From contig JAPSJS010000001.1 of the NCBI GenBank assembly GCA_031178065.1, positions 62,001-126,000 of the forward strand: a stretch of 64,000 bases of DNA. The letters run 5' to 3'. How positions within the stretch are numbered: position 1 is the stretch's first letter; the number at the start of each line of letters is the position of its first letter. The notes under the pieces are model-generated. The model worked only from the letters and a program-made list of their open reading frames with translations, did not search any database and had not been told where the DNA came from. This stretch comes from Altererythrobacter sp. Its GTDB lineage: Bacteria > Pseudomonadota > Alphaproteobacteria > Sphingomonadales > Sphingomonadaceae. Below are positions 1 through 64,000 of the stretch, one piece after another. The position numbers and the translations under genes are program-made.

Positions 1-410
1 GGCACGCCGATCGCCTTCCGGTATTCGGCAACCTCCGCCTCGCTGGCACCTTCTCCGGGGATCTTAATCCGGCCGCTATCGTGCAGCCCCTTCTCCGCAG
101 ATCGGTAGGCCTTCACCAGGCCGTCGAGATCCTTGAACCCCTTCGCCTTGACGTAATCGAGGTTCGATGCCGTCTCACCCTCGCCGGTTTCCTGTGAGAG
201 CGCGCTGTAGAAATCGGGATCTGCTCCGCCACCGCCAGCGCCGGCATCACCGCCTTCGCCGCCTGCACCGTCGCCACCCGCACCAGCATCGCCGCCCTCG
301 CCGCCGCCGGCGCCGGCGTCACCGCCGCCACCACCGCCGAGGATATCGTCGACCGTGCCGGCCTCGCCGCCATTGCCACCTTCGCCTGCGCCACCACCAT
401 TAAAGTCCAT
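1..410 (-). CDS. Gly-rich phage protein, possible scaffold (3' partial)
   Basis: An open frame starts at ATG 410 and runs off the left edge, giving at least 136 residues. The first 70 residues are low complexity, rich in Gly, Ala, Glu and Asp, with the unit GGDAGAGG three times. The remainder (from ADPDFY) is a normal charged sequence with the element FKDLDGLVKAYRSAEKG. The start overlaps the end of the Bbp19-like gene. Position after portal and Bbp19 is where podoviruses often encode the scaffolding or capsid-assembly protein, and the LDGLVKAYRSAE segment is typical of such proteins, but this role is inferred. The repetitive DNA at 235-345 is this coding low-complexity region. Confidence 0.7.
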   Translation of the reverse strand, partial: MDFNGGGAGEGGNGGEAGTVDDILGGGGGGDAGAGGGEGGDAGAGGDGAGGEGGDAGAGGGGADPDFYSALSQETGEGETASNLDYVKAKGFKDLDGLVKAYRSAEKGLHDSGRIKIPGEGASEAEVAEYRKAIGV

Positions 411-762
411 CGTCGAGCTCCATCAGTTTTTGGACGCTGCCTTCGTCCAGGTTGAGGTAGTTGAAAATCATCTGCACCACGGCCCGCTTGCCCTCGCGGA
501 AGGCCGTCAGCTGCGGATCGGGATCGAAGTTGGTCGCGCGGTTGTATCCCGCCTCGCGCCGCAGCTCGGCGAGCAAGATCTCGCCCGCACGGTGCGGCCG
601 ACCATCGGGGCCGAGGAACAGCCACCGCAGGATCGCACCGACCAGCCACCGGCGCGCGATCGCCACCGCGAAGCGCTCCGGAACGGCCATGAACAGAGCC
701 TTCACTTCGCGGCTGACCTTGATCGCGCGCCAGCGCAGCCGGTTCGCTTCGGTGACGGCCAT
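400..762 (-). CDS. Bbp19-like phage head/assembly protein
   Basis: A 120-residue protein. Its core (residues 50-115: RWLFLGPDGRPHRAGEILL, AGYNRATNFDPD, FREGKRAVVQMIFNYLNLD) matches my recollection of the Bbp19 family named after Bordetella phage BPP-1: a short region ending in an EGxRxV segment and a hydrophobic helix. ATG 762 is preferred over the GTG just upstream because it overlaps the preceding gene's TGA as ATGA. It lies directly downstream of the portal block and its end overlaps the Gly-rich gene. A structural or assembly role is likely from position; the biochemical function of the family is not known to me. Confidence 0.7.
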   Translation of the reverse strand: MAVTEANRLRWRAIKVSREVKALFMAVPERFAVAIARRWLVGAILRWLFLGPDGRPHRAGEILLAELRREAGYNRATNFDPDPQLTAFREGKRAVVQMIFNYLNLDEGSVQKLMELDDGL

Positions 763-1070
763 CACGCAGGCTCCCGGGACATGTCGACAAAGCCTTCGGA
801 GACCAGAGCCGCACGGGCGAGCTCGACGTCGCGATCAGACAACCCCGACGGCCAAGTGTCGCGCACAGCGACGTAAAGTTCGCCGCTATCCGTTCCCCGC
901 TGTCGCTCAATCCGACCAGCAAATTCCCCCAGCGGATGATCCACGGCGAACAGACGGCGCAGACAACTAGCCGCGGACTTCCGCTTGCTCGGCGGCACGA
1001 CGAAGCCAACGAAGCTCCCAGTTGCGCCGCGAAATTCGGGCAAAGGCCCCATGAACATGCGAAACTGCAT
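762..1070 (-). CDS. Hypothetical phage protein
   Basis: A 102-residue protein I do not recognise. It starts at ATG 1070, whose A is also the last base of the portal stop codon (ATGA), and ends with an ATGA overlap onto the Bbp19-like gene, so it is co-translated with the head genes. The sequence is basic in the first half (PPSKRKSAASCLRRLF) and acidic near the end, with no membrane segment. The longer open frame starting at 1403 lies inside the portal in another frame and is a shadow. A small head-completion or assembly factor is possible from position only. Confidence 0.65.
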   Translation of the reverse strand: MQFRMFMGPLPEFRGATGSFVGFVVPPSKRKSAASCLRRLFAVDHPLGEFAGRIERQRGTDSGELYVAVRDTWPSGLSDRDVELARAALVSEGFVDMSREPA

Positions 1071-2719
1071 CACGCCGCCTCCGCGTAGCTGCCCGCCTGG
1101 GCGATATCCTTGACCGCGCCGGCCGACTTCTCGAGCAGCTCGGCGTTGATCGCCGCCGCTTCCTGCTCGGCCCGCTCGGCCTGCTCCTGCGCGATCTGTT
1201 CCTTGCTCAAGACGTACGCCGGGTTGACGCCGATTTCGGCGGCGCCCCCGCGCAGCATCTCGCCGACGTCGACGATCCGCCCCGCCGACGTCTGCTCGAG
1301 CGCGGTCACCTGCGTTGCGTACTCGACGAAGCGCATCGACTTCGCCGTGCTCTCGGCGCGCGCCATCATCGCCAGCGGGTTTTCGTAGTCGATGACCGGC
1401 CACGCCCCGGCCTCACGCACTTCCGGCGGGAAGGGATCGATCTGGCCCTCGCGCAATGCGAGGTCGAGATCCCGCTGGGTCATCGGATCCTGTTTCTCGG
1501 TCGCGTAGCGGCTCGCATAGGGGCGGACGAGCACGCCCTGCTTTGCCATGACCTCGAGCACTTCCGTCGTCGTCATCCGTGAATTCGGATCGGTCAGGAT
1601 CTTGTAGAATTCCTCAAGGAAGGCGACGCGGATCGTGTTCTGTTCGTCCTGGATCATCTCCAGCGCGTAGGGGATGCCGTTCTCGCCGCCCGGCATGCGG
1701 TGGACCATCGGCCGCCCCATTTCGTCGACGAAGCCGGGATTCATGCCCCCGGGCTTGCTCGCGATCGAGGTCGCACCGCCATCGTTGAAGAACAGCAGCG
1801 CCGGGTCGACGGCCTTGTGCGCGGCGCGCAGCGTCGTGTGCTTCATCGCGTTGACGCCCTGAATGTTCGGCATCACCTTGAAGGCGGGCGATCGGCCGTA
1901 ATTCTCGCCGGCGCTGGTCGTGTGGCGGCTGACCGAGACGGGCATCGTGTGGAAGCCCTTGCGCCGCAGGTAGATCTTCTCATCGCACGCGAGATACCGG
2001 CTCGCGATCGGGAACCGGTGATGATCCATGCGCTCGCGGTCCCAGTCGCGGTTCGGCGCGACGACATGCAGGATCGCGAATTTCTTGTCGGCATCGCCGC
2101 CCACCGGCTCCAGCGCCTTGAGCATCTTCTCGGTCAGCGCTTCGCGGCCGAACATCTCCTCGAGCTGCGCGGCCGTGCGTTCGAACTTGCGGTGCACCCG
2201 GTTGACGCGACCGGCGAAGTCGACGTCGATCCACGTTTCCGACAGGTGGATGCAGCGATAGCGCATACCCCGCGGCGTCGCTTCCTGCCACACGGCGCTG
2301 GTGCCGTAGCGGCCGAGCTGGTCCCAGTCCTCGTTGGTGGCGACGCCGAAGCCGGTATGGGCGGCATGGCGGATCGCGTAGAGACGCCGGCCGGCGTTGG
2401 CGCACCAGATCTGCACCGCGCGGATCTTCATCAGATCTTCGTCCAGGAATCGCGGCCGGATATAGTCCCGCTCCTCGGGCGTCGTGATCGCGACGCCGGC
2501 GGCGGCGAACCGCTCGAGCGCGGTGATATGCGTGCTGTCGTAGTTGCGGCCGCCCCGGATCGCGCCCGGAGTGACCTTGTTGAAGCCGCCCGCGCCGTTC
2601 GGGAAGCGATCGTCGATCTCGCGCCAGCTTTCCTCCCACGGCTGCCGCTCGCGCTCGAGGCGCTCCTGGTCCTTGAGGTCCTGCTTTGCCAGCGCCTCAT
2701 CCTGAATGTTGTCGATCAT
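1070..2719 (-). CDS. Portal (head-to-tail connector), T7 type
   Basis: A 549-residue protein resembling the podovirus head-tail connecting proteins (Head-tail_con family): an N-terminal charged helix, then EREDRQPWEESWREIDDRFPN-like sequence, HITALERFAAAGVAITTPEERDYI-like segments, a central beta-rich clip/stem portion, and an Ala/Glu-rich C-terminal helix (AEQEAAAINAELLEKS). As a dodecameric ring it would form the channel through which DNA is packaged and ejected, and dock the terminase. Length fits the family (about 500-560). It lies 84 bp downstream of the RyR-domain gene and overlaps the next gene by ATGA. Confidence 0.85.
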   Translation of the reverse strand: MIDNIQDEALAKQDLKDQERLERERQPWEESWREIDDRFPNGAGGFNKVTPGAIRGGRNYDSTHITALERFAAAGVAITTPEERDYIRPRFLDEDLMKIRAVQIWCANAGRRLYAIRHAAHTGFGVATNEDWDQLGRYGTSAVWQEATPRGMRYRCIHLSETWIDVDFAGRVNRVHRKFERTAAQLEEMFGREALTEKMLKALEPVGGDADKKFAILHVVAPNRDWDRERMDHHRFPIASRYLACDEKIYLRRKGFHTMPVSVSRHTTSAGENYGRSPAFKVMPNIQGVNAMKHTTLRAAHKAVDPALLFFNDGGATSIASKPGGMNPGFVDEMGRPMVHRMPGGENGIPYALEMIQDEQNTIRVAFLEEFYKILTDPNSRMTTTEVLEVMAKQGVLVRPYASRYATEKQDPMTQRDLDLALREGQIDPFPPEVREAGAWPVIDYENPLAMMARAESTAKSMRFVEYATQVTALEQTSAGRIVDVGEMLRGGAAEIGVNPAYVLSKEQIAQEQAERAEQEAAAINAELLEKSAGAVKDIAQAGSYAEAA

Positions 2720-2802
2720 CGTCTGTCAATCCTCTGGCAAACCGAAGGGGGAGAATGCCCGGGCGGAGCGGTGAGAGAGGCCCGCCCCGCCCGGACGCAA
2801 GG

Positions 2803-3798
2803 TCAGCGCGTCGCGAAGACGACGCTGTCCTTGAGCTCGTAGGTCTGGCCTGCGCCGAGCGAGAGCGGCGACGACAGCGGTGCCCAGGCCACCTGTTCGC
2901 CGTCTAGCACCAGCGCGAACCCCGCCAGGGATGGCGGGGCCTTGGCCGTGTTCGGCCCGGTCACCTGCAGGCTGTCGGTCGCAAGCCGCAACGTCCCACG
3001 CCGCAGCACCAACGGCTCGCCCGTCAGCCGCACCGGCGGAACGCCCGGGATCTCCGCACGCCCATTCGAGAATGCCAGTTCGACCTGGTCGGCATCGGCC
3101 ACCAGCTCGAGCAGCTCCGCCGCCGTCAGCGGCACGCTGTCTGCAGGAATCTTCACAGGCCCGAACGCGCGCGGCCGCGACGCTTCCTTGAGCTGCTCGA
3201 CCTCGTTGCGCGTCTTCGTCGTTGCGCCCTTCTGCGCCGACAGCGACCGTTTGAAGGCGTCACGTTCGGCCGTCAGCGCCTCGATCGCAGCATGATCCTC
3301 TCCAGCGTGCTTATGGGCAAGTTTGACGGCATCGTTGGCCTGCTCGAGCTCGAGGTTCAGCCGCTCGTTTTGCGACTTCAGTTTGTGGAGCTCCTCGGCA
3401 TCGACCTCGAGCGGCTTGAGCAGCGGAGCGAGGCCGTGAACGATCGACCGGAACAGCGCGTCTTTGAACTGCTGCTCGGGGGGCAGCTTGTCGAAGTCGA
3501 CCATGCACGGATGCAGCTTCTTCTTCGCGTCCTTTTTCTCGCCGTACTTCCACCCCTCCGCTTCCTTCGCCTTGCGCCAGTTGTCGTGGCTCGCGGCGTC
3601 GCCGGCATCCGGGTTCGCGAGATGGAATTCGACGCCGTTGACGGCCGACGACACCTGCCAATCCGGGGCATCTGCCCACTCGGGCTGACCGTCATCCCCG
3701 AGCGATCGGCAATACGCAGCGTTCGCAGCATGCGCCGCTGCAGCTATCGCAGTGACCGCCTGCATGCCGAGCGTAATCTGTTCCTCTTTACCGGACAT
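2803..3798 (-). CDS. Phage protein with RyR domain and coiled coil
   Basis: A 331-residue protein. Residues about 30-120 (DAPDWQVSSAVNGVEF, HDNWRKAKEAEGWKYGE, KKLHPCMVDFDKLPPEQQFKDALF) carry the hallmarks of the RyR repeat first known from ryanodine receptors and also found in phages: the W-KAKxxxGW core and the LP-xxQ-KD tail. Residues about 135-205 are a heptad-like coiled coil, followed by a beta-rich C-terminal domain. The start at 3798 is chosen because AAGGA stands 8 bases upstream of it; an in-frame ATG at 3819 lies inside a REP-like repeat. It sits between terminase and portal genes. Role unknown. Confidence 0.75.
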   Translation of the reverse strand: MSGKEEQITLGMQAVTAIAAAAHAANAAYCRSLGDDGQPEWADAPDWQVSSAVNGVEFHLANPDAGDAASHDNWRKAKEAEGWKYGEKKDAKKKLHPCMVDFDKLPPEQQFKDALFRSIVHGLAPLLKPLEVDAEELHKLKSQNERLNLELEQANDAVKLAHKHAGEDHAAIEALTAERDAFKRSLSAQKGATTKTRNEVEQLKEASRPRAFGPVKIPADSVPLTAAELLELVADADQVELAFSNGRAEIPGVPPVRLTGEPLVLRRGTLRLATDSLQVTGPNTAKAPPSLAGFALVLDGEQVAWAPLSSPLSLGAGQTYELKDSVVFATR

Positions 3799-3812
3799 AT
3801 CTCGTTTCCTTT

Positions 3813-3842
3813 CCGTCATCCCCGCGACGGCGGGGACCGAGC
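3813..3842. repeat. REP-like palindrome inside the prophage
   Basis: The plus strand reads CGTCATCCCCGCGACG then GCGGGGACCG, an imperfect palindrome matching the CGTCATCCC-N-GGGATCG class of chromosomal repeats; a double copy occurs at 28,033-28,114. Its outer end lies directly upstream of the Shine-Dalgarno of the RyR-domain gene and supplies an in-frame ATG. A chromosome-type repeat inside a prophage suggests mobilisation into it after integration. Confidence 0.6.
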
Positions 3843-3856
3843 TTCACTTGCGAAAA

Positions 3857-4111
3857 TCAGCTGCCGACGATCAGCCTGCCGAGGCCGCCGGCGGGCTCGC
3901 CGCTCGCCCCCACGATGCGATCCGCAGCCGCCCCGCGCCTGGCCGCGAGTTCCTTGTCGCGCGCGGCCTCGATCGCCGCGTCGTCGCGCGTCGCCGGCCG
4001 CGGCAGCAGCGGCTGTTTCTTCTTCTTGCTGAAGAGGTTCACACCCAGCCCCAGCAGCCCGCCCCCGAGGAACGAACCTATCGCCTTGCCCACGCCTTTT
4101 AGAAAACCCAT
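3857..4111 (-). CDS. Small Gly-rich hydrophobic phage protein
   Basis: An 84-residue protein starting at ATG 4111 behind a strong AGGAGG with 8-base spacing. Residues 1-28 form a glycine-rich amphipathic or membrane-active helix (FLKGVGKAIGSFLGGGLLGLG), followed by KKKK and a polar tail. It begins 4 bp after the large terminase stop. Short proteins of this kind, with a Gly-zipper helix and basic patch, occur beside the terminase and portal in several podoviruses and may be virion or membrane-active components, but I cannot assign a function. Confidence 0.65.
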   Translation of the reverse strand: MGFLKGVGKAIGSFLGGGLLGLGVNLFSKKKKQPLLPRPATRDDAAIEAARDKELAARRGAAADRIVGASGEPAGGLGRLIVGS

Positions 4112-4115
4112 CGCC

Positions 4116-5642
4116 TTATCCTCCTGCAAAAACATCGAAATTGCTGTCGAGCCGCACCGTGGCGCCGCCGCGCGGCGTGCCCCGAATGTCGGCAATGACG
4201 TGTTCGCCCTCCAGCGCGGCGTACTGCTCGCCGTCGCAGACGTGCGTGTGGATCGTGTCGGCGATCTCGAGGTGCCCGCGGGTCTCACCGTCCGAGATCT
4301 CCGCCTTGCGGTAGTGGTATCCGCCCAGGTGCCCGCGAATGAGATGCTTGCAGCTCTCGTCGACGGCGTAACCGTCGCGCTCGCCCATCGCCCGCCAGAT
4401 CGCTTCGTTGCGCAGCGCCGCCTTGTTGGTTTTCGCGCGGTGCACCGGCAGGCCGAGCGCCTTGCGGAAGGCCTTGATCCAGTCGAGCTCCGAATCCTCG
4501 CGGTCGCTCGCCGCCCACGCCGCCGGATCTCCGACGACACGGATCATGTCCGGGTGCAGATCGAAGAAATGCTCGTTGAGCATCGCCTTGCACATCTGCC
4601 CGAAGGCGGTCGGGCCGATCTTCGCCAGCGTCTTGCCGTCTTCGCGGAACATGACCGCCTCGCGCAGCGTGCGGAAATGCCCCATCGTCGTCCGCTGACT
4701 CGCGACCGCGGCCGCGAACAGGCCCTGGTCGAAACCTAGGATCAGCTTGCGCGAGCGGTCCCATTCGAGCTTGCGGACGTGCGTGCGGTAATCGAACTGG
4801 GGGTTGACCGGCTGCCCGTGCTGCATCGGCACGAACTTGTTGTCGATCATGCGCGCGACGTAATCCGGCCGGTGTTTGTTCGCCGCTGCCTGCACCTGGT
4901 AGTAGCCCTGCGGCAGGTTGTGCAGGTTCTCCGCGTCCGGTTCGCGGCCGCCGGGTTGGATGAAGACCTCGAGCAGCTCGCGATCGCCGAGCACTTCGCG
5001 CAGATCGTCGGTCATCTCGCCGAGGTTCTTCTCGATCGCGAGGCCGTAGACCCAGTTGTCCATGTACGGCGCGTTGAGCGAGAGGATTATCTGCGGATCC
5101 ACCATCATCGCCGCGTCGATGCCGCCGCGGCCGACGCGGCCGGTCAGGAACGCCAGCAGCTCGGGCGGCTGCAGGTCGGCTTCGTCGACCATCACGGCCG
5201 CGACCTGCCAACCGCGGCAAGCTTCCTCGACGCTGCGGTCGCCGATCGCGCGGAATTCGATCTCGAAGTCGACCACGTCGATCGCGTTGCCGTCTTCGTC
5301 CTCGGCGAGGATCAGCTGCAGCCGGTGCGTGTAGGGCGCCTTCCAGGTAAACTTGCCGAGCTCTTCCGGGAACACGTCGAACCAGCTGGGCAGCGTGTTT
5401 TTCTCGATGTTCGGATAGGTCTCGCGGATCACGCCAACGCGCGCCTTGCGCCACAGCACCCCGCGCCCGTCGACCCGACCTTTCTGCCGCTTCGCGACCT
5501 CGACCAGCGCCCGCAAGGCCGTCATCGTCTTGGCCGAACCGACCGGCCCGATGATGATCTTGATAAACGCCCGCGACAGCAAAAACGCGTCCGAGATCGG
5601 ACCCGGCGAGTTGAGAACGCGGGTTTCGATTTCGAGGCTCAT
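4116..5642 (-). CDS. Terminase large subunit (DNA packaging ATPase/nuclease)
   Basis: A 508-residue protein. Walker A is GPVGSAKT at residues 32-39 and Walker B is VAAVMVDEAD at 147-156. The C-terminal nuclease half has acidic motifs LILGFDQG near residue 305 and VVGDPAA near 375. This is the packaging motor of the podovirus-type large terminase family, which pumps DNA into the prohead through the portal and cuts the concatemer. Length is normal for the group. Its ATG overlaps the stop of the ASCH gene (ATGA), so small terminase, ASCH protein and large terminase form one translationally coupled set. Confidence 0.9.
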   Translation of the reverse strand: MSLEIETRVLNSPGPISDAFLLSRAFIKIIIGPVGSAKTMTALRALVEVAKRQKGRVDGRGVLWRKARVGVIRETYPNIEKNTLPSWFDVFPEELGKFTWKAPYTHRLQLILAEDEDGNAIDVVDFEIEFRAIGDRSVEEACRGWQVAAVMVDEADLQPPELLAFLTGRVGRGGIDAAMMVDPQIILSLNAPYMDNWVYGLAIEKNLGEMTDDLREVLGDRELLEVFIQPGGREPDAENLHNLPQGYYQVQAAANKHRPDYVARMIDNKFVPMQHGQPVNPQFDYRTHVRKLEWDRSRKLILGFDQGLFAAAVASQRTTMGHFRTLREAVMFREDGKTLAKIGPTAFGQMCKAMLNEHFFDLHPDMIRVVGDPAAWAASDREDSELDWIKAFRKALGLPVHRAKTNKAALRNEAIWRAMGERDGYAVDESCKHLIRGHLGGYHYRKAEISDGETRGHLEIADTIHTHVCDGEQYAALEGEHVIADIRGTPRGGATVRLDSNFDVFAGG

Positions 5643-6163
5643 GACCCGAAGCCCAGCCCGAGCTGATTATCTGGCACCGCGACGGCCTTCGGAGCCGCCC
5701 GGTTGGGCCAAGCGCGCATCCATGGGAGAGGCTCGGCAGCGGCATCGCCACGCTTCGCGCGCTGCTCCCAGAAAAACAGCCCCAGGGAACCCGGAACCGC
5801 GATCGGATCGACCGCTTCCGGGCGCTCCAACTCGAGCGCCCAAGGACCGAAGAACCAAGGGCTGCCACCGTCTTTCGCGATCCCCGTGACGTAGACCGAT
5901 CCGATGATTGCGCCGCGCACCAATACATCAGGGCGTGGGCATTCCACTCCGATGCCAACCATGAAATCCCGGGCGTGCTCGTACTCGTCCCGCGTCATTC
6001 CCTTCGCGGCGTGGATCGCGATTTTCCTGCCCACAGCCGCAGCGATGCCGCCCTTCGTAATCGCCAGCTTCGTGCGGTTTTCGACGTCTTTCCCGCCATG
6101 GACGATCGCCCATGCCCAAGGCTGGCGAACCGACAGCGCGTGACCAGGCAAAAACCCGCTCAT
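5639..6163 (-). CDS. ASCH-domain protein
   Basis: A 174-residue protein with the diagnostic ASCH/PUA-like opening (ALSVRQPWAWAIVHGGKDVENR) and the later beta strands GRKIAIHAAK and RGAIIGSVYVTGI. ASCH domains bind RNA or act on nucleotides and nucleosides; the cellular partner here is unknown. It is inserted between the two terminase genes with ATGA overlaps on both sides, so it is produced with the packaging proteins. The C-terminal 40 residues are Pro/Ala-rich and poorly conserved-looking. Functions to consider are RNA binding during packaging or action on a modified nucleoside. Confidence 0.85.
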   Translation of the reverse strand: MSGFLPGHALSVRQPWAWAIVHGGKDVENRTKLAITKGGIAAAVGRKIAIHAAKGMTRDEYEHARDFMVGIGVECPRPDVLVRGAIIGSVYVTGIAKDGGSPWFFGPWALELERPEAVDPIAVPGSLGLFFWEQRAKRGDAAAEPLPWMRAWPNRAAPKAVAVPDNQLGLGFGS

Positions 6164-6756
6164 CGTTCATCCTCCCCATCTTCGCGGAACGGCAGAACGC
6201 CCTTCACGGCGCCGCCGAGCGTGCTGCCGCCGACGCTGCGCATCTCGCCGATTTGGTTGATCAGACGGACGCCCTTGATCGTGTGATCGACCTGCACCGG
6301 CTGTTTGCCGTGGAAGTACGGCGCCAGCGTCTCGGCTACGCGGATCCGCATCGCCCTGGCCTCGGCGAGCGATAGGCGTTTCTTGACTGGATCGACCTGT
6401 TGGCTGCGCGCGATCATCGCCTCTTCGCTTTCGGCGAGGATCTTCATCATCGCGACCAGCGGATCCGGCCCGAACTGCGACAGGTACTTGAGCGTGTCGG
6501 CCGTGCGCCGGTTGCGCACGCCTGCGGGCCGCCCCCTCTTTCGCTTCTCGCGAGCGTGACGGAGGACCGTGAGCGGCTTTGCGCCCTCTCCGAGATCCTC
6601 ATAGGCCTCGGCGGCTTCCTCCGCCGTGATCGGTTCGAGGTCGAGCTGCTCGGCCTCGCGTTCCTCGGCCGCAGCTTCGTCGAGCAGACGCTTGCTCTCG
6701 GCCGCGGCGTCCTCCAGCGCGGTCTTTCCACCGGGATCTTCGTGGTCAATTGACAC
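6160..6756 (-). CDS. Probable terminase small subunit
   Basis: A 198-residue protein starting at GTG 6756, chosen because GGGAGG stands 7 bases upstream. The N-terminal 75 residues are acidic and helical; residues about 78-90 are strongly basic (REKRKRGRPAGVRNRR, an AT-hook-like GRP core), followed by a helical region that ends in a Gly-rich tail. Small terminases recognise the pac or cos site and hand DNA to the large subunit. The assignment rests on position immediately before ASCH and the large terminase and on the DNA-binding character. The frame is open further upstream (to 6870) but that part looks non-coding. Confidence 0.65.
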   Translation of the reverse strand: MSIDHEDPGGKTALEDAAAESKRLLDEAAAEEREAEQLDLEPITAEEAAEAYEDLGEGAKPLTVLRHAREKRKRGRPAGVRNRRTADTLKYLSQFGPDPLVAMMKILAESEEAMIARSQQVDPVKKRLSLAEARAMRIRVAETLAPYFHGKQPVQVDHTIKGVRLINQIGEMRSVGGSTLGGAVKGVLPFREDGEDER

Positions 6757-7147
6757 GGCCGCGCCTCCCGCTAGCTTGGCCGGCCCGACGCAGCGCCGAT
6801 CCCTCCAGGAAGGCTCTCTCACCCCGACCCGTGGCGCGATTCCGGCGCTGGTGCGGCCTCGCTCCCCCACCCCGACCCGTGCCGCCCGCTTCTACGTTGG
6901 CGAGCCTCCGGTCAGCGGTGCCTTGCCCTGAATTCAGGATCGACGATCCAAATTCCGACACGGTCGCGCGCCGTGGTGCAAGAGCGCGAGCTCCGCGCAA
7001 TGGGGGCAAAGGGGGGTGCCGCCCCGATCGGCCGAGGGGGGCCCTCTCCTGGCCGGCGCGCCGCAGCCTGACAGGCTGACGACGACACCGGAAAACCGCT
7101 GCGATGCCAAGGCCTTGTGCCTTGCCTTCCAACATCGCCCTTCCAAC

Positions 7148-7405
7148 ATGGCCGACTCCGCGCCCCGAAAAGCGCAGAATTCCGCCATTCCGGCCGACCA
7201 GCTGGATCTCGACCAGGCCGACCCGATCGAGCCCGGCGGCCACCCCGAAAACCCGGAAACTTTCGCCGGCCCTCGGCATCAAGAGACCCCAGATCGGCCG
7301 ATCGGCGAGGCCGGCGCGCAGCTGCGCGGCATTTCCACCCGCCAGAATATTGCCAACCCGCTGAAATCGCACGGCTTCACCGGCCGCGCCCTCGGCGGTT
7401 CCTAG
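7148..7405 (+). CDS. Possible small orphan protein
   Basis: An 85-codon frame on the strand opposite to its surroundings, starting ATG 7148 (or GTG 7016). It has a coding-like pattern, with C/G in most third positions and less GC in second positions. Product is polar, Pro/Asp/Gln-rich (DQLDLDQADPIEPGG) and resembles nothing I know. No good Shine-Dalgarno precedes ATG 7148; GTG 7016 has a G-rich stretch. Its stop codon lies inside the left arm of the GGAACC dyad. It could equally be chance openness in GC-rich DNA. Confidence 0.25.
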   Translation: MADSAPRKAQNSAIPADQLDLDQADPIEPGGHPENPETFAGPRHQETPDRPIGEAGAQLRGISTRQNIANPLKSHGFTGRALGGS

Positions 7406-7645
7406 CTGGAACCGCTGGGAACCCTCTCTGGAACCTCTATCTATCTGATTTAGATAGAGAAGTTCATGTGGTTCCACGGTTCCAAGGATTTCCCCTCGCG
7501 TATATGCGCGCGCGGCCACGCACACGGGCGCACGCGCATCACGCGAGGCTTGGGCGCGGAACCGTTGGAACCGCGACGATTGGCTAGTGATTTCAAGAGG
7601 TTGTTGGTTCCGCGAACGGTTCCAAGCGGTTCCAGCTAGGAACCT
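7396..7645. repeat. 250 bp dyad of twelve GGAACC/GGTTCC hexamers
   Basis: Twelve copies begin at 7397, 7408, 7418, 7430, 7470, 7478, 7558, 7567, 7606, 7618, 7628 and 7639. The outer spacings mirror each other exactly (11, 10, 12 on the left; 12, 10, 11 on the right), and the inner pairs (7470/7478 and 7558/7567) and an innermost inverted pair CCTCGCGT/ACGCGAGG (7494-7501, 7541-7548) share the same centre near 7521. The outer arms (7397-7423 and 7618-7644) are nearly identical inverted copies. Two spacer segments (about 7436-7469 and 7573-7605) do not match; the left one holds its own 9 bp hairpin CTCTATCTA/TAGATAGAG. Such an array suggests a replication origin or multi-site protein complex. 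Confidence 0.85.
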
Positions 7646-7828
7646 GCCCCCGGGCCCGATCGGCAAGCCAAGATGGCGCAACAAGCTTTTGGCAAGCCAA
7701 CGGGTCGGGGTCAAGGGTCGGGACGCGGAGGCAGCGCCACACAATCGTCGCGGCAGCGCAAACGTGCGAGTAGAGCGCTCGCTGTTCGCGTCCGCTTCGC
7801 GGCCGCTGCGAGCGCGCGTTTTCTGTCT

Positions 7829-7910
7829 TGACATGGCGGTTTGCCGCCATGTCAGGGCCCATGAATGGGCCGGGGTGAGAAGCGAGATATGTTCCACATT
7901 TGAGAACATA
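7829..7910. promoter_or_regulatory. Three stacked palindromes, likely operators
   Basis: In 82 bp there are three perfect inverted repeats. The first has 11 bp arms TGACATGGCGG/CCGCCATGTCA around TTTG (7829-7854). The second has 7 bp arms GGCCCAT/ATGGGCC around GA (7856-7871). The third has arms TATGTTC/GAACATA 9 bases apart (7888-7910), the same 7-9-7 geometry as the CCGAATA operator in the cro/cI region. They lie just past the end of the helicase-type gene. The first could fold in RNA; the third looks like a protein-binding site. No promoter could be fixed with confidence. Confidence 0.55.
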
Positions 7911-7929
7911 ATCGCGGGTCGGGGAGCGC

Positions 7930-9954
7930 TCATTCAGCGCCCCCTTTCTTCTGCGCCAGCACCCACGCCGCGGCCTCTTCCGGCCGGCTAGCATCGGGCA
8001 GCTCGCTCTCGTCGACCACGGCGGCCAGCGGCACCAGTACGGCGCGCTGGCTCTGGTGGCCGAACTTCACCTTTGGCCCGTCGATCGCCGACAGCTGCCA
8101 GCCATCGCCCTTGAACGTCGTACGGGCGAGCGATTGCCGCCACACGCCGTCCTGCCACGTCTGGCCCTCGTAGATCTTCGCCAGGGCCTGATGCTTGCCG
8201 GCGACGGCCAGCCATATCGGATCGTCCTTGTCGAACGCCTCCGTGCCCCAGCGGGCCGCTTTGACGACCTTCCCGGCCCGATCCCGCTCTTCCGGATACC
8301 AACGTGCCTTGACGAGCTTGAGCCCGAGCTGCTGCAGCCGTGCGGCCGCCCGGCTGTCACCTTCGCGATCGCCGTTCTGCAGCAAGGGCGCGCACTCGTA
8401 GGCGATCGCCTTGCCGATCCAGCTGCCAAGCGATTCCCGCTCGTCGCCGCCGCGCGCCTGCACCTGGGCGGTGAGGAGATGATCGATGCACGCCACGTGA
8501 TCGGCGGTCGCCTCGGAGATCTCCGCCATCTTCTCCGGCCGGCACATGTCGGCCCAGTGGGCGACTTCCTCGTCGTCCGGCAGGCCGTCGTCCATCTCTT
8601 CCCAGTCGAAGAGCGCGAGATCCGCGCACGCCAGCAGCGTACCAAACTGGTCGCAGGCGCGCGGTTCGTGGCCGACGTCGGCCAGCGCCTGGTGATAGCG
8701 CGCCTTGGTCGCCTCGAGGCGCGCCCACCCGTCGACCATGCGGCGCTGCAGCTTGCGGCCGAGCTCGGCCAGGTGCCAGTCGGCCAGCACCGGCGGCGGC
8801 GCGCCATCCTCGAACGGCTGCAGCTCGAGGATGCCGAGGCGGCTGCGATCCTGCGCCTGCAGGGGCGGGATATTGATCGAGGAGAACCAGAAGCACGATC
8901 GCAGCGTGAATTCCTGCGCCGTCCCGTCCGCGCTGCCCCTGTGCGCCTTCTCGCCGCTCGAGGCGACGCGCGCGAGCTCGATCACGTCCTGCACGCGCCG
9001 GTTGTCGGCGCTCGCCTCGATCTCGTCGAACAGCACCGGTACGGTGGAGTTGCGCAGCGTCTGGCGGATCGCGGCCGCGCTGGCGTTGCCCGTGCGGAAC
9101 AACCCCTCGCCGTAGAGCTGGTGAACCACGCCCTCTTCGCCGTTGAGCGTCGACTTGCCGGTGCCGCGGCCGCCCGTGATCCAGATATTCGGCCGCCACT
9201 TGAGCGCGCCGCCGACCATGCCGGCGCAGATCGCGCCGAGCAGCAGCCGCACGTCGAGCGTCTTGCGCTTCCAGTTCCACGTGGAGAGCAGCCGCACCAG
9301 CTGCTGCGCGGCCTCGGGCCCGGCCCGATCGGGCTGCGGGCGCGGCAGCTTCTCGCCGCCAGGATAGACGTGCACGCCATGCAGGCCGCAGTCGATCCAC
9401 GTCCACCCGCGTATCGTGCCGTCGAGGTTGTGCACGCTGGTCAACAGCTTGTCGCCGCAGTGGAGCACCAGGCCGTTGTTCTCGTGCCGGTGGGCGCCGT
9501 TGCCGCGCATCTTGTTCGCCGCGGTGAAGATCCCGCGCCGCACGCATTCCTCGATCAGCGCACGCGAGGCTTCGGCCTGGTCGAAGCCAATGATCTCGCT
9601 TTCCTTCACGCACACCCGGTTCGCGCCGCGGCCTTCGAAGACCGGCTTCGACCACTGCGGGAAACTCTCCTCGAGCCAGTCGCTCGCGGGCCCGAACAGC
9701 GCGATCAGGCTGTTCTTGCCGTGCCGGTTGCCGGCCTCGAGGCCGACCAGCTGCTTGTTGAAATCGAGGTAGTAGCAGGCCTGGCTGCCACCGATATCGC
9801 TCGACATGCCAAGCGGCACGATCGGGCACCCGGGCGGGAACGGCGGCCGCTCGGCCGCCCGCTTCGACGTCGCGCTGCCCGGCGCCACGAGCTGGGGCGC
9901 GTTCTGCGGATGGTCGAGCGCATCGCGGATCGGGTTGGGGGCCGGATCGCTCAT
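7930..9954 (-). CDS. Phage replication helicase-type ATPase
   Basis: A 674-residue protein starting at ATG 9954, which overlaps the preceding stop as ATGA. Walker A GGRGTGKST is at residues 261-269 and Walker B-like VPVLFDEIEA near 308-317. Together with the long N- and C-terminal extensions, this fits the phage and plasmid DNA replication ATPases that act as helicases with a separate toprim primase. The neighbouring ParB-like and toprim genes form one operon with it. The C-terminal 200 residues are Trp-rich and may be a DNA-binding region. The stop lies in an imperfect hairpin (7921-7943) without a U-run. Confidence 0.75.
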   Translation of the reverse strand: MSDPAPNPIRDALDHPQNAPQLVAPGSATSKRAAERPPFPPGCPIVPLGMSSDIGGSQACYYLDFNKQLVGLEAGNRHGKNSLIALFGPASDWLEESFPQWSKPVFEGRGANRVCVKESEIIGFDQAEASRALIEECVRRGIFTAANKMRGNGAHRHENNGLVLHCGDKLLTSVHNLDGTIRGWTWIDCGLHGVHVYPGGEKLPRPQPDRAGPEAAQQLVRLLSTWNWKRKTLDVRLLLGAICAGMVGGALKWRPNIWITGGRGTGKSTLNGEEGVVHQLYGEGLFRTGNASAAAIRQTLRNSTVPVLFDEIEASADNRRVQDVIELARVASSGEKAHRGSADGTAQEFTLRSCFWFSSINIPPLQAQDRSRLGILELQPFEDGAPPPVLADWHLAELGRKLQRRMVDGWARLEATKARYHQALADVGHEPRACDQFGTLLACADLALFDWEEMDDGLPDDEEVAHWADMCRPEKMAEISEATADHVACIDHLLTAQVQARGGDERESLGSWIGKAIAYECAPLLQNGDREGDSRAAARLQQLGLKLVKARWYPEERDRAGKVVKAARWGTEAFDKDDPIWLAVAGKHQALAKIYEGQTWQDGVWRQSLARTTFKGDGWQLSAIDGPKVKFGHQSQRAVLVPLAAVVDESELPDASRPEEAAAWVLAQKKGGAE

Positions 9955-10967
9955 GCGCAGTCTCGCAGCGAGCACCACTTGCTCGCGCACGCTTGCGCCT
10001 CGGCCGGGCGCACAAGCCTGTCGCATTGTTCGCAGAACTCGGCCTTCGCCTTCTTGCGAAGCTCATACCTGTCGAGCGACGACCCGGTTCGCGCAGGCCC
10101 GCGCATTACAGGCCAGCGGGGCTTCGCAACGATTGGTGCAACCGCCTTGACCGCGTCGCCTTCCCACACATTGAGCACGGCTTTGGCGGCCGCCTCTGGC
10201 CGAGAAACGGTCGGGTCGGCACTCAACAGAACGATCTGGCGGCGCAGTTCCTCCTGCCCCAATCGCCCGAGCTTGGCGGTGAAATTGGCAAATCGTGCCG
10301 GCACGAATGCGCGGCTTTCTGCACACTCCTTGACGCACACCGCGACGATGCCAGGATAGATACTGCCAGCGTAACGTAGCACCTGCCCGGCAAAGGCGGT
10401 GGATAGGCACTGCAGCGCCTCCGCTGCGACATGGGCACCATACCTCTTCCAGGTGGCTTCGATCCCGCCGATATTCCCGATCATTCCGGGCTTCCACCCT
10501 GCGGCCGTCATATGTGGCGCGACTTCCAGGCCGGCAGCCTCGATCGCGTTGCTGATCGCCACCGCCTGTTCATCGCCTGCCGCGACAGCCGCCTTGAACA
10601 GATCGATCTTCGCCAAGGGGCGACGCCGCTGGTTCAACCGGACAAAATTGGCCGCCTCCGTTGCCGCGTCGCCGTAGTTGCCGACGACACAGGGAAGATG
10701 GGTGATATCGCCTCGCAGCCGCGCCGCCTCGAGCCGATGCTGCCCGTCGATCACGAACAGATTTCCGTCAGGGCGCCGCGAAACCACCAGCGGGAGGCAG
10801 AGGTCCCAGTTCCACTCACGCGCGATCGATCCAATCAGACGCTGCGAATCCTCACCCTCGATCGATCGCTGATAGGTTGGATCGATCGCCAGTTCGTCGG
10901 GCGCCATGAATTGCAATGCGGGCAGGCGCCCGCGCGCCGGTGCGAACTTGTCTGCTGTCTTGCTCAC
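9951..10967 (-). CDS. ParB/sulfiredoxin-fold protein with C-terminal Cys cluster
   Basis: A 338-residue protein starting at GTG 10967 (GTGA overlap with the toprim stop). Residues 18-75 carry a ParB-like core: LAIDPTYQRSIEG and LFVIDGQHRLEAARLRG, the latter matching the GxHR signature. The C-terminus has CEQC followed by C and WCSLRDC, a probable zinc site. ParB-fold proteins bind or nick DNA, and some use CTP to slide along it. Its place between primase and helicase genes suggests a replication or origin-binding role; the GGAACC array next to the operon is a candidate target. That link is inference. Confidence 0.8.
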   Translation of the reverse strand: MSKTADKFAPARGRLPALQFMAPDELAIDPTYQRSIEGEDSQRLIGSIAREWNWDLCLPLVVSRRPDGNLFVIDGQHRLEAARLRGDITHLPCVVGNYGDAATEAANFVRLNQRRRPLAKIDLFKAAVAAGDEQAVAISNAIEAAGLEVAPHMTAAGWKPGMIGNIGGIEATWKRYGAHVAAEALQCLSTAFAGQVLRYAGSIYPGIVAVCVKECAESRAFVPARFANFTAKLGRLGQEELRRQIVLLSADPTVSRPEAAAKAVLNVWEGDAVKAVAPIVAKPRWPVMRGPARTGSSLDRYELRKKAKAEFCEQCDRLVRPAEAQACASKWCSLRDCA

Positions 10968-12100
10968 GCCCGCCTCCGCTTCTCGGCCGCGCGCTCGGAT
11001 ATCGCCAGCGCCTGCAGCCATTCGTTGATGTCCTTGACCGGCAGCCCCGCGACCTTCTCCGGCGGCAGCACCAGCTGCACCTGCCTGCCGCGCGCCTGTT
11101 GCTTGGCGATCGCGCGCTCGAGCGTGGCCTGCGCCTGCTCGCCGGAATCGCGATCGGCCACGATCACCATCGGGCCGGCGCGCGGCGGCAGCACGATCGC
11201 GCCCATGTTGCCGAGAGAGATCGCGCACAGGATCCGCGCGTCGGGCTTCATCATCCGCACGCACACCGCGTCCTCGGGCCCCTCGGTCACATAGACCGGC
11301 TCGCCCTCGGGCATCGCGGCCATGGACTTGCGGCTCTGGCCCTTGTTGATCGGAATGAACCCGCCGCCCATGTTGCCGAGCACCATCTTCGGCTGCGCGG
11401 TCGCGAGCTTGCGCCAGCGCCCTTCGTCCTTTTGCAGGTAGATCCGGTGCGTCCCGATCTGCCGCCCCTGCGGATTGAAGATCCCGCACAGCAGCGCCGG
11501 CACCTTCACCCGCTCCGCCTTGCACCAGACTTCGTCATGAAACCGCAGGCTGCCGGGCCACTGGCCGCCGGTCGGGCTGTCCGCCGCACCGGGGCCGAGG
11601 CCGCGCCCGCGCAGATAGGATTCCGCCGGCGTCCCGGCGATCGGCACGCCCTGCAGGAACAGCGACCGCGCCCCACGCGCCTTGGCCTCGCGCTCGACGG
11701 CCAGATCGGCCTCGCGCCTCTCCGCGCGTGCCTGCGCCTCGGCGGCGCGCTTCGCCCGCTCGGCCTGGCTCATAGTGGCCCCGGGAACGAAGCGATCCTC
11801 GATCCCGAGTTGCTTTTTCGCCCAGTCGACCGCGGCGCGCATGTCGCCGCCGAACAGCTTGTGCCGCGCGAGGTCGAGGATATCGCCCCGCTCCTCGCCG
11901 CTGCGCGCGTTGCCGTAATCGGTCCAGCGGCCGATCTCGGCGCCGGCCAGCGTCACCGCCAGGCTGCCGCTCTTGCCGGTGTCGTCGATCCCGCTCGCCA
12001 TCCAGTAATTGCCGCTGCGATGCCCGTTCGGCAGCAGCTCGGCCGCATAGTGCGCGGCGTTCCGGTTGAGCCGATCGGCGATCTCCGAGACTTCGATCAC
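10964..12100 (-). CDS. Toprim-domain primase
   Basis: A 378-residue protein. An N-terminal region (residues 1-110) resembles the zinc-free N-terminal part of phage and plasmid toprim primases, followed by a highly charged linker (residues about 108-140, KRAAEAQARAERREADL). The toprim core has VYVTEGPEDAV (catalytic Glu) and MVIVADRD (Asp-x-Asp). It would synthesise RNA primers for phage replication. ATG 12,100 overlaps the upstream stop and its own stop overlaps the ParB-like GTG, so the operon is translationally coupled. No zinc-finger Cys set is visible. Confidence 0.85.
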   Translation of the reverse strand: MIEVSEIADRLNRNAAHYAAELLPNGHRSGNYWMASGIDDTGKSGSLAVTLAGAEIGRWTDYGNARSGEERGDILDLARHKLFGGDMRAAVDWAKKQLGIEDRFVPGATMSQAERAKRAAEAQARAERREADLAVEREAKARGARSLFLQGVPIAGTPAESYLRGRGLGPGAADSPTGGQWPGSLRFHDEVWCKAERVKVPALLCGIFNPQGRQIGTHRIYLQKDEGRWRKLATAQPKMVLGNMGGGFIPINKGQSRKSMAAMPEGEPVYVTEGPEDAVCVRMMKPDARILCAISLGNMGAIVLPPRAGPMVIVADRDSGEQAQATLERAIAKQQARGRQVQLVLPPEKVAGLPVKDINEWLQALAISERAAEKRRRA

Positions 12101-12483
12101 GGCAACACCGCCCCGGCGGCGATATCCGCCATCCGCTCGATATCCCGCGCCAACGCATAGGCCCGCTCGGGGGTGACGCAGGACTGCGCGGCCACGCCGT
12201 CCGCACCGCGCACCATCAGCAGCACACCCCAGTCGGCGCCCTCGAGGCGAGCCCCGACGACATAGATCTCGCCGCCCGACAGGTCGCGTGTGGCTTCAAG
12301 GTACCCGGGCCGCTGGTCGAAGCGCGCCTCATGCAGTGTAGCGGCAGGCGCAGAGATCATCTCGCGCCGCTCCTCGAGCGAGCGGGCGATATCGCCCAGC
12401 GTCAGGCAACGCGCGCCCCCGCAATCGCAGTCGGTCCCCGGGATGCAGTCCCGCGCCGCAGGAATATCGCCCCCCGCCGCCAC
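12097..12483 (-). CDS. Hypothetical phage protein, early left operon
   Basis: A 128-residue protein, first gene of the replication block, with ATGA overlap onto the toprim gene. The N-terminus has a Cys cluster (CIPGTDCDCGGARC), possibly metal binding, and the rest alternates strands and helices (GGEIYVVGARLEGADWGVLLMVRG). I do not recognise the family. It follows the cro-like gene by 126 bp; that gap contains a small TAACA/TGTTA inverted repeat (around 12,518-12,530) that could be an operator. Confidence 0.6.
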   Translation of the reverse strand: MAAGGDIPAARDCIPGTDCDCGGARCLTLGDIARSLEERREMISAPAATLHEARFDQRPGYLEATRDLSGGEIYVVGARLEGADWGVLLMVRGADGVAAQSCVTPERAYALARDIERMADIAAGAVLP

Positions 12484-12608
12484 GTCAGTGCCCGCCTGTT
12501 ATCAGATTAACCAGACGTAACATTTTGTTAACGCCCACTTGCGAAGCAGGTGAAGGGGTTACGGATGGACGGGGGAAAACTGGCTTAACCATGCACGACA
12601 ACCACACG

Positions 12609-12836
12609 TCAGGCCGCGGCGCGCGAAAGCGCACCGAGGTCGGGAAGGTCGTAGAAATCGTTAGGCTGAACGGCGCCTCCGGTGAGCACGAAGACCTCGA
12701 TCATCAGTGCCGGCCCGGGAATCTGGGGATCGACCCCGCGCTCCATCGTGCTGACGTAAGGCTGGGTGACGCCGAGCTCGGCGGCAAGGCGAGCTTGGGT
12801 CCAGCCCCTCTTCTTGCGCCAAGCAGCAAGCTTCAT
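12609..12836 (-). CDS. Cro-like XRE-family regulator
   Basis: A 75-residue single-domain protein with a helix-turn-helix (residues 4-35: WRKKRGWTQARLAAELGVTQPYVSTMERG) of the Cro/C1 class and a short helical tail. It is divergent from the CI-like gene, with an 87 bp interval holding a 7-9-7 palindrome. By position and size it is the Cro-type switch protein that would commit the phage to the leftward lytic genes. Promoter TTGCTT-N16-TATAAG on the minus strand (12,899 to 12,872) precedes it. Confidence 0.85.
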   Translation of the reverse strand: MKLAAWRKKRGWTQARLAAELGVTQPYVSTMERGVDPQIPGPALMIEVFVLTGGAVQPNDFYDLPDLGALSRAAA

Positions 12837-12844
12837 GCCACGCT

Positions 12845-12899
12845 CCGAATACAGCTACGATATTCGGTTAACTTATATTTTTTTGCTCGACATAAGCAA
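12845..12899. promoter_or_regulatory. Cro/CI switch: operator and leftward promoter
   Basis: A perfect inverted repeat CCGAATA-N9-TATTCGG lies at 12,845-12,867, immediately upstream of the Cro-like start. On the minus strand a promoter TTGCTT (12,899-12,894), 16 bp spacer, TATAAG (12,877-12,872) would start transcription within the palindrome, so a bound repressor would block it. The TATAAG(C/T) element recurs on the plus strand at 12,914-12,920 before the CI-like gene and twice at 13,686-13,710. Site and geometry are seen; binding by Cro or CI is inferred. Confidence 0.7.
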
Positions 12900-12923
12900 G
12901 ACGCGGGCGCAATTTATAAGCAG

Positions 12924-13292
12924 ATGACATATCCGCTCGCCATGCATCCTCGCACACGCCTTCGCGAACTGCGCAAAGCCGCCGGTTTGTCCCAGGCGCA
13001 GCTGGCCGAGAAAACTGGTGTGTCGCAGTCGGCGATCAGTCAGATCGAGAACGACGTCATCGCCATGGATACGGCGTGGATGCGCGCCTTCGCCCGCGAG
13101 CTGAAATGCGCGACGGCCGACCTCCTGCCCGACGAGGACAACCCCGATCGGCTGACCGAGGAGGAGCGCGACCTTATCCACAGATATCGCGCCGCCCAGC
13201 TCGAGCAGCGCGCGATGATCCGTCGCGTCGCCGAGCCGCTGCACGAGTTTCAAGGTGCCGGGAACGACGAGGGGCTGCGCAAGCGGGCATGA
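12924..13292 (+). CDS. CI-like XRE-family repressor
   Basis: A 122-residue protein with an HTH at residues 12-45 (LRELRKAAGLSQAQLAEKTGVSQSAISQIEN) and a helical C-terminal half (RLTEEERDLIHRYRAAQLEQR) that likely dimerises. It lacks a LexA-type peptidase domain, so induction would not be by RecA-stimulated self-cleavage. ATG 12,924 or the in-frame ATG 12,942 could start it; neither has a clear Shine-Dalgarno. It leads the rightward arm and is divergent from the Cro-like gene, fitting the lysogeny repressor role. Confidence 0.85.
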   Translation: MTYPLAMHPRTRLRELRKAAGLSQAQLAEKTGVSQSAISQIENDVIAMDTAWMRAFARELKCATADLLPDEDNPDRLTEEERDLIHRYRAAQLEQRAMIRRVAEPLHEFQGAGNDEGLRKRA

Positions 13293-13480
13293 GCGACGGT
13301 CTTCAGCGACTGCTCTGGAGCCTCTATTTCCTCGCGGATCTCGCCACGACCGGTTTTCTCATTTGGGAGGATTGGGACGACATGACCTGGTGGAACTGGA
13401 TCATCATTGTCCCGATCGACATCTTCCTTGGCACGATCTGGCCCATCTACTGGCTGATCCTCCGGCCGTTGACCGCCTAG
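13289..13480 (+). CDS. Small Trp-rich membrane protein
   Basis: A 63-residue protein with ATGA overlap to the repressor gene. It carries two hydrophobic segments (LLWSLYFLADLATTGFLIW and WIIIVPIDIFLGTIWPIYWLIL) separated by EDWDDMTWWN, so it is probably a two-pass inner-membrane protein. Expressed with the repressor from the prophage, it could be a lysogenic conversion or superinfection-exclusion factor. That role is inferred from position and topology; many short prophage membrane proteins next to cI have it. Confidence 0.65.
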   Translation: MSDGLQRLLWSLYFLADLATTGFLIWEDWDDMTWWNWIIIVPIDIFLGTIWPIYWLILRPLTA

Positions 13481-13483
13481 CCG

Positions 13484-13690
13484 GTGCTCGGCCGCCTCGC
13501 CTCGACCTCGCATCATCGCTTTCAGCGGAATGTAACTGCTTGGTCGGACACGCTTCCTGCCGCAGATACGCGCACCTGGTGGGAAAAGCTCTCGACGCTA
13601 GAAGCCGGACTGCTCATCGCCGCTGCGATAGCCGTCGTCATCATTGCCTTGGCGGGTTTTCTTTGGGTATTGCGACGTATCAAAATATAA
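13484..13690 (+). CDS. Small single-pass membrane protein
   Basis: A 68-residue protein beginning at GTG 13,484, three bases after the preceding stop. The N-terminal 38 residues are polar (TAWSDTLPAADTRTWWEKLS), followed by one transmembrane helix (LLIAAAIAVVIIALAGFLWVL) and a basic RRIKI end, predicting an N-out, C-in topology. No family recognised. It ends in an AT-rich segment just before the promoter at 13,695, so with the repressor and the Trp-rich protein it forms a short lysogeny-expressed cluster. Confidence 0.55.
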   Translation: MLGRLASTSHHRFQRNVTAWSDTLPAADTRTWWEKLSTLEAGLLIAAAIAVVIIALAGFLWVLRRIKI

Positions 13691-13723
13691 GCCATTGACA
13701 TAATATAAGCTATGGCAATATGC
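13684..13723 (+). promoter_or_regulatory. Rightward operon promoter with direct-repeat operator
   Basis: TTGACA at 13,695-13,700 is followed by a 17 bp spacer and an A/T-rich hexamer ATATGC at 13,718. Overlapping it is an 18-bp-phased direct repeat AATATAAGC (13,684-13,692 and 13,702-13,710). The same TATAAGC element occurs in the Cro/CI region, so one regulator may control both. Transcription would cover the small-gene operon from 13,755. Confidence 0.6.
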
Positions 13724-13753
13724 AGGCCCCGTTCACACGAACGGAGGCCTGCA
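13721..13753 (+). promoter_or_regulatory. Leader hairpin sequestering a Shine-Dalgarno
   Basis: The leader folds as TGCAGGCC plus CCGTTC, loop ACAC, then GAACGG, one bulged A and GGCCTGCA, a 14 bp stem. The Shine-Dalgarno GGAGG of the gene at 13,755 is buried in the right arm, ending directly before ATG. Translation of the first rightward gene should therefore be inhibited unless the hairpin is opened by a protein, an RNA, or coupling. Confidence 0.7.
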
Positions 13754-13754
13754 A

Positions 13755-14141
13755 ATGTCCGCCATGTTCAGCCTTCTCGCCGCCAGCGGCGACGATGAAG
13801 GCACCACCTGTACCTTCTACTGGGTCCGCCGGCAGTTCGGCCAGGGCGCCCGGAGCCGCTGCAGCGACAACAAGTTCGGCGCGTTCCTCGAGGACCTGAT
13901 CGAGAACGAGGGCTTTCCCCGCCCTCTCCCCCATCCGAAGCACGGCGGCGGGATCGAACGCGGCGTCACCAACCGCAGCCAGTGGATCCGCGCCGGCGTG
14001 GTCGAATGGCTTGGCGACTACCTCCCGCCCAGCGCCGCCACCGCGATCGACGCCCAGGCCATGCGCTCCGCCGCCGACGACATGGACGCGGCCGCGCGCA
14101 AGCTCTGCCTGGTCGTGAACAACTCCGCAGGTGCGGCGTGA
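13755..14141 (+). CDS. Hypothetical phage protein, first gene of rightward operon
   Basis: A 128-residue protein translated behind the Shine-Dalgarno that is hidden in a hairpin. The sequence (TFYWVRRQFGQGARSRCSD, FGAFLEDLIENEGFPRPLP, SQWIRAGVVEWLGDYLPP) has an appearance of a helix-turn-helix-like middle with a Trp-rich tail, vaguely like small DNA-binding excision or regulatory proteins, but I cannot name a family. As first gene it could regulate the operon. GTGA overlap with the following gene. Confidence 0.65.
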   Translation: MSAMFSLLAASGDDEGTTCTFYWVRRQFGQGARSRCSDNKFGAFLEDLIENEGFPRPLPHPKHGGGIERGVTNRSQWIRAGVVEWLGDYLPPSAATAIDAQAMRSAADDMDAAARKLCLVVNNSAGAA

Positions 14142-14266
14142 GCCTCCTCCGCACCAGAACCCGCTACTACGCGACGCCCTGGGGCATCCGCCGCGTGAAG
14201 GTCTGGAAACTCGGCCCGTTCGTGATCTGGCGCAAGCTCTGCCGCGACAGCGAAGGAGCCGCATGA
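14138..14266 (+). CDS. Tiny basic phage protein
   Basis: A 42-residue protein from GTG 14,138 (GTGA overlap) ending at TGA 14,264-14,266, overlapped by the next ATG. It is basic and aromatic (RTRTRYYATPWGIRRVKVWK). Reality is supported by the exact overlaps on both sides and the high third-position GC; no family is recognised. A nucleic-acid-binding peptide is possible. Confidence 0.5.
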   Translation: MSLLRTRTRYYATPWGIRRVKVWKLGPFVIWRKLCRDSEGAA

Positions 14267-14859
14267 TGGCCGACCGATTCCATGCCCGCTATGCGCCGGA
14301 TTGTCTCCACTCCGATCCGACGGAGGCCAAAACCGATCTATCGGCAGAGCCGTTCGAGCTGCAGGGCCGATTCTATGCGCCCGCCCGCGCCGCCATGATC
14401 GGCATCGCCCAGGGCGAAGACAGGGCGGATGACATGTTCGTCCGCGTCATGTTCGGCGCCGGCACCGCCGGGCTGTTCATGGCCTTTACGCCCGACGGTG
14501 CCCGCGAATTCGCGCGAAGCATGACATTGGCCGCCGGCCAGGCCGAGGCCAACGGCGCAAAACGCACCAACGCTGCCCTCGAACCGCTCGTAGAGCGCGC
14601 GCGCCAGGCACGCGATCCTCTTTCCCAAACCGACCGCCGGGTTTCCCCCCTGTTGCCCCGGCGTTCGGAGGCCGCGCGGCGGGCGCCGCGCTCAAGCAGC
14701 GACGCGGTAGCGCTGCAAGAGCGCCCCGTTCGCCGCGCGGCCCAAGCCTTCCCGCGGATCCACACTGCGCTCGATCGCTTCGCGCGCTGGTCCCCGCTGA
14801 TCGCCCTTCTCACCCTGGCGCTGGTCGCCCGCGCCGTCATCGAAGGACTGCTGGCATGA
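14263..14859 (+). CDS. Hypothetical protein with C-terminal membrane anchor
   Basis: A 198-residue protein starting at ATG 14,263 with AAGGAG a few bases upstream and ATGA overlap. Residues 30-100 look globular (ARAAMIGIAQGED, FVRVMFGAGTAGLFMAFTPDG), then an Arg-rich linker, and a single transmembrane helix near the end (SPLIALLTLALVARAVIEGLL). Not recognised. It would be a tail-anchored protein facing the cytoplasm. Confidence 0.6.
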   Translation: MMADRFHARYAPDCLHSDPTEAKTDLSAEPFELQGRFYAPARAAMIGIAQGEDRADDMFVRVMFGAGTAGLFMAFTPDGAREFARSMTLAAGQAEANGAKRTNAALEPLVERARQARDPLSQTDRRVSPLLPRRSEAARRAPRSSSDAVALQERPVRRAAQAFPRIHTALDRFARWSPLIALLTLALVARAVIEGLLA

Positions 14860-15005
14860 TCCCGCATGAGATCGCCGAACTGGCGCAAGCACTCCAGGAG
14901 GAGTTCCAAATCGACTTCGACGCCGCGGTCGATGCTGCCTGGCGCGTCTATCGAACCCTCCAGACTGCAGGGCTCACCCTGCGAGAGCAGGAAGCGGCCC
15001 AATGA
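14856..15005 (+). CDS. Small acidic helical phage protein
   Basis: A 49-residue protein (MIPHEIAELAQALQEEF...) entirely predicted helical and acidic, from ATG 14,856 overlapping the previous stop and ending with an ATGA overlap onto the next gene. No family known; the exact four-base overlaps support translation. It could be a small partner protein or a DNA mimic, which cannot be decided from sequence. Confidence 0.55.
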   Translation: MIPHEIAELAQALQEEFQIDFDAAVDAAWRVYRTLQTAGLTLREQEAAQ

Positions 15006-15538
15006 CCGCCCTGTTCTACTTCCCCTCCCGCGCGGAGCGGAAAGCCATCGCCGCGGGCGAACTTGTGCTCGCATCGAACGGAACGCTCGCCGTCGCCGGA
15101 TCCCAATCTCCCGGGGTTAAATGTTGCCCGGCGGCGGCGGGCACCCCGCAGCAAGAGCTTCCCCTGTCCGGCGCACCCGACGCGCCGGCACTCGCCGATG
15201 CCGGCGCATCTCCCGGTTACACGAAGGGTCCGGCATCGGCGGGAACCTTCCATGGCAATACGGGCGTCCCCGTTCGCGCCATGGAGGACGTCCTGACGGA
15301 GCGCATGCGCGCGATCCACGATTTCGGTCACACGCCGGAGAAGGACCTGCAGTTGCCACTCGCATGGCTGCCGCGGGAAGCCCGCAACTATCTGACCGAC
15401 GCGATCGACGAGGCCCGCCGCGGCTCCGATCGCCACGCGATCGCGCGCCGCAAGCTCCTCAAGGCCGGGTCGCTCCTGCTCGCCGCCATCGATCGGCTCG
15501 ACGCCGAACCCGCCCACCGCGACCAGGAGGCCGCATGA
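15002..15538 (+). CDS. Phage protein, WPW/AGA-type C-terminal module (copy 1)
   Basis: A 178-residue protein. The first 90 residues are variable and Pro/Ala-rich. Residues 96-168 (ERMRAIHDFGHTPEKD, LPREARNYLTDAIDEARRG, RKLLKAGSLLLAAIDRLD) match a widespread uncharacterised phage module: an ER.R.I...G.TPE.D opening, an alpha-helical middle and an KAG.L.LA.I.RLD ending. The shorter gene at 17,339 has a fuller version of the same module. Function unknown to me. Part of a chain of overlapping small genes. Confidence 0.65.
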   Translation: MTALFYFPSRAERKAIAAGELVLASNGTLAVAGSQSPGVKCCPAAAGTPQQELPLSGAPDAPALADAGASPGYTKGPASAGTFHGNTGVPVRAMEDVLTERMRAIHDFGHTPEKDLQLPLAWLPREARNYLTDAIDEARRGSDRHAIARRKLLKAGSLLLAAIDRLDAEPAHRDQEAA

Positions 15539-15747
15539 TGCACCAGGACCACCGCGAGCTGCCCGAGTACCTGCAGCGCGAGATCGCCCCGATCATCCGC
15601 CGCGAGCGGCGCCAGCGCATCTTCGCCGGCATCTGCGCCTCGCTGATCCTCGGCGGAATCGTCATCACCCTTTCCGCCCTCGCCATGCTCTCGGCCGAGC
15701 TCGTGCAGATGGAGCGCGCTGCCGACGAAACGCCGATCGCGCCGTGA
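15535..15747 (+). CDS. Small membrane protein
   Basis: A 70-residue protein starting ATG 15,535, with CAGGAGG at good spacing. An N-terminal basic helix (EIAPIIRRERRQR) precedes one strongly hydrophobic segment (IFAGICASLILGGIVITLSALAML) and a short acidic tail. Probably a single-pass inner-membrane protein, topology N-in. ATGA overlap before, and GTGA overlap with the methyltransferase after. It could relate to lysis or exclusion, but no specific motif was seen. Confidence 0.55.
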   Translation: MMHQDHRELPEYLQREIAPIIRRERRQRIFAGICASLILGGIVITLSALAMLSAELVQMERAADETPIAP

Positions 15748-16511
15748 GCCTCACCACCGCCGCCAACAGATCCAGCGCCGTCATGCAGCAGCGCGCCGAG
15801 CCGCACGACAGCCTCGACTATTTCCCCACCCCGCCCTGGGCCGCGCGTGCCCTGTGCGATTTCCTGCAGGCCGAGCTCGGCGAGCGACTTCACCGCCAGA
15901 GCGTGTGGGAACCTGCCGCCGGCGAGGGCCATCTGGCGCGCGGACTCGCGGACTATTTTGGGTGCACCCACTGCTCGGACGTTCACGATTACACGGGCGA
16001 TGGGCGCCACCTGCAGCACGATTTCCTCTTCGGCGGCAGCCTGTGGCCCGGGGCGATTGACTGGATCGTCACCAATCCACCGTTTCGGCTCGGGCGGCAG
16101 TTCATCGAAACCGCACTGCCCCTGGCCGGCGTGGGCGTCGCCATGTTCGTCCGCTCGGCCTTCACCGAAGGCGGCGAGCGCTACCGCGAGATCTTCGAGG
16201 CGAACCCGCCCGCCTTCGTGCTGCAGTTCGTCGAACGCGTGGTGCTGCTCAAGGGCCGCCTGATCCGCAGCAACTCGCTCGATCCGTTCAACCTCGACGC
16301 CGACGGCAAGCCGGTGAGAGCGAGCTCCGCCACGTCCTACTGCTGGCTCGTATGGATCACCGACGATCGCTGGATCGAGGAGGACAAGCGCGACACCCGC
16401 CACCGCTGGCTCGGCACGCCCCGCGCCCAGCTCGAGCGGGACGGCGACTACCCCGCCTATCCCGAACAATGGGCGAAGATCGCCCGCAGCGAAGAAGGAA
16501 GCCTGCTGTGA
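15744..16511 (+). CDS. N6-adenine DNA methyltransferase
   Basis: A 255-residue protein from GTG 15,744. Residues 25-37 (DYFPTPPWAARAL) and WEPAAGEGHL (54-63) form the SAM-binding motif I of adenine methyltransferases, and NPPF at 111-114 is the catalytic (D/N)PP(Y/F). The family is common in phages as a solitary methylase that modifies phage DNA against host restriction or regulates it. No matching endonuclease lies beside it. Later residues (FVERVVLLKGRLIRSN) fit target-recognition strands. Confidence 0.85.
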   Translation: MSLTTAANRSSAVMQQRAEPHDSLDYFPTPPWAARALCDFLQAELGERLHRQSVWEPAAGEGHLARGLADYFGCTHCSDVHDYTGDGRHLQHDFLFGGSLWPGAIDWIVTNPPFRLGRQFIETALPLAGVGVAMFVRSAFTEGGERYREIFEANPPAFVLQFVERVVLLKGRLIRSNSLDPFNLDADGKPVRASSATSYCWLVWITDDRWIEEDKRDTRHRWLGTPRAQLERDGDYPAYPEQWAKIARSEEGSLL

Positions 16512-16849
16512 TCCTCCAGGGCAAGGAAATCCACGTCGAGCCGCGCCTCTACGGCAGCGAGTTCGCCGTCTACCTGGTCGACTACGACGATCGGGGGGAG
16601 CGCATGCTCGGCCGAGAAGCCGAAGACGGCTCGATCGTCTTTGCCAACGTCGATCGAAGGCTGCCCGCACCAGTGACATTCACGCTGTTCGAGGATCGCG
16701 CCCAGCGGCTGCTGGACGAGCTCTGGCAGGCGGGTCTGCGCCCATCTTCCGATCGCCAGTCCGAAGGCGTGATCGCTGCACAAGCGCATCACCTGAAAGA
16801 CATGCGCGCGATCGCCTTCGCGAAGCTTGAGATGGAGAGCCCAGAATGA
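16508..16849 (+). CDS. Hypothetical phage protein
   Basis: A 113-residue protein from GTG 16,508 overlapping the methyltransferase stop. Beta strands dominate the first 60 residues ([30 protein letters not shown]) and helices the rest. Immediately followed by the GapR-like gene. Unrecognised. The ATG at 16,352 in this frame lies within the methyltransferase and is not used. Confidence 0.6.
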
Positions 16850-17109
16850 CCGGCCCCGGCCACAACAGCGGCGACGCCGCCGCCACCGACGATCGCCTGC
16901 GCCTGCTGACCGAGCGCATCGAGCGACTCGAGGAGGAGAAGAAGGGCATCGCCGACGATATCCGCGACGTCTACGCCGAGGCGAAGGCGGTCGGCTACGA
17001 CACCAAGATCATGCGCCAGATCGTGCGGCTTCGGAAGATGCGGCCCGACGATCGCGCCGAAATGGAAATGGTGCTCGAAACCTACAAAGCCGCGCTGGGG
17101 CTCGGCTGA
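16846..17109 (+). CDS. gapR: GapR/DUF2312 family DNA-binding protein
   Basis: An 87-residue protein with the GapR layout: a short Gly/Ala N-terminus (TGPGHNSG), a long amphipathic helix ([37 protein letters not shown]) and a second helix ([28 protein letters not shown]). GapR of Caulobacter is an overtwisted-DNA-binding tetramer that stimulates topoisomerases at forks. Alphaproteobacterial prophages frequently carry copies. It may support phage replication or modulate host topology. ATGA overlap with the preceding gene. Confidence 0.85.
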
Positions 17110-17342
17110 TGCGCCCGCACCACGCCGGCACCTTCACCCGCTCCGAGGCCGAGGCCCTGCGCCTGTGGGATCTCGGCTACAGCAAGCAGCGCATTGCCCG
17201 CGAAACCGAGATCGATATCGTCATCATCGATCGCGCGGTCGGTTGGACCAGCGAGCACGATACCCGCGCGATGCACCGCAACACGCGCACCGGCAGCGCC
17301 CAGCTGCTCGCCGCTCTCAAACGTGAAGGGATGGCCGCATGA
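17109..17342 (+). CDS. Small helix-turn-helix protein
   Basis: A 77-residue protein; ATG 17,109 shares its A with the GapR stop (TGATG). Residues 11-40 (SEAEALRLWDLGYSKQRIARETEIDIVIIDRAVGW) look like a homeodomain-like helix-turn-helix of the kind found in phage regulators and terminase-associated proteins. Unassigned otherwise. A regulator of the rightward operon is possible. Confidence 0.6.
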   Translation: MRPHHAGTFTRSEAEALRLWDLGYSKQRIARETEIDIVIIDRAVGWTSEHDTRAMHRNTRTGSAQLLAALKREGMAA

Positions 17343-17665
17343 GCAAGAAGCGCGACATGACCTTGATCGACCTCAACGGCAACGAGCCCCTGGCCGTCGT
17401 TGCGCGCGAGCGGCTGCAGCAGATCACGCGCGAGGGATTTACCCCCGTAAGGGATGTCGGTCGCGCGAGCGAGCTCGCCGCCGCGGCGGGTTGCTATCTG
17501 CTCTATGCCGACGCCTATCCGAACCCGGGTCAGCCGCCCGAGGCTTGGCCGTGGGAGGCGCGCTGGTGGAAGCCGAAGAACTGGCGCCGAGACTTCACTC
17601 GCGCCGGCGCACTTGTCCTGGCCGCGATCGAAGCCGGCGATCGGCAAGAGGGCAAGGCAGAATGA
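17339..17665 (+). CDS. Phage protein, WPW/AGA-type module (copy 2)
   Basis: A 108-residue protein with the motif series RERLQQITREGFTP..D, an Ala-rich helix (ELAAAAGCYLLYAD), WPWEARWWKP and WRRDFTRAGALVLAAIE. This is a complete version of the uncharacterised phage module whose end is also found in the gene at 15,002, so the two are paralogous. Widespread in tailed phages of Proteobacteria; function not known to me. ATGA overlaps on both sides. Confidence 0.65.
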   Translation: MSKKRDMTLIDLNGNEPLAVVARERLQQITREGFTPVRDVGRASELAAAAGCYLLYADAYPNPGQPPEAWPWEARWWKPKNWRRDFTRAGALVLAAIEAGDRQEGKAE

Positions 17666-17904
17666 GCGACTATCGCGTCATCTTCTCGCACGAATTTGAG
17701 GACGGCCATTCCGGCCCGGCGCGCAGCTACTGGAATGTTCTCACGGCGACCGGACTCAAGCTCGGCACCGTCTGTTTTCACCACCGGGGCGAGCACCCCA
17801 GCGTCCAGAGCTACGCGGAGAACGTCGGACACATGCTTGCCAAGGCCCACCAGCGCGGCCGCGAAGAGATGCAGCGCGAGATCCGCAAGGCGCTCGGGCT
17901 ATGA
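17662..17904 (+). CDS. Hypothetical phage protein
   Basis: An 80-residue protein with aromatic strands (YRVIFSHEFEDG, SYWNVLTATGLKLG) then an amphipathic helix (NVGHMLAKAHQRGREEMQREIRKAL). Starts at ATG 17,662 (ATGA overlap). Unrecognised. Its first half resembles nothing specific; the second half could dimerise. Confidence 0.55.
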   Translation: MSDYRVIFSHEFEDGHSGPARSYWNVLTATGLKLGTVCFHHRGEHPSVQSYAENVGHMLAKAHQRGREEMQREIRKALGL

Positions 17905-18479
17905 ACGCCCACTATCTCTTCCCCGGCGTCACCCTCGCCGCGATCGCGGCCGAGCTGGCGCGCGAGCTCGACGCGCGCCTGCGCCTCTACCCGCGCCGCG
18001 TCGAAAGCGGCCGCATGACGGAGGACGAGCGCGATCGCGAGCTCGCCATGTGCCGCGCCTGGGCCGGCGACGTCGCCCTGATCGTCCGCATGCGCGAGAG
18101 CGCGGCCGAAAACTGGCGTCGCTTCCTGGTCGGCCTGCCCGAGCAGCCGCTGCCGCGCCCGGCGCACACCTTCACCTGGCACCAGCGCCGCCACGCGCTC
18201 GATCGCGAGCTCGGCCTCCGCCACCGCTTCTACCCGGAATGGATCGGCAACGGCCGCCTGGCGAAGGCCGACGCCGACCGCCGGATCGCCTGCCTCGAGG
18301 CGCTCGCCGCGATCTACGACGACGGCTTCGACTGGCGCGCCAGCAACGGCCTGCCGCCGTCGTTCAAGGCCTGGAACGCCGCGCCCGACGTCAAGCAGGC
18401 CAACCGCGAATGGGATCAGCACATCGCCGCCGTGCTCGAGCGGCGCGCGCCCGCAAAGCAAGAGGAGATGGTCCTGTGA
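17901..18479 (+). CDS. Hypothetical protein with internal duplication
   Basis: A 192-residue protein made of two related halves: residues 17-58 (ARELDARLRLYPRRVESGRMTEDERDRELAMC..W) and residues 96-137 (DRELGLRHRFYPEWIGNGRLAKADADRRIACLEAL). Each half has REL...R.R.YP...G-(R/K)(M/L)...(D/E)A-R, a recurring phage motif of unknown function. It is positioned between two short genes with ATGA overlaps, and ends in an Arg/Glu-rich tail. The duplication implies a two-domain binding surface. Confidence 0.6.
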   Translation: MNAHYLFPGVTLAAIAAELARELDARLRLYPRRVESGRMTEDERDRELAMCRAWAGDVALIVRMRESAAENWRRFLVGLPEQPLPRPAHTFTWHQRRHALDRELGLRHRFYPEWIGNGRLAKADADRRIACLEALAAIYDDGFDWRASNGLPPSFKAWNAAPDVKQANREWDQHIAAVLERRAPAKQEEMVL

Positions 18480-18847
18480 CCTATTTCAGCCGTCAGCGCG
18501 ACGTGAAGAAAACCCGCAAGGTGCATCCTTGCGAGGCATGCGAGCGCCCGATCGCCAAGGGCAGCAAGGCGACCTACTTCGCCGGCACGTTCGAGGGCGA
18601 TTTCTATAGCGCCCACTACCATCCCGACTGCCGCGAGGCCGAGAACGCATGGAACGCGGCCGCCGGTTTCAGCGGCGACGAACACACCGTGCTCTGGGTG
18701 ATGTTCGAGGAAGGCGACAGCGACCCGCACTTCTTCGACACCGACGAAGCCCGCACCTTCCGTCGCCGTCTCTCGCAGGACTGTCCGGCCGTGTTCACCC
18801 GCCTGCTCGAGCGCGAAGCCGCCCGCGCAACGGGGGAGGCGGCATGA
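18476..18847 (+). CDS. Zinc-ribbon phage protein
   Basis: A 123-residue protein from GTG 18,476. Residues 10-30 (KKTRKVHPCEACERPIAKGSK) hold a CxxC pair and HYHPDC follows at about 45-50, so one zinc could be bound by C-C-H-C. The remainder is mixed acidic. A nucleic-acid-binding or modifying role is possible, but no family is recognised. Four-base overlaps with both neighbours. Confidence 0.6.
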   Translation: MTYFSRQRDVKKTRKVHPCEACERPIAKGSKATYFAGTFEGDFYSAHYHPDCREAENAWNAAAGFSGDEHTVLWVMFEEGDSDPHFFDTDEARTFRRRLSQDCPAVFTRLLEREAARATGEAA

Positions 18848-19275
18848 GCGACAAGCAACCGCTCTGGCGTCTTGAGCCCACCAACGAAATGATCGCTGCC
18901 GCCTGCCGCGCCGGCGCTGCCTGCAGCGGCAAGAGCTATCCCGAAGATTTTTCGGTCGAAGAGCAGGCGCATGCTCGCCATACGGTGCGAGAGGAACTGG
19001 AAGCCGCGCTTGCCACCCAAGGCGAGGGCGACGGCCTTCCTGCCCATCATCCCGGCACTTGCGGCACCGGCTATCTTACCGACGAACGCGCGCTCCGCCT
19101 GATCGAGCGCCTGGCGCAACACGGCAAGGTCGACAGCGAAGCCATGGAAGTCGTGATTGGCTTGTGCCGCGACGCCGGCGTGCCCTTCGCCCGAATGGCG
19201 CTTCGGCGGCAGGAAGCCGCGCGCGACGCGACCGCGGCGCTCTGGGGAGTCGACGAGGACGATCTTCCGTTTTGA
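18844..19275 (+). CDS. Hypothetical phage protein
   Basis: A 143-residue protein from ATG 18,844. It opens with WRLEPTNEMIAAACRAG, a segment I have seen in short uncharacterised phage proteins, then a long acidic helix, a Gly/His-rich loop and helices. No cofactor or catalytic motif is apparent. Last gene before a 45 bp gap and a separately initiated short gene. Confidence 0.55.
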   Translation: MSDKQPLWRLEPTNEMIAAACRAGAACSGKSYPEDFSVEEQAHARHTVREELEAALATQGEGDGLPAHHPGTCGTGYLTDERALRLIERLAQHGKVDSEAMEVVIGLCRDAGVPFARMALRRQEAARDATAALWGVDEDDLPF

Positions 19276-19320
19276 CCCCGCGCGCGGCGGTTCCGCGCCC
19301 AATCTGAAAGGAGACACTAG

Positions 19321-19497
19321 ATGCACATTTCCCATTGGAGCGCGAGCCGGAGCGGCGCAGCGATGACCGTCCGTGGCAAGGCCGAAAGCGACGGCAGCAC
19401 GGTCAAGGTCCCCAACGTCAAGAAGATCGAGGCGCGCGGCCGCATGGTGGTCGCCGTCGATGCCGAAGGCGAGGAGCACATTCTCCGTCTGATCTAG
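19321..19497 (+). CDS. Small basic beta-rich phage protein
   Basis: A 58-residue protein beginning at ATG 19,321 behind AAGGAG with 8-base spacing. The pattern HISHWSASRSGAAMTV-RG and VPNVKKIEARGRMVVAVDAEGEEHIL predicts a small beta barrel. Similar short proteins occur in alphaproteobacterial phages but have no assigned function. It is followed by a hairpin and marks the end of the rightward small-gene operon before the integration block. Confidence 0.65.
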   Translation: MHISHWSASRSGAAMTVRGKAESDGSTVKVPNVKKIEARGRMVVAVDAEGEEHILRLI

Positions 19498-19540
19498 AGG
19501 AGGGCAGCATGAAGTAACCGAAACGAACCTATCCGTCCCA

Positions 19541-19561
19541 GGGGCGGGCTTGACCCGCCCC
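19541..19561 (+). terminator. GC-rich hairpin, likely terminator of small-gene operon
   Basis: Perfect 8 bp stem GGGGCGGG/CCCGCCCC with a CTTGA loop between the last small gene and the integration genes. The following bases ACATTTC are only weakly U-rich, so it may be a weak or factor-assisted terminator. Confidence 0.5.
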
Positions 19562-19645
19562 ACATTTCGGAGTCACACCTCCGCCCGCGCAGGCGCTGCC
19601 GTCCGGCAAGCTGATCCGCGCTATGGTCGACCAAAGGACCGCCCG

Positions 19646-19975
19646 ATGCCAAGAGATCCTCGCCCGATCGAACCCGACGCGCAGCTCGCCCTTTGGCGGC
19701 AAGGCGTCACCGCCCTCGGCGGCAACCGCCCCGCCGCCCGCAAGCTCAAGATCCACGAACGCCAGCTCCGCTTCCTCAACGCCGGGCAGCGCCCGCTGCA
19801 CGACGGATTCCTGCGCGAGATGGCCGCCGCCCTGGTCGACCACGCCGACCACTGCCGCGCGCTCGAGCGCAAGCTCTCCCCCGCCTTCTCCGCCAACCTC
19901 ACCGGCGACCAGCGCGAGCTGCTCGGCAAGCGCGACGGCCGCCGGCGCGACGCGCGGGAGAAGGCAGATGGCTAA
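19646..19975 (+). CDS. Putative DNA-binding protein next to integrase
   Basis: A 109-residue protein from ATG 19,646 whose middle (LWRQGVTALGGNRPAARKLKIHERQLRFLNAGQRPLHDGFLREMAAALVDHA) resembles a helix-turn-helix of the regulator type, ending in a basic tail (RDGRRRDAREKA). The stop overlaps the integrase start by 8 bp. Proximity suggests an excisionase or integration regulator, but this is inference only. Confidence 0.65.
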   Translation: MPRDPRPIEPDAQLALWRQGVTALGGNRPAARKLKIHERQLRFLNAGQRPLHDGFLREMAAALVDHADHCRALERKLSPAFSANLTGDQRELLGKRDGRRRDAREKADG

Positions 19976-21257
19976 GGTCAATATCCCCTGCCTGGTCGGC
20001 CGCACCAACAAGGCCAAGGTCACCAGCTGGTACTGGCAGCCGAGCAAGACCCTGCGCGATGCCGGATGGGAACCGCTCGCCCTGGGCAAGGACGAAGGCG
20101 CCGCGATCGCCGCCGCCCGCGCGCGCAACGCAGAGGTAGAGCGGTGGAAGCTCGGCGACCACCGGCCGCAGACGGTGAAGCGCCACGCCGCCACCGGCAC
20201 GCTCTCCGCGCTCATCAAGCGCTATCGCCGCGAAGTGCTCGAGGGGACGAAGCCGGACGGATCGCGCCGAATCGCGCGCAGCACCGCGCGCACCTACAGC
20301 AGCTCGCTCAAGCATCTCGAGGAATGGGGCGGCAAACACCCGCTGCCCTACATCACCCGCTCGCGCGTCCGCGTGCTGCGCGACAACGCGCTCAAGGGCC
20401 TGGGCGAACATGCCACGCACCAGATGCTCAAGATGGGCCGCCAGCTCTTCGCCTGCGCGATCGATTGGGAGCTGGTCGAGCAGGGGAAGAACCCGTTCGA
20501 GAAGTTCGGCATGGCGCAGCCCGCGCCGCGCGGCGTCATCTGGAGCCCGCCGGCGCGCGAGCTCATGGTCCAGACGGCCTACGACTGCGGAATGCCCTCT
20601 GTTGCTCTGGCGATCATGCTCGGCTTCGCGATCGGCCAGCGGGAGGGCGACCTGCTGGCCCTGACACAACGCCAGTATGTCGCGATTCCAGAGCATAAGA
20701 TGCAGCCGGAGGATTTCGCCACGCTCGCTGCGATCGCGCCCGACGGCGTGCCCCGTGGCATCCGCGTGCGGCAACAGAAAACCAAGGCTTGGGTCGAGGT
20801 ACCGATCGTAGGACTCGTTCGCTGGGCCGTTGAATCCAACATCGAAACTGCGCGCGCCGGCGCCGCCACCACGATCCTCCTCGACGACACGCGTGGCTCC
20901 ACGAAACGCGCAGCGCTCTACGCGGGCGAGGCCGGGCAGACGCGGTTCCAGCGCGACTTCGCCAAAGTGCGCGAATGGGCGATCGCCACCGCGCTGTTCG
21001 AGGGCGACGATGTGCTCGCGGAAGAACTCGGGACGGTGAAGTTCCACGACTTGCGCCGCACGTGCGTCGTCTACCTGGGCGAGCTCGGCCTCGAGGATCA
21101 CCTGATCGCCGCGATCACCGGCCACGATATCGACGAGACGCGCCGGATCCTGCGCACATACATGCCCCGCACCACCGGCCGCGCCGCCCGCGCGATCGCC
21201 CTGGCCGCCGCGCGCCAGGCGAAGGAAGCCGAGCGAGCCGAGGAGAAGAAAGCGTGA
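19968..21257 (+). CDS. Tyrosine recombinase (phage integrase)
   Basis: A 429-residue protein. The catalytic set is R225 (GQREGDLL), K near 271-273, H360xxR363 (FHDLRRT), H386 (ITGHD) and Y398 (RTYMP). The N-terminal 70 residues resemble an arm-type binding domain, followed by a core-binding SAM-like domain (ARTYSSSLKHLEEWGG). It performs integration and excision at attP/attB. It lies 0.6 kb from the disrupted tRNA-Gly at the right end, the usual place for the recombinase. Confidence 0.95.
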   Translation: MAKVNIPCLVGRTNKAKVTSWYWQPSKTLRDAGWEPLALGKDEGAAIAAARARNAEVERWKLGDHRPQTVKRHAATGTLSALIKRYRREVLEGTKPDGSRRIARSTARTYSSSLKHLEEWGGKHPLPYITRSRVRVLRDNALKGLGEHATHQMLKMGRQLFACAIDWELVEQGKNPFEKFGMAQPAPRGVIWSPPARELMVQTAYDCGMPSVALAIMLGFAIGQREGDLLALTQRQYVAIPEHKMQPEDFATLAAIAPDGVPRGIRVRQQKTKAWVEVPIVGLVRWAVESNIETARAGAATTILLDDTRGSTKRAALYAGEAGQTRFQRDFAKVREWAIATALFEGDDVLAEELGTVKFHDLRRTCVVYLGELGLEDHLIAAITGHDIDETRRILRTYMPRTTGRAARAIALAAARQAKEAERAEEKKA

Positions 21258-21544
21258 GTAGCGACAAGGTCGAGCTCAATCGTGCCGTCCTAGAGTTCCC
21301 CGAAGGGGGCATCTGGGATAACGGCGTCTGGTCCATTCAGTTCGACCGAAACGCGGGTCCTCCTTATCTTGAGTTATGCCGTCACTGCCGACCGGTGGAT
21401 GGACGTAAGCAATCCCACGTCTGCCCCAAGGTTGTCGTCGCCCAGAATGAAGGGGGGCACAATTCGACCGGCGTGTGCCTCGATTGCATACTGGAGGCTG
21501 CTCGCGAGCACGGCCTTATTGATGGCGAGGAGGAGAAGGCGTGA
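21254..21544 (+). CDS. Small Cys-rich protein downstream of integrase
   Basis: A 96-residue protein from GTG 21,254 with CRHCRP, C, and CLDC (CxxC...C...CxxC), a probable zinc-binding arrangement, preceded by beta strands (GIWDNGVWSIQFDRN). It overlaps the integrase stop (GTGA) and the next gene. Not recognised. Base composition is slightly less GC-rich than the operon, and it may be cargo acquired near the attachment site. Confidence 0.5.
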   Translation: MSSDKVELNRAVLEFPEGGIWDNGVWSIQFDRNAGPPYLELCRHCRPVDGRKQSHVCPKVVVAQNEGGHNSTGVCLDCILEAAREHGLIDGEEEKA

Positions 21545-21810
21545 GCACCGACAAACCCGACTTCGAAGGGCCGTGGTTCGATGAAGCCGACAGGATTCCC
21601 GAGGAAGTGTGGAAGCGCTGGCCCACCGTGCCTCTCGCCGGCGAATCCTGGAGCTGGCCAGAAGCGCACTTCCACGTAGACCAACGCTTGCCCGTCGACC
21701 TTCACGCATACGGTGTCGCGATCGTCGACCAGGATGGCAACCGGGTAGCGCCCGAAGAGTTCTACGATAAAACCCTTCCAACACGGACGCCAAAAACGCC
21801 TGATGTTTGA
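21541..21810 (+). CDS. Hypothetical protein at prophage edge
   Basis: An 89-residue protein from GTG 21,541, GTGA overlap. Aromatic (FEGPWFDEADRIP, GESWSWPEAHFHVDQ), ending PTRTPKTPDV. No similarity recalled. It is the last gene before the attachment region, 45 bp from the cut tRNA. Confidence 0.5.
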   Translation: MSTDKPDFEGPWFDEADRIPEEVWKRWPTVPLAGESWSWPEAHFHVDQRLPVDLHAYGVAIVDQDGNRVAPEEFYDKTLPTRTPKTPDV

Positions 21811-21855
21811 AGGTTTCAGGCTAGAAAACCGTTTGTTTTCAAAGTCGGGCGCACA

Positions 21856-21892
21856 TTGGGAAGCTGCTGCTCTACCATTGAGCTACACCCGC
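21856..21892 (-). tRNA. tRNA-Gly(CCC) 5' fragment at attachment site
   Basis: The minus strand from 21,892 reads the acceptor 5' strand GCGGGTG, TA, D arm, 5' anticodon stem and the loop TTCCCAA (anticodon CCC, 21,860-21,858). It then leaves tRNA sequence: no matching 3' anticodon stem, T-arm or CACCCGC acceptor strand follows. The tRNA was split by recombination in the anticodon loop. The 3' half, or a reconstituted complete gene, should lie at the other prophage end outside the window. The T-loop consensus is absent from the following 80 bases. Confidence 0.85.
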
Positions 21893-21927
21893 GCGGTGAG
21901 CGCCTTTGCCGTAACCGCGCACGCGGG

Positions 21928-22824
21928 TCAATCGGGCATCAGCACCTTGCGGCCCGTCCGTACGCAGTCGAGCAGCCATTCCTTGGCGAGGCGCACGCGG
22001 GCCAGGTTCTGGGTGTCGCGGTGGGTTACGATCCAGAAGCTGCGGCGGATCGAGCGGTCCGGGCAGACGGGGACGAGGTCCGCACCGCGGTCGCCGATGA
22101 ATCGCGGCAGGACGCCGATCCCCACTCCTTCCTCGATCAGGCGGTTCTGCGCGTTGATGCTGGACGAGCGGATGTGCGCCGTCAGCCCCGCATGGAAATC
22201 GTCGAGATAGTTGAGTTCGGGCGCATAAAGCAGGTCGGGGATGTAGCTCACCAGCGTGTGGCCCTGCGCAAGCTCGCGCGGACGCTGCGGCGTGCCGTGC
22301 ACCGCCAGATAGCGGCGGCTGGCATAGAGCATCAGGCTGTAGTCCGAGAGTTTGCGGCAGATGACCGGCCCGGCCTTGGGGCGCGAGAGCATGACGGCAA
22401 TATCGGCCTCGCGCTTCGAGGGACTCAGAAACCCGCTGTTGGCGACCAGTTCGATCGAAAGGTTGGGATGGGCGCGGGCGAAATCGGCAAGATAGAGCGT
22501 CAGGAACTGGCTGCCGAAGCCTTCCGAGACGCTGAGACGCAGATTTCCCCCGAGGCCGGTCTGACGGCTCTGCACTGCGTCGATCGAGCGCGCGGCCTGG
22601 GCCATGGCCTCGGCCTTGGCGAGCAGGCTCTCGCCTGCTTCGGTCAGCGTCTGGCCTTCGCGCGTGCGTTCGAACAGCGTGATCTCGAGTTGCCGCTCGA
22701 GCCGTCGCAACCGGCGGCCGAGGGTGGTCGGATCGAGCCGGAGCGCACGCGCGGCGCGGCCGATCTGGCCCGCTTCCGCCACCGCGAGGAACACGCGGAT
22801 GTCGTTCCAGTTGGGATCCTGCAT
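21928..22824 (-). CDS. LysR-family regulator of valine catabolism
   Basis: A 298-residue LysR-type protein: an N-terminal winged HTH (residues 5-65, IRVFLAVAEAGQIGRAARALRLDPTTLGRRLRRLE) and a C-terminal periplasmic-binding-like effector domain. ATG 22,824 is chosen; longer readings have no support. It is divergent from mmsA with a 90 bp interval containing two palindromes (22,829-22,843, 22,860-22,871), so it likely regulates mmsA and itself in response to a valine metabolite. The effector is unknown. It is the first host gene to the right of the prophage. Confidence 0.85.
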   Translation of the reverse strand: MQDPNWNDIRVFLAVAEAGQIGRAARALRLDPTTLGRRLRRLERQLEITLFERTREGQTLTEAGESLLAKAEAMAQAARSIDAVQSRQTGLGGNLRLSVSEGFGSQFLTLYLADFARAHPNLSIELVANSGFLSPSKREADIAVMLSRPKAGPVICRKLSDYSLMLYASRRYLAVHGTPQRPRELAQGHTLVSYIPDLLYAPELNYLDDFHAGLTAHIRSSSINAQNRLIEEGVGIGVLPRFIGDRGADLVPVCPDRSIRRSFWIVTHRDTQNLARVRLAKEWLLDCVRTGRKVLMPD

Positions 22825-22828
22825 ATTT

Positions 22829-22871
22829 GCAGGCTTTACCTGCGATATTGAAGGTTGTCTGCAAGCTTGCA
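22829..22871. promoter_or_regulatory. Two palindromes in the LysR-mmsA interval
   Basis: GCAGG-CTTTA-CCTGC at 22,829-22,843 (5 bp arms) and the perfect 12-mer TGCAAGCTTGCA at 22,860-22,871. Both share TGCA-type half sites and lie between divergent starts, fitting LysR recognition and activation sites. Confidence 0.55.
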
Positions 22872-22914
22872 ATCGGCACGATCCGCGCCCAACGATTGGT
22901 AGAGGAGATACGTC

Positions 22915-24411
22915 ATGCGTCAGGTCGACCATTTTATCGCCGGAGGAGCCGGCGGCGGGTCCGGGCGCACGCACAAGGTGTGGAATCCGTCCACCGGCGA
23001 GGTTCAGGCCGAAGTAGCGCTGGGCGATGCCGCTCTGCTCGACCGCGCGATCGAGGCGGCGAAGAAGGTCCAGCCCGGCTGGGCGATGACCAATCCGCAA
23101 CGGCGCGCGCGGGTGATGTTCCGCTTCAAGGAACTGATTGAAGCCAACATGCAGGAGCTCGCCGAGCTGCTTTCCAGCGAACACGGCAAGGTGGTCGACG
23201 ACGCCAAGGGCGACGTGCAGCGCGGGCTCGAAGTGATCGAATACGCCTGCGGCATCCCGCAGGTGCTGAAAGGCGAATACACGCTGGGCGCCGGGCCGGG
23301 GATCGACGTCTATTCGATGCGCCAGCCGATCGGCATCGGCGCAGGCATTACGCCGTTCAACTTCCCCGCGATGATTCCGATGTGGATGTTCGGCATGGCG
23401 ATCGCGGCGGGCAACGCCTTCATCCTCAAGCCCAGCGAGCGCGACCCGAGCGTGCCGGTGCGGCTCGCCGAACTGTTCCTCGAGGCCGGCGCACCCGAGG
23501 GGCTGCTGCAGGTCGTCCACGGCGACAAGGAAATGGTCGACGCGATCCTCGATCACCCGGACATCGCGGGCGTCAGCTTCGTCGGCAGCAGCGACATCGC
23601 GCACTACGTCTACAAGCGCGGGGTCGAAAACGGAAAGCGTGTCCAAGCGATGGGCGGCGCGAAGAACCACGGCATCGTGATGCCCGACGCCGATCTCGAT
23701 CAGGTGGTGAACGACCTTGCCGGCGCCGCCTTCGGTTCGGCCGGCGAGCGCTGCATGGCACTGCCCGTGGTGGTTCCGGTGGGCGATGACACCGCCGAGC
23801 GGCTCAAGGAAAAGCTGATCCCCGCGATCAACGCCTTGCGGGTCGGCGTGTCGAACGATCCCGATGCACATTATGGCCCGGTGGTCACGCCCGAGCACAA
23901 GGCGCGGATCGAGCAGTGGATCGACACCGCCGAGCAGGAAGGCGCCGAGATCGTAGTCGACGGGCGCGGGTTCAGCCTGCAGGGGCACGAGAAAGGCTTC
24001 TTCGTCGGCCCGACGCTGATCGACCGGGTGACGCCGCAGATGAAGTCCTATCAGGAGGAGATCTTCGGCCCGGTGCTCCAGATCGTGCGCGCCACCGACT
24101 TCGAGGAAGCGGTGCGCCTGCCGAGTGACCACCAGTACGGCAACGGCGTCGCCATCTTCACCCGCAACGGCCACGCCGCGCGCGAGTTCGCGAGCCGGGT
24201 CAACGTCGGCATGGTCGGTGTGAACGTGCCGATCCCCGTGCCGGTGAGCTATCACAGCTTCGGCGGCTGGAAGCGTTCCGGCTTCGGCGACACGAACCAG
24301 TACGGCACCGAGGGCCTCAAGTTCTGGACCAAGGTCAAGACCGTCACCCAGCGCTGGCCGGACGGTGGGGGCGACGGTTCCAACGCCTTCCTCATCCCGA
24401 CGATGGGTTGA
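22915..24411 (+). CDS. mmsA: CoA-acylating methylmalonate-semialdehyde dehydrogenase
   Basis: A 498-residue aldehyde dehydrogenase superfamily protein. MmsA oxidises methylmalonate semialdehyde with NAD and CoA to propionyl-CoA, the last step of valine degradation. Visible signatures: ITPFNFPAMIPMWMFGMAIA, catalytic Cys in GSAGERCMALPV, and the ending KFWTKVKTVTQRWP. Length is typical (about 500). AGAGGAG precedes ATG 22,915. It heads a set of valine genes co-oriented through mmsB at 30,030. Confidence 0.95.
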   Translation: MRQVDHFIAGGAGGGSGRTHKVWNPSTGEVQAEVALGDAALLDRAIEAAKKVQPGWAMTNPQRRARVMFRFKELIEANMQELAELLSSEHGKVVDDAKGDVQRGLEVIEYACGIPQVLKGEYTLGAGPGIDVYSMRQPIGIGAGITPFNFPAMIPMWMFGMAIAAGNAFILKPSERDPSVPVRLAELFLEAGAPEGLLQVVHGDKEMVDAILDHPDIAGVSFVGSSDIAHYVYKRGVENGKRVQAMGGAKNHGIVMPDADLDQVVNDLAGAAFGSAGERCMALPVVVPVGDDTAERLKEKLIPAINALRVGVSNDPDAHYGPVVTPEHKARIEQWIDTAEQEGAEIVVDGRGFSLQGHEKGFFVGPTLIDRVTPQMKSYQEEIFGPVLQIVRATDFEEAVRLPSDHQYGNGVAIFTRNGHAAREFASRVNVGMVGVNVPIPVPVSYHSFGGWKRSGFGDTNQYGTEGLKFWTKVKTVTQRWPDGGGDGSNAFLIPTMG

Positions 24412-24470
24412 TGCGGGATAATCCGCAGGGTTCGCGAGTTTAGGGTGCGCAGCAAAGACTGGAGGACTTC

Positions 24471-24986
24471 ATGCGACTGATGATTGCTCTTGCCGCCGCG
24501 CCGGCGTTCGCGCTCGCGGCCTGCGGCGCGCCTGCGGACGATAGCGCCGATGGCGCAGATTCCGCCGCCGAAACCCCGATGCCGGTCGAGCCCGATGGCG
24601 GTATCGGCGACGGAGCAACGCCGCCCGCCGGGGAGACCTCCACGCCAGATGGCGACACAGCTTCAATTCCCGCCGCGCTACAGGGCCGCTGGGGTCTCGT
24701 CGCGGCGGATTGCACCTCCACCCGGGGGGACGCCAAGGGGCTGATCAAAGTCACCGGCGACACGGTCACGTTCTACGAGTCGCGCGCCACGCTGGGCGAC
24801 ATTGCCGAGCGCAGCAGCGATAGCATCCGCGCCACCTTCTCGTTTACCGGGGAAGGCATGACCTGGACCCGGGACATGGCGCTCGCCGCACAGGACGGCG
24901 GAGAGGCGCTCGTCCGCACCGAATACGGCGAGGACGCCATGGCCGACCCACTGCGCTATAGCCGGTGCTCCGAAGGAGACGCATGA
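24471..24986 (+). CDS. Putative lipoprotein
   Basis: A 171-residue protein with a lipoprotein signal (LAAAPAFALAAC, lipobox around LAAC at about residue 18), then a long acidic low-complexity linker (about residues 22-65) and a globular C-terminal domain (ALQGRWGLVAADCTSTRGDAKG, TFYESRATLGDI) with two Cys. The layout suggests an outer-membrane-tethered small domain. Function not recognised. It is overlapped by the following I78-type gene, and both are co-oriented with the valine genes. Confidence 0.65.
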   Translation: MRLMIALAAAPAFALAACGAPADDSADGADSAAETPMPVEPDGGIGDGATPPAGETSTPDGDTASIPAALQGRWGLVAADCTSTRGDAKGLIKVTGDTVTFYESRATLGDIAERSSDSIRATFSFTGEGMTWTRDMALAAQDGGEALVRTEYGEDAMADPLRYSRCSEGDA

Positions 24987-25300
24987 TGATTCACATTGGA
25001 AAACTGATCGCCCTCTTGCCCGCCGCGGCGCTCGCGGCTTGCGCCACGACGTCCGCCAATGAGCCCGGCACGCCGGGCACCGAAAACGGGGAGACCGCCA
25101 TGTGCGATCCCGCAGCAGCGCAGATCTACATCGGCCAGAAGGCGACCGGGCAGATCGGTGAGCAGATCCTCGACGCGACCGGCGCGCGCCAGCTTCGCTG
25201 GGGCCCGCCCCGCGCCGCCTTCACGATGGATTTCCGGCAGGACCGGGTCAACGTGATGTACGACGATGCAATGACCATCACCAAGATCACCTGCGGGTGA
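24983..25300 (+). CDS. Peptidase-inhibitor I78 family lipoprotein
   Basis: A 105-residue protein from ATG 24,983 behind GAAGGAG. A signal with lipobox LAAC near residue 19 is followed by an I78-type domain: C..AAAQ.YIGQKAT..IGEQIL..TGARQLRWGPP, then FRQDRVNVMYDDAMTITKITC. I78 inhibitors bind serine peptidases. In sphingomonads such proteins are common and exported. Overlaps the previous stop (ATGA). Confidence 0.75.
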   Translation: MMIHIGKLIALLPAAALAACATTSANEPGTPGTENGETAMCDPAAAQIYIGQKATGQIGEQILDATGARQLRWGPPRAAFTMDFRQDRVNVMYDDAMTITKITCG

Positions 25301-25347
25301 ACGATGCACCGGCGGAGGTTCAGGCTGAGCGGCTCGGGAAGCAGCGC

Positions 25348-25803
25348 ATGAGACACGCGCTGCCCCTTCTTCTCGCGCCGCTCGCGCTCGGCGCATGCCA
25401 GAGCGTGCCCGAACCTCCGTCGGAGAGCTTCCGCGAAACGCTGAACCGCCACGTCGCCGCGATCCAGTCGCGCGATTATCAGGGAATCGTCGACACGATC
25501 ACCACAGGCGACACGCTCATACTGATCTTCCCGAACGGCGAGCGCTACGGCACGCGCGAGCAGTTCCTCGGCTTTCACCGCGAATGGTTCGCCGATCCTG
25601 CGTGGGTGATGGTGCTGGAGCTGGTGAGGGTGCGGGAGGGGCGCGATTACGGCTATGCGCTCTATCGCACCAGCTACGACCCCGATGGCGCCGGGCCAAC
25701 ACCGGGACGCCCCGCGTATCTCTCGCTTGGCTTCCAGCTCGAGGATGGCCAATGGCGGCTCGTGCACGACCAGAACACGCGGATCGACACCGCGACAGAC
25801 TGA
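25348..25803 (+). CDS. Lipoprotein with SnoaL/DUF4440-like domain
   Basis: A 151-residue protein from ATG 25,348 (a longer GTG start at 25,297 overlaps the I78 gene; the shorter gives a clean signal MRHALPLLLAPLALGAC). The body (SFRETLNRHVAAIQSRDYQGIVDTITTGDTLILIFPNG and AYLSLGFQLEDGQWRLVHDQNTRID) is a cone-fold SnoaL/NTF2-like domain that typically binds a small hydrophobic ligand. Precise role unknown. The next gene starts 9 bp later. Confidence 0.7.
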   Translation: MRHALPLLLAPLALGACQSVPEPPSESFRETLNRHVAAIQSRDYQGIVDTITTGDTLILIFPNGERYGTREQFLGFHREWFADPAWVMVLELVRVREGRDYGYALYRTSYDPDGAGPTPGRPAYLSLGFQLEDGQWRLVHDQNTRIDTATD

Positions 25804-25812
25804 ACAGGGCCA

Positions 25813-26958
25813 ATGACAGGACAGTTCCAGCTTACCGACGATCAACTCGCGATCCAGGAAATGGCGCGCCGCTTTACGGCCGACCATATCACGCCGTTCG
25901 CCGCCGAGTGGGACGAGAAGCACCACTTCCCGCGCGACGTGATCCAGAAGACCGGCGAGCTCGGATTCGGCGCGATCTACGTCTCGGAGGAAAGCGGCGG
26001 GATTGCGTTGGGCCGGCTGGAAGCGGCGCTGATCATGGAAGCGATGGCCTACGGCTGCCCCGCAACGAGCGCCTATGTCTCGATCCACAACATGGCCGCA
26101 TGGATGATTGACCGTTTCGGCGGCGATGAGGTCAAGAAGAAGTTCCTGCCCCGACTGGTGACGATGGAGCAGATCGCCAGCTATGCGCTGACCGAGCCGG
26201 GCTCCGGCTCGGACGCGGCCGATCTCAAGACCACCGCGCGGCTGGACGGCGACCATTACGTGCTCAACGGCACCAAGCAGTTTATCTCGGGCGGCGGGTT
26301 CAACGACGTCTACGTCTGCATGGTCCGCACCGGCGAGCACAAGAGCCGCGGGATCACCTGCCTCGTCGTCGAGAAGGACACGCCGGGCGTCAGCTTCGGC
26401 GCGCCGGAGAAGAAGCTCGGCTGGAACGCCTCCCCCACCGCGCAGGTGATCTTCGAGGACGCGCGCGTGCCGGTGGAGAACCGCGTCGGCGCGGAGGGCG
26501 ACGGTTTCCGCTTCGCCATGGCCGGGCTCGACGGCGGCCGCCTCAACATCGGCGCGTGCTCGCTGGGCGGCGCGCAGCGCTGTCTGGATGAGGCGATCGC
26601 CTATACCAAGGAACGCCAGCAGTTCGGCCAGCCGATCGCGGACTTCCAGAACACCCAGTTCACGCTCGCCGACATGGCGACCGAACTGGAAGCGGCGCGC
26701 GCGCTGCTCTACCTCGCAGCCGTCAAGGTGACCGACAACGCGCCGGACAAGACGCGCTTTTCCGCGATGGCCAAACGCCTCGCGACCGACAGCGGCAGCA
26801 ACGTCGTCAACAACGCGCTCCAGCTCTTCGGCGGCTACGGCTATCTGAAGGACTACCCGATCGAGCGCTTCTGGCGCGATCTGCGGGTGCATTCGATCCT
26901 CGAAGGCACGAACCAGGTCATGCGCATGATCGTGGGCCGGGACCTGTTGCGCCAGTGA
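25813..26958 (+). CDS. Acyl-CoA dehydrogenase, likely isobutyryl-CoA type
   Basis: A 381-residue flavoenzyme. Signatures YALTEPGSGSDAADLKT (residues ~118-135), the Asp/Ser-rich FAD segments, and NQVMRMIVGRDL near the end match medium/short branched-chain acyl-CoA dehydrogenases. With hydrolase, hydratase, mmsB and mmsA neighbours, isobutyryl-CoA to methacrylyl-CoA oxidation is the most likely reaction. Length typical. GTGA overlap with the following hydrolase gene. Confidence 0.9.
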   Translation: MTGQFQLTDDQLAIQEMARRFTADHITPFAAEWDEKHHFPRDVIQKTGELGFGAIYVSEESGGIALGRLEAALIMEAMAYGCPATSAYVSIHNMAAWMIDRFGGDEVKKKFLPRLVTMEQIASYALTEPGSGSDAADLKTTARLDGDHYVLNGTKQFISGGGFNDVYVCMVRTGEHKSRGITCLVVEKDTPGVSFGAPEKKLGWNASPTAQVIFEDARVPVENRVGAEGDGFRFAMAGLDGGRLNIGACSLGGAQRCLDEAIAYTKERQQFGQPIADFQNTQFTLADMATELEAARALLYLAAVKVTDNAPDKTRFSAMAKRLATDSGSNVVNNALQLFGGYGYLKDYPIERFWRDLRVHSILEGTNQVMRMIVGRDLLRQ

Positions 26959-28031
26959 GTAGCGAACCGATGACTGAAGACGTGAACATCCATACCCACG
27001 GGAAAGCCGGGCACATATCGCTCAACCGGCCCAAGGCGCTCCATGCGCTGACGCTGGAGATGTGTCATGCGATGAGCCGTGCCTTGCGGGAGTGGGAGAG
27101 CGACGATGCCGTCGAAACGGTGATCATCGATCACGCCGAAGGGCGCGGGTTCTGCGCCGGCGGAGATATCGCCTTCCTGCGCAACTCCGCACTGAACGAT
27201 AATGGCGTGAGCGGGCGGAAGTTCTTCCACGACGAATACCAGCTCAACCACCAGATGTTCGCTTACCCCAAGCCGATCGTCGCCTTCATGGACGGGATCA
27301 CGATGGGCGGCGGCGTCGGCATCGCCCTGCCCGCGAAGTACCGCGTCGCGACCGAGAACACGCGCTTCGCCATGCCGGAAACGGGCATCGGCCTGTTTCC
27401 CGATGTCGGCGGGGGCTGGTATCTTGCGCGGCTTGGCGGGCGGCTCGGCCAGTTCCTTGCGCTCACCGGCGCGCGGCTCGACGGCTCCGAGTGTCTCTGG
27501 GCCGGGCTTGCCACCCACTACCTTCCCGCCGCGAAGCTGCCCGAGGCCAAGGCGCGCATCGCCGAACACCCGGACCGGATCGGGGGCATTCTGTCCGAGC
27601 TTTCGGTCACTCCGCCCGAAGCGCGGGTTGCCGCCAACGCCGACCGGATCGCCAAGCACTTCGCCTCGGACCGGCTCGAGGACATTCTCGCCAGCTTGGA
27701 GAAGGGCGCCGAGAGCAATGGGGGCGAATGGGCGGAGAAGGAGCTCGATGCGCTGCGCGCCAAGAGCCCGCAGACCTGCAAGGTCGCGCTGCGCCAGCTT
27801 GCCGAGGCGAAGGACTTCACCGATTTCGCCGACAACATGCGCAACGAATACCGGATCGCCAGCCGCGTGATCGTCCGCCCGGACTTCGCCGAAGGGGTGC
27901 GCGCGGTGATCGTCGACAAGACCGGCGATCCCAAGTGGGACCCCGCGACGCCCGAGGGTGTGACCGGGGGCCTGCTCGACAGCATCTTCGCCCCCCTGCC
28001 CGAAGGGGAAGAATGGGTGCCGCTGCATTAG
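26955..28031 (+). CDS. 3-hydroxyisobutyryl-CoA hydrolase
   Basis: A 358-residue crotonase-fold protein with the longer C-terminus of hydroxyisobutyryl-CoA hydrolases. Motifs: RGFCAGGDI (oxyanion), MGGGVGIALPAKYRVATENTRFAMPE and FPDVGGGW. It releases 3-hydroxyisobutyrate from its CoA ester, driving valine breakdown. Translation may start at GTG 26,955 (GTGA overlap) or ATG 26,970. A REP-like pair follows its stop. Confidence 0.9.
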   Translation: MSSEPMTEDVNIHTHGKAGHISLNRPKALHALTLEMCHAMSRALREWESDDAVETVIIDHAEGRGFCAGGDIAFLRNSALNDNGVSGRKFFHDEYQLNHQMFAYPKPIVAFMDGITMGGGVGIALPAKYRVATENTRFAMPETGIGLFPDVGGGWYLARLGGRLGQFLALTGARLDGSECLWAGLATHYLPAAKLPEAKARIAEHPDRIGGILSELSVTPPEARVAANADRIAKHFASDRLEDILASLEKGAESNGGEWAEKELDALRAKSPQTCKVALRQLAEAKDFTDFADNMRNEYRIASRVIVRPDFAEGVRAVIVDKTGDPKWDPATPEGVTGGLLDSIFAPLPEGEEWVPLH

Positions 28032-28032
28032 T

Positions 28033-28114
28033 CGTCATCCCGGCGAGCGCTGGGATCGCTGTCCGCCCGGTCGGACCTAACCGATAACGATCCCAGCTTG
28101 CGCTGGGATGACGG
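28033..28114. repeat. REP-like pair (inverted), BIME-type
   Basis: Two inverted copies of a CGTCATCCC-...-GGGATCG unit: CGTCATCCCGGCGAGCG.. at 28,033-28,061 and its inverted partner ..GCTGGGATGACGG at 28,088-28,114, with an inner GTCCG-CCCGGT-CGGAC palindrome. Each unit is itself palindromic. The right copy runs into the enoyl-CoA hydratase coding start. A third such unit lies at 3,813 in the prophage. Confidence 0.8.
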
Positions 28115-28905
28115 AGGGAAAATTGGATTACGAAACGATCACCGCCGAACAGCGCGGCGCAGTCACGCTGATCACGCTCAACCGCCCGCAGGCGCTGAAC
28201 GCTCTCAATTCGCAAGTGCTCGAGGACCTGATCGCCGCCTTCGCCGCATTCGAGGCCGATGACAGTCAGCGCTGCGCGGTGCTCACCGGCGCGGGCGACA
28301 AGGCTTTCGCAGCGGGCGCCGACATCAAGGAGATGGCCGACAAGGCCGCGGCCGACTTCTTCCTCGAGGATTTCTTCGCCCGCTGGACCAGCCATCTGGT
28401 CAAGGCGACCCGCAAGCCGTGGATCGCGGCTGTGAACGGCTTTGCGCTCGGGGGCGGGTGCGAGCTTGCAATGATGGCGGACTTCATCATCGCCAGCGAC
28501 AAGGCGAAGTTCGGCCAGCCCGAGATCAAGCTCGGCGTCGCGCCCGGCATGGGCGGCAGCCAGCGCCTTACCCGCGCGGTCGGCAAGGCCAAGGCGATGG
28601 AGATGTGCCTGACCGGCCGCATGATGGACGCCGAAGAGGCGGAGCGTTCGGGCCTCGTCGCGCGCGTCGTGTCGCACGACAGCCTGCTCGACGAAGCGCT
28701 CAAGACGGCAGCAGCGATCGCAGGAATGCCGCCGATGGCCGCGATCGCGAACAAGGAAATGGTCAACGCCGCGTTCGAAACCACGCTCGATCAGGGACTG
28801 ATCGTCGAACGCCGCATCTTCCAGATCCTCGCCGCATCGGAGGACAAGGCCGAGGGCATGGCCGCCTTCATCGAGAAGCGGGAAGGCCAGTGGAAGGGGC
28901 GGTAA
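28108..28905 (+). CDS. Enoyl-CoA hydratase (methacrylyl-CoA hydration)
   Basis: A 265-residue crotonase. [43 protein letters not shown] holds the CoA/oxyanion loop and both active-site acidic residues. In this operon it would hydrate methacrylyl-CoA to 3-hydroxyisobutyryl-CoA. The ATG at 28,108 is formed by the REP repeat; TTG 28,123, with GGAGG six bases upstream, may be the true start. Co-oriented between hydrolase and mmsB. Confidence 0.92.
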
Positions 28906-29147
28906 TCCTCAAAGGCGCCGGACTGCTTGTCTTTGGCGTGCTGTTCATCTGGCTCGGCATCTCGGGCTGGAAGCACCGGCGCGAGGCGCGGGTAAGCCTG
29001 ACAGAAGCAACCATACTCAAGGCGGCCGATGCTGATCCGCTTCCGTTGAGCCGATGGGACCGAGCGATGGCCTACGTGCAGCCGATCCTAGCGCTGATTT
29101 TCGGGCCAACTATGGTTTTCCTTGGCCTGGTTCTGCTGTTCGCTTGA
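28890..29147 (+). CDS. Small two-pass membrane protein
   Basis: An 85-residue protein from GTG 28,890, overlapping the hydratase stop by 16 bp. Two hydrophobic segments ([16 protein letters not shown] and [24 protein letters not shown]) flank a charged loop. Unrecognised. Its expression with the valine genes may be incidental, or it may supply a membrane partner. The Shine-Dalgarno (AAGG) is modest. Confidence 0.55.
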
Positions 29148-29160
29148 TTGGAGAATGAAA

Positions 29161-30030
29161 ATGAAAATCGCCTTTATCGGCCTCGGTAACATGGGCGGCG
29201 GGATGGCTGCCAATCTCGTGAAGGCGGGGCATGAGGTCCGCGCGTTCGACCTGGCGGAGCCCGCGCTCGCCGCGGCGCGCGAGAACGGGTGCGAGGCTTT
29301 CACCGATGCCAGAGAAGCGGTCGGCGGCGCCGAGGCGGTCGTCTCGATGCTGCCCAACGGCGGGATCGTGAAGGCGGTCTACGAGAACGACGTGTTCGGC
29401 CATGCGCCCGAAGGCACGGTGCTGCTCGACTGCTCGACCATCGACGTCGCTACCGCGCGCGAGTTGTCCGAAGCTGCTGGCGCGAAGGGCTATGTGATGG
29501 TCGATGCGCCGGTTTCCGGCGGCATCGCGGCGGCCAATGCCGGCACCCTGACCTTCATGGTCGGCGGCAGCGACGAGGCGTTCTCGCGCGCGGAACCGAT
29601 CCTCTCGGCGATGGGCAAGGCGGTGATCCATGCCGGCGATTCGGGCGCGGGCGAAGCGGCGAAGCTGTGCAACAACCTGATCCTGGCCGCGACGATGATC
29701 GCCACTTGCGAAGGTTTCACGCTGGCGGAAAAGCTCGGGCTCGACCCGCAGGTCTTCTACGATATCTCGTCGAAGGCGACGGGGCAGTCGTGGTCGATGA
29801 CCAGCTACTGCCCCGTTCCCGGTGTCGGACCGCAAAGCCCGTCGGACAACGGCTACCGAGGCGGTTTCGCCACGGCGCTGATGCTCAAGGACCTGAAGCT
29901 GGCGATGGAAGCGGCGGAAACGTCCGGCACCCCCACCCCGCTCGGCGCCCACGCGAAGGAGCTTTACGAAACCTTCGCGGCCGAGAACGGCGGGCTCGAC
30001 TTCTCGGCCATCATCAGGACGCTTCGATAG
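29161..30030 (+). CDS. mmsB: 3-hydroxyisobutyrate dehydrogenase
   Basis: A 289-residue 6-phosphogluconate-dehydrogenase-fold enzyme: Rossmann FIGLGNMGGGMAANLVKAGH at the N-terminus, the substrate motif DAPVSGGIAAANAGTLTFMVGG, and catalytic Lys in GEAAKLCNN. It oxidises 3-hydroxyisobutyrate to methylmalonate semialdehyde, which MmsA uses. ATG 29,161 is chosen because GGAG lies 7 bases upstream; an in-frame ATG two codons earlier is too close. Its end overlaps the convergent Nmad3-like gene by 17 bp. Confidence 0.93.
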   Translation: MKIAFIGLGNMGGGMAANLVKAGHEVRAFDLAEPALAAARENGCEAFTDAREAVGGAEAVVSMLPNGGIVKAVYENDVFGHAPEGTVLLDCSTIDVATARELSEAAGAKGYVMVDAPVSGGIAAANAGTLTFMVGGSDEAFSRAEPILSAMGKAVIHAGDSGAGEAAKLCNNLILAATMIATCEGFTLAEKLGLDPQVFYDISSKATGQSWSMTSYCPVPGVGPQSPSDNGYRGGFATALMLKDLKLAMEAAETSGTPTPLGAHAKELYETFAAENGGLDFSAIIRTLR

Positions 30031-30748
30031 CCGCGATCACCCGCGCGAGCCATTCGCGCGGCGCCCTGCGGCGGCCGATCTCGGCCACGAACTCCTGACC
30101 TCGCGAAACCGCGCGCAGCCGCCCGCCCCGGAGCCAGCGGTCGGCGCGGTCATGATACGAAAGCCCGCCGCGCCGCAGCCAGGCGGGCCGGCGCCACAGG
30201 CTCGGCGGGCCGCCTGGCATCGTCAGCCGCAGGGCATCCCCGGCGCGCGAAGCCGCCCCGCCCGGTCCACGGTAGATCGCATCGTTGCGGCCATGCATCG
30301 CGATCGCGTGCGGGTGGCCGTGTTCGCGCAGCGCTGCGAGCGTCGGAGCGTCGCAGCAGGCCAGATCGATCCGCCGCTCGACTTCGAGGTAGCCGAAGAT
30401 CCGGTGGTGCGGCTCACCGCTCTCCTCTTCGCGGAAGAGGCCGAAGAAAAGGAACACGTCCCCCGCCCCGACGCCGCGGTTTGCGAGATGCGTCTGCGCG
30501 GCGCCGCACTGGCCGAACAGGCAGGTGCCGTCGGCCAGGAACATCGGATCGTGGTGGCACAGATCATCCGCGCCGACCCGGCCCCTGCTGGCGCGCACGA
30601 CATGCTGCCCCAACTCCAGCGAACCATAAGTCGTGCGCGAATGCTCGGCCGCCGGGATCGGCAGGCTGAGCGGCCGGCCACCGACGATCGGGGATGGTCC
30701 GCCGCCCGAAGTGCTGTCGAAGCCTTTCCTGCTCAGGACGATCCGCAT
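30014..30748 (-). CDS. Nmad3-like (nucleotide-modification-associated) protein
   Basis: A 244-residue protein opening with [28 protein letters not shown] and TTYGSLELG, matching the Nmad3 family that accompanies modified-base systems in phages and eukaryotes. Later VFLFFGLF, FGYLEVERRID and HPHAI(A)MHGRND elements recur in that family. I know of no proven enzymatic activity. Its ATG overlaps the gcvPB stop by one base (TGATG), so it is translated with glycine cleavage genes. Its end overlaps the convergent mmsB by 17 bp. Confidence 0.8.
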   Translation of the reverse strand: MRIVLSRKGFDSTSGGGPSPIVGGRPLSLPIPAAEHSRTTYGSLELGQHVVRASRGRVGADDLCHHDPMFLADGTCLFGQCGAAQTHLANRGVGAGDVFLFFGLFREEESGEPHHRIFGYLEVERRIDLACCDAPTLAALREHGHPHAIAMHGRNDAIYRGPGGAASRAGDALRLTMPGGPPSLWRRPAWLRRGGLSYHDRADRWLRGGRLRAVSRGQEFVAEIGRRRAPREWLARVIAAIEAS

Positions 30749-32319
30749 CAGGCGGAGTCGGGATCGCTCCAGGCCAGCACCGGCTTGCGCGCCGCGAGCG
30801 TCTCATCGAGCCGCCGGCGAGGGGCGTAATAAGGCGCCTGCTTCATCGACACGTCCCCGGCCCTGGCGCGTTCGGCAACGCTGCGCAGCGCGGCGATGAA
30901 CTGGTCGAGGCCAGCCTTGCTCTCGGTCTCGGTCGGCTCGATCAGCATCGCGCCGTGGACAACGAGCGGGAAATACATGGTCATCGGATGATATCCCTCG
31001 TCGATCAGCGACTTCGCCAGATCGAGCGTGGACAGCCCTTCGCCGAAGCCGCGATCGCCGAACAGCGCCTCGTGCATGCACGGCCCGCCCTCGCCGAACG
31101 GGGCGTGGAGCAGATCGTCGAGACTGCGCAGGATATAGTTGGCGTTGAGCACCGCATCCTCCGCCACCTGCCTGAGCCCGTCAGCGCCGTGGCTGAGGAT
31201 ATAGGCCAGCGCGCGGGTGAACATGCCCATCTGCCCGTGGAACGCGGTCATGCGGCCGAACGCACGCGTATGGTCGAACTCGGCCGCGTTCTCCTCCTCC
31301 ACGAGATGGACGACGCCGTCGGCGGTGCGCGCGGTGAACGGCAGCGGGCCGAAGGGGCTCAGCGCCTCGCTCAGCACCACCGGACCGGATCCCGGCCCGC
31401 CGCCACCGTGCGGGGTGGAGAACGTCTTGTGCAGGTTGATGTGCATCGCGTCGACGCCGAGGTCGCCGGGGCGGACCTTGCCGACGATGGCGTTGAAGTT
31501 CGCGCCGTCGCAATAGACGAAGCCCCCGGCGGCATGGACCGCGTCGGAGATTGCCTTCATGTCACGCTCGAACAGGCCGCAGGTGTTCGGGTTGGTGATC
31601 ATTACCGCCGCCACGTCGGGCCCGAGGCGAGCCTTCAGCGCTTCGAGATCGACCCGCCCTTCGGCGTTCGCAGGGATGTTCTCGACACGGTAGCCGGCGA
31701 AAGCCGCGGTCGCGGGATTGGTGCCGTGCGCGCTTTCGGGCACGAGGACCACCTCGCGCGGGTCACCCCGCGCCTCGAGCGCGGCGCGGATACACAGGAT
31801 CCCGCACAGCTCGCCGTGTGCGCCGGCCTTTGGGCTCATCGCGACGCCGTGCATCCCCGTGAGATCGATCAGCCAGAACGCCAGCTCGTTGATCACCTCC
31901 AGCGCCCCGCGCACGGTGGAGACCGGCTGCAGCGGGTGCACGTCGGCAAAGCCCGGCATGCGCGCCACTTTCTCGTTCAGCCGCGGATTGTGCTTCATCG
32001 TGCACGAACCGAGCGGGAAGAGGCCGAGGTCAATCGCGTAGTTCTGGCGGCTGAGACGGGTGTAGTGGCGCACCGTCTCGGGCTCCGACAGGCCGGGCAG
32101 GCCGATCGCCGCGGTTCGCTCCATCCCGCCAAGGCGGTTCGGACCTAGCTCGATCTCCGGCAGGTCGACGCCGGTCGTGTCGGTGCCCGCGAGCTCGAAT
32201 ATCAGCGGTTCTTCCAGCATCAGCGCGCGGTTGCCGGTGACGGTCCGCGGGCCATTGTGCATCCCGTCGTCGGCAGCGGTCATCTCGGGCTTCCAGCCGG
32301 ACTTGTTGGGGGCGTTCAT
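30748..32319 (-). CDS. gcvPB: Glycine dehydrogenase (decarboxylating) subunit 2
   Basis: A 523-residue subunit of two-component P-protein. The PLP lysine lies in [19 protein letters not shown] and the ending fits GcvPB (about 520). With GcvPA it decarboxylates glycine and passes the aminomethyl group to lipoylated GcvH. ATG 32,319 overlaps the gcvPA stop (ATGA). Inferred to be controlled by the upstream glycine riboswitch. Confidence 0.95.
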
Positions 32320-33677
32320 GCCAGCGCCTCCTGCAGCGCGGAGGCAAGCGTTTCGACGTCCTCCTCTGTGGTGGTTTCGGTGACCGTGACGAGCAGGCCG
32401 CCCTTGAGCGCATCCTCCGCAGGATAGAGGCGACCCAGCGAGACACCCGCGAGAATCCCGTCGTCGGCGAGCTTGCGCACGATCTCGCGCGCGTCGCCGT
32501 CGATCACCAGCGTGAACTCGTTGAAGAAGCTGTCGTTGAGCAGCCGCACACCCGGCACGCGGGCCAGCCGGTCGGCCGCCTTGCAGGCAAGCGTGTGGTT
32601 CCAGGCGGCAAGCCGGCGCAGCCCCTCTTCGCCGAGCAGGGTCATGTGGACCGAGAACGCGAGCGCGCAGAGCCCCGAATTGGTGCAGATGTTGCTGGTC
32701 GCCTTCTCACGGCGGATATGCTGCTCGCGGGTCGAGAGCGTGAGCACGAAGCCGCGCTTGCCCTCCGCATCGACGGTCTCGCCGCAGAGCCGGCCGGGCA
32801 TCTGGCGCACGTGCTTGGTATCGCGCACCGCGAACAGGCCGAGATAGGGCCCCCCGAACTGCAGGCCCACGCCGATCGCCTGTCCTTCGCCGACCACGAT
32901 GTCCGCGCCCAGCTCGCCTGGCGCCTTGATCGCGCCCAGCGCCACCGGCTCCGTATTGACCGCGATCAGCAGCGCGCCCTTGTCGTGCGCCGCCTCGGCG
33001 ATCGCCGCAAGATCCGGAATGCGGCCGAGAATGTCCGGATACTGCACGACGACGCAGCTCGTGTCGTCGTCGATCCGGGCGATCAGGCCCGCGTTGTCGG
33101 GCGCGCCCTGCAGCGAGGGGAGCGCGTCGGCGATCTCGTCCTCGGTGAACTTGGCCATCGTCCGCACGACCTCGGCGTAATGCGGGTGCAGCGCGCCCGA
33201 GAGCACCACGCGCTTGCGCCGGGTGACGCGCCCGGCCATCGCCACCGCCTCCCAGCAGGCGGTCGAGCCGTCATACATCGAGGCATTCGCCACCGCGCAA
33301 CCGTAGAGCCGCGCGACCTGGCTCTGGAACTCGAACAGCATCTGCAGCGTGCCCTGCGCGATTTCCGGCTGGTAAGGCGTGTAGGCGGTCAGGAATTCAC
33401 CGCGCTGGATAATGTGGTCGACGCTCGCCGGAACGTGATGGCGGTAAGCCCCCGCGCCGAGGAAGAACGGCGCGTCGGCGGCGGCGAGGTTCTTCTTCGA
33501 CAACCGCCGCATGTGCTTCTCGACCGCCATCTCGCTGGCATGGAGCGGCAGCCCCTCGATCGGGCCGGACAGGCGCGCTTCTTGCGGGACGTCGACGAAC
33601 AGGTCGTCGATCGACGAAGCGCCGATCTTCGCGAGCATCGCGCTGCGGTCGGCGTCGGTCAGGGGTAGGTAGCGCAT
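32316..33677 (-). CDS. gcvPA: Glycine dehydrogenase (decarboxylating) subunit 1
   Basis: A 453-residue subunit from ATG 33,677, chosen because AGGAG stands five bases upstream. Typical opening [38 protein letters not shown], and [13 protein letters not shown]. It pairs with GcvPB. A GC hairpin separates it from gcvH. ATGA overlap with gcvPB. Confidence 0.95.
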
Positions 33678-33689
33678 TCGAACTCCTAA

Positions 33690-33713
33690 CCCCCTCCTCT
33701 TCACAGGAGGGGG
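33690..33713. terminator. 9-bp hairpin between gcvH and gcvPA
   Basis: Perfect stem CCCCCTCCT/AGGAGGGGG with a six-base loop. On the plus strand it is followed by CTTTTGT, on the minus strand (gcv direction) by TTAGGAG, which includes the gcvPA Shine-Dalgarno. In the gcv direction it is more likely an mRNA-stability or attenuation element. Confidence 0.5.
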
Positions 33714-33720
33714 CTTTTGT

Positions 33721-34092
33721 TTACAGTCCGTCGACGAAGCTCTTGTAAGCCGCTTCGTCCATCAGCCCTTCGAGCTGCGACTTGTCGGCGATGGTTAGCT
33801 TGAAGAACCAGCCGTCTTCCTCGGCGCTCGAGTTGACAAGGGCCGGATCGTCCTCGAGCGCCGCGTTGGCCTCGGTCGCTACGCCGCTGATCGGGGCGTA
33901 AACGTCGCTCGCGGCCTTGACGCTCTCGACCACGGCGGCGTCCTTGCCCTTCTCGATCACGGTGCCGACGCTGGGCAGCTCGACGAAGACGATGTCGCCG
34001 AGCTGTTCCTGCGCATAGTCGGTGATGCCGACGGTCGCGGTATCGCCTTCGACGTCGATCCATTCGTGTTCTTCGGTGAAATAGCGGGCCAT
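33721..34092 (-). CDS. gcvH: Glycine cleavage H protein
   Basis: A 123-residue lipoyl-carrier protein. The lipoyl-lysine is in [14 protein letters not shown]. It shuttles the aminomethyl group between P and T proteins. Length normal. Two bases separate its ATG from the gcvT stop. ATTs of the family fit: [10 protein letters not shown]-type opening (residues 1-12). Confidence 0.95.
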
Positions 34093-34094
34093 GT

Positions 34095-35228
34095 TCAGTT
34101 CCCTCGGTAGTAGCGGTGGGGGACGAAGGGCATGGACGCGACCCGGGCGGGAAGGCGCTTGCCCCTGACTTCGATTTCCAGTTCGGTGCCTTCGGCAGCA
34201 TGCGTGCTGGCGACGTAAGCCATCGCGATCGGGTGGCTGAGCGTCGGCGCGAAACCGCCGCTGGTGACGCGGCCGACTTCCTCGTCACCGAGATAGACCA
34301 GCGCGCCTTCACGGGCGGGCAGGCGGCCATCGAGCGTGAGACCGACGCGCTTGGTTTCGGTTCCGTTCTCGATCAGGCTGAGGATGCGCTCGGCACCCGG
34401 AAAGCCGCCGTCGGCGCGGCGACGCTTGCCGATCGCGAAGCCCAGGCCGGCGGAGATCGGGTCGGTGTCGGGCGAAAGATCGTGCCCGTAAAGCGGCAGC
34501 CCCGCCTCCAGCCGCAGCGAATCGCGCGCGCCGAGGCCGATCGGCTTGATCTCGATCTCGGCACAGAGGCGACCGGCGATCGTCTCCGCGTGCTCCGCCG
34601 GAACCGAAAGCTCGAACCCGTCCTCGCCAGTATAGCCCGAACGGCCGATGCCGATCTCGATCTCGCCGAAGCGGAACGCGGTGCCCTGCATGAACTTGAG
34701 GTCGCCCATCGCGTCGCGGAACACCCGGCGCAGCGCGTTCGCCGCTTCGGGCCCCTGCACGGCGAGCAGCGCCTGATCCTCAAGATGGGTCAGCGTGATC
34801 TCGTCGGGCAGATGCTCGCGCAGATGGGCGATGTCGTCCCACTTGGTCGCGCCGTTGACCACGACATAATAGGTGGGCGTGCCCCCCTCGGGCGTGACGT
34901 TGGTGACCATCAGGTCGTCGAGAATGCCGCCATTCTCGTCGAGCAGCATGGAATAGCGGATGCGCCCCGGCTTCAGCGACAGGACGTCGCCCGGCAGCAG
35001 CGCCTCCAGCGCCTCGGCCGCACCTTCGCCCGAGACGAGGAGTTGGCCCATGTGGCTGACGTCGAACAGCCCGGCGTGGGTGCGCGTCCACTCGTGCTCG
35101 GCAACGATCCCCTGGTACTGGATCGGCATCCAGTAACCGGCAAAGGGCACCATCCGCGCGCCCTGGGCGCGATGCCAGGCATCGAGCGGGAGTGTCTGCG
35201 GTTCCGCGGTTTCGTGATCGTCGCTCAT
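34095..35228 (-). CDS. gcvT: Glycine cleavage T protein (aminomethyltransferase)
   Basis: A 377-residue folate-dependent aminomethyltransferase from ATG 35,228 (an in-frame TTG precedes it). [32 protein letters not shown], and [18 protein letters not shown] are family signatures. First gene of the gcvT-gcvH-gcvPA-gcvPB-nmad3 set. The tandem glycine riboswitch lies 50 bp upstream, predicting activation by glycine. Confidence 0.95.
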
Positions 35229-35277
35229 CAATTGTCCCGACTGGCCGGCAACGCTTCGCCGCGAAGCGCCGTTCCAC

Positions 35278-35482
35278 CTGCCCCCTCTGTCGGGAAACCT
35301 GAGAGCTTGGCCCGCGCTCCGCTCTCACGAGAGCGCGGATTACCCCTTCGGTGGCCCCCGCTTGCGCAGAGACGCTTTCCAGAGTGCCTTCACCGCGCGG
35401 TCCGGTGGCCTGAGAGTTTCCGGGGCGGTTGCTCCTTCGGCGCCGCGAACCCGAAGGCCCGCGATCTCTCCCGCGCGACGCT
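35278..35482 (-). promoter_or_regulatory. Tandem glycine riboswitch
   Basis: On the minus strand two aptamers are visible. The first has GCGCCGAAGGAGCAA and GGAAACTCTCAGGC then CACTCTGGAAAG; the second has CACCGAAGGGGTAA and AAGCTCTCAGGTTTCC then ACAGAGGGGGCA. These are the conserved cores of the gcvT element. A strong hairpin CGCTTCG/CGAAGCG (35,252-35,268) between aptamer 2 and gcvT ATG may be the expression platform. Glycine binding would switch on glycine cleavage. Boundaries approximate. Confidence 0.93.
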
Positions 35483-35540
35483 TCCGAAGAATCGCTCCTC
35501 CGGATGACGGACGAGTCCCTGCGCGATTACGCGCGCCCGG

Positions 35541-38171
<2,631 letters not shown>

Positions 38172-38195
38172 CAACGGGTCCGTTTTGCCGATCGC

Positions 38196-38717
38196 TCAGC
38201 GCAGGCTGCGCGCGAGCACGGCGTCGTCGTAGAGCTTGCCGCCGACGTCGAAACGGCGTTCGCCGATCGGTTCGAAGCCCTGCTTGCGATAGAATGCGAT
38301 GGCCCGGGCATTGCCGGCGTAGACGCCAAGCAGGAGCCGTTCGTGGCCCGCCGCCCCCTCGACCGCTGCTGCCATCAGAGCGGTGCCGAGCCCGCTGCCG
38401 TGAAAGCGCGAGAGCGAATAGATGCGCTTCAGTTCCCGATCGCCTTCGCGCGCACCCGGCAGATCGGGCTCGGCCGAGAGCGCATAGCCCACCGGAGCCT
38501 GACCGGGCTCGACTTCCGCAAGCCAGGCCTGCCCGCCGGCGTCGAGATAGGCTTCATAGGTCGCGCGGCTGTGTGCGCGCTCGCAGTGCGCGACGATCGC
38601 CGCGCCATCGAGCACGTCGGCAAAGGTCTCGAGAAAGGTCGCCGCGCCGATCAGTGCCAGCGCGCCGGCATCCTCCCGCGTCGCCTGGCGGATGCGCCAT
38701 GGGACTGTTTCCGCCAC
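38196..38717 (-). CDS. GNAT-family N-acetyltransferase
   Basis: A 173-residue acetyltransferase with an acetyl-CoA-binding region GSGLGTALMAAAVEGA and the C-terminal strand FYRKQGFEPIGER. It sits between the two halves of split MetH with 2 bp and 24 bp gaps, so it is co-transcribed with methionine genes. Substrate unknown. Length typical of single-domain GNAT. Confidence 0.88.
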   Translation of the reverse strand: MAETVPWRIRQATREDAGALALIGAATFLETFADVLDGAAIVAHCERAHSRATYEAYLDAGGQAWLAEVEPGQAPVGYALSAEPDLPGAREGDRELKRIYSLSRFHGSGLGTALMAAAVEGAAGHERLLLGVYAGNARAIAFYRKQGFEPIGERRFDVGGKLYDDAVLARSLR

Positions 38718-38719
38718 GA

Positions 38720-39766
38720 TCAGGCCGCCATCGTGAAGGGCTCGAGCCCGGCGAGCCGTGTGCCTTCGGGCGCTTTGGGGATGCGGCGCGGCGCCACGCC
38801 TTCCACGGCCTGCGCGATGGCGGCGATATGCTCTGGCGTCGAGCCGCAGCAGCCGCCGAGGATGTTGGCACGGCCACTCTCGGCCCAGCTCTTCACCAGC
38901 GCTGCTGTCTGTTCCGGCGCCTCGTCGTACTCGCCGAGCTCGTTGGGCAGGCCGGCGTTCGGGTAAACCATCAGCAGGGTGTCGGCGATGCCGGAAAGCA
39001 GTTGCACGTGCGGGCGCAGTTGCTCGGCGCCGAAGCTGCAGTTGAGCCCGATCGTCGCCGGCCGCGCGTGGCGCACCGTGTACCAGAAGGCCTCGACCGT
39101 ATGGCCTGAGAGATTGCGGCCCGACAGGTCGGTGAGGGTCAACGAGAGCATCAGCGGCAGTTCGTGCCCGAGCTCGCGCTCCAGCTCCTTCACCGCCATG
39201 ATCGCGGCCTTGCAGTTGAGCGTATCGAACACGGTCTCGACCAGGATGAAGTCGACCCCGCCTTCGACCAGCGCCGCGGCCTGTTCGCGGTAGACGTCCT
39301 TGACCTCGTCGAACGTGACCTCGCGAAAACCGGGGTCCTCGACGTCGGGACTGAGCGAGAGCGTCTTGTTGGTCGGCCCCACCGCGCCGGCGACGTAGCG
39401 CACGACGCCGTCCCGCGCGGTGGCCGCATCGACCGCTTCGCGGATCACCTGCGCGGCGGAGACGTTGATCTCGCGCACCAGCGCTTCGGCGCCGTAATCC
39501 GCCTGACTGATCCGGTTGGCGTTGAAGGTGTTGGTCGCCAGCACATGCGCGCCGGCATCGATGTAGCTGTCGCAGACCTGACGGATGAGCGCCGGCTGTG
39601 TCAGGTTGACGAGGTCGTTGTTGCCCTTCTGGTCCTGCGACAGGCCCGTGTCCCCGGCATAGTCATCCGCAGATAGTTTCGCGCGCTGGATCGCGGTGCC
39701 GTAGGGGCCGTCCTTGATCAGGATGCGCTTCGCCGCTTCGGCGAGCAGGCGTTCTCTAGCGGTCAT
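38720..39766 (-). CDS. metH: Methionine synthase, homocysteine-binding part (split MetH)
   Basis: A 348-residue protein equal to the N-terminal zinc/homocysteine domain of MetH: KRILIKDGPYGTAIQ opening, LNCSFGAEQ and GGCCGSTPEHI with the zinc cysteines. It presents homocysteine for methylation by the larger partner at 35,541. Its start overlaps the metF stop by 11 bp. Confidence 0.93.
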   Translation of the reverse strand: MTARERLLAEAAKRILIKDGPYGTAIQRAKLSADDYAGDTGLSQDQKGNNDLVNLTQPALIRQVCDSYIDAGAHVLATNTFNANRISQADYGAEALVREINVSAAQVIREAVDAATARDGVVRYVAGAVGPTNKTLSLSPDVEDPGFREVTFDEVKDVYREQAAALVEGGVDFILVETVFDTLNCKAAIMAVKELERELGHELPLMLSLTLTDLSGRNLSGHTVEAFWYTVRHARPATIGLNCSFGAEQLRPHVQLLSGIADTLLMVYPNAGLPNELGEYDEAPEQTAALVKSWAESGRANILGGCCGSTPEHIAAIAQAVEGVAPRRIPKAPEGTRLAGLEPFTMAA

Positions 39767-40691
39767 CGGGAATCCCTTTCGGCCGCAGCCCGAGCATGTG
39801 GCAGATCGCGTAGCTCAGCTCGGCGCGGTTCAGCGTGTAGAAGTGGAACTGGCGCACGCCCCCGGCATAGAGCCGGCGGCAGAGCTCGGCGGCGATCGTG
39901 GCCGAGACGAGCTGGCGCGCGGCCGGCCGTTGGTCCAGCCCTTCGAACAGCCCCTCCATCCATGCCGGGATCGCCGTGCCGCACAGGCCGGCCATGCGCT
40001 GGACGCTGGCGAAGCTCATCACCGGCATGATTCCGGGCACGATCTCGCTGTCGATGCCCGCCGCCACGGCCTTGTCGCGGAAGCGGAAGAAGCATTCGGG
40101 CTCGAAGAAGAACTGTGTGATCGCGCGGGTGGCCCCGGCATCCAGCTTGCGCTTCAGGTTGTCGAGGTCGGCCTCGGCATCGCGCGCGTCCGGGTGGACT
40201 TCCGGATAGGCGGCGACCGAGATCTCGAACGGCGCGACGGCCCGCAACCCGGCAATCAGCTCGGCAGCATTGGCATAGCCGCCGGGATGCGGCGTGTAGC
40301 GCGACTGACCGTCCGGCGGATCGCCGCGCAGGGCGACGACGTGGCGAATGCCGCTTTCCCAGTAATGCCGCGCGACTTCGTCGATCTCCTCGCGCGTCGC
40401 CTGCACGCAGGTGAGGTGCGCGGCAGCGGGGATATCGGTCTCGCGGTTGATCCGGACGACCTGCTCATGCGTGCGCTCGCGCGTCGAGCCGCCGGCGCCG
40501 TAAGTCACCGAAACGAAGCGCGGGCCAAGCGGTTCAAGCGTCTTGACGCTTTCCCACAAGGTCTGCGCCATCTTCTCGGTCCGCGGCGGGAAGAACTCGA
40601 ACGAGACCGCGATGTCACCCGGCAGGCCGGAGAACAGCGGCGCGTCGAGCGCCATGCGCGCTTCCTGCATCTGACCCAACGTCGGGCTCAT
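39756..40691 (-). CDS. metF: 5,10-methylenetetrahydrofolate reductase
   Basis: A 311-residue flavoprotein from ATG 40,691 (ATGA overlap with the SahR-like gene). SFEFFPPRTEKM, THLTCVQATREEI-like and PVMSFASVQRM signatures fit MetF. It makes 5-methyl-THF for the split methionine synthase downstream. Upstream extension to 40,745 lies in the preceding gene. Confidence 0.94.
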   Translation of the reverse strand: MSPTLGQMQEARMALDAPLFSGLPGDIAVSFEFFPPRTEKMAQTLWESVKTLEPLGPRFVSVTYGAGGSTRERTHEQVVRINRETDIPAAAHLTCVQATREEIDEVARHYWESGIRHVVALRGDPPDGQSRYTPHPGGYANAAELIAGLRAVAPFEISVAAYPEVHPDARDAEADLDNLKRKLDAGATRAITQFFFEPECFFRFRDKAVAAGIDSEIVPGIMPVMSFASVQRMAGLCGTAIPAWMEGLFEGLDQRPAARQLVSATIAAELCRRLYAGGVRQFHFYTLNRAELSYAICHMLGLRPKGIPDDR

Positions 40692-41671
40692 CTCGCTGCT
40701 TTCCTTCCCGCGCTGGCGGGAGCGCCCTGCCGCGTGCCGAGCCAAATCTTGACCACCAGCTCGCCGCCTTCCAGCGCGATCGGCGGCGCGGGGGTAAACC
40801 CGGCTTCAGTCAGCAGCGCGCTGATCGCGGCATCGGTAAAACCGAGCCGCGCATGCGCATGGCGGTCGCGCAGCTCCTCGCGCTGGTGCGCGTCGAAATC
40901 CACGATTGCGATCCGCCCACCCGGCCGCGTGACCCGCGCCGCTTCGGCGAGCGGAGTTGCCGGGTCCTGCGCGAAATGGAGCACCTGGTGCAGCAGCACC
41001 GTGTCGAACCCGCGCGCCGGGAAAGGCAGGGCGGCGAAATCGCCTTGGACGAGTTCTACTGCGCCGGAGGGTAAGTTTTGCAACTTTGCGCGTGCGAAGC
41101 GTAGCATGTCTAAACTTTTGTCGAGCGCCACGACCCGCTCGGCCCGGCCGGCGAAGAGTTCGGCCATGCGGCCAGTGCCGGTGCCGATGTCGAGGACGTG
41201 GCCGAGCGGCGCGTCGCCCAGGGCCTCTACGAGCTTCGCCTCGACCAGTTCGTCGGAGCTGTGGAGCTGGCGCAGCTCGTCCCAGACTTCGGCGTGGCGC
41301 GCGAAGTACGTCTCGGCGCTGCTTTCTCGGGCGGCGCGGATCGCGGCGAGCTGGCGGCGGTCTTCGGCGCAGGCGGCGGCGAAGTCCGCGTCCTCGCGCT
41401 CGGCGGTGGCGAGCAGCCGCGCGACCGCCTCGCCCACCGGCGTGCCGCGCTCCTTGCCGACGCTGGCGCGCAAGAAGACCCAGCTCCCCTCGCGGTGCCG
41501 CTCGGCCAGCCCGGCATCGCACAGGATGCCGACGTGGCGCGAGACGCGCGGCTGGCTCTGGCCGAGGACCTGCGCCAGTTCGCCCACCGCCAGTTCCATG
41601 GCAGCGAGCAGCCGCATGATTCGCAGCCTGGTGGGGTCGGCAAGCGCCCGCATGATCGTCTCGATCCGCAT
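40688..41671 (-). CDS. ArsR-type regulator fused to SAM methyltransferase (SahR-like)
   Basis: A 327-residue fusion: an ArsR winged HTH (residues 5-85, ADPTRLRIMRLLAAMELAVGELAQVLGQSQPRVSRHVGILCDAG) and a class I methyltransferase domain (VLDIGTGTGRMAEL near 160, then RPGGRIAIVDFD). This architecture heads the methionine operon in many Alphaproteobacteria and is thought to sense S-adenosylhomocysteine. Operator ACATATAA-N8-TTATATGT lies 8 bp upstream. First gene of SahR-metF-metH-GNAT-metH. Confidence 0.85.
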   Translation of the reverse strand: MRIETIMRALADPTRLRIMRLLAAMELAVGELAQVLGQSQPRVSRHVGILCDAGLAERHREGSWVFLRASVGKERGTPVGEAVARLLATAEREDADFAAACAEDRRQLAAIRAARESSAETYFARHAEVWDELRQLHSSDELVEAKLVEALGDAPLGHVLDIGTGTGRMAELFAGRAERVVALDKSLDMLRFARAKLQNLPSGAVELVQGDFAALPFPARGFDTVLLHQVLHFAQDPATPLAEAARVTRPGGRIAIVDFDAHQREELRDRHAHARLGFTDAAISALLTEAGFTPAPPIALEGGELVVKIWLGTRQGAPASAGRKAAR

Positions 41672-41678
41672 GCGGGCT

Positions 41679-41702
41679 ACATATAAAGATATTGTTATAT
41701 GT
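41679..41702. promoter_or_regulatory. Palindromic operator upstream of the met operon
   Basis: Perfect 8 bp inverted repeat ACATATAA/TTATATGT around AGATATTG, just upstream of the SahR-like gene start. AT-richness contrasts sharply with its surroundings. Likely bound by the ArsR-type protein; autoregulation of the operon is inferred. Confidence 0.75.
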
Positions 41703-41734
41703 GCAAGCGCGCAGAATCCCTGCCGCTGCCGTGC

Positions 41735-42355
41735 TCAGGCGGGGCTGTCGCGCGCGATCCGCTGCAGCAGCGCGAGCTGCGCCTCACCCTGCCCGGTCAG
41801 AACCCATTTCCCGCCACTCTCCCGCAAGAGGCCGGAGGCGACGAGCTGCGCGTGGTCCTGCGGATCGAGCTCCTCGCGCGTCGGCGGCATGACCCGGCCG
41901 TAGCGGCCGCCGTGATAGATCAGCGGATCGGCCTCGCTGCGGTCGAAATCGACCACTTCGCCGAGGAAGATCGCGTGATCGCCGCCCTCGTACTCGAAGC
42001 GTGCGCAGCAGCCGAAGCGCGCCGCGCAACCCTCGATCAGCGGCGCGCCCTCGGGCCCGTCGGCCACGTCGAGCCCGGCGAACTTGTCGGCCCCGCGCCG
42101 CGCGAACCGGTCGGACATTTCCTGCTGCCCGGAGGCGAGGACATGGACCGCCCAGCTCTGCGCGTCGCGAAAGGCCGCCAGATTGCCGCTGTCGAGCGAC
42201 AGGCTCCACAGCACCATCGGCGGGTCGAGCGAAACCGAGTTGAAGCTGTTGGCGGTCAGGCCCACCGGATGGCCCGACGCGTCGCGGGTGGTGACGATCG
42301 TCACGCCGGTCACGAAGCTACCGAGCGCGTTGCGGAAAGCGGCCTTGTCCAACAC
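41735..42355 (-). CDS. Flavin reductase-like domain protein
   Basis: A 206-residue protein from GTG 42,355; the frame continues to 42,421 but would overlap the opposite gene's start. FRNALGSFVTGVTIVTTRD, GLTANSFNSVSLDPPMVLWSL and GDHAIFLGEVVDF are signatures of the flavin reductase (FMN-binding split-barrel) family. Substrate and partner unknown; divergent from the thiolase-like gene. The C-terminus has a short winged-helix-like tail (DHAQLVASGLLRESGGKWVLT). Confidence 0.8.
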   Translation of the reverse strand: MLDKAAFRNALGSFVTGVTIVTTRDASGHPVGLTANSFNSVSLDPPMVLWSLSLDSGNLAAFRDAQSWAVHVLASGQQEMSDRFARRGADKFAGLDVADGPEGAPLIEGCAARFGCCARFEYEGGDHAIFLGEVVDFDRSEADPLIYHGGRYGRVMPPTREELDPQDHAQLVASGLLRESGGKWVLTGQGEAQLALLQRIARDSPA

Positions 42356-42396
42356 GCATCCGTCGCTAATCTCGCGGGGGAGGAAGAGCAACCGCG

Positions 42397-43939
42397 ATGT
42401 CCGAAATCCACGAGCTGACACCCGTTATCGTCGGGGTCGGGCAAGCCTCGGAGCGTCCCCAGGACCCGGGCTATCGCGTGCTGTCCTACATGGATCTGGC
42501 CGGCGAAGCGCTGAAAACCGCGCTTGCCGACACCCGTGCCGCCGGCGACGCGGCGCGTGCGATCGATACGATCGGCGCAATTCGCCAGTTCGAAATCTCG
42601 CGCCCCGATGCGAAGACGCCGTTCGGCCGGGCGGACAATCCGCCGCGCGCGATCGGGCGCCGGGTCGGTGCCGACCCGCGGCGCGCCATTCTCGAGACGA
42701 CCGGCGGGCAGACCAACCAGAAGCTGGTCGGCGAGTTCGCCTCCGCCATCGCTCGCGGCGAAAGCGAGATGGCGGCGATCGTCGGCGCGGAGGCGATCTC
42801 GACCGTGCGCGCGCTGCTCGGCGCCGGCGAGACGCGCGACTGGTCGGAAGAGGTCGGCGGCGCGCTGGAGGATCGCGGCTACGGGCTGGAGGGCATGTTC
42901 GATGCCGAACTGCTCCAGCACGGTGCGATCGGCGCGATCGCGCACTACGCGCTGTTCGAGAATGCAAGGCGCGCGCGGCTTGGGCATTCGCTCGACGCCT
43001 ACCGGACGGAGATCGGCGAGCTCTTCGCCCCGTTCACCGAAGTGGCCGCGGCCAATCCGCACGCCGCCTCGCGCGAGGTGCGCAGCGCTGCCGAGCTGGC
43101 GCGCGTGACCCCGCGCAACCGGATCGTGGCCGAGCCCTACGCACGGATGACGGTCGCGCGCGACCAGGTGAACCAGGCGGCCGCGATCGTGATCGCATCG
43201 GCCGGCAAGGCGCGCGCGCTGGGAATTCCCGAGGACGTGGGTCCATATCCATGCGGTCGCCGACGCGAAGGAACTGCCGGTGATGGCCCGGCCCGATCTC
43301 TCGCGCAGCCCCGCCTCGATCGCCTCGATCGAGACGGCGCTGGAACGCAGCGGCCGCGCGCTCGGCGATATGACCCTGCTCGACCTCTACAGCTGCTTTG
43401 CGATTCCGGTGTTCAACGTGACCGACCATTTCGGCCTTGCGATCGACGACCCACGCGGGCTGACGCTGACCGGCGGGCTGCCGTTCTTCGGCGGCGCAGG
43501 CAACAACTATTCGGCCCATGCGATCGCGGAGGCGGTGCAGCGCCTGCGGGAGCGGCGGGGCAGCTATGCGCTGGTCGGCGCGAACGGCGGGTTCATGAGC
43601 AAGTATTCGGCCGGCATCTACTCGACCGAGCCCGCCGACTGGTCGGGCGCCGACCGCTGGATCGCGGTTCCCTCGCCTGCCGAGGCCGTGCGCAAGGCGA
43701 AGACCCTGCCCGCACGGCTGACGGTTGAAACCTATACCGTGCTGGAGAGCCGCTCCGGCCCGGTCGCGATCGTGCTCGGGCGCAACGAGGAGGGCGAGCG
43801 TGTAGCGGCGAACGCCGATCTCGCGCACGCCCCGACACGTGCGCTTCTCGAGACTGGCGAGCCCTTCGGCGCGCGACTTGCGCTGTCGGCAGCAGCCGAC
43901 GGACGGTCCATGGCCCGCCACGACGCAGACAACGGGTAG
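42397..43939 (+). pseudogene. Acetyl-CoA acetyltransferase-like (thiolase), frameshifted
   Basis: The N-terminal 280 codons from ATG 42,397 (TPVIVGVGQASERP, GGQTNQKLVGEFASAIARGESE) read as an SCP-x/acetyl-CoA acetyltransferase-type thiolase, ending near GIPED. After about 43,237 the thiolase reading continues in another frame: WVHIHAVADAKELPVMARPD, LDLYSCFAIPVFN, GLPFFGGAGNNYSAHAIAEAV, up to 43,939. One G replaces a codon, i.e. +1 or -2. Read through, the protein would be about 513 residues with an extra C-terminal OB-fold-like domain. A sequencing or assembly error is possible. Confidence 0.75.
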
Positions 43940-44058
43940 GAATGCGCGGCGCATAGACCCGGGCGAGCGTCGCAGCGCCCGATCGTCCCGGTGCGGAGCA
44001 AACGCAGGGTGCGTCTGCAGATCGCGCCCGCAAGCCTTGCAGGCGTTGTTGTATTGAA

Positions 44059-44093
44059 GCCTTCCGGAGCCGGACCAGCCGGCCCCGGAAGGC
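44059..44093. terminator. Long GC hairpin between convergent genes
   Basis: GCCTTCCGG-A-GCCGG, loop ACCA, then GCCGGC-C-CCGGAAGGC: a near-perfect 15 bp stem between the convergent thiolase-like gene and the TonB receptor. No long U-run on either side; on the minus strand TTCAATACAA follows. Bidirectional termination is plausible. Confidence 0.55.
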
Positions 44094-44109
44094 TCCACAG
44101 CGTGCCCCC

Positions 44110-47100
44110 CTAGAACCCCTTGGTCACGCTGAAGCCGATGATGCGCGGATCGAGGGTGAAGACGTTGCTCGTCAGCCCCGTGTCGTCGCTGTTGGTGAAG
44201 AAGTCGGTGATCGGCGTGTCGTTGAACACGTTCTTCACGTAGAGCTGGAAGGCGAGCTGGGACTCGGGACGCTCCAGTGTCACCGCGAGGTTCAGGTTGT
44301 CCCATGCCTTCAGCCGGTCGTATTCGGTGTTGTAGATCCGCGCGTAGCTCTTCGCCTGGCGGTAGTAGTCGCCGCGGAAGGTCAGCTCCCAGTCGTCGTC
44401 TTCCAGGAAGAAGGTGTACTGGGCGCCGAGGTTCATCGTCCAGCGCGGGGCATTGGGCAGCTCGTTGCCGGACAAGTCGGCATAGAAGCCGCGCCCGCCG
44501 TTGGGGGCGCCGCTGCCGCCGTCGGCGATATTGAGGCCCACTGTGTCCGGATTGTAGGGCGCGGACGGATCGTAGGTGAAACCGTAGAAGAGATTGAGCG
44601 GGAGCAGGCCCGGGGCCTCCGGATTGAAGGTACCGGCGCGATTTGAACCCGGGCAAAGCGCGGCAAGCGCGAGATAATGAAACGCCGCCGGGCCCGCGAG
44701 AACCCTTTCCACCAGCGACGTGGGCGCGATGCAGTTGGACGGCACCTGAAGCCATGGACGGAGCAGCATCCAGTCCTCGTCACCCTGGGTGCGGTTCATC
44801 ACGTCGATCGACTGCGACCCGTCGGCCAGCTTCGTTTTGAGATAGCCGAAGTTGGCATCGAGCCTGAAGTTGCGCGAGGGACGCCAGGCCGCTTCGAACT
44901 CGAGCCCCCAGGTCGTCGCATCGAAGTTCTCGTTGTAAGCGATACGGTCGACGATCTGCGAGATCTGGTAGTCGTCGTAATCGTAGTAGAACGCCGTTGC
45001 GTTGAGGATCAGGCGGCCATCGGCGAAGGTGTTCTTCATGCCGATCTCGAACGCGTTGAGGAACTCGGGCCGGAACGTCTGCGGCAGCGGCTGATACTGC
45101 ACGACGTCCGGATTGAAATCGACCCGCGGTGGGTTGGTCCCCCCGCCCTTGTAGCCCCGCGCGAACGACGCATAGATCAGCGTATCGTCGGTGAAATTGA
45201 GCACCGGCTGCCAGTCGAGGACCGCGCGCCCGGTGAACTCACCCCACTTCTGCTCGATATCGGGCAGTGCGGGATAGCCGCTGTTGACGCTGCCGCCGGT
45301 GACGGCGCCGGGGAAGTCCAACTCCGTGCCACCGCCCAAAAGCAACTGACTCGGGATCTGATCGGATACCTTCTTGTCGCGGGTATAGCGGAGGCCGAGC
45401 GTCAGCTTCAGATCATCCGCGACGTTCCAGTACAACTCACCGAATGCCGCCCAGCTCTTGGTCCGGACGCCGTTTTGGCTGAGAAAGTAGTTGTGCCCCT
45501 GATTGTTCAGGCTGCCCATGGGGTTGGGGTCGATGTATACGCATTCGTACCCTTCAAATCCTAGCTCGCAAGGCCTGTCGCCCAATATTCCCGTATTATA
45601 GAAATTCTCTGCCAAAAACGTGAATGTGTTGTTGAAGACGTAGTAATCGTCCCGGGATTTGAAATCCAGGTAGTTTACACCGAGATTGAAGTTGACTGGC
45701 CCATCGAAGTCCGACTGCAAGCGGATTTCCTGCGACCACTGCCGGTTACGCGAACGGCTGAGATCCGCCGATATCATGCGATCCGAGCATCCAAGCTGCG
45801 GGTCGCAAAAGAATCCGCCCGGCGTCGGCCCTGGATCAGCCGCAGTGTCGATCGGATTCCCTAAACTATCAACGAGCGGCTGGGTCGAATCGTTGAAGAT
45901 CGGGTTGGTGACGAATCGGCTATAATCCTGCGTCGAGAAGTAGCGGTCGCGCGAGTAGGCGGTCTGCGACACCAGTGTCAGACCGTCCGCCGGCTCGAAC
46001 TCCAGATTAAGCTGCACCACGTCGTTCTTGGCGCGGAAACGAGGATCGTAGCTGGTCGAGATTTCTCGCAGATTGCGGGACTGCGTCACGCCTTCATAGG
46101 GATCCCCTGGGAGGATCATACCTACCGGTGCCCCGGCGCCGCCGCCCGGAAGCGGTTCGTAACCGAGAGGACGGAGTTCGCTTGCGAGAAGAATATATGC
46201 GAGGCTGTAGCCATTCGGCACGCCGTACGCACCATCGTCATAAAGCGAGCCCGGCAAGCACCCCTGGCTCATCCGTCCGCGCATCTTGGGATCGGTGATC
46301 GCGATGTCGCCGACCATCTCGGGCCCCGGATCGGTGTGGCAGAGCTGCTTGCCGGTGCGCGAGCGGTTGTCGTCTTCCTCGAAATGCTGCCAGATCACGT
46401 TGGCGCGGAAGCGGTCGCTCGGTTCCCATTCCGCGATCGCGCGGGTCGACCACAGGTCGCGGCCGTTCACGCGGTTCTGGGTGAAGGTGTTGTAGTCGAA
46501 CCCGTCGCGCTTGGTCCACTGGCCGGCGACGCGCACCCCGAAAGTATCGCCCAGCGGCACGTTGAGCATGCCGTTCAGCCGGCGGGTGGAATAGCTGCCC
46601 ACCTCGGCCTTGACCGAGCCTTCCAGTTCATCGGTCGGCAGCGCCGGGATCAGGTTGACCACGCCCGCCGTGGCGTTGCGGCCGTAGAGCGTGCCCTGCG
46701 GCCCGCGCAGCACCTCGATCCGCGCCATGTCGAAGAATTCCGACTCGAACAGGCGGTTGCGCGCCAGCGCGGTGTTGTTGAAGCTGACCGCGACCGCGGG
46801 ATCGCTCGCCGCCGAGATCGCCTTGGTCCCGACCCCGCGGATCGAGAAGTTGTACATGCTGAAGTTGCTTTTGGAGAAGTTGACGTTGGGCACGGCGCGC
46901 AGCAGTTCGGCGCCGGTTTCGATCTTGTAGTCGTCGAGCCCCTCGCCGGAAATCGCGGTGACGGCGATTGGCACGTCCTGGATCGATTCCTCGCGCTTCT
47001 GCGCGGTGACGATGATGACCGCGCCGTCGGCCGTCACCCCGCTCGCGGTCTCGGGGGTCTGCCCCTCGTCATCGACATCCTGCGCCAAGGCCGGCGATAC

Positions 47101-47160
47101 GCCCGCTGCGACCAAGGCCAAGGTGCTGCATGCGCAAAGACAACTACGGGCGATCCCCAT
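44110..47160 (-). CDS. TonB-dependent outer-membrane receptor, substrate unknown
   Basis: A 1016-residue receptor from ATG 47,160 with GAGAGGG just upstream. A signal peptide (CSTLALVAAGVSPALA) precedes a plug domain (IIVTAQKREESIQDVPIAVTAISGEGL, IRGVGTKAI, EVLRGPQGTLYGRNATAGVVNLI) and a 22-strand barrel ending VTKGF. Several loop Cys residues may form disulfides. Substrate unassigned; the flanking genes are a thiolase-like gene and the GlcNAc cluster, from which it is separated by a terminator and own operator. Large size is usual for sphingomonads. Confidence 0.9.
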   Translation of the reverse strand: MGIARSCLCACSTLALVAAGVSPALAQDVDDEGQTPETASGVTADGAVIIVTAQKREESIQDVPIAVTAISGEGLDDYKIETGAELLRAVPNVNFSKSNFSMYNFSIRGVGTKAISAASDPAVAVSFNNTALARNRLFESEFFDMARIEVLRGPQGTLYGRNATAGVVNLIPALPTDELEGSVKAEVGSYSTRRLNGMLNVPLGDTFGVRVAGQWTKRDGFDYNTFTQNRVNGRDLWSTRAIAEWEPSDRFRANVIWQHFEEDDNRSRTGKQLCHTDPGPEMVGDIAITDPKMRGRMSQGCLPGSLYDDGAYGVPNGYSLAYILLASELRPLGYEPLPGGGAGAPVGMILPGDPYEGVTQSRNLREISTSYDPRFRAKNDVVQLNLEFEPADGLTLVSQTAYSRDRYFSTQDYSRFVTNPIFNDSTQPLVDSLGNPIDTAADPGPTPGGFFCDPQLGCSDRMISADLSRSRNRQWSQEIRLQSDFDGPVNFNLGVNYLDFKSRDDYYVFNNTFTFLAENFYNTGILGDRPCELGFEGYECVYIDPNPMGSLNNQGHNYFLSQNGVRTKSWAAFGELYWNVADDLKLTLGLRYTRDKKVSDQIPSQLLLGGGTELDFPGAVTGGSVNSGYPALPDIEQKWGEFTGRAVLDWQPVLNFTDDTLIYASFARGYKGGGTNPPRVDFNPDVVQYQPLPQTFRPEFLNAFEIGMKNTFADGRLILNATAFYYDYDDYQISQIVDRIAYNENFDATTWGLEFEAAWRPSRNFRLDANFGYLKTKLADGSQSIDVMNRTQGDEDWMLLRPWLQVPSNCIAPTSLVERVLAGPAAFHYLALAALCPGSNRAGTFNPEAPGLLPLNLFYGFTYDPSAPYNPDTVGLNIADGGSGAPNGGRGFYADLSGNELPNAPRWTMNLGAQYTFFLEDDDWELTFRGDYYRQAKSYARIYNTEYDRLKAWDNLNLAVTLERPESQLAFQLYVKNVFNDTPITDFFTNSDDTGLTSNVFTLDPRIIGFSVTKGF

Positions 47161-47231
47161 ATTCCCTCTCCCCATTTTGTCGCGGATCTTGATGACCCGT
47201 CGCTCAAATCCGATGTCGCTTCTAGCGTAAC

Positions 47232-47248
47232 TGACATTGATGTCAATG
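47232..47248. promoter_or_regulatory. Overlapping palindromes upstream of TonB receptor
   Basis: TGACAT-TG-ATGTCA (47,232-47,245) and CATTGA-TG-TCAATG (47,235-47,248) overlap, and the minus strand contains TTGACA within them. A repressor or activator site for the receptor gene is likely. No regulator lies directly adjacent. Confidence 0.5.
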
Positions 47249-47445
47249 TTAACGGACGTTCATACACGCAGCTTGATCCATTTCGGCGGAAACTGCGCAG
47301 TTTGTCGGCCTGTTCGCGTGCGACTTGTCGCGTGATTCGAAGTCCCCTTTACCCCCGATGCAGCGGCATCGTGGGCACGCTCTGCAACGCTCGCAGCGGA
47401 CTTACGCCAGGCCGGCCATCGTGTCAGGGAAAGTGGGTCGGGAAC

Positions 47446-47473
47446 GGTGCCGCTTCGGCGGCAAAGCGGCACC
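47446..47473 (-). terminator. Terminator-like hairpin after nagE
   Basis: On the minus strand a perfect 10 bp stem GGTGCCGCTT/AAGCGGCACC, 8-base loop, starts at the last base of the nagE stop codon. No U-run follows. It separates the GlcNAc operon end from the receptor promoter; the remaining ~180 bp up to 47,231 shows no gene. Confidence 0.6.
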
Positions 47474-49182
47474 TAGACTGCCGGCGGGTCTTCGGTGACG
47501 AGAATGTGGAACAGGCCGCCGCCCGCGTCGTGAACGTGGCGGATCTCGGGCCTTGAGCGCAGGGCCAGAACGTCGATCACGGCGGGTTCGGCGAGGCGAA
47601 CCATGATGCGTCCCGGGGCCTGTGCCATGTCGACGACGTTGGCCGTTCCGCCGAGGAATTCGTACAGGTCCGGCGAGGCGGGATGCGGTGCGTGCGGCGG
47701 CGATGGCGCGGCTGGTGCCGCCATATCCTCGAGGGAGCGGTGTCCCGCTTTGCCGATCTCGGCGCAGAGCAGTTCCGCCGTCGGCCCCACGATCACCTGA
47801 AGCGTATCGGCGGTCGGCCGAATCGTGCCTCTGGCGCCGAGCGCCGTGAGCGCGGCATGGTCGACGCGCTCGGGATCGCGGAGGATCAGCCGCAGCCGCG
47901 TGGTGCATGCGCCGAGCTGAACGATGTTGGCGGCCCCGCCCAGCGCCTCCAGCCAGGCATGGCCCCTGGCGCCCTCGCCGGCTTGCATGTCGGCAGACGG
48001 CGCGGGGGTCGCTTCGGCGCCGCGCCCAGGCGTCGCGAGGTCGAAGCGCCGGATCACGAAGCTGAAGGCGAAGTAGTAGATCGCGAAATAGACCAGCCCG
48101 ACCGGCAGGAGCAGCAGCGGGTTGGTGGCGATGCCGTAGTTGAGAACGTAGTCGATCAGCCCGGCGGAGAAGCCGAAGCCGAGCTTGACCTGGAGAAGGT
48201 CCATCACGACCATCGACAGCCCGGTCAGCACCGCGTGGACGAGGTAGAGCAGCGGGGCGAGGAAGATGAAGGTGAATTCGATCGGCTCGGTGATCCCGGT
48301 GAGCGCGGAGGTCAGCGCCATCGAGAAATAGAGGCCCGCGACCTCCTTGCGCCGGGCCGGCGGGGCGGCGCGGTACATCGCGAGGCAGGCGGCGGGCATG
48401 CCGAACATCATCACCGGAAAGAACCCGGCCATGAAGCCGCCGGCGGTGGGATCGCCGGCGAAGAACCGCCTGAGATCGCCGGTCGTGCCCTCGAAATCGC
48501 CGATCACGAACCAGGCCACGTTGTTGAGGATGTGGTGCAGCCCGGTGACGATCAGCAGCCGGTTGAGCGCGCCGTAGAGGAACAGGCCGATCTCGCCCGC
48601 GCCGACGATCGCGCGGCTGGCGTGGTCCATCGCGCTTTCGGTCTCCTGCCAGAACTCGCCGAACAGGAAGCCGAGCGCGAGCCCCGCCGCGCCGCTGACG
48701 ATGGGGACGAAGCGGCGGCCGCCGAAGAAGGCGAGGAATTCGGGCAGGCGAATGTCCGAATAGCGGTTGAACAGCATGCCCGAGAGAATGCCGCACAGGA
48801 TTCCCATGGGGACGCCGAGCTTGGCCATGGCCGCGTCGCGGTAGTCGGCGAGGGCGCGGGTGACCTCCTCGGCAGTTCCTCCGTCGAGCGTCCCGGGCGG
48901 CAGGTCGATCAGCATCTTCGCGCTGTTGGTGGCGACGAGAAAGGCGACGAGCCCGGCAAGTCCCGCGGCGCCGTGGTTGTCGCGCGCGAAACCGATCGCG
49001 ACGCCGACCGCGAAGATGATCCCCAGATGCGCGAAGATCGCCTCGCCGGCGGCGGAGATGAAGCCGATGTCGAGCAGGTCGGGCTGGCCGAGGCGCAGCA
49101 GCAGCCCGGCGATCGGCAGCACCGCGATCGGCAACATCAGCGACCGGCCGAGCTGCTGGATGCCTGCAAACAGCCGCCTCAT
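47473..49182 (-). CDS. nagE: PTS N-acetylglucosamine transporter EIICB (NagE-like)
   Basis: A 569-residue membrane protein from ATG 49,182 with GGAGGG upstream. The EIIC domain (residues 1-385, HHILNNVAW and TEPIEFTF motifs) is followed by an EIIB domain (residues 410-480) with phospho-Cys426 in LGACTTRL. A second EIIB-like domain (506-566, FLGGTANVVDMAQ) aligns to it but has Ala522 in place of the Cys. It imports and phosphorylates GlcNAc using the fused EIIA-HPr-EI protein upstream (ATGA overlap). The EIIA domain is missing here and supplied in that fusion. Confidence 0.92.
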   Translation of the reverse strand: MRRLFAGIQQLGRSLMLPIAVLPIAGLLLRLGQPDLLDIGFISAAGEAIFAHLGIIFAVGVAIGFARDNHGAAGLAGLVAFLVATNSAKMLIDLPPGTLDGGTAEEVTRALADYRDAAMAKLGVPMGILCGILSGMLFNRYSDIRLPEFLAFFGGRRFVPIVSGAAGLALGFLFGEFWQETESAMDHASRAIVGAGEIGLFLYGALNRLLIVTGLHHILNNVAWFVIGDFEGTTGDLRRFFAGDPTAGGFMAGFFPVMMFGMPAACLAMYRAAPPARRKEVAGLYFSMALTSALTGITEPIEFTFIFLAPLLYLVHAVLTGLSMVVMDLLQVKLGFGFSAGLIDYVLNYGIATNPLLLLPVGLVYFAIYYFAFSFVIRRFDLATPGRGAEATPAPSADMQAGEGARGHAWLEALGGAANIVQLGACTTRLRLILRDPERVDHAALTALGARGTIRPTADTLQVIVGPTAELLCAEIGKAGHRSLEDMAAPAAPSPPHAPHPASPDLYEFLGGTANVVDMAQAPGRIMVRLAEPAVIDVLALRSRPEIRHVHDAGGGLFHILVTEDPPAV

Positions 49183-51746
49183 TCCGCCCTCCCCAGGAGC
49201 CGGCCAAGCTCGCCGCGTGCCTCTTCCGCCGAAGCGGCGGCCAACGCCGCTTCGGCAGCGGCATGGCATTGGCCGAGCGTGAGCGCGGAGAGCCACTGCT
49301 TGACTTCCGGCACGCGCGCGGCGCTGACCGACAGCTCGCGCGCGCCGAGGCCGATCAGGACCGCCGCTGCCAGCGGATCGCCGGCCGCGCCGCCGCAGAT
49401 GCCCAGCGGCCGGCCGTGTGCCCGGCAGCCCTCGGCCGCGAACCCGACGAGACGCGTCACTGCCGGATGCAGCGCGTCCAGGTCGCGCGCGAGTTCGGAA
49501 TTGGTGCGGTCCGCCGCGAGCGTATATTGCGTGAGGTCGTTGGTGCCGACCGACAGGAAGTCGGCCTCCCGCGCGAGCGTGCCGGCGATGAGCGCCGAGG
49601 CGGGCGTTTCCACCATGGCCCCCAGCCTGACCGGCGCTGCATGCCCGGTCTCCGCGAGAACGCCATCGAGCATGGCGCGCAATCGCGCGAACTCGCCGGC
49701 GGAGGACACCATCGGCGCCATGATGTGTGCGGTGCGCGCGCCCGCCGCGCGCAGGATCGCGCGCATCTGCCCGGCGAGCAGCTCGGGATAGCGCAGACCG
49801 ACCCGTATCCCGCGCACGCCGAGCGCCGGGTTGTCTTCCTTTGCGAGCGGCAGATAGGGCGCGGGCTTGTCGGCCCCGATGTCGAGCGTGCGGATGATGA
49901 CCGGCCGATCGCCGAAGCGCTCGATGATCGCGGCATAGATTTCCGCCTGCTCCGCCTCGCTCGGCGGCTCGGCGCGGTCGAGGAACAGAAACTCGGTGCG
50001 CAGGAGGCCGGAGCCTTCGGCACCCAGCCGAACGGCCTCCTCGGCGTCGGCAATGCTGCCGATGTTGGCGAAGACCTCGATCCGTTCGCCGCTGGCAAGC
50101 CGGGCTTCGCGCTGCGCCGTCGCAAGCGCGGCGCGGTAGCTCGCTTCGCGCTGCGCCAGATGCTCCCGCAGCCCCTCGGCTTCACCTTCCGCCATGGCAT
50201 GACGCAGCGTTCCCGCATCGCCGTCGAGATAGACGAGTTCACCCTCCTCGACCCGGCACAGCGGCTCGCCGAATGCGACCGCCATCGGAATGCCCGCCGA
50301 TGCCGCAAGAATCGCCAGATGCGAGGTCGGCCCGCCGGCGAGGGTGGCGATGCCGGCCACGCCCGCAGCCTTGAGCGGCTTGAGATCGGATGGGTAGAGA
50401 TCGCTCGCGATGACGACCGCGCCCGCCGGCGCCATGGCTTCGCTGTCTCTGCCGAGCAGGATCCGCAGCACGCGCTGTTCGAGATCGAGGAGATCATCGG
50501 CGCGCTCGGCAAGTCGCGCGTCGGACAGGGCGCGGAGAGCCTCGGCTTCGCGCTGCATGACGGCCTGCCAGGCACCGGCGGCGCTCGCCCCGGCGTCGAT
50601 CTGCGCTCCCGCCGCGGCAACCAGCTCCTCATCGTCGAGGATCGCCAGTTGCGCGGCGGCGATAGCTGCACCGGCGCTATCGTCTTCGTCCGCGAGCCGG
50701 CCGCGAAGCACCGCGAGGGCACCGCCGAGCCGCGCCCTTTCGGCCGGCGGACTCTCGGCATTGCCGGTGACTTCGATGCGCGAGCGATGAACGTAGTAGG
50801 CCGGCCCGATCGCCTTGCCCGGCGCGGCCGCGACGCCCCACAGCAGGCCCGGCTCCGCGGACCGGGCGGGATCGGCACGGCGCAGGACGACGGGCTGCTG
50901 CGGCGCTTGCGGAGCCTCGCTTCGTCCGGCGATCTCGTCCCCCGCCCCGCGTTCGATCAGGGCGGCGATGGCCTCGGCCGCGGCTTCGGCTTGCTCGCCG
51001 CGCGCCTCGATCTCGACCCGCGCGCCCAGAGTCGCGCCGAGCTTCATCAGACCCACGGTGCTCGCCGCGGCCGCGATGCGCCCGTCGATGCTGAGCGTGA
51101 CCGTAGCGCGCCAGCGACGCGCCTCACCGGCAATGGCCGCGCAGGGACGCGCGTGGAGCCCGTGCGGGAGCGGCAGGATCACCTCGCGCGTCGCCACGGG
51201 CCCGTTCTCGACGCGCCGATTGCCGCTCGCGCCGCCAGCTCCCGCGCGGTGTAGCACGAACAGTTCGGCCCCGGCTTCGACCAGGCCGTCGAGGTCGGAG
51301 CGGAGGCTGAGCGACCAGCCGCCCGCCTCGACCAGCACAATCGGTGTCGCGGCGCTCTTTCCGGCGGCCACGAGAGCCTCCAGATCAACCCGCAGCAGCG
51401 GATCGCCCGTCTCCACGCGGTCGCCCACCGCGACCAGAGGTCCGAAGGGTTCGCCTTTCAGGGAGACGGTGTCGATCCCGCAATGGATCAGGATCTGCGC
51501 CCCATTGCCGCAGTCGAGCGTGACCGCATGGCGCTCCCCCGCGACCGCGGCCACTTCGCCGGCGCAGGGCGCGCGGATCAGGTCGTCGAGCAGTTCGAGC
51601 GTTACCCCGGGACCGAGCGCGCCGCTAGCGAAGGCCGGATCGGGCGTCGCTTCGAGCGGCAGGAGCCAGCCCTTCGCCGGCGCGTGGACCTGCAGCCTCA
51701 CGAATTCGGCCGCCGATCCGCCACGCGCCACACCTATCTCCATCAT
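49179..51746 (-). CDS. Fused PTS protein EIIA(Glc)-HPr-EI
   Basis: An 855-residue fusion. EIIA has His88 in ILIHCGIDTVSL; HPr has PLPHGLHARPCAA; enzyme I has GGPTSHLAILAASAGIP with the phospho-His, and C-terminal PEP-binding signatures (LRTEFLFLDR, GTNDLTQYTLAADR, GICGGAAGD). It relays phosphate from PEP to NagE. ATG 51,746 or 51,743. Such fusions in alphaproteobacterial nag clusters give a self-contained PTS route for GlcNAc. Confidence 0.93.
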   Translation of the reverse strand: MMEIGVARGGSAAEFVRLQVHAPAKGWLLPLEATPDPAFASGALGPGVTLELLDDLIRAPCAGEVAAVAGERHAVTLDCGNGAQILIHCGIDTVSLKGEPFGPLVAVGDRVETGDPLLRVDLEALVAAGKSAATPIVLVEAGGWSLSLRSDLDGLVEAGAELFVLHRAGAGGASGNRRVENGPVATREVILPLPHGLHARPCAAIAGEARRWRATVTLSIDGRIAAAASTVGLMKLGATLGARVEIEARGEQAEAAAEAIAALIERGAGDEIAGRSEAPQAPQQPVVLRRADPARSAEPGLLWGVAAAPGKAIGPAYYVHRSRIEVTGNAESPPAERARLGGALAVLRGRLADEDDSAGAAIAAAQLAILDDEELVAAAGAQIDAGASAAGAWQAVMQREAEALRALSDARLAERADDLLDLEQRVLRILLGRDSEAMAPAGAVVIASDLYPSDLKPLKAAGVAGIATLAGGPTSHLAILAASAGIPMAVAFGEPLCRVEEGELVYLDGDAGTLRHAMAEGEAEGLREHLAQREASYRAALATAQREARLASGERIEVFANIGSIADAEEAVRLGAEGSGLLRTEFLFLDRAEPPSEAEQAEIYAAIIERFGDRPVIIRTLDIGADKPAPYLPLAKEDNPALGVRGIRVGLRYPELLAGQMRAILRAAGARTAHIMAPMVSSAGEFARLRAMLDGVLAETGHAAPVRLGAMVETPASALIAGTLAREADFLSVGTNDLTQYTLAADRTNSELARDLDALHPAVTRLVGFAAEGCRAHGRPLGICGGAAGDPLAAAVLIGLGARELSVSAARVPEVKQWLSALTLGQCHAAAEAALAAASAEEARGELGRLLGRAE

Positions 51747-51801
51747 GCTCGACCCCAGCGGATCCCCGCGAAGCTTTGCGATCCGCGGGAAACCCAGCCC
51801 G

Positions 51802-54483
51802 TCAATACTCGAAACGGGCGCCGAAGAAGAAGTAGCGGCCGTTGTCGTAGATCGCGCGCGGGCGGAAAGATTCGCCCGCGAACTGAACGATTTTCTCGTT
51901 GGTGAGGTTGACCGCGTCGAAGGTCAAGCTCGCCCACTCGGTCAGCCTGAAGTCGAGCGAGGCGTCGAGCGATCCGAAGCCTTTCTGGTTGAGCGGCGAG
52001 GCACGGTCGAAGGTGATGAAGAAGTCGTCGCGCCAGTTGTAGGTCAGCCGCGCGCTCAGCCGTTCGTCTTCGTAATAGCCGCCAACCTGGAACGCGTGCT
52101 TCGAATTGCCGGGGATCGGATCGCCACTGTCTGTCTCGGCATCGGAGAAGCTGTAGTTCGCGTTGATGCCGAAGTTGCCGAACAGCGGGGTCTGCGCGAT
52201 CAGCTCGACCCCCTTCACTTGCGCGGTGCCGCCATTGGTGCGTCGGTTGATCGCGAACTCGCAATCGTAGAGATCGGGATTGGTCGAGCCCGGCGTCGGT
52301 ATGCAGCGGGTCAGATCGGGCGCGCTGGTTTCGATCGAGAAGACTTCGTTGACGATGCGGTCGGTGACGAAGTTCTGCACGTCCTTGTAGTAGAGCGCGA
52401 TCGCGAACAGCGCGTTGTTCGGCGCGTAGTATTCGAGCGACAGGTCGAACTGGTTCGCCCGATAAGGTTGAACGTCGGCGTTGCCTCCCGAGCCGGTCAG
52501 CGCGCCCGGATTGAGCGCCACGCGCGGGGCGATATCGGTAAAGTCCGGCCGGGTAATGGTCCGCGCCGCGGCCGCGCGCAGCACCAGATCGTCGGTCAGA
52601 TCGAATGTGACGTTCAGGCTCGGCAGGATGTCGGTATAGCTGCGCTCCTCGGTTACCGGGAGGAAGGCTCCGAAATCATTCGAGACCTGGCCGGGCCCCT
52701 CAGCGCCCTGGACGAAGCCGCGCGAAACCTGATCGGTGCGCACCACGCGCACGCCGAGATTGCCGCGCCATCCTTCGCCTGCGAGGCGCCCCATGACGTA
52801 GCCGCCGTAGGTCTTCTCATCGACCGAGAAAATCTCCGAGTAGAGCGGAAGCCGGTCGGTCGAGGCGGGGAAGCTGCCGATCAGGTCGCGGATGCGCGCG
52901 GGATCAGGCAGGAAGTAGTCGGTCAGCGTGCCCGAGATCGCAATATTGTCGAGGTAGTCGTCGGGGGTCAGCCCGCCGCCGAACGAGGCTGCGGTGCACA
53001 CGCCGCCGTTGCAGCCGGTGTCGCGGAACGGGACGAAGAAGTCGCCGAAGGTGGTCGCCTGGAAGTCGGTCTTGCGGCTGTGGTCGGTGTACTTGACGCC
53101 GACCTTGATCGCTTCGAGCACCCCGAGCGCGACCTCCTGTTCGGCATCGAGGTAGGCGAAGAACTCGCTGTCGTCGTTGCCGATCGAGTGGTTCGAGGCG
53201 AATTCGAAGGCGAAGTCGTCCGGGTTGGTCGGATCGACGCTGTCGAACGATACCGTCGGCGCGTCGCCGGTCAGGTCGTAGCTGAAATCGCTCGAACCGA
53301 GAAATTCCACGAACGGCTGGCGCACGGTGTCGCCGTCGGCGTCGGTATAGCCGAGCTGCCCGCTGAGCGTGAGGCCGCCGTCGGTCTCGTAGGAGAAATT
53401 GCCCGCGATATAGCGCGATTCGGCATAGGCCTCGCGATCGATGATGTCGTAGACCTGCCCGAAGCCGCCGGCTTCTCCGACGTTGCGGATCGTGCCCGCG
53501 ACGATGGTGTCGCCGACCACCGTCTCGTCGGTCAGTTCGGTGGTCCCGCCCCCGAGACCCGAGCGCGAGGGCCAGGCGAGGAAGTTATAGTTGGTGTTGT
53601 TGGCGTTGAAGCGCGTCCACAGCCCGCTGATGCCGAACTCCAGATTGTCGCTCGGGCGGAACTGGATCTCGAGATTGCCGCCGAGGCGCTCACGCTTCTG
53701 GAGGAACAGCGCCGAGCCGATCAGCACCGGCACCTGACGGCCCTGGCCGGTGGGGTCGAGCCCGGGATCGTAGCCGAGCACCTCGATGCCGTCGCGGCGC
53801 ACTTCGCGCTGCTGGAAGACGCCGGCGGCGAGGATGCCGAAGGTGCCGGCCTCGTTCGACCAGCTCACGACGCCCGAGATCTGCGGATCGAGCGAGTCGG
53901 CCTTCTCGGTATAGGCGCCCTCGACCGAAAGCGCGGCGACGAAGGGATCGAGATCGAGCGGCTTGCGCGTCAGCACGTTGATCGTGCCGCCGATGCCGCC
54001 TTCCTCGATGTCGGCAGTCGGGCTCTTGAACACCTGGATCTCCCCGACGACGTCCGAGGGCAGCACCAGATAGTTGAAGTTCCGGGTCGCCTGTTGCTGA
54101 TCGAGGATGAACCAGTCCGCAGTGGCGACCGCATGGCCGTTGACCAGCGTGCGCGTCTGGTTGGGCGCGAGCCCCCGCAGCGAAACGCGCTCGCCCTCGC
54201 CATATTCGCGGTTGGTCACCACGCCGGGGACGCGCTGGAGCGATTCGGCGACGTTGCGATCGGGGAACTTGCCGATGTCCTCGGCGGCGATCGCGTCGAC
54301 GATGGCGTCGGCGTTGCGCTTGGTGTCGACCGCCTCGGCGAGCGAGGCCCTGATGCCGGTGACCACGATCGGCTCGCCGGTCGTGCCCTCAGGCGGCGCC
54401 GGGGCGGTCTCCTGCGCCAGAGCGGCGCCGCCGCTCAGCGCGAACGTCGAAACACCAAGCACCCATGCTACGGACTTCCTCAT
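51802..54483 (-). CDS. TonB-dependent receptor for chitooligosaccharides (probable)
   Basis: An 893-residue receptor from ATG 54,483 (GGAGG, 5-6 bases upstream). Signal peptide (VLGVSTFALSGGAALA), plug (IVVTGIRASLAEAVDTKRNADAIVDAIAAEDIGKFPDRNVAESLQRVPGVV), and barrel ending RPRAIYDNGRYFFFGARFEY. This ASLAxAVDxKRNA class is typical of polysaccharide receptors in sphingomonads. Adjacent nag genes suggest GlcNAc or chitin oligomers as substrate. The frame open above 54,483 is not part of the protein. Confidence 0.88.
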   Translation of the reverse strand: MRKSVAWVLGVSTFALSGGAALAQETAPAPPEGTTGEPIVVTGIRASLAEAVDTKRNADAIVDAIAAEDIGKFPDRNVAESLQRVPGVVTNREYGEGERVSLRGLAPNQTRTLVNGHAVATADWFILDQQQATRNFNYLVLPSDVVGEIQVFKSPTADIEEGGIGGTINVLTRKPLDLDPFVAALSVEGAYTEKADSLDPQISGVVSWSNEAGTFGILAAGVFQQREVRRDGIEVLGYDPGLDPTGQGRQVPVLIGSALFLQKRERLGGNLEIQFRPSDNLEFGISGLWTRFNANNTNYNFLAWPSRSGLGGGTTELTDETVVGDTIVAGTIRNVGEAGGFGQVYDIIDREAYAESRYIAGNFSYETDGGLTLSGQLGYTDADGDTVRQPFVEFLGSSDFSYDLTGDAPTVSFDSVDPTNPDDFAFEFASNHSIGNDDSEFFAYLDAEQEVALGVLEAIKVGVKYTDHSRKTDFQATTFGDFFVPFRDTGCNGGVCTAASFGGGLTPDDYLDNIAISGTLTDYFLPDPARIRDLIGSFPASTDRLPLYSEIFSVDEKTYGGYVMGRLAGEGWRGNLGVRVVRTDQVSRGFVQGAEGPGQVSNDFGAFLPVTEERSYTDILPSLNVTFDLTDDLVLRAAAARTITRPDFTDIAPRVALNPGALTGSGGNADVQPYRANQFDLSLEYYAPNNALFAIALYYKDVQNFVTDRIVNEVFSIETSAPDLTRCIPTPGSTNPDLYDCEFAINRRTNGGTAQVKGVELIAQTPLFGNFGINANYSFSDAETDSGDPIPGNSKHAFQVGGYYEDERLSARLTYNWRDDFFITFDRASPLNQKGFGSLDASLDFRLTEWASLTFDAVNLTNEKIVQFAGESFRPRAIYDNGRYFFFGARFEY

Positions 54484-54578
54484 CGCTTCCTCCCCTTTGT
54501 CCGACGCTGCCGCAGAGCCCTTCCCACTCCGGAACCGGCGGTCGGTTCTCCTGCAGCGTTGTGTAGGACAACCTTGTT

Positions 54579-54639
54579 GCCAATTGCAATACCAAACTAT
54601 AACCAATAGTTGTTTTTGAAGTGAATTGGTAATATTGGT
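54579..54639. promoter_or_regulatory. ATTGGT operator cluster
   Basis: Five ATTGGT-type half sites lie in the divergent interval: GCCAAT 54,579-54,584, ACCAAA 54,591, ACCAAT 54,602-54,607 (minus orientation), ATTGGT 54,625-54,630 and 54,634-54,639 (plus). The ACCAAT-N17-ATTGGT pair is inverted. The region is AT-rich, and would bind the GntR regulator encoded at 54,709; this is inferred. Confidence 0.6.
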
Positions 54640-54708
54640 CTTATATGGCTTTGTCGGTGGTTTCGTGCTGAAACGGCAATAAGCGACGACTTTCAGGGAT
54701 TTGGACGG

Positions 54709-55452
54709 GTGAACGCACTTCAGGGCCTCAAGAGCACCTTCAATACCACGACCGGGACACCGCTGTACCAGCGGCTCACCAAGGTCCTGCGGGGCGCGAT
54801 CGAGTCGAACCAGTGGGATGCCGACGACCCGCTCCCGTCCGAACGAGACATCGCCGAGACGCTAGAGGTATCACGAGTCACCGTGCGCAAGGCGATCGAC
54901 GGACTGGTCGAGGACGGCTTGCTCGTACGCAAGCGCGGATCGGGCACTTTCGTCGCCGGCCGCGTGGAGAAGAGCTTCGCCACGCTGACCTCGTTCACCG
55001 AGGACATGGTCTCGCGCGGACGCAAGGTCCACAGCGACTGGCTGGTGCGCGAGCGCGGGCTGGTCACGCCCGAGGAATCGCTCAGCCTGTCGCTCAGCCC
55101 CGGCACGGCGGTGCTGCGCTTCCACCGCCTCCGCTGCGCCGACAAGGTCCCGATGGCGCTCGAATATGCAACCGTTCCCGCGGCGTGCCTGCCGTCCGAA
55201 CACGCCGTGGAGGATTCGCTCTACGAGGCGCTTCGCACCCGCAATCAGCGCCCGGTCCGTGCGCTCCAGCGCCTGCGCGCGGTGCTCTTTACCGAGGAAC
55301 AGGCGGAGCTGATGCTGGTCGAACCCGGCAGCGCCGGCCTGTTCATCGAGCGCATCGGCTTCAACGCGGCCGGCGCCGCGGTCGAGTGGACGCGTTCCTA
55401 CTATCGCGGCGACGCCTACGACTTCGTCGCCGAACTCAATCTCGGCCACTGA
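54709..55452 (+). CDS. nagR: GntR-family regulator of GlcNAc catabolism
   Basis: A 247-residue protein from GTG 54,709. An N-terminal winged helix (GTPLYQRLTKVLRGAIESNQW, ADDPLPSERDIAETLEVSRVTVRKAIDGLVEDGLL, RGSGTFVA) and a UTRA ligand-binding C-terminal domain (ALEYATVP, EWTRSYYRGDAYDFVAEL). It is divergent from the receptor operon and upstream of deaminase and NagA. A GlcNAc-6-P or GlcN-6-P effector is inferred. Confidence 0.88.
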   Translation: MNALQGLKSTFNTTTGTPLYQRLTKVLRGAIESNQWDADDPLPSERDIAETLEVSRVTVRKAIDGLVEDGLLVRKRGSGTFVAGRVEKSFATLTSFTEDMVSRGRKVHSDWLVRERGLVTPEESLSLSLSPGTAVLRFHRLRCADKVPMALEYATVPAACLPSEHAVEDSLYEALRTRNQRPVRALQRLRAVLFTEEQAELMLVEPGSAGLFIERIGFNAAGAAVEWTRSYYRGDAYDFVAELNLGH

Positions 55453-55471
55453 CACGGGGCAGGATCGCGAA

Positions 55472-56512
55472 ATGACCCAGACCGCCCGCGAAAGCGCCAC
55501 GCTAATGTTCGCCGAAGCCGGCGAGGCGCACGCCTGCGTCGCGTGCCAGGCCGTCGATTCGGCCGAGGCGATCGCGGAGATCGGCACGGCCTTGCGCGCG
55601 CTCGAGCCGCGACTGATCGCCACGGTCGCGCGCGGAAGCTCGGATCACGCCGCGACTTACGCCAAGTATCTGGTGGAGACGGCGGCCGGCGTGCCGGTGG
55701 TCTCCTGGGCCCCCTCGGTGAGTTCCCTCTACGACGCCGAGAGCGCGCTCGAACGGGCCGCCTGCCTCGCGATATCGCAATCCGGCCGCAGCCCCGACAT
55801 CATTGCCGCGGCAGACAGCGCGCGCGAGGGCGGGGCACGGCTGGTTGCGCTGGTGAACGAAGTTGCGTCGCCGCTCGCCGGGCTGGCCGATCACGTGGCG
55901 CCGCTCCATGCCTTTCCCGAGACGTCAGTCGCTGCGACGAAGTCCTACCTCGCTTCGCTCGCGATGATCGCCCGGATCGTGGCCGCCTGGACGGGGGACG
56001 AGGAACTGCAGTCCGCGCTCGCGGCGCTGCCCGAGCGGATGGCGGAGGCCTGGGAGCTCGACTGGAGCGCGGCGGACGAGAAGCTGGCCGGCGCGCAGAG
56101 CCTGTTCGTCATCGGGCGCGGCATCGGGCTCTGCGTGGCGCAGGAGGCTGCGCTCAAGTTCAAGGAAACCTGCCGCATCCACGCCGAAGCCTACAGCGCG
56201 GCCGAAGTCCTGCACGGCCCGGCCGCGATCATCCGCCCGGGCTTTCCCGTCCTCGCGCTGGCGCAGGACGATGCGACGGCCGGCAACGTCGTGGAAACCG
56301 CCGAGAAGCTCGCGGAAATGGGCGCCCAAGTGATCATCGCCGGGGGTGCGGCGCGCGGATGCCTGACGCTGCCGACGCTGGCCGGCGACCCGCGCCTGCA
56401 ACCGGTCCTGCTCGCCCAATCGTTCTATCGCCTCGTCAACCGGCGTGCGGTAGCGCTGGGCGAGAACCCGGATTCCCCGCCGCACCTCAGCAAGATCACG
56501 GAGACGACATGA
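55472..56512 (+). CDS. nagB: SIS-domain glucosamine-6-phosphate deaminase (NagB-II type)
   Basis: A 346-residue double-SIS-domain protein (ATVARGSSDHAATYAKYL, AISQSGRSPDIIAAADSAREGGA; FVIGRGIGLCVAQEAALKFKET). NagB-II enzymes of Shewanella and sphingomonads convert GlcN-6-P to fructose-6-P and ammonia. Ends DSPPHLSKITET. ATGA overlap with nagA. Confidence 0.88.
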   Translation: MTQTARESATLMFAEAGEAHACVACQAVDSAEAIAEIGTALRALEPRLIATVARGSSDHAATYAKYLVETAAGVPVVSWAPSVSSLYDAESALERAACLAISQSGRSPDIIAAADSAREGGARLVALVNEVASPLAGLADHVAPLHAFPETSVAATKSYLASLAMIARIVAAWTGDEELQSALAALPERMAEAWELDWSAADEKLAGAQSLFVIGRGIGLCVAQEAALKFKETCRIHAEAYSAAEVLHGPAAIIRPGFPVLALAQDDATAGNVVETAEKLAEMGAQVIIAGGAARGCLTLPTLAGDPRLQPVLLAQSFYRLVNRRAVALGENPDSPPHLSKITETT

Positions 56513-57654
56513 CTGTGAAAGCTTTGGTCGGCGGCAAGATCCTCGTCGGCGGGCGCTTCCTGGAGGGGCGCGGCGTGGTGGTCGAAGGCGATCGGATCGC
56601 TGGGATCGTCGACAAATCGGAAGTGCCCGGGGGCGCCGAGCGGATCGAGCTCGACGGTGCGCATCTCCTGCCCGGCTTCGTCGACATTCAGGTCAACGGC
56701 GGCGGCGGGGTGCTGTTCAACGACGATCCATCGGTCGCGGCGATCCGCACCATTGCCGAAACCCACGCGCGCTTCGGCACGACCGCGCTGCTGCCGACGC
56801 TGATCAGCGACGAGCTCGACAAAGTCGCCGCCGCGATCGAGGCGGTCGAGCTTGCTATCGCCGAGGGCGTTCCCGGTGTGATCGGCATCCATCTGGAGGG
56901 GCCTTTTCTCAGCACCGACCGCAAGGGCGTGCACGACGAAACCAAGTTCCGCCCCTTCCTCGAAGAGCACGTCGAGCTGATGTCGCGCCTGCGTGGGGGG
57001 ACGACGGTCGTGACGCTCTCGCCCGAGCAGGCCGGCCCGCCCGTGATCCGCGCGCTGCGGAACCGCGGTGTGCGCGTCTGCGCCGGCCATACCAACGCGA
57101 CTTACGAGGCGATGCGCGCGGCACTCGAGGCGGGGGTCACAGGCTTCACCCATCTCTTCAACGCGATGTCGCCGCTGACCAGCCGCGAGCCCGGCGTCGT
57201 CGGCGCGGCGCTGGAGGATCTCGAAAGCTGGTGCGGGCTGATCGTCGACGGGCACCACGTCTCACCCGTCACCTTGCGTCTCGCGCTGCGATGCAAGCCG
57301 CTCGACCGCTTCATGCTGGTGACCGACGCCATGCCCTCGGTCGGGATGGAGGACGGCTGCTTCTATCTCCAGGGCCGCCGCATCCATGTCGAGGCGGGCA
57401 CCTGCCGCGCCGACGACGGCACCCTCGCCGGCTCCGACCTCGATATGGCGCGCGCGCTGCGCAATGCAGTGGAGACGCTCGGCGTCGACTTGGCGCAGGC
57501 GGCGGCGATGGCCTCGACCCACCCCGCGGCGTTCCTCGGGCGCGAAGGCGACTACGGGGCGCTGCGCGAGGGTGCGCGCGCCGATTTCGTGGTGCTCGGC
57601 GCCGGATTGCAACTGCACTCGACCTGGATCGGAGGGCGCAAGGTTCATGGCTGA
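56509..57654 (+). CDS. nagA: N-acetylglucosamine-6-phosphate deacetylase
   Basis: A 381-residue amidohydrolase from ATG 56,509. Metal ligands: HLEGPF (Glu), GHTNA and HLFNAM; catalytic Asp in TDAM. It removes acetate from GlcNAc-6-P. Length typical. ATG of the hexosaminidase gene overlaps its end by 8 bp. Confidence 0.94.
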   Translation: MTVKALVGGKILVGGRFLEGRGVVVEGDRIAGIVDKSEVPGGAERIELDGAHLLPGFVDIQVNGGGGVLFNDDPSVAAIRTIAETHARFGTTALLPTLISDELDKVAAAIEAVELAIAEGVPGVIGIHLEGPFLSTDRKGVHDETKFRPFLEEHVELMSRLRGGTTVVTLSPEQAGPPVIRALRNRGVRVCAGHTNATYEAMRAALEAGVTGFTHLFNAMSPLTSREPGVVGAALEDLESWCGLIVDGHHVSPVTLRLALRCKPLDRFMLVTDAMPSVGMEDGCFYLQGRRIHVEAGTCRADDGTLAGSDLDMARALRNAVETLGVDLAQAAAMASTHPAAFLGREGDYGALREGARADFVVLGAGLQLHSTWIGGRKVHG

Positions 57655-60319
57655 CTTGAGGAAACCCGGGGCGGCGATCGCACTGGTTGCGCTGGTCGCC
57701 GGAACCGGTGCGCTGTCGTCTCCAGCATCCGCCGATGCGCAGCGCCGGGCGCCCGCAGGCGACGCCGCGACGATCGGCGCCGAGCTCGATCTCACCTATC
57801 GCGTGCGTGCCAATCGCGGTGAGGGATCGTGCCGGCTTCCCGACGGCCGGGTCGGCGGAGAGCAGCCTTGCGCCGAGGCGGAGATCGTCCTCAGCACTTC
57901 GCGTCCGCTCGCGCTTGCCGGGCGCGACATCTACTTCAGCCAGGTCGATCCGGTAGCGCTCACGTCAAACGACGGCGCGCATGTCGAGCATATCAACGGC
58001 GATCTCCACGTCCTGCGTTTCGCTTCGGATGCGCCCCCGCTGCAGCCGGGCGAGAACCGCAGAATCCCCTTCGTCGTCGGCGGCGTGATCCTCACCCGGG
58101 CCAAGGTCATGCCCAATTACTACGTCGTCGATCCGCAAGGCGACGCGGTGATCATCGACAGCACGCGCGAGGTCGCGAGCGACTATCAGGGGCGGAAGGC
58201 TCTGCCGCATCTTGCGCCGCTACCCCGCCCGCTCCGCCAATCCAGCCGCGACCTGACGCCGATCGAGACGCCGGAACTGGTCGGTGCGGAAAATCGCGAC
58301 GTCTCGTTCGTCGCCGAAGCGGTGGATAGCGGGATCATCCCCACGCCGAGCCAGGTCGAGCGCGACCCGGACGGCGCGAGGCTCGATCTCGCGCGCGGTT
58401 TCACCCTCCGGGGCGACGCCCGCCTCACCGCCGCGCTGGCGCCGGCCATGGCGCGCCTGGAGGCGCTCGGCGTTCCTCAGGTCGGTGACGGCATTCCGCT
58501 CGTCGTCCAAACCGATCCCGCACTGGGGCCCGAGGCGTACCGGTTGCGGATCACGGGCGAGGCCGTCTCGATCGCCGCGAGCGACACCGCAGGCGCCTTC
58601 TATGCGGTGCAGAGCCTCGCGGCGCTGATGCGCCCCGGCCATCGCGACGTCCCGGCGCTCGCGGTCGAGGATTCCCCGCGCTTCGGCTTCCGCGGGCTGC
58701 ATCTCGACATCGCGCGCAATTTCCACGGGCCCGAAACGATCCGCGCGCTTATCGACCAGATGGCGGCCTACAAGCTCAACCGGCTCCACCTCCATCTCGC
58801 CGACGACGAAGGATGGCGGCTCGCCATCGAGGGCCTGCCCGAACTGACCGAAGTCGGCGCCCGGCGGTGCCACGACCTGGAAGAAGACGAGTGCCTGCTG
58901 CCCCAGCTCGGCAGCGGCCCGCTCGCCGAGGGGTCGGGAAGCGGCTACCTCTCCGCCGAGGACTATGTGGGCCTGCTCCGCTACGCCGCCGAGCGGCAGG
59001 TGGAGGTCATTCCCTCGCTCGACATGCCGGGCCACTCGCGGGCGGCGGTCCGGGTGATGGACGCGCGCTACCGCAAGCTGATCGCCGCGGGGCAGCCGGA
59101 GGAAGAGGCGGCGCGGTTCCTCCTGTCCGATCCGGCGGACACGACCCGCTATCGTTCGATCCAGCACTATTCGGATAATACGATCAACGTCTGCCGCCCC
59201 TCGACATACCGGTTCGTCGGGCATGTGCTCGACCGCCTGATCGCGATGCACGAGCAGGCCGGAGCGCCGCTGGAGCGCTACCACATCGGCGCCGACGAAA
59301 CCGCGGGCGCCTGGGTCGAATCGCCGATCTGCCGGGAACTCCTCGCCAGCGGCGAAGGCCCTTCGAAGCTCGAGGATCTGGGCGGCTACTTCATCGCGCG
59401 CGTGGCGAAGATGGTAGCCGATGGGGGCGTGATCCCCGCGGCATGGAGCGACGGGCTGTCGCACGTCGATCCGGCCGCGCTGCCCGATCGCGTCCAGTCC
59501 AACGTCTGGGGCACGCTGGCCGGCGGAGGCGCGCTGACCGCGCACCGGCATGCGAACCTGGGTTGGGACGTGGTCCTCTCGATTCCCGACGCGCTCTATT
59601 TCGACATGCCCTATTCCGCCCATCCCGAGGAAGGCGGATACGATTGGGCGATCCGCCGCGCGCCGACGCGCAAGCTGTTCTCGATGATGCCCGGGAACCT
59701 GCCCGCCCTCGCTGCCTACTGGCGCGACCGCGACGAGCGCGCGCTGACGATCGACGACCGACCGGGCGGCGGCGACGCCGCGCACCGTCCGCTCGACGAA
59801 GGCCGCGCGTTCACCGGCATTCAGGGCCATCTCTGGACCGAGACGATCCGCGACCGCGAAACGCTGGGATATCAGCTCTTCCCGCGCATGTTCGCGCTTG
59901 CCGAACGCGCCTGGCACCGCCCGTCGTGGGAAGTGCCTTACGACCATTCGGGCGCACGGATCGGTTTCGGCGACCCGCTGATCGGTGCCGACCGCCGCGC
60001 CGCGATGGCCGCCGACTGGAACCGCTTCGCCAGCATCATCGGCGCGAAGGAACTGCCCAAGCTCGCCGCATCCGGCTGGAGCTTCCGGCTGCCGACGGTA
60101 GGCGTGGTGCGCGCGGACGGCGGATTGCAGACCAGAGTCGCGATCCCCGGCCTGCTGATCCAGTGCGACGGCGGAACGGGGTGGACCGATCTGGAGAGGT
60201 GTGCGCCCGGGCCGGACGGCAAAGTCCAATTGCGCACCGCGCTCACGGCGGACGGACCTTACGGCCGCGCGTTCACCGTCAAGATCGCCGCCGGCGAGCG
60301 GGTGACACGAGCCGAGTGA
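57647..60319 (+). CDS. Beta-N-acetylhexosaminidase, GH20
   Basis: An 890-residue secreted enzyme from ATG 57,647 with signal (AIALVALVAGTGALSSPASA). N-terminal CHB_HEX-like domain (~35-180), a GH20b domain, and a GH20 catalytic barrel with HIGADET (Asp550-Glu551, catalytic pair), GLHLDIARNFHGPET and YSAHPEEGGYDW. It releases GlcNAc from chitooligosaccharides in the periplasm or at the surface. Cys in HCHD-type and terminal region. Last gene of the nag operon. Confidence 0.93.
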   Translation: MADLRKPGAAIALVALVAGTGALSSPASADAQRRAPAGDAATIGAELDLTYRVRANRGEGSCRLPDGRVGGEQPCAEAEIVLSTSRPLALAGRDIYFSQVDPVALTSNDGAHVEHINGDLHVLRFASDAPPLQPGENRRIPFVVGGVILTRAKVMPNYYVVDPQGDAVIIDSTREVASDYQGRKALPHLAPLPRPLRQSSRDLTPIETPELVGAENRDVSFVAEAVDSGIIPTPSQVERDPDGARLDLARGFTLRGDARLTAALAPAMARLEALGVPQVGDGIPLVVQTDPALGPEAYRLRITGEAVSIAASDTAGAFYAVQSLAALMRPGHRDVPALAVEDSPRFGFRGLHLDIARNFHGPETIRALIDQMAAYKLNRLHLHLADDEGWRLAIEGLPELTEVGARRCHDLEEDECLLPQLGSGPLAEGSGSGYLSAEDYVGLLRYAAERQVEVIPSLDMPGHSRAAVRVMDARYRKLIAAGQPEEEAARFLLSDPADTTRYRSIQHYSDNTINVCRPSTYRFVGHVLDRLIAMHEQAGAPLERYHIGADETAGAWVESPICRELLASGEGPSKLEDLGGYFIARVAKMVADGGVIPAAWSDGLSHVDPAALPDRVQSNVWGTLAGGGALTAHRHANLGWDVVLSIPDALYFDMPYSAHPEEGGYDWAIRRAPTRKLFSMMPGNLPALAAYWRDRDERALTIDDRPGGGDAAHRPLDEGRAFTGIQGHLWTETIRDRETLGYQLFPRMFALAERAWHRPSWEVPYDHSGARIGFGDPLIGADRRAAMAADWNRFASIIGAKELPKLAASGWSFRLPTVGVVRADGGLQTRVAIPGLLIQCDGGTGWTDLERCAPGPDGKVQLRTALTADGPYGRAFTVKIAAGERVTRAE

Positions 60320-60358
60320 CCGCCGGTCCGCCGGCCGTCCAACAACGATTTTGGAAAA

Positions 60359-60434
60359 TGGTGCCGCTTAGGTGACTCGAACACCTGACCCCATCATTAC
60401 GAATGATGTGCTCTACCAACTGAGCTAAAGCGGC
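60359..60434 (-). tRNA. tRNA-Thr (CGT)
   Basis: Minus strand: acceptor GCCGCTT/AAGCGGC, D-arm GCTCAGTTGGTAGAGC, anticodon loop TTCGTAA (CGT), T-arm AGGTGTTCGAGTCACCT, and encoded CCA. Full 76 bases without an intron. Confidence 0.96.
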
Positions 60435-60494
60435 ACTGATCGCGGGCCTTTATCGGCACGGCGGGCGGGCCGCAATGCCTTGCTTCGCGAAGAG

Positions 60495-60568
60495 TGGAGG
60501 CCCGAGCCGGAATCGAACCGGCGTGCAAGGATTTGCAGTCCTCTGCGTAACCACTCCGCCATCGGGCC
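60495..60568 (-). tRNA. tRNA-Cys (GCA)
   Basis: Minus strand: acceptor GGCCCGA/TCGGGCC, D-arm GCGGAGTGGTTACGC, loop CTGCAAA (anticodon GCA), T-arm GCCGGTTCGATTCCGGC, discriminator T and encoded CCA. 74 bases, located 60 bp upstream of tRNA-Thr. Confidence 0.96.
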
Positions 60569-60692
60569 TCGCCCTTCCGCATCGCCGATGCGGACGGAAG
60601 CGGCCCCCTAGCGAGTCGGCCGCGCCAAGGCAATCGGTTAGGTGACTCGCCTTCCGTAACGTCAGTCTGGACCCCGCCCGGCGAAGCCGTAA

Positions 60693-61484
60693 ATGCTTGC
60701 CGGCATGAGCATTGCCAGCCTGATCGATCCCGTCACCGCCGCCGGCGGCCCCGCCAACCTCTCGCAGGCGGACGCCTGGATGCAGGGGCGCACTCTCTAC
60801 GGCGGGGCCTCGGCGCTCGTCGCCTATACCGCCGCCGTCCGCGCCTTCGCCGACCTGCCACCGCTGCGCGCGGGGCAAGTCGCGTTCGTTGCACCGGTCG
60901 GCGGGGAGATCGAGCTGAAGCGCGAGATCGTGCGGCAGGGCCGCAACGTCGCGCAGGTACGGAGCGAGATCTGGTGCGAGGGCGCCTGCGCGCTCACCGC
61001 GTTCTGGCTGTTCGGCACCGCGCGCGAGCCGAACGCCGTCCACCCCGCGGCCGAGCCGAACGATTGGCCCGGCGCGCCCGAGGACGCCGAGCCGGTGATG
61101 ACCGACAAGGGGCCGGCCTTCATCCGCTACAATTTCGAGCTTCGGCGCGCGCAGGACGAGCGCGGCCCCGGTGCGCCGGTCGTGCGGCGCTGGGCGCGGC
61201 TGACCGAACAGGGGGTGCTCGATCCGATTTCCGAGCTGATCCTGATGGGCGATGTGCTGCCGCCCGGCGCCATGCGCGCCATGCAGCGGCAGGGGCCGGT
61301 CAGCTCGATCAACTGGTCGTTCAACGTGCTCGATCCCGCGCCTGCGACCCGCGACGGCTGGTGGCTGTCGGAGAACGCCAGCCAGCATGCGGACCACGGC
61401 TATTCGTCGGAGCGGCTGCGGCTGTGGAATGCGGACGGGCGGCAGATGCTCGAAGGAATGCAGGCGGCGGCTATCTTCGGGTAG
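60693..61484 (+). CDS. Thioesterase-like protein (4HBT/TesB fold)
   Basis: A 263-residue protein (ATG 60,693; ATG 60,705 alternative). Two hotdog-fold halves: LYGGASALVAYTAAVRAFADLPP and GPVSSINWSFNVLDPAPATRDGWWLSEN with GWWL. This fits the TesB-like thioesterase superfamily acting on acyl-CoA; the substrate is unknown. It is convergent with the crotonase. Confidence 0.8.
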   Translation: MLAGMSIASLIDPVTAAGGPANLSQADAWMQGRTLYGGASALVAYTAAVRAFADLPPLRAGQVAFVAPVGGEIELKREIVRQGRNVAQVRSEIWCEGACALTAFWLFGTAREPNAVHPAAEPNDWPGAPEDAEPVMTDKGPAFIRYNFELRRAQDERGPGAPVVRRWARLTEQGVLDPISELILMGDVLPPGAMRAMQRQGPVSSINWSFNVLDPAPATRDGWWLSENASQHADHGYSSERLRLWNADGRQMLEGMQAAAIFG

Positions 61485-61485
61485 A

Positions 61486-62292
61486 TCAAATGTCCGCGAA
61501 ATTCGGGGGGCGTTTTTCCATTCCGGCCATGACCGCTTCGACCTGGTTGGGCGTGCGCATGATCTTGTGCTGCTCCATGCTTTCCTGGAGCAGGATCTCG
61601 TCGGTCGTGCGCTCGACCATGGCGGCGGCGAGCCGTTTGGCGGCGCGGATCGCGTGGGGATTGCGGCCGGCGATTGCGGCGGCGATCGCGGTGGCGCGGG
61701 CGAGCGGGTCGGGATCGACATGGGTGGCGAAACCGAGGCCGAACGCGTCCTCCCCGGTGAATTCACGGTTGGTGTAGACGAGCTCGCGCAGCACGTCGTC
61801 GCGCACGAGACCGCGCCAGAGTGCGTAACCGCCCATGTCGGGGACTAGCCCCCACTTCATCTCCATCACCGCCATGCGCGTATCGGGCGCGGCGACGCGG
61901 ATGTCGGCCCCGCTGGCGATCTGCAGGCCGCCGCCGAAGCAGACACCGTGGACCGCCGCGATCACGGGCACCGGCAACTTGCGCCATTGCATGGCGACCT
62001 GCTGGAACATGTTGGCGTTGCCATGCGTGCGATCGGTGATCCGCGGCCCGTCCGGATCGGGCGCCTTCGCGAAGTTCGACAGGTCGAGCCCGGCGCAGAA
62101 GGCGCGGCCTTCGCCCGACAGGACGACCACCCGCAGACCCTTCATCTCGTGCAGTGCCTGCCCGGCTTCGATCAGGCGGGCGAACATCTCGGGGTCGAGC
62201 GCGTTCATCTTGTCGGGCCGCGTCAGGCGGACCTGCGCCAAGCCGTCGCTACCCAGATCGATCGAAATCCGATCGTTTTCCCGAAACCCCAT
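61486..62292 (-). CDS. Enoyl-CoA hydratase/crotonase family protein
   Basis: A 268-residue crotonase from ATG 62,292 (ATG 62,325 also open). GRAFCAGLDLS and AAVHGVCFGGGLQIASGADIRVAAPDTRMAVMEMKWGLVPDMGG are signatures. Position with a thioesterase-like gene suggests fatty acid or terpenoid degradation. Its first 44 bases overlap the winged-helix gene end. Confidence 0.88.
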   Translation of the reverse strand: MGFRENDRISIDLGSDGLAQVRLTRPDKMNALDPEMFARLIEAGQALHEMKGLRVVVLSGEGRAFCAGLDLSNFAKAPDPDGPRITDRTHGNANMFQQVAMQWRKLPVPVIAAVHGVCFGGGLQIASGADIRVAAPDTRMAVMEMKWGLVPDMGGYALWRGLVRDDVLRELVYTNREFTGEDAFGLGFATHVDPDPLARATAIAAAIAGRNPHAIRAAKRLAAAMVERTTDEILLQESMEQHKIMRTPNQVEAVMAGMEKRPPNFADI

Positions 62293-62698
62293 TGCCGTCA
62301 CCTGCCGCCGATTGGATGGCGGCATCGTTGCCCAAGCGCGAGAGGCTGTCCAGCGCTTCCGCGCCCACCCGGAGGAGATAGCCGCGCTCGGGGATCGTCG
62401 CGATCAGCCCGCGGAGGCCCACGGCGCGCATCTTGGCGCGAATGCGGCAGATAGCCACCGCGACGCGATTCGTCTCAGGATCGAAGTCCAGCCGCCAGAC
62501 GTCGCGCAGCAGGCGGTCCTGCGAGACCGGCTCGGGCGCGCATTCGGCGAGGTGCCAGAGCACCTCGAACTCGCGTGGATGGAGCCGCAGCCAGCGGCCG
62601 CGCACGAGCCCGTCCCGATGAAACAGGTCCAGCATGACCGGCCCCGCGGGGAAGCGGCGCGGCAGCACCGGCCGGCCCATGTCCTGCGCGCACCACAT
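62249..62698 (-). CDS. Winged-helix DNA-binding protein without receiver domain
   Basis: A 149-residue protein from ATG 62,698 (preceded by an in-frame GTG). Residues 35-115 (RWLRLHPREFEVLWHLAECAPEPVSQDRLLRDVWRLDFDPETNRVAVAICRIRAKMRAVGL) form an OmpR/PhoB-type winged helix with no phosphoreceiver. It overlaps the crotonase start by 44 bp, so it probably regulates it. Not a classical two-component regulator. Confidence 0.8.
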   Translation of the reverse strand: MWCAQDMGRPVLPRRFPAGPVMLDLFHRDGLVRGRWLRLHPREFEVLWHLAECAPEPVSQDRLLRDVWRLDFDPETNRVAVAICRIRAKMRAVGLRGLIATIPERGYLLRVGAEALDSLSRLGNDAAIQSAAGDGNGVSGKRSDFDRSG

Positions 62699-62832
62699 CA
62701 CGAACCCACCGCCCCAGCGCTACCCATACATCCCCCGACCCGTTGTGTTTTACTGGAGGATGCTAGGAACGGGCGGATCGGGCAGTCAACGTGCAGTCGG
62801 TCCGATCCGGCGGCATTTTGCCGCGCGGAATG

Positions 62833-64000
62833 TCAGCCGGTGTGCGCGACCGTGTTGAGGCCGAGCGAGGCGAAGTAGCGCTTCACGTTGCGCGCGGCCT
62901 GGCGCAGGCGCTGCTCGTTCTCGACCATGGCGATGCGGACGTAGCCTTCGCCCTCCTCGCCGTAGCCGACGCCCGGCGCCACGGCGACGTCGGCATGGAT
63001 CAGCAACTGCTTGGAAAATTCGAGACTGCCCATTTCCTTGAGCGCCGGCGGCAGCGGGGCCCAGGCAAACATCGAGGCGGGTGGCGGCGGAATGTCCCAA
63101 CCCGCGCGGCCGAACGCCTCGACCATCACGTCGCGCCGCTTGTGATAGAGCTGGCGGTTGGTTTCGACGATGTCCTGCGGGCCATTGAGCGCGGCGCAGG
63201 CCGCGGCCTGGATCGGGGTGAACGCGCCGTAGTCGAGATACGACTTCACCCGCGACATCGCTGCGATGAGATGCCGGTTGCCGACCGCGAAACCCATCCG
63301 CCAGCCGGCCATCGAGTAGGTCTTCGACATCGAGGTGAACTCGACCGCGACGTCCTTCGCGCCCTTGACTTGCATGATCGAGGGCGTCGGATTGCCGTCG
63401 AAGTAGAGCTCCGAATAGGCGAGGTCGGACAGGATCCAGACCTTGTTCTCCTTCGCCCAGGCGACCAGCCGCTCGTAGAACGCAAGGTCGACCACCTCGG
63501 CGGTGGGGTTCGAGGGGTAGTTGACCACCAGCACGCTCGGGCGCGGCACGGTGAAGTGCATCGCCTTCTCGAGGCTGCGGAAATAGTTCTCGTCGGGCGT
63601 GGTCGGCACGCTGCGGATCGTCGCCCCGGCGATGATGAAGCCGAAGGTGTGGATCGGGTAGCTCGGGTTGGGCGCGAGCACCACGTCGCCCGGGGCGGTG
63701 ATCGCGGTGGCGAGGCTGGCGAGCCCCTCCTTCGATCCCATCGTCACGACCACTTCGGTTTCGGGATCGAGATCGACCCCGAACCGGCGTCCGTAGTAAT
63801 TCGCCTGCGCGCGGCGCAGCCCGGGAATGCCCTTCGACTGGGAATAGCCGTGCGCGTCGGGCTTAGCCGCGACTTCGCACAGCTTGTCGACCACGTGCTG
63901 CGGCGGCGGCTGGTCGGGATTGCCCATGCCGAGATCGATGATGTCACGCCCCGCTCGCCGCGCCTCGTGCCGCATCGCGTTCACTTCGGCGATCACGTAG
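62833..64000 (-). CDS. Class I aminotransferase (AlaC-like), 5' partial
   Basis: At least 388 residues; the frame runs off the right edge (the codons at 63,997-64,000 are still in frame, YVIAEV), so the true start is outside. DLGMGNPDQPPP, LSDLAYSELYF, PLP lysine in SMSKTYSMAGWRMGFAVGN. Alanine-type or LL-DAP aminotransferase class, glutamate-pyruvate. Usually precedes homoserine dehydrogenase in sphingomonads. Confidence 0.9.
   Translation of the reverse strand, partial: YVIAEVNAMRHEARRAGRDIIDLGMGNPDQPPPQHVVDKLCEVAAKPDAHGYSQSKGIPGLRRAQANYYGRRFGVDLDPETEVVVTMGSKEGLASLATAITAPGDVVLAPNPSYPIHTFGFIIAGATIRSVPTTPDENYFRSLEKAMHFTVPRPSVLVVNYPSNPTAEVVDLAFYERLVAWAKENKVWILSDLAYSELYFDGNPTPSIMQVKGAKDVAVEFTSMSKTYSMAGWRMGFAVGNRHLIAAMSRVKSYLDYGAFTPIQAAACAALNGPQDIVETNRQLYHKRRDVMVEAFGRAGWDIPPPPASMFAWAPLPPALKEMGSLEFSKQLLIHADVAVAPGVGYGEEGEGYVRIAMVENEQRLRQAARNVKRYFASLGLNTVAHTG

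Follow-up and report, generated by a model that had tools for sequence, protein, structure and literature searches.

A mirrored array of twelve short sites beside an initiator-type helicase gene, a putative replication origin of a sphingomonad prophage

Phage P4 carries annotated crr and ori sites, which we take to be bound by its alpha protein. At P1 pac and lambda cosB, short terminase sites occur together with IHF near the small terminase gene (terS). In PICIs, as described in parts of PMC6092414, primase, initiator and origin follow one another in that order, sometimes with terS coming next, and two sets of iterons flank an AT-rich region. In SCC elements, Cch2 binds repeats directly downstream of its own gene via its C-terminal domain, and the putative SCC origin consists of three 5-nt iterons within a 23-bp direct-repeat region (both according to sections of PMC7581432).

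Here we analyze a stretch of 64,000 nucleotides from an Altererythrobacter sp. contig (hereafter the window, whose numbering is used throughout), in which a prophage bears a compact array of hexamers between a helicase gene and a gene in the position of terS. We conclude that this array is very probably a replication initiation element of the P4/SaPI type, composed of two head-to-head six-site units that are probably read by the C-terminal domain of the helicase.

Sites and symmetry of the array

The array sits between the helicase gene and the small-terminase-position gene, which is followed by the gene for the large terminase (TerL) and a podovirus-type portal gene; a Toprim primase gene and an ORF with a ParB-like/DUF6551 domain lie upstream of the helicase gene in the same operon. 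These domain matches agree with a preliminary description of the locus, which had placed a toprim/ParB-like/helicase operon beside the array.

4116..5642, minus strand: large terminase, phrog_2 (profile match)
6160..6756, minus strand: small-terminase-position gene, 198 aa, RGRP AT-hook-like motif, phrog_15261 (terS by position only; GTG start placed by alignment)
7930..9954, minus strand: initiator-type helicase, predicted to be SaPI Rep/Cch-like (AF2 model and structure comparison), upstream of the array in transcription order
9951..11525, minus strand: ORF with ParB-like/DUF6551 domain, the previously proposed binder, unsupported as reader (domain matches)
10964..12100, minus strand: Toprim primase, DUF7146 and Toprim_3, part of the replication module (domain matches)

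The small-terminase-position protein of the window has no Pfam match, and its family has scattered weak ones only; its AF2 model (pLDDT 76) gave no hit in either PDB or BFVD at E ≤0.001. The profile phrog_15261, of unknown function, was matched in 29 of 51 small-terminase-position proteins. A weak match of the HMG-I/Y profile to the protein of the window (E 0.17) was also seen, as was a match to the RyR domain (PF02026) in a prophage protein encoded at 2803-3819, between large terminase and portal.

A site search of the window located twelve GGAACC/GGTTCC hexamers within 7397-7644, lying 285 bp past the helicase stop codon (median 374 bp in relatives). They are arranged as follows.

Hexamer starts (+, GGAACC): 7397-, 7408+, 7418+, 7430+, 7470-, 7478-, 7558+, 7567+, 7606-, 7618-, 7628-, 7639+ (site search)
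7397..7644, no strand: dyad of 12 sites in two six-site units that mirror each other, putative replication origin (site positions and conservation in relatives)
7397..7483, no strand: terS-side six-site unit, read outwards as a a b b b a (with a for the inner-pair orientation), steps 8,40,12,10,11 (site positions; the P4 crr unit has the same order)
7558..7644, no strand: helicase-side six-site unit, likewise a a b b b a when read outwards, with steps 9,39,12,10,11 (site positions; compared with P4)
7484..7557, no strand: central spacer in which purines and pyrimidines alternate, for up to 18 nt without a break (7497-7514)
7436..7469, no strand: AT-rich terS-side spacer, GC 0.29, candidate unwinding element
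7591..7603, plus strand: IHF-like site, one mismatch, in the helicase-side spacer

Such sites number 36 in the whole window, compared with a mean of 30.1 after shuffling, corresponding to about 0.12 expected per 250 bp, and mononucleotide shuffles of 6901-7950 (n=200) gave a maximum of two sites in 255 bp. The count of twelve and the expectation of 0.12 in the preliminary description were thus reproduced, as was the exact mirroring of the outer spacings (11,10,12 and 12,10,11). All six mirror pairs are oppositely oriented. Their start positions sum to 15041 in five cases and to 15042 for the 7470/7567 pair, so that the single centre previously ascribed to the pairs holds exactly for five of the six and is missed by 1 bp in the remaining one. 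Among 20,000 random placements of twelve oriented sites in 305 bp, the best reached three exact mirror pairs. The CCTCGCGT/ACGCGAGG pair reported earlier is likewise present in the sequence.

Conservation of the layout in relatives

Relatives were gathered by large-terminase searches among viral contigs and genomes belonging to sphingomonads or, in a few cases, to other bacteria, one collection scan contributing the best 80 of 522 confirmed loci, and by a helicase search, which contributed the best 80 of 199 loci; arrays were located by a blind scan for clustered six-letter words. An array was called in 86 of 123 loci with TerL of the terminase-based set, many of the negatives being short contigs; the spurious calls L064, L095, L100 and L114 were removed from the 86, and the call in L093 was corrected. 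In many relatives the array lies upstream of the terminase genes; arrays span about 240-270 bp and are built from different words, for example GGAACC, GCAACC, GGGAAC, GAAACA, AGAACC, CACAAC or GTAGCA. A tally of 51 distinct top words in 110 loci counts shifted readings of one site several times and does not equal the number of specificities. The layout with the array between helicase and terminase, which had been proposed as a search target, recurs: a strong array was present within 1.5 kb of the terS start in 143 of 155 loci that contain the genes for the helicase and for both terminase subunits, a figure that includes repeats, as several loci are pieces of the same contig (e.g. L005/L141 and L013/L054/L163). 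The distance from the last counted site to the terS start had a median of 86 bp and a maximum of 1207 bp (110 loci). The helicase gene was more than 1 kb from the array in 39 of 107 loci, in some cases 3-7 kb away, and was not upstream in three.

The site geometry was derived from 71 arrays with at least three mirror pairs, reduced to 65 after removal of identical TerS ends. In these, inner sites lie 38-40 and 46-48 bp from the centre and outer sites at 88-90, 98-102, 110-112 and 119-132 bp. The aabbba order is exact in 40 of the 130 half-arrays of these 65 loci, with median steps of 8,41.5,12,11,10.5, the rest being variants. The preliminary description had asked for conserved hexamers and spacing in homologous prophages; the spacing is kept, and the word itself differs. 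At the level of DNA, a search of the phage collection with window 7001-8000 gave no match, and array DNA was matched in one of 98 genomes, that of the window itself. No report of such an array was found in searches of open-licence papers.

The spacers and the centre have a recurrent composition as well. Averaged over 65 arrays, purine-pyrimidine alternation is 0.80-0.86 at the centre and 10 bp to either side of it, and an AT-rich valley lies on the terS side (mean GC 0.30-0.41 at +50 to +80). The centre of the relatives has a mean GC of 0.56-0.74 within 20 bp, the AT-rich stretch being found in the side spacer instead. The alternating centre, e.g. at 7497-7514, could possibly be a Z-DNA or easily melted element. 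An IHF-like site with at most one mismatch occurs in the helicase-side spacer of 35 of 66 arrays, compared to a mononucleotide-shuffled mean of 1.1, and in the other spacer of 21 of 66, compared to 3.5 in shuffles. GC skew keeps its sign across the array, DnaA boxes are not enriched at arrays, and no second cluster resembling the separate ori of P4 was seen in the stretches of 110 loci (at most three copies in 160 bp outside the array).

The helicase matches 23 phage records, of which seven were inspected. MT835534, one of these, has both helicase and terminase relatives and carries an array. Five of six further helicase-matching records contain clusters, which are mirrored in MT835930 (which also has a TerS relative) and in Bdellovibrio phage phi1422 and less regular in Serratia MQ-4, Pseudomonas ZRG1 and Synechococcus S-H1; the ZRG1 cluster precedes an annotated minor tail gene. 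In Bordetella phage PY223, which has a helicase relative, no array was found. Phage phi1422 contains twelve exact GGTAAC sites out of twelve in a perfect mirror, the first of which starts 11 bp past the helicase/primase gene gp23; its annotated terS, gp43, is 7.2 kb from the array. The array centre in phi1422 has a GC of 0.21, and the match to the helicase covers query residues 115-593 and leaves out the C-terminal domain. Both the phi1422 and the P4 elements are overlooked by an exact-word unit detector. According to part of the genome report (PMC3391216), phi1422 was assembled as a circular contig and its authors take the genome to be circularly permuted.

The site word and the helicase

We compared the word with the proteins encoded nearby, using word classes that were assigned by hand and excluding single-member classes from the class tests. 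Among 29 close taxa, word class was associated with the similarity of the helicase and of the primase (r=0.32 for both, a value reached in 0 of 2000 permutations), weakly with that of the portal (0.145, 60/2000), and not significantly with that of TerS (0.08, 211/2000) or TerL (0.07, 268/2000). In partial tests on the same taxa, the association with the helicase given TerS persisted (0.31, 0/2000), whereas that with TerS given the helicase fell to 0.03 (590/2000). Helicase and primase are hardly separable as trackers of the word (47 and 27 of 2000). On trees of 30 taxa, word class changes seven times for the helicase, eight for the primase, ten for the portal, 11 for TerS and 12 for TerL. The word is shared in 42 of 59 pairs with a similar helicase and dissimilar TerS and in 43 of 169 pairs with the reverse relation, these pairs being overlapping, not independent and inclusive of near-duplicates. 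When all 58 taxa are included, the proteins cannot be told apart by covariation (TerS 0.587, helicase 0.585, portal 0.574, TerL 0.514).

A window scan over 110 loci with less than 90% helicase identity (559 pairs, overall identity controlled) peaked in a C-terminal segment of the helicase.

8044..8073, minus strand: C-terminal beta-hairpin, helicase codons 652-661 (698-aa ORF), best tracker of word identity, candidate recognition wing

The peak, at residues 652-659, reached z 8.72, a value attained in none of 300 within-group label permutations (largest, 8.00); the second helicase peak was 4.82. Elsewhere, the best windows reached 7.03 in TerL, with a smaller effect than in the helicase (0.060 vs 0.135), 5.48 in TerS and 4.02 in the primase. 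Identity within the hairpin was 43% at an overall identity of 58% among 15 disjoint nearest pairs whose words differ, and 66% at 67% among 29 such pairs sharing a word. Of four GGTTCT clades that group separately, three have a threonine at residue 661, which no other taxon shows. Column-by-column covariation within the close group did not point to the hairpin in particular. In a predicted structure, residues 652-661 of the ORF (628-637 of the model) form a beta-hairpin after two short helices. Taken together, these patterns of covariation suggest that the C-terminal domain of the helicase is the likely reader of the word.

The other DNA-binding candidates of the preliminary description fared less well. 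The similarity of the ParB-like protein showed an r of 0.13 with the word (136/1000 permutations) in the 15 testable taxa, in which the helicase reached 0.24 (37/1000), and its profile was matched in at least 39 loci of the terminase-based set and at least 40 of 78 helicase-based loci, where many contigs are cut. The HTH protein did not emerge as the binder either, the CI-like HTH showing no significant association with the word in 27 taxa (r=0.05, 207/1000).

As a separate observation, the loci L083 and L088 have TerL proteins about 92% identical and different words; the helicase gene lies downstream of terS there, and the genes after terS are about 53% identical.

The AF2 model of the helicase (pLDDT 90.8) was compared with known structures. 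In VIA-align, the SCCmec Cch chain 5dgk_B came first (Z 16.0, rmsd 6.0 Å over 426 residues, model residues 46-653), followed by MCM chains, which at Z of at most 15.5 over about 250 residues are formally tied with Cch and have a nearly equal match of the ATPase core. SaPI5 PriRep1 (7om0/7ola) was among the matches listed, with Z 14.2. Foldseek placed viral PrimPol chains first, with NrS-1 and PriRep1 with dsDNA among the matches listed. On the basis of this model, the helicase falls into the SaPI Rep/Cch structural class.

Relation to known origins and alternative readings

The closest counterpart of a half-array is the crr of P4. As annotated, crr has two units; if one unannotated site with two mismatches is included per unit, each has the order a a b b b a and steps of 9,43,11,7,14. 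In the P4 record these type-1-like sites, at 4377 and 4557, complete the aabbba order, and other two-mismatch sites, at 4337 and 4435, do not recur and were left uncounted. The order is that of the halves in the window, the steps resemble the medians of the exact-order half-arrays of relatives given above, and crr follows closely on the alpha gene on its downstream side. In site order (a a b a a a), the ori unit of P4, with steps 10,43,22,11,10, agrees with the phi1422 halves (steps 8,64,14,10,9). P4 differs in having two tandem crr units and a separate ori, whereas the window has one inverted dyad, and in the annotation of its alpha protein as one primase of 777 aa, whereas primase and helicase are separate genes here. 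P4 alpha matches PriRep1 by sequence (E 1.3e-7); in hhalign, the helicase family aligned with alpha in the P-loop region only, with a probability of 16.8%.

With SaPIs and PICIs the locus shares the order primase, helicase, origin, two sets of short sites around a spacer and, probably, a C-terminal reader, as far as these are set out in parts of PMC7581432 and PMC6092414, and the fold of SaPI PriRep1 is related to that of the window helicase. PICIs have their AT-rich region between the two sets, whereas the centre of the window family is alternating and its AT-rich stretch lies in a side spacer. SaPIs and PICIs, whose SaPI origins are compared here by description only, are satellites, whereas the window-type element is found in phages with head and terminase genes. 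SCCmec Cch resembles the helicase as its first structural match in VIA-align; the putative SCC origin differs in being without a 12-site dyad. Two site sets around a spacer, a P4 crr-like unit and a position downstream of the helicase gene are thus common to the array and the origin class, and the AT-rich region between the sets of PICIs is lacking in the window family and present in phi1422. This last feature limits the assignment to the P4/SaPI origin class, which is putative. The preliminary description knew of no named phage element like the array. In part this has to be amended, as the six-site half matches the P4 crr unit and the plan resembles SaPI/PICI origins; in part it stands, as one compact dyad of two P4 crr-like units, with a word that changes together with the helicase, appears from sequence comparison to be a new arrangement.

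We suggest the following course of events. Two P4 crr-like units, placed head to head about 74 bp apart, would form the cis-acting initiation element of the prophage, its word being read by the C-terminal domain of the adjacent helicase, probably with the assistance of IHF-like bending in the spacers. The helicase would assemble on both halves, most simply and probably as two oppositely facing hexamers, and melt an AT-rich or alternating stretch; replication would then start, with the Toprim primase laying primers. A more specific version is conceivable, to which we would give about one chance in three: each site would bind one C-terminal domain, six sites making up one ring and the mirror image setting the opposed ring, so that the DNA would encode a platform for double-hexamer loading, P4 crr would have this module in a tandem arrangement, and the word would shift by small changes in one helicase hairpin.

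Another reading starts from the position of the array. In a packaging site (pac or cos), DNA would be cut at the centre with the small terminase bound to the hexamers to either side, in analogy to PacA at P1 pac and gpNu1 at lambda cosB. The array is found just upstream of terS even where the helicase gene is kilobases away, and position alone favours terS; moreover, IHF-like sites lie between inner and outer sites, and the protein in the TerS position has the RGRP AT-hook-like motif. This was our first hypothesis, built on the terS position and the likeness to P1 pac and lambda cosB. We abandoned it because the word class follows the helicase rather than TerS and the phi1422 array is far from terS. 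Among the 29 close taxa, word class is unlinked to TerS or TerL similarity, with the residual association vanishing once the helicase is given; word specificity here is thus not terminase-linked, and in this the array differs from P1 pac and lambda cosB, as it does in phi1422, where it adjoins the helicase/primase gene. Seven TerL relatives (BcepC6B, Mx8, MEP301, Rollin, RHph_TM3_14A, Ss1 and Pun_Y3), all absent from the 23 helicase-matching records, show no comparable array in the fetched stretches; a six-copy GTAGAA cluster beyond TerL in Pseudomonas Rollin (score 7.9) was not counted as one. The ends of a few contigs (L006, L008, L010, L064) are estimated to lie 300-500 bp downstream from where the centre is expected, and no contig was noticed to end at the centre itself. 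On this analysis, a packaging site seems highly improbable. The chances of a late-control hub, at which a regulator bound to the array between early and late operons would switch on terS and the structural genes, are slimmer. The array does occupy the gap between two gene blocks, and in 36 loci with a gap of more than 400 bp before terS the commonest ORFs of at least 60 aa in it are on the strand opposite to terS. Nevertheless, the CI-like HTH does not track the word, a two-fold symmetry would be unexpected for one-way control of transcription, the phi1422 array is not upstream of terS, and the ZRG1 cluster precedes a tail gene.

That the array is an origin or centromere bound by the ParB-like/DUF6551 protein, as the preliminary description had considered, we regard as the least probable of the readings, even though the ParB-like ORF lies within the replication operon and P1 parS, which combines IHF with short boxes, offers a parallel. 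The weight given to it reflects a profile matched in at least 40 of 78 helicase loci (and at least 39 of the terminase set) and a tracking test of only 15 taxa, in which the word class showed no association with this protein and the helicase did better. For an origin read by the helicase, the observations that fit poorly are that in the terminase-bearing phages the array stays near terS while over 1 kb separates it from the helicase gene in 39 of 107 loci, that GC skew does not change sign there, and that covariation over 58 taxa is undiscriminating. In addition, the best TerL window has z 7.03, the helicase can hardly be told from the primase, close-group column tests do not single out the hairpin, and the helicase relatives L211, L212 and L218, like PY223, have no detectable array. 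The P4 alpha alignment is limited to the P-loop, the phi1422 match excludes the C-terminal domain, P4 crr has the uncounted sites at 4337 and 4435, and the stretches of the 110 loci show no P4-like second cluster. The role of replication origin, already proposed in the preliminary description, is nevertheless the best supported, by the covariation of word and helicase, the class of the helicase, the linkage in phi1422 and the likeness to P4 crr.

If the array is an origin read by the helicase, a large, mostly uncultured group of temperate phages would have a recognised replication origin and would be linked to the replication of P4, SaPI and SCC elements. It would also provide dozens of natural initiator-origin pairs of nearly fixed geometry and different target words, with which one could test in what way an initiator helicase comes to recognise a different origin and whether each half, with its six sites, positions a single ring. 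The data suggest that a related replication plan is widely present in tailed phages.

A different repeat arrangement was noticed in BcepC6B (L133/L134, at the record junction), where there is no 12-site array and a short dyad of GGGACGATA repeats lies upstream of terS. The direct GGGACGATA repeats and their inverted copies flank an AT-rich stretch, and the adjoining gene is annotated as DNA polymerase/primase.
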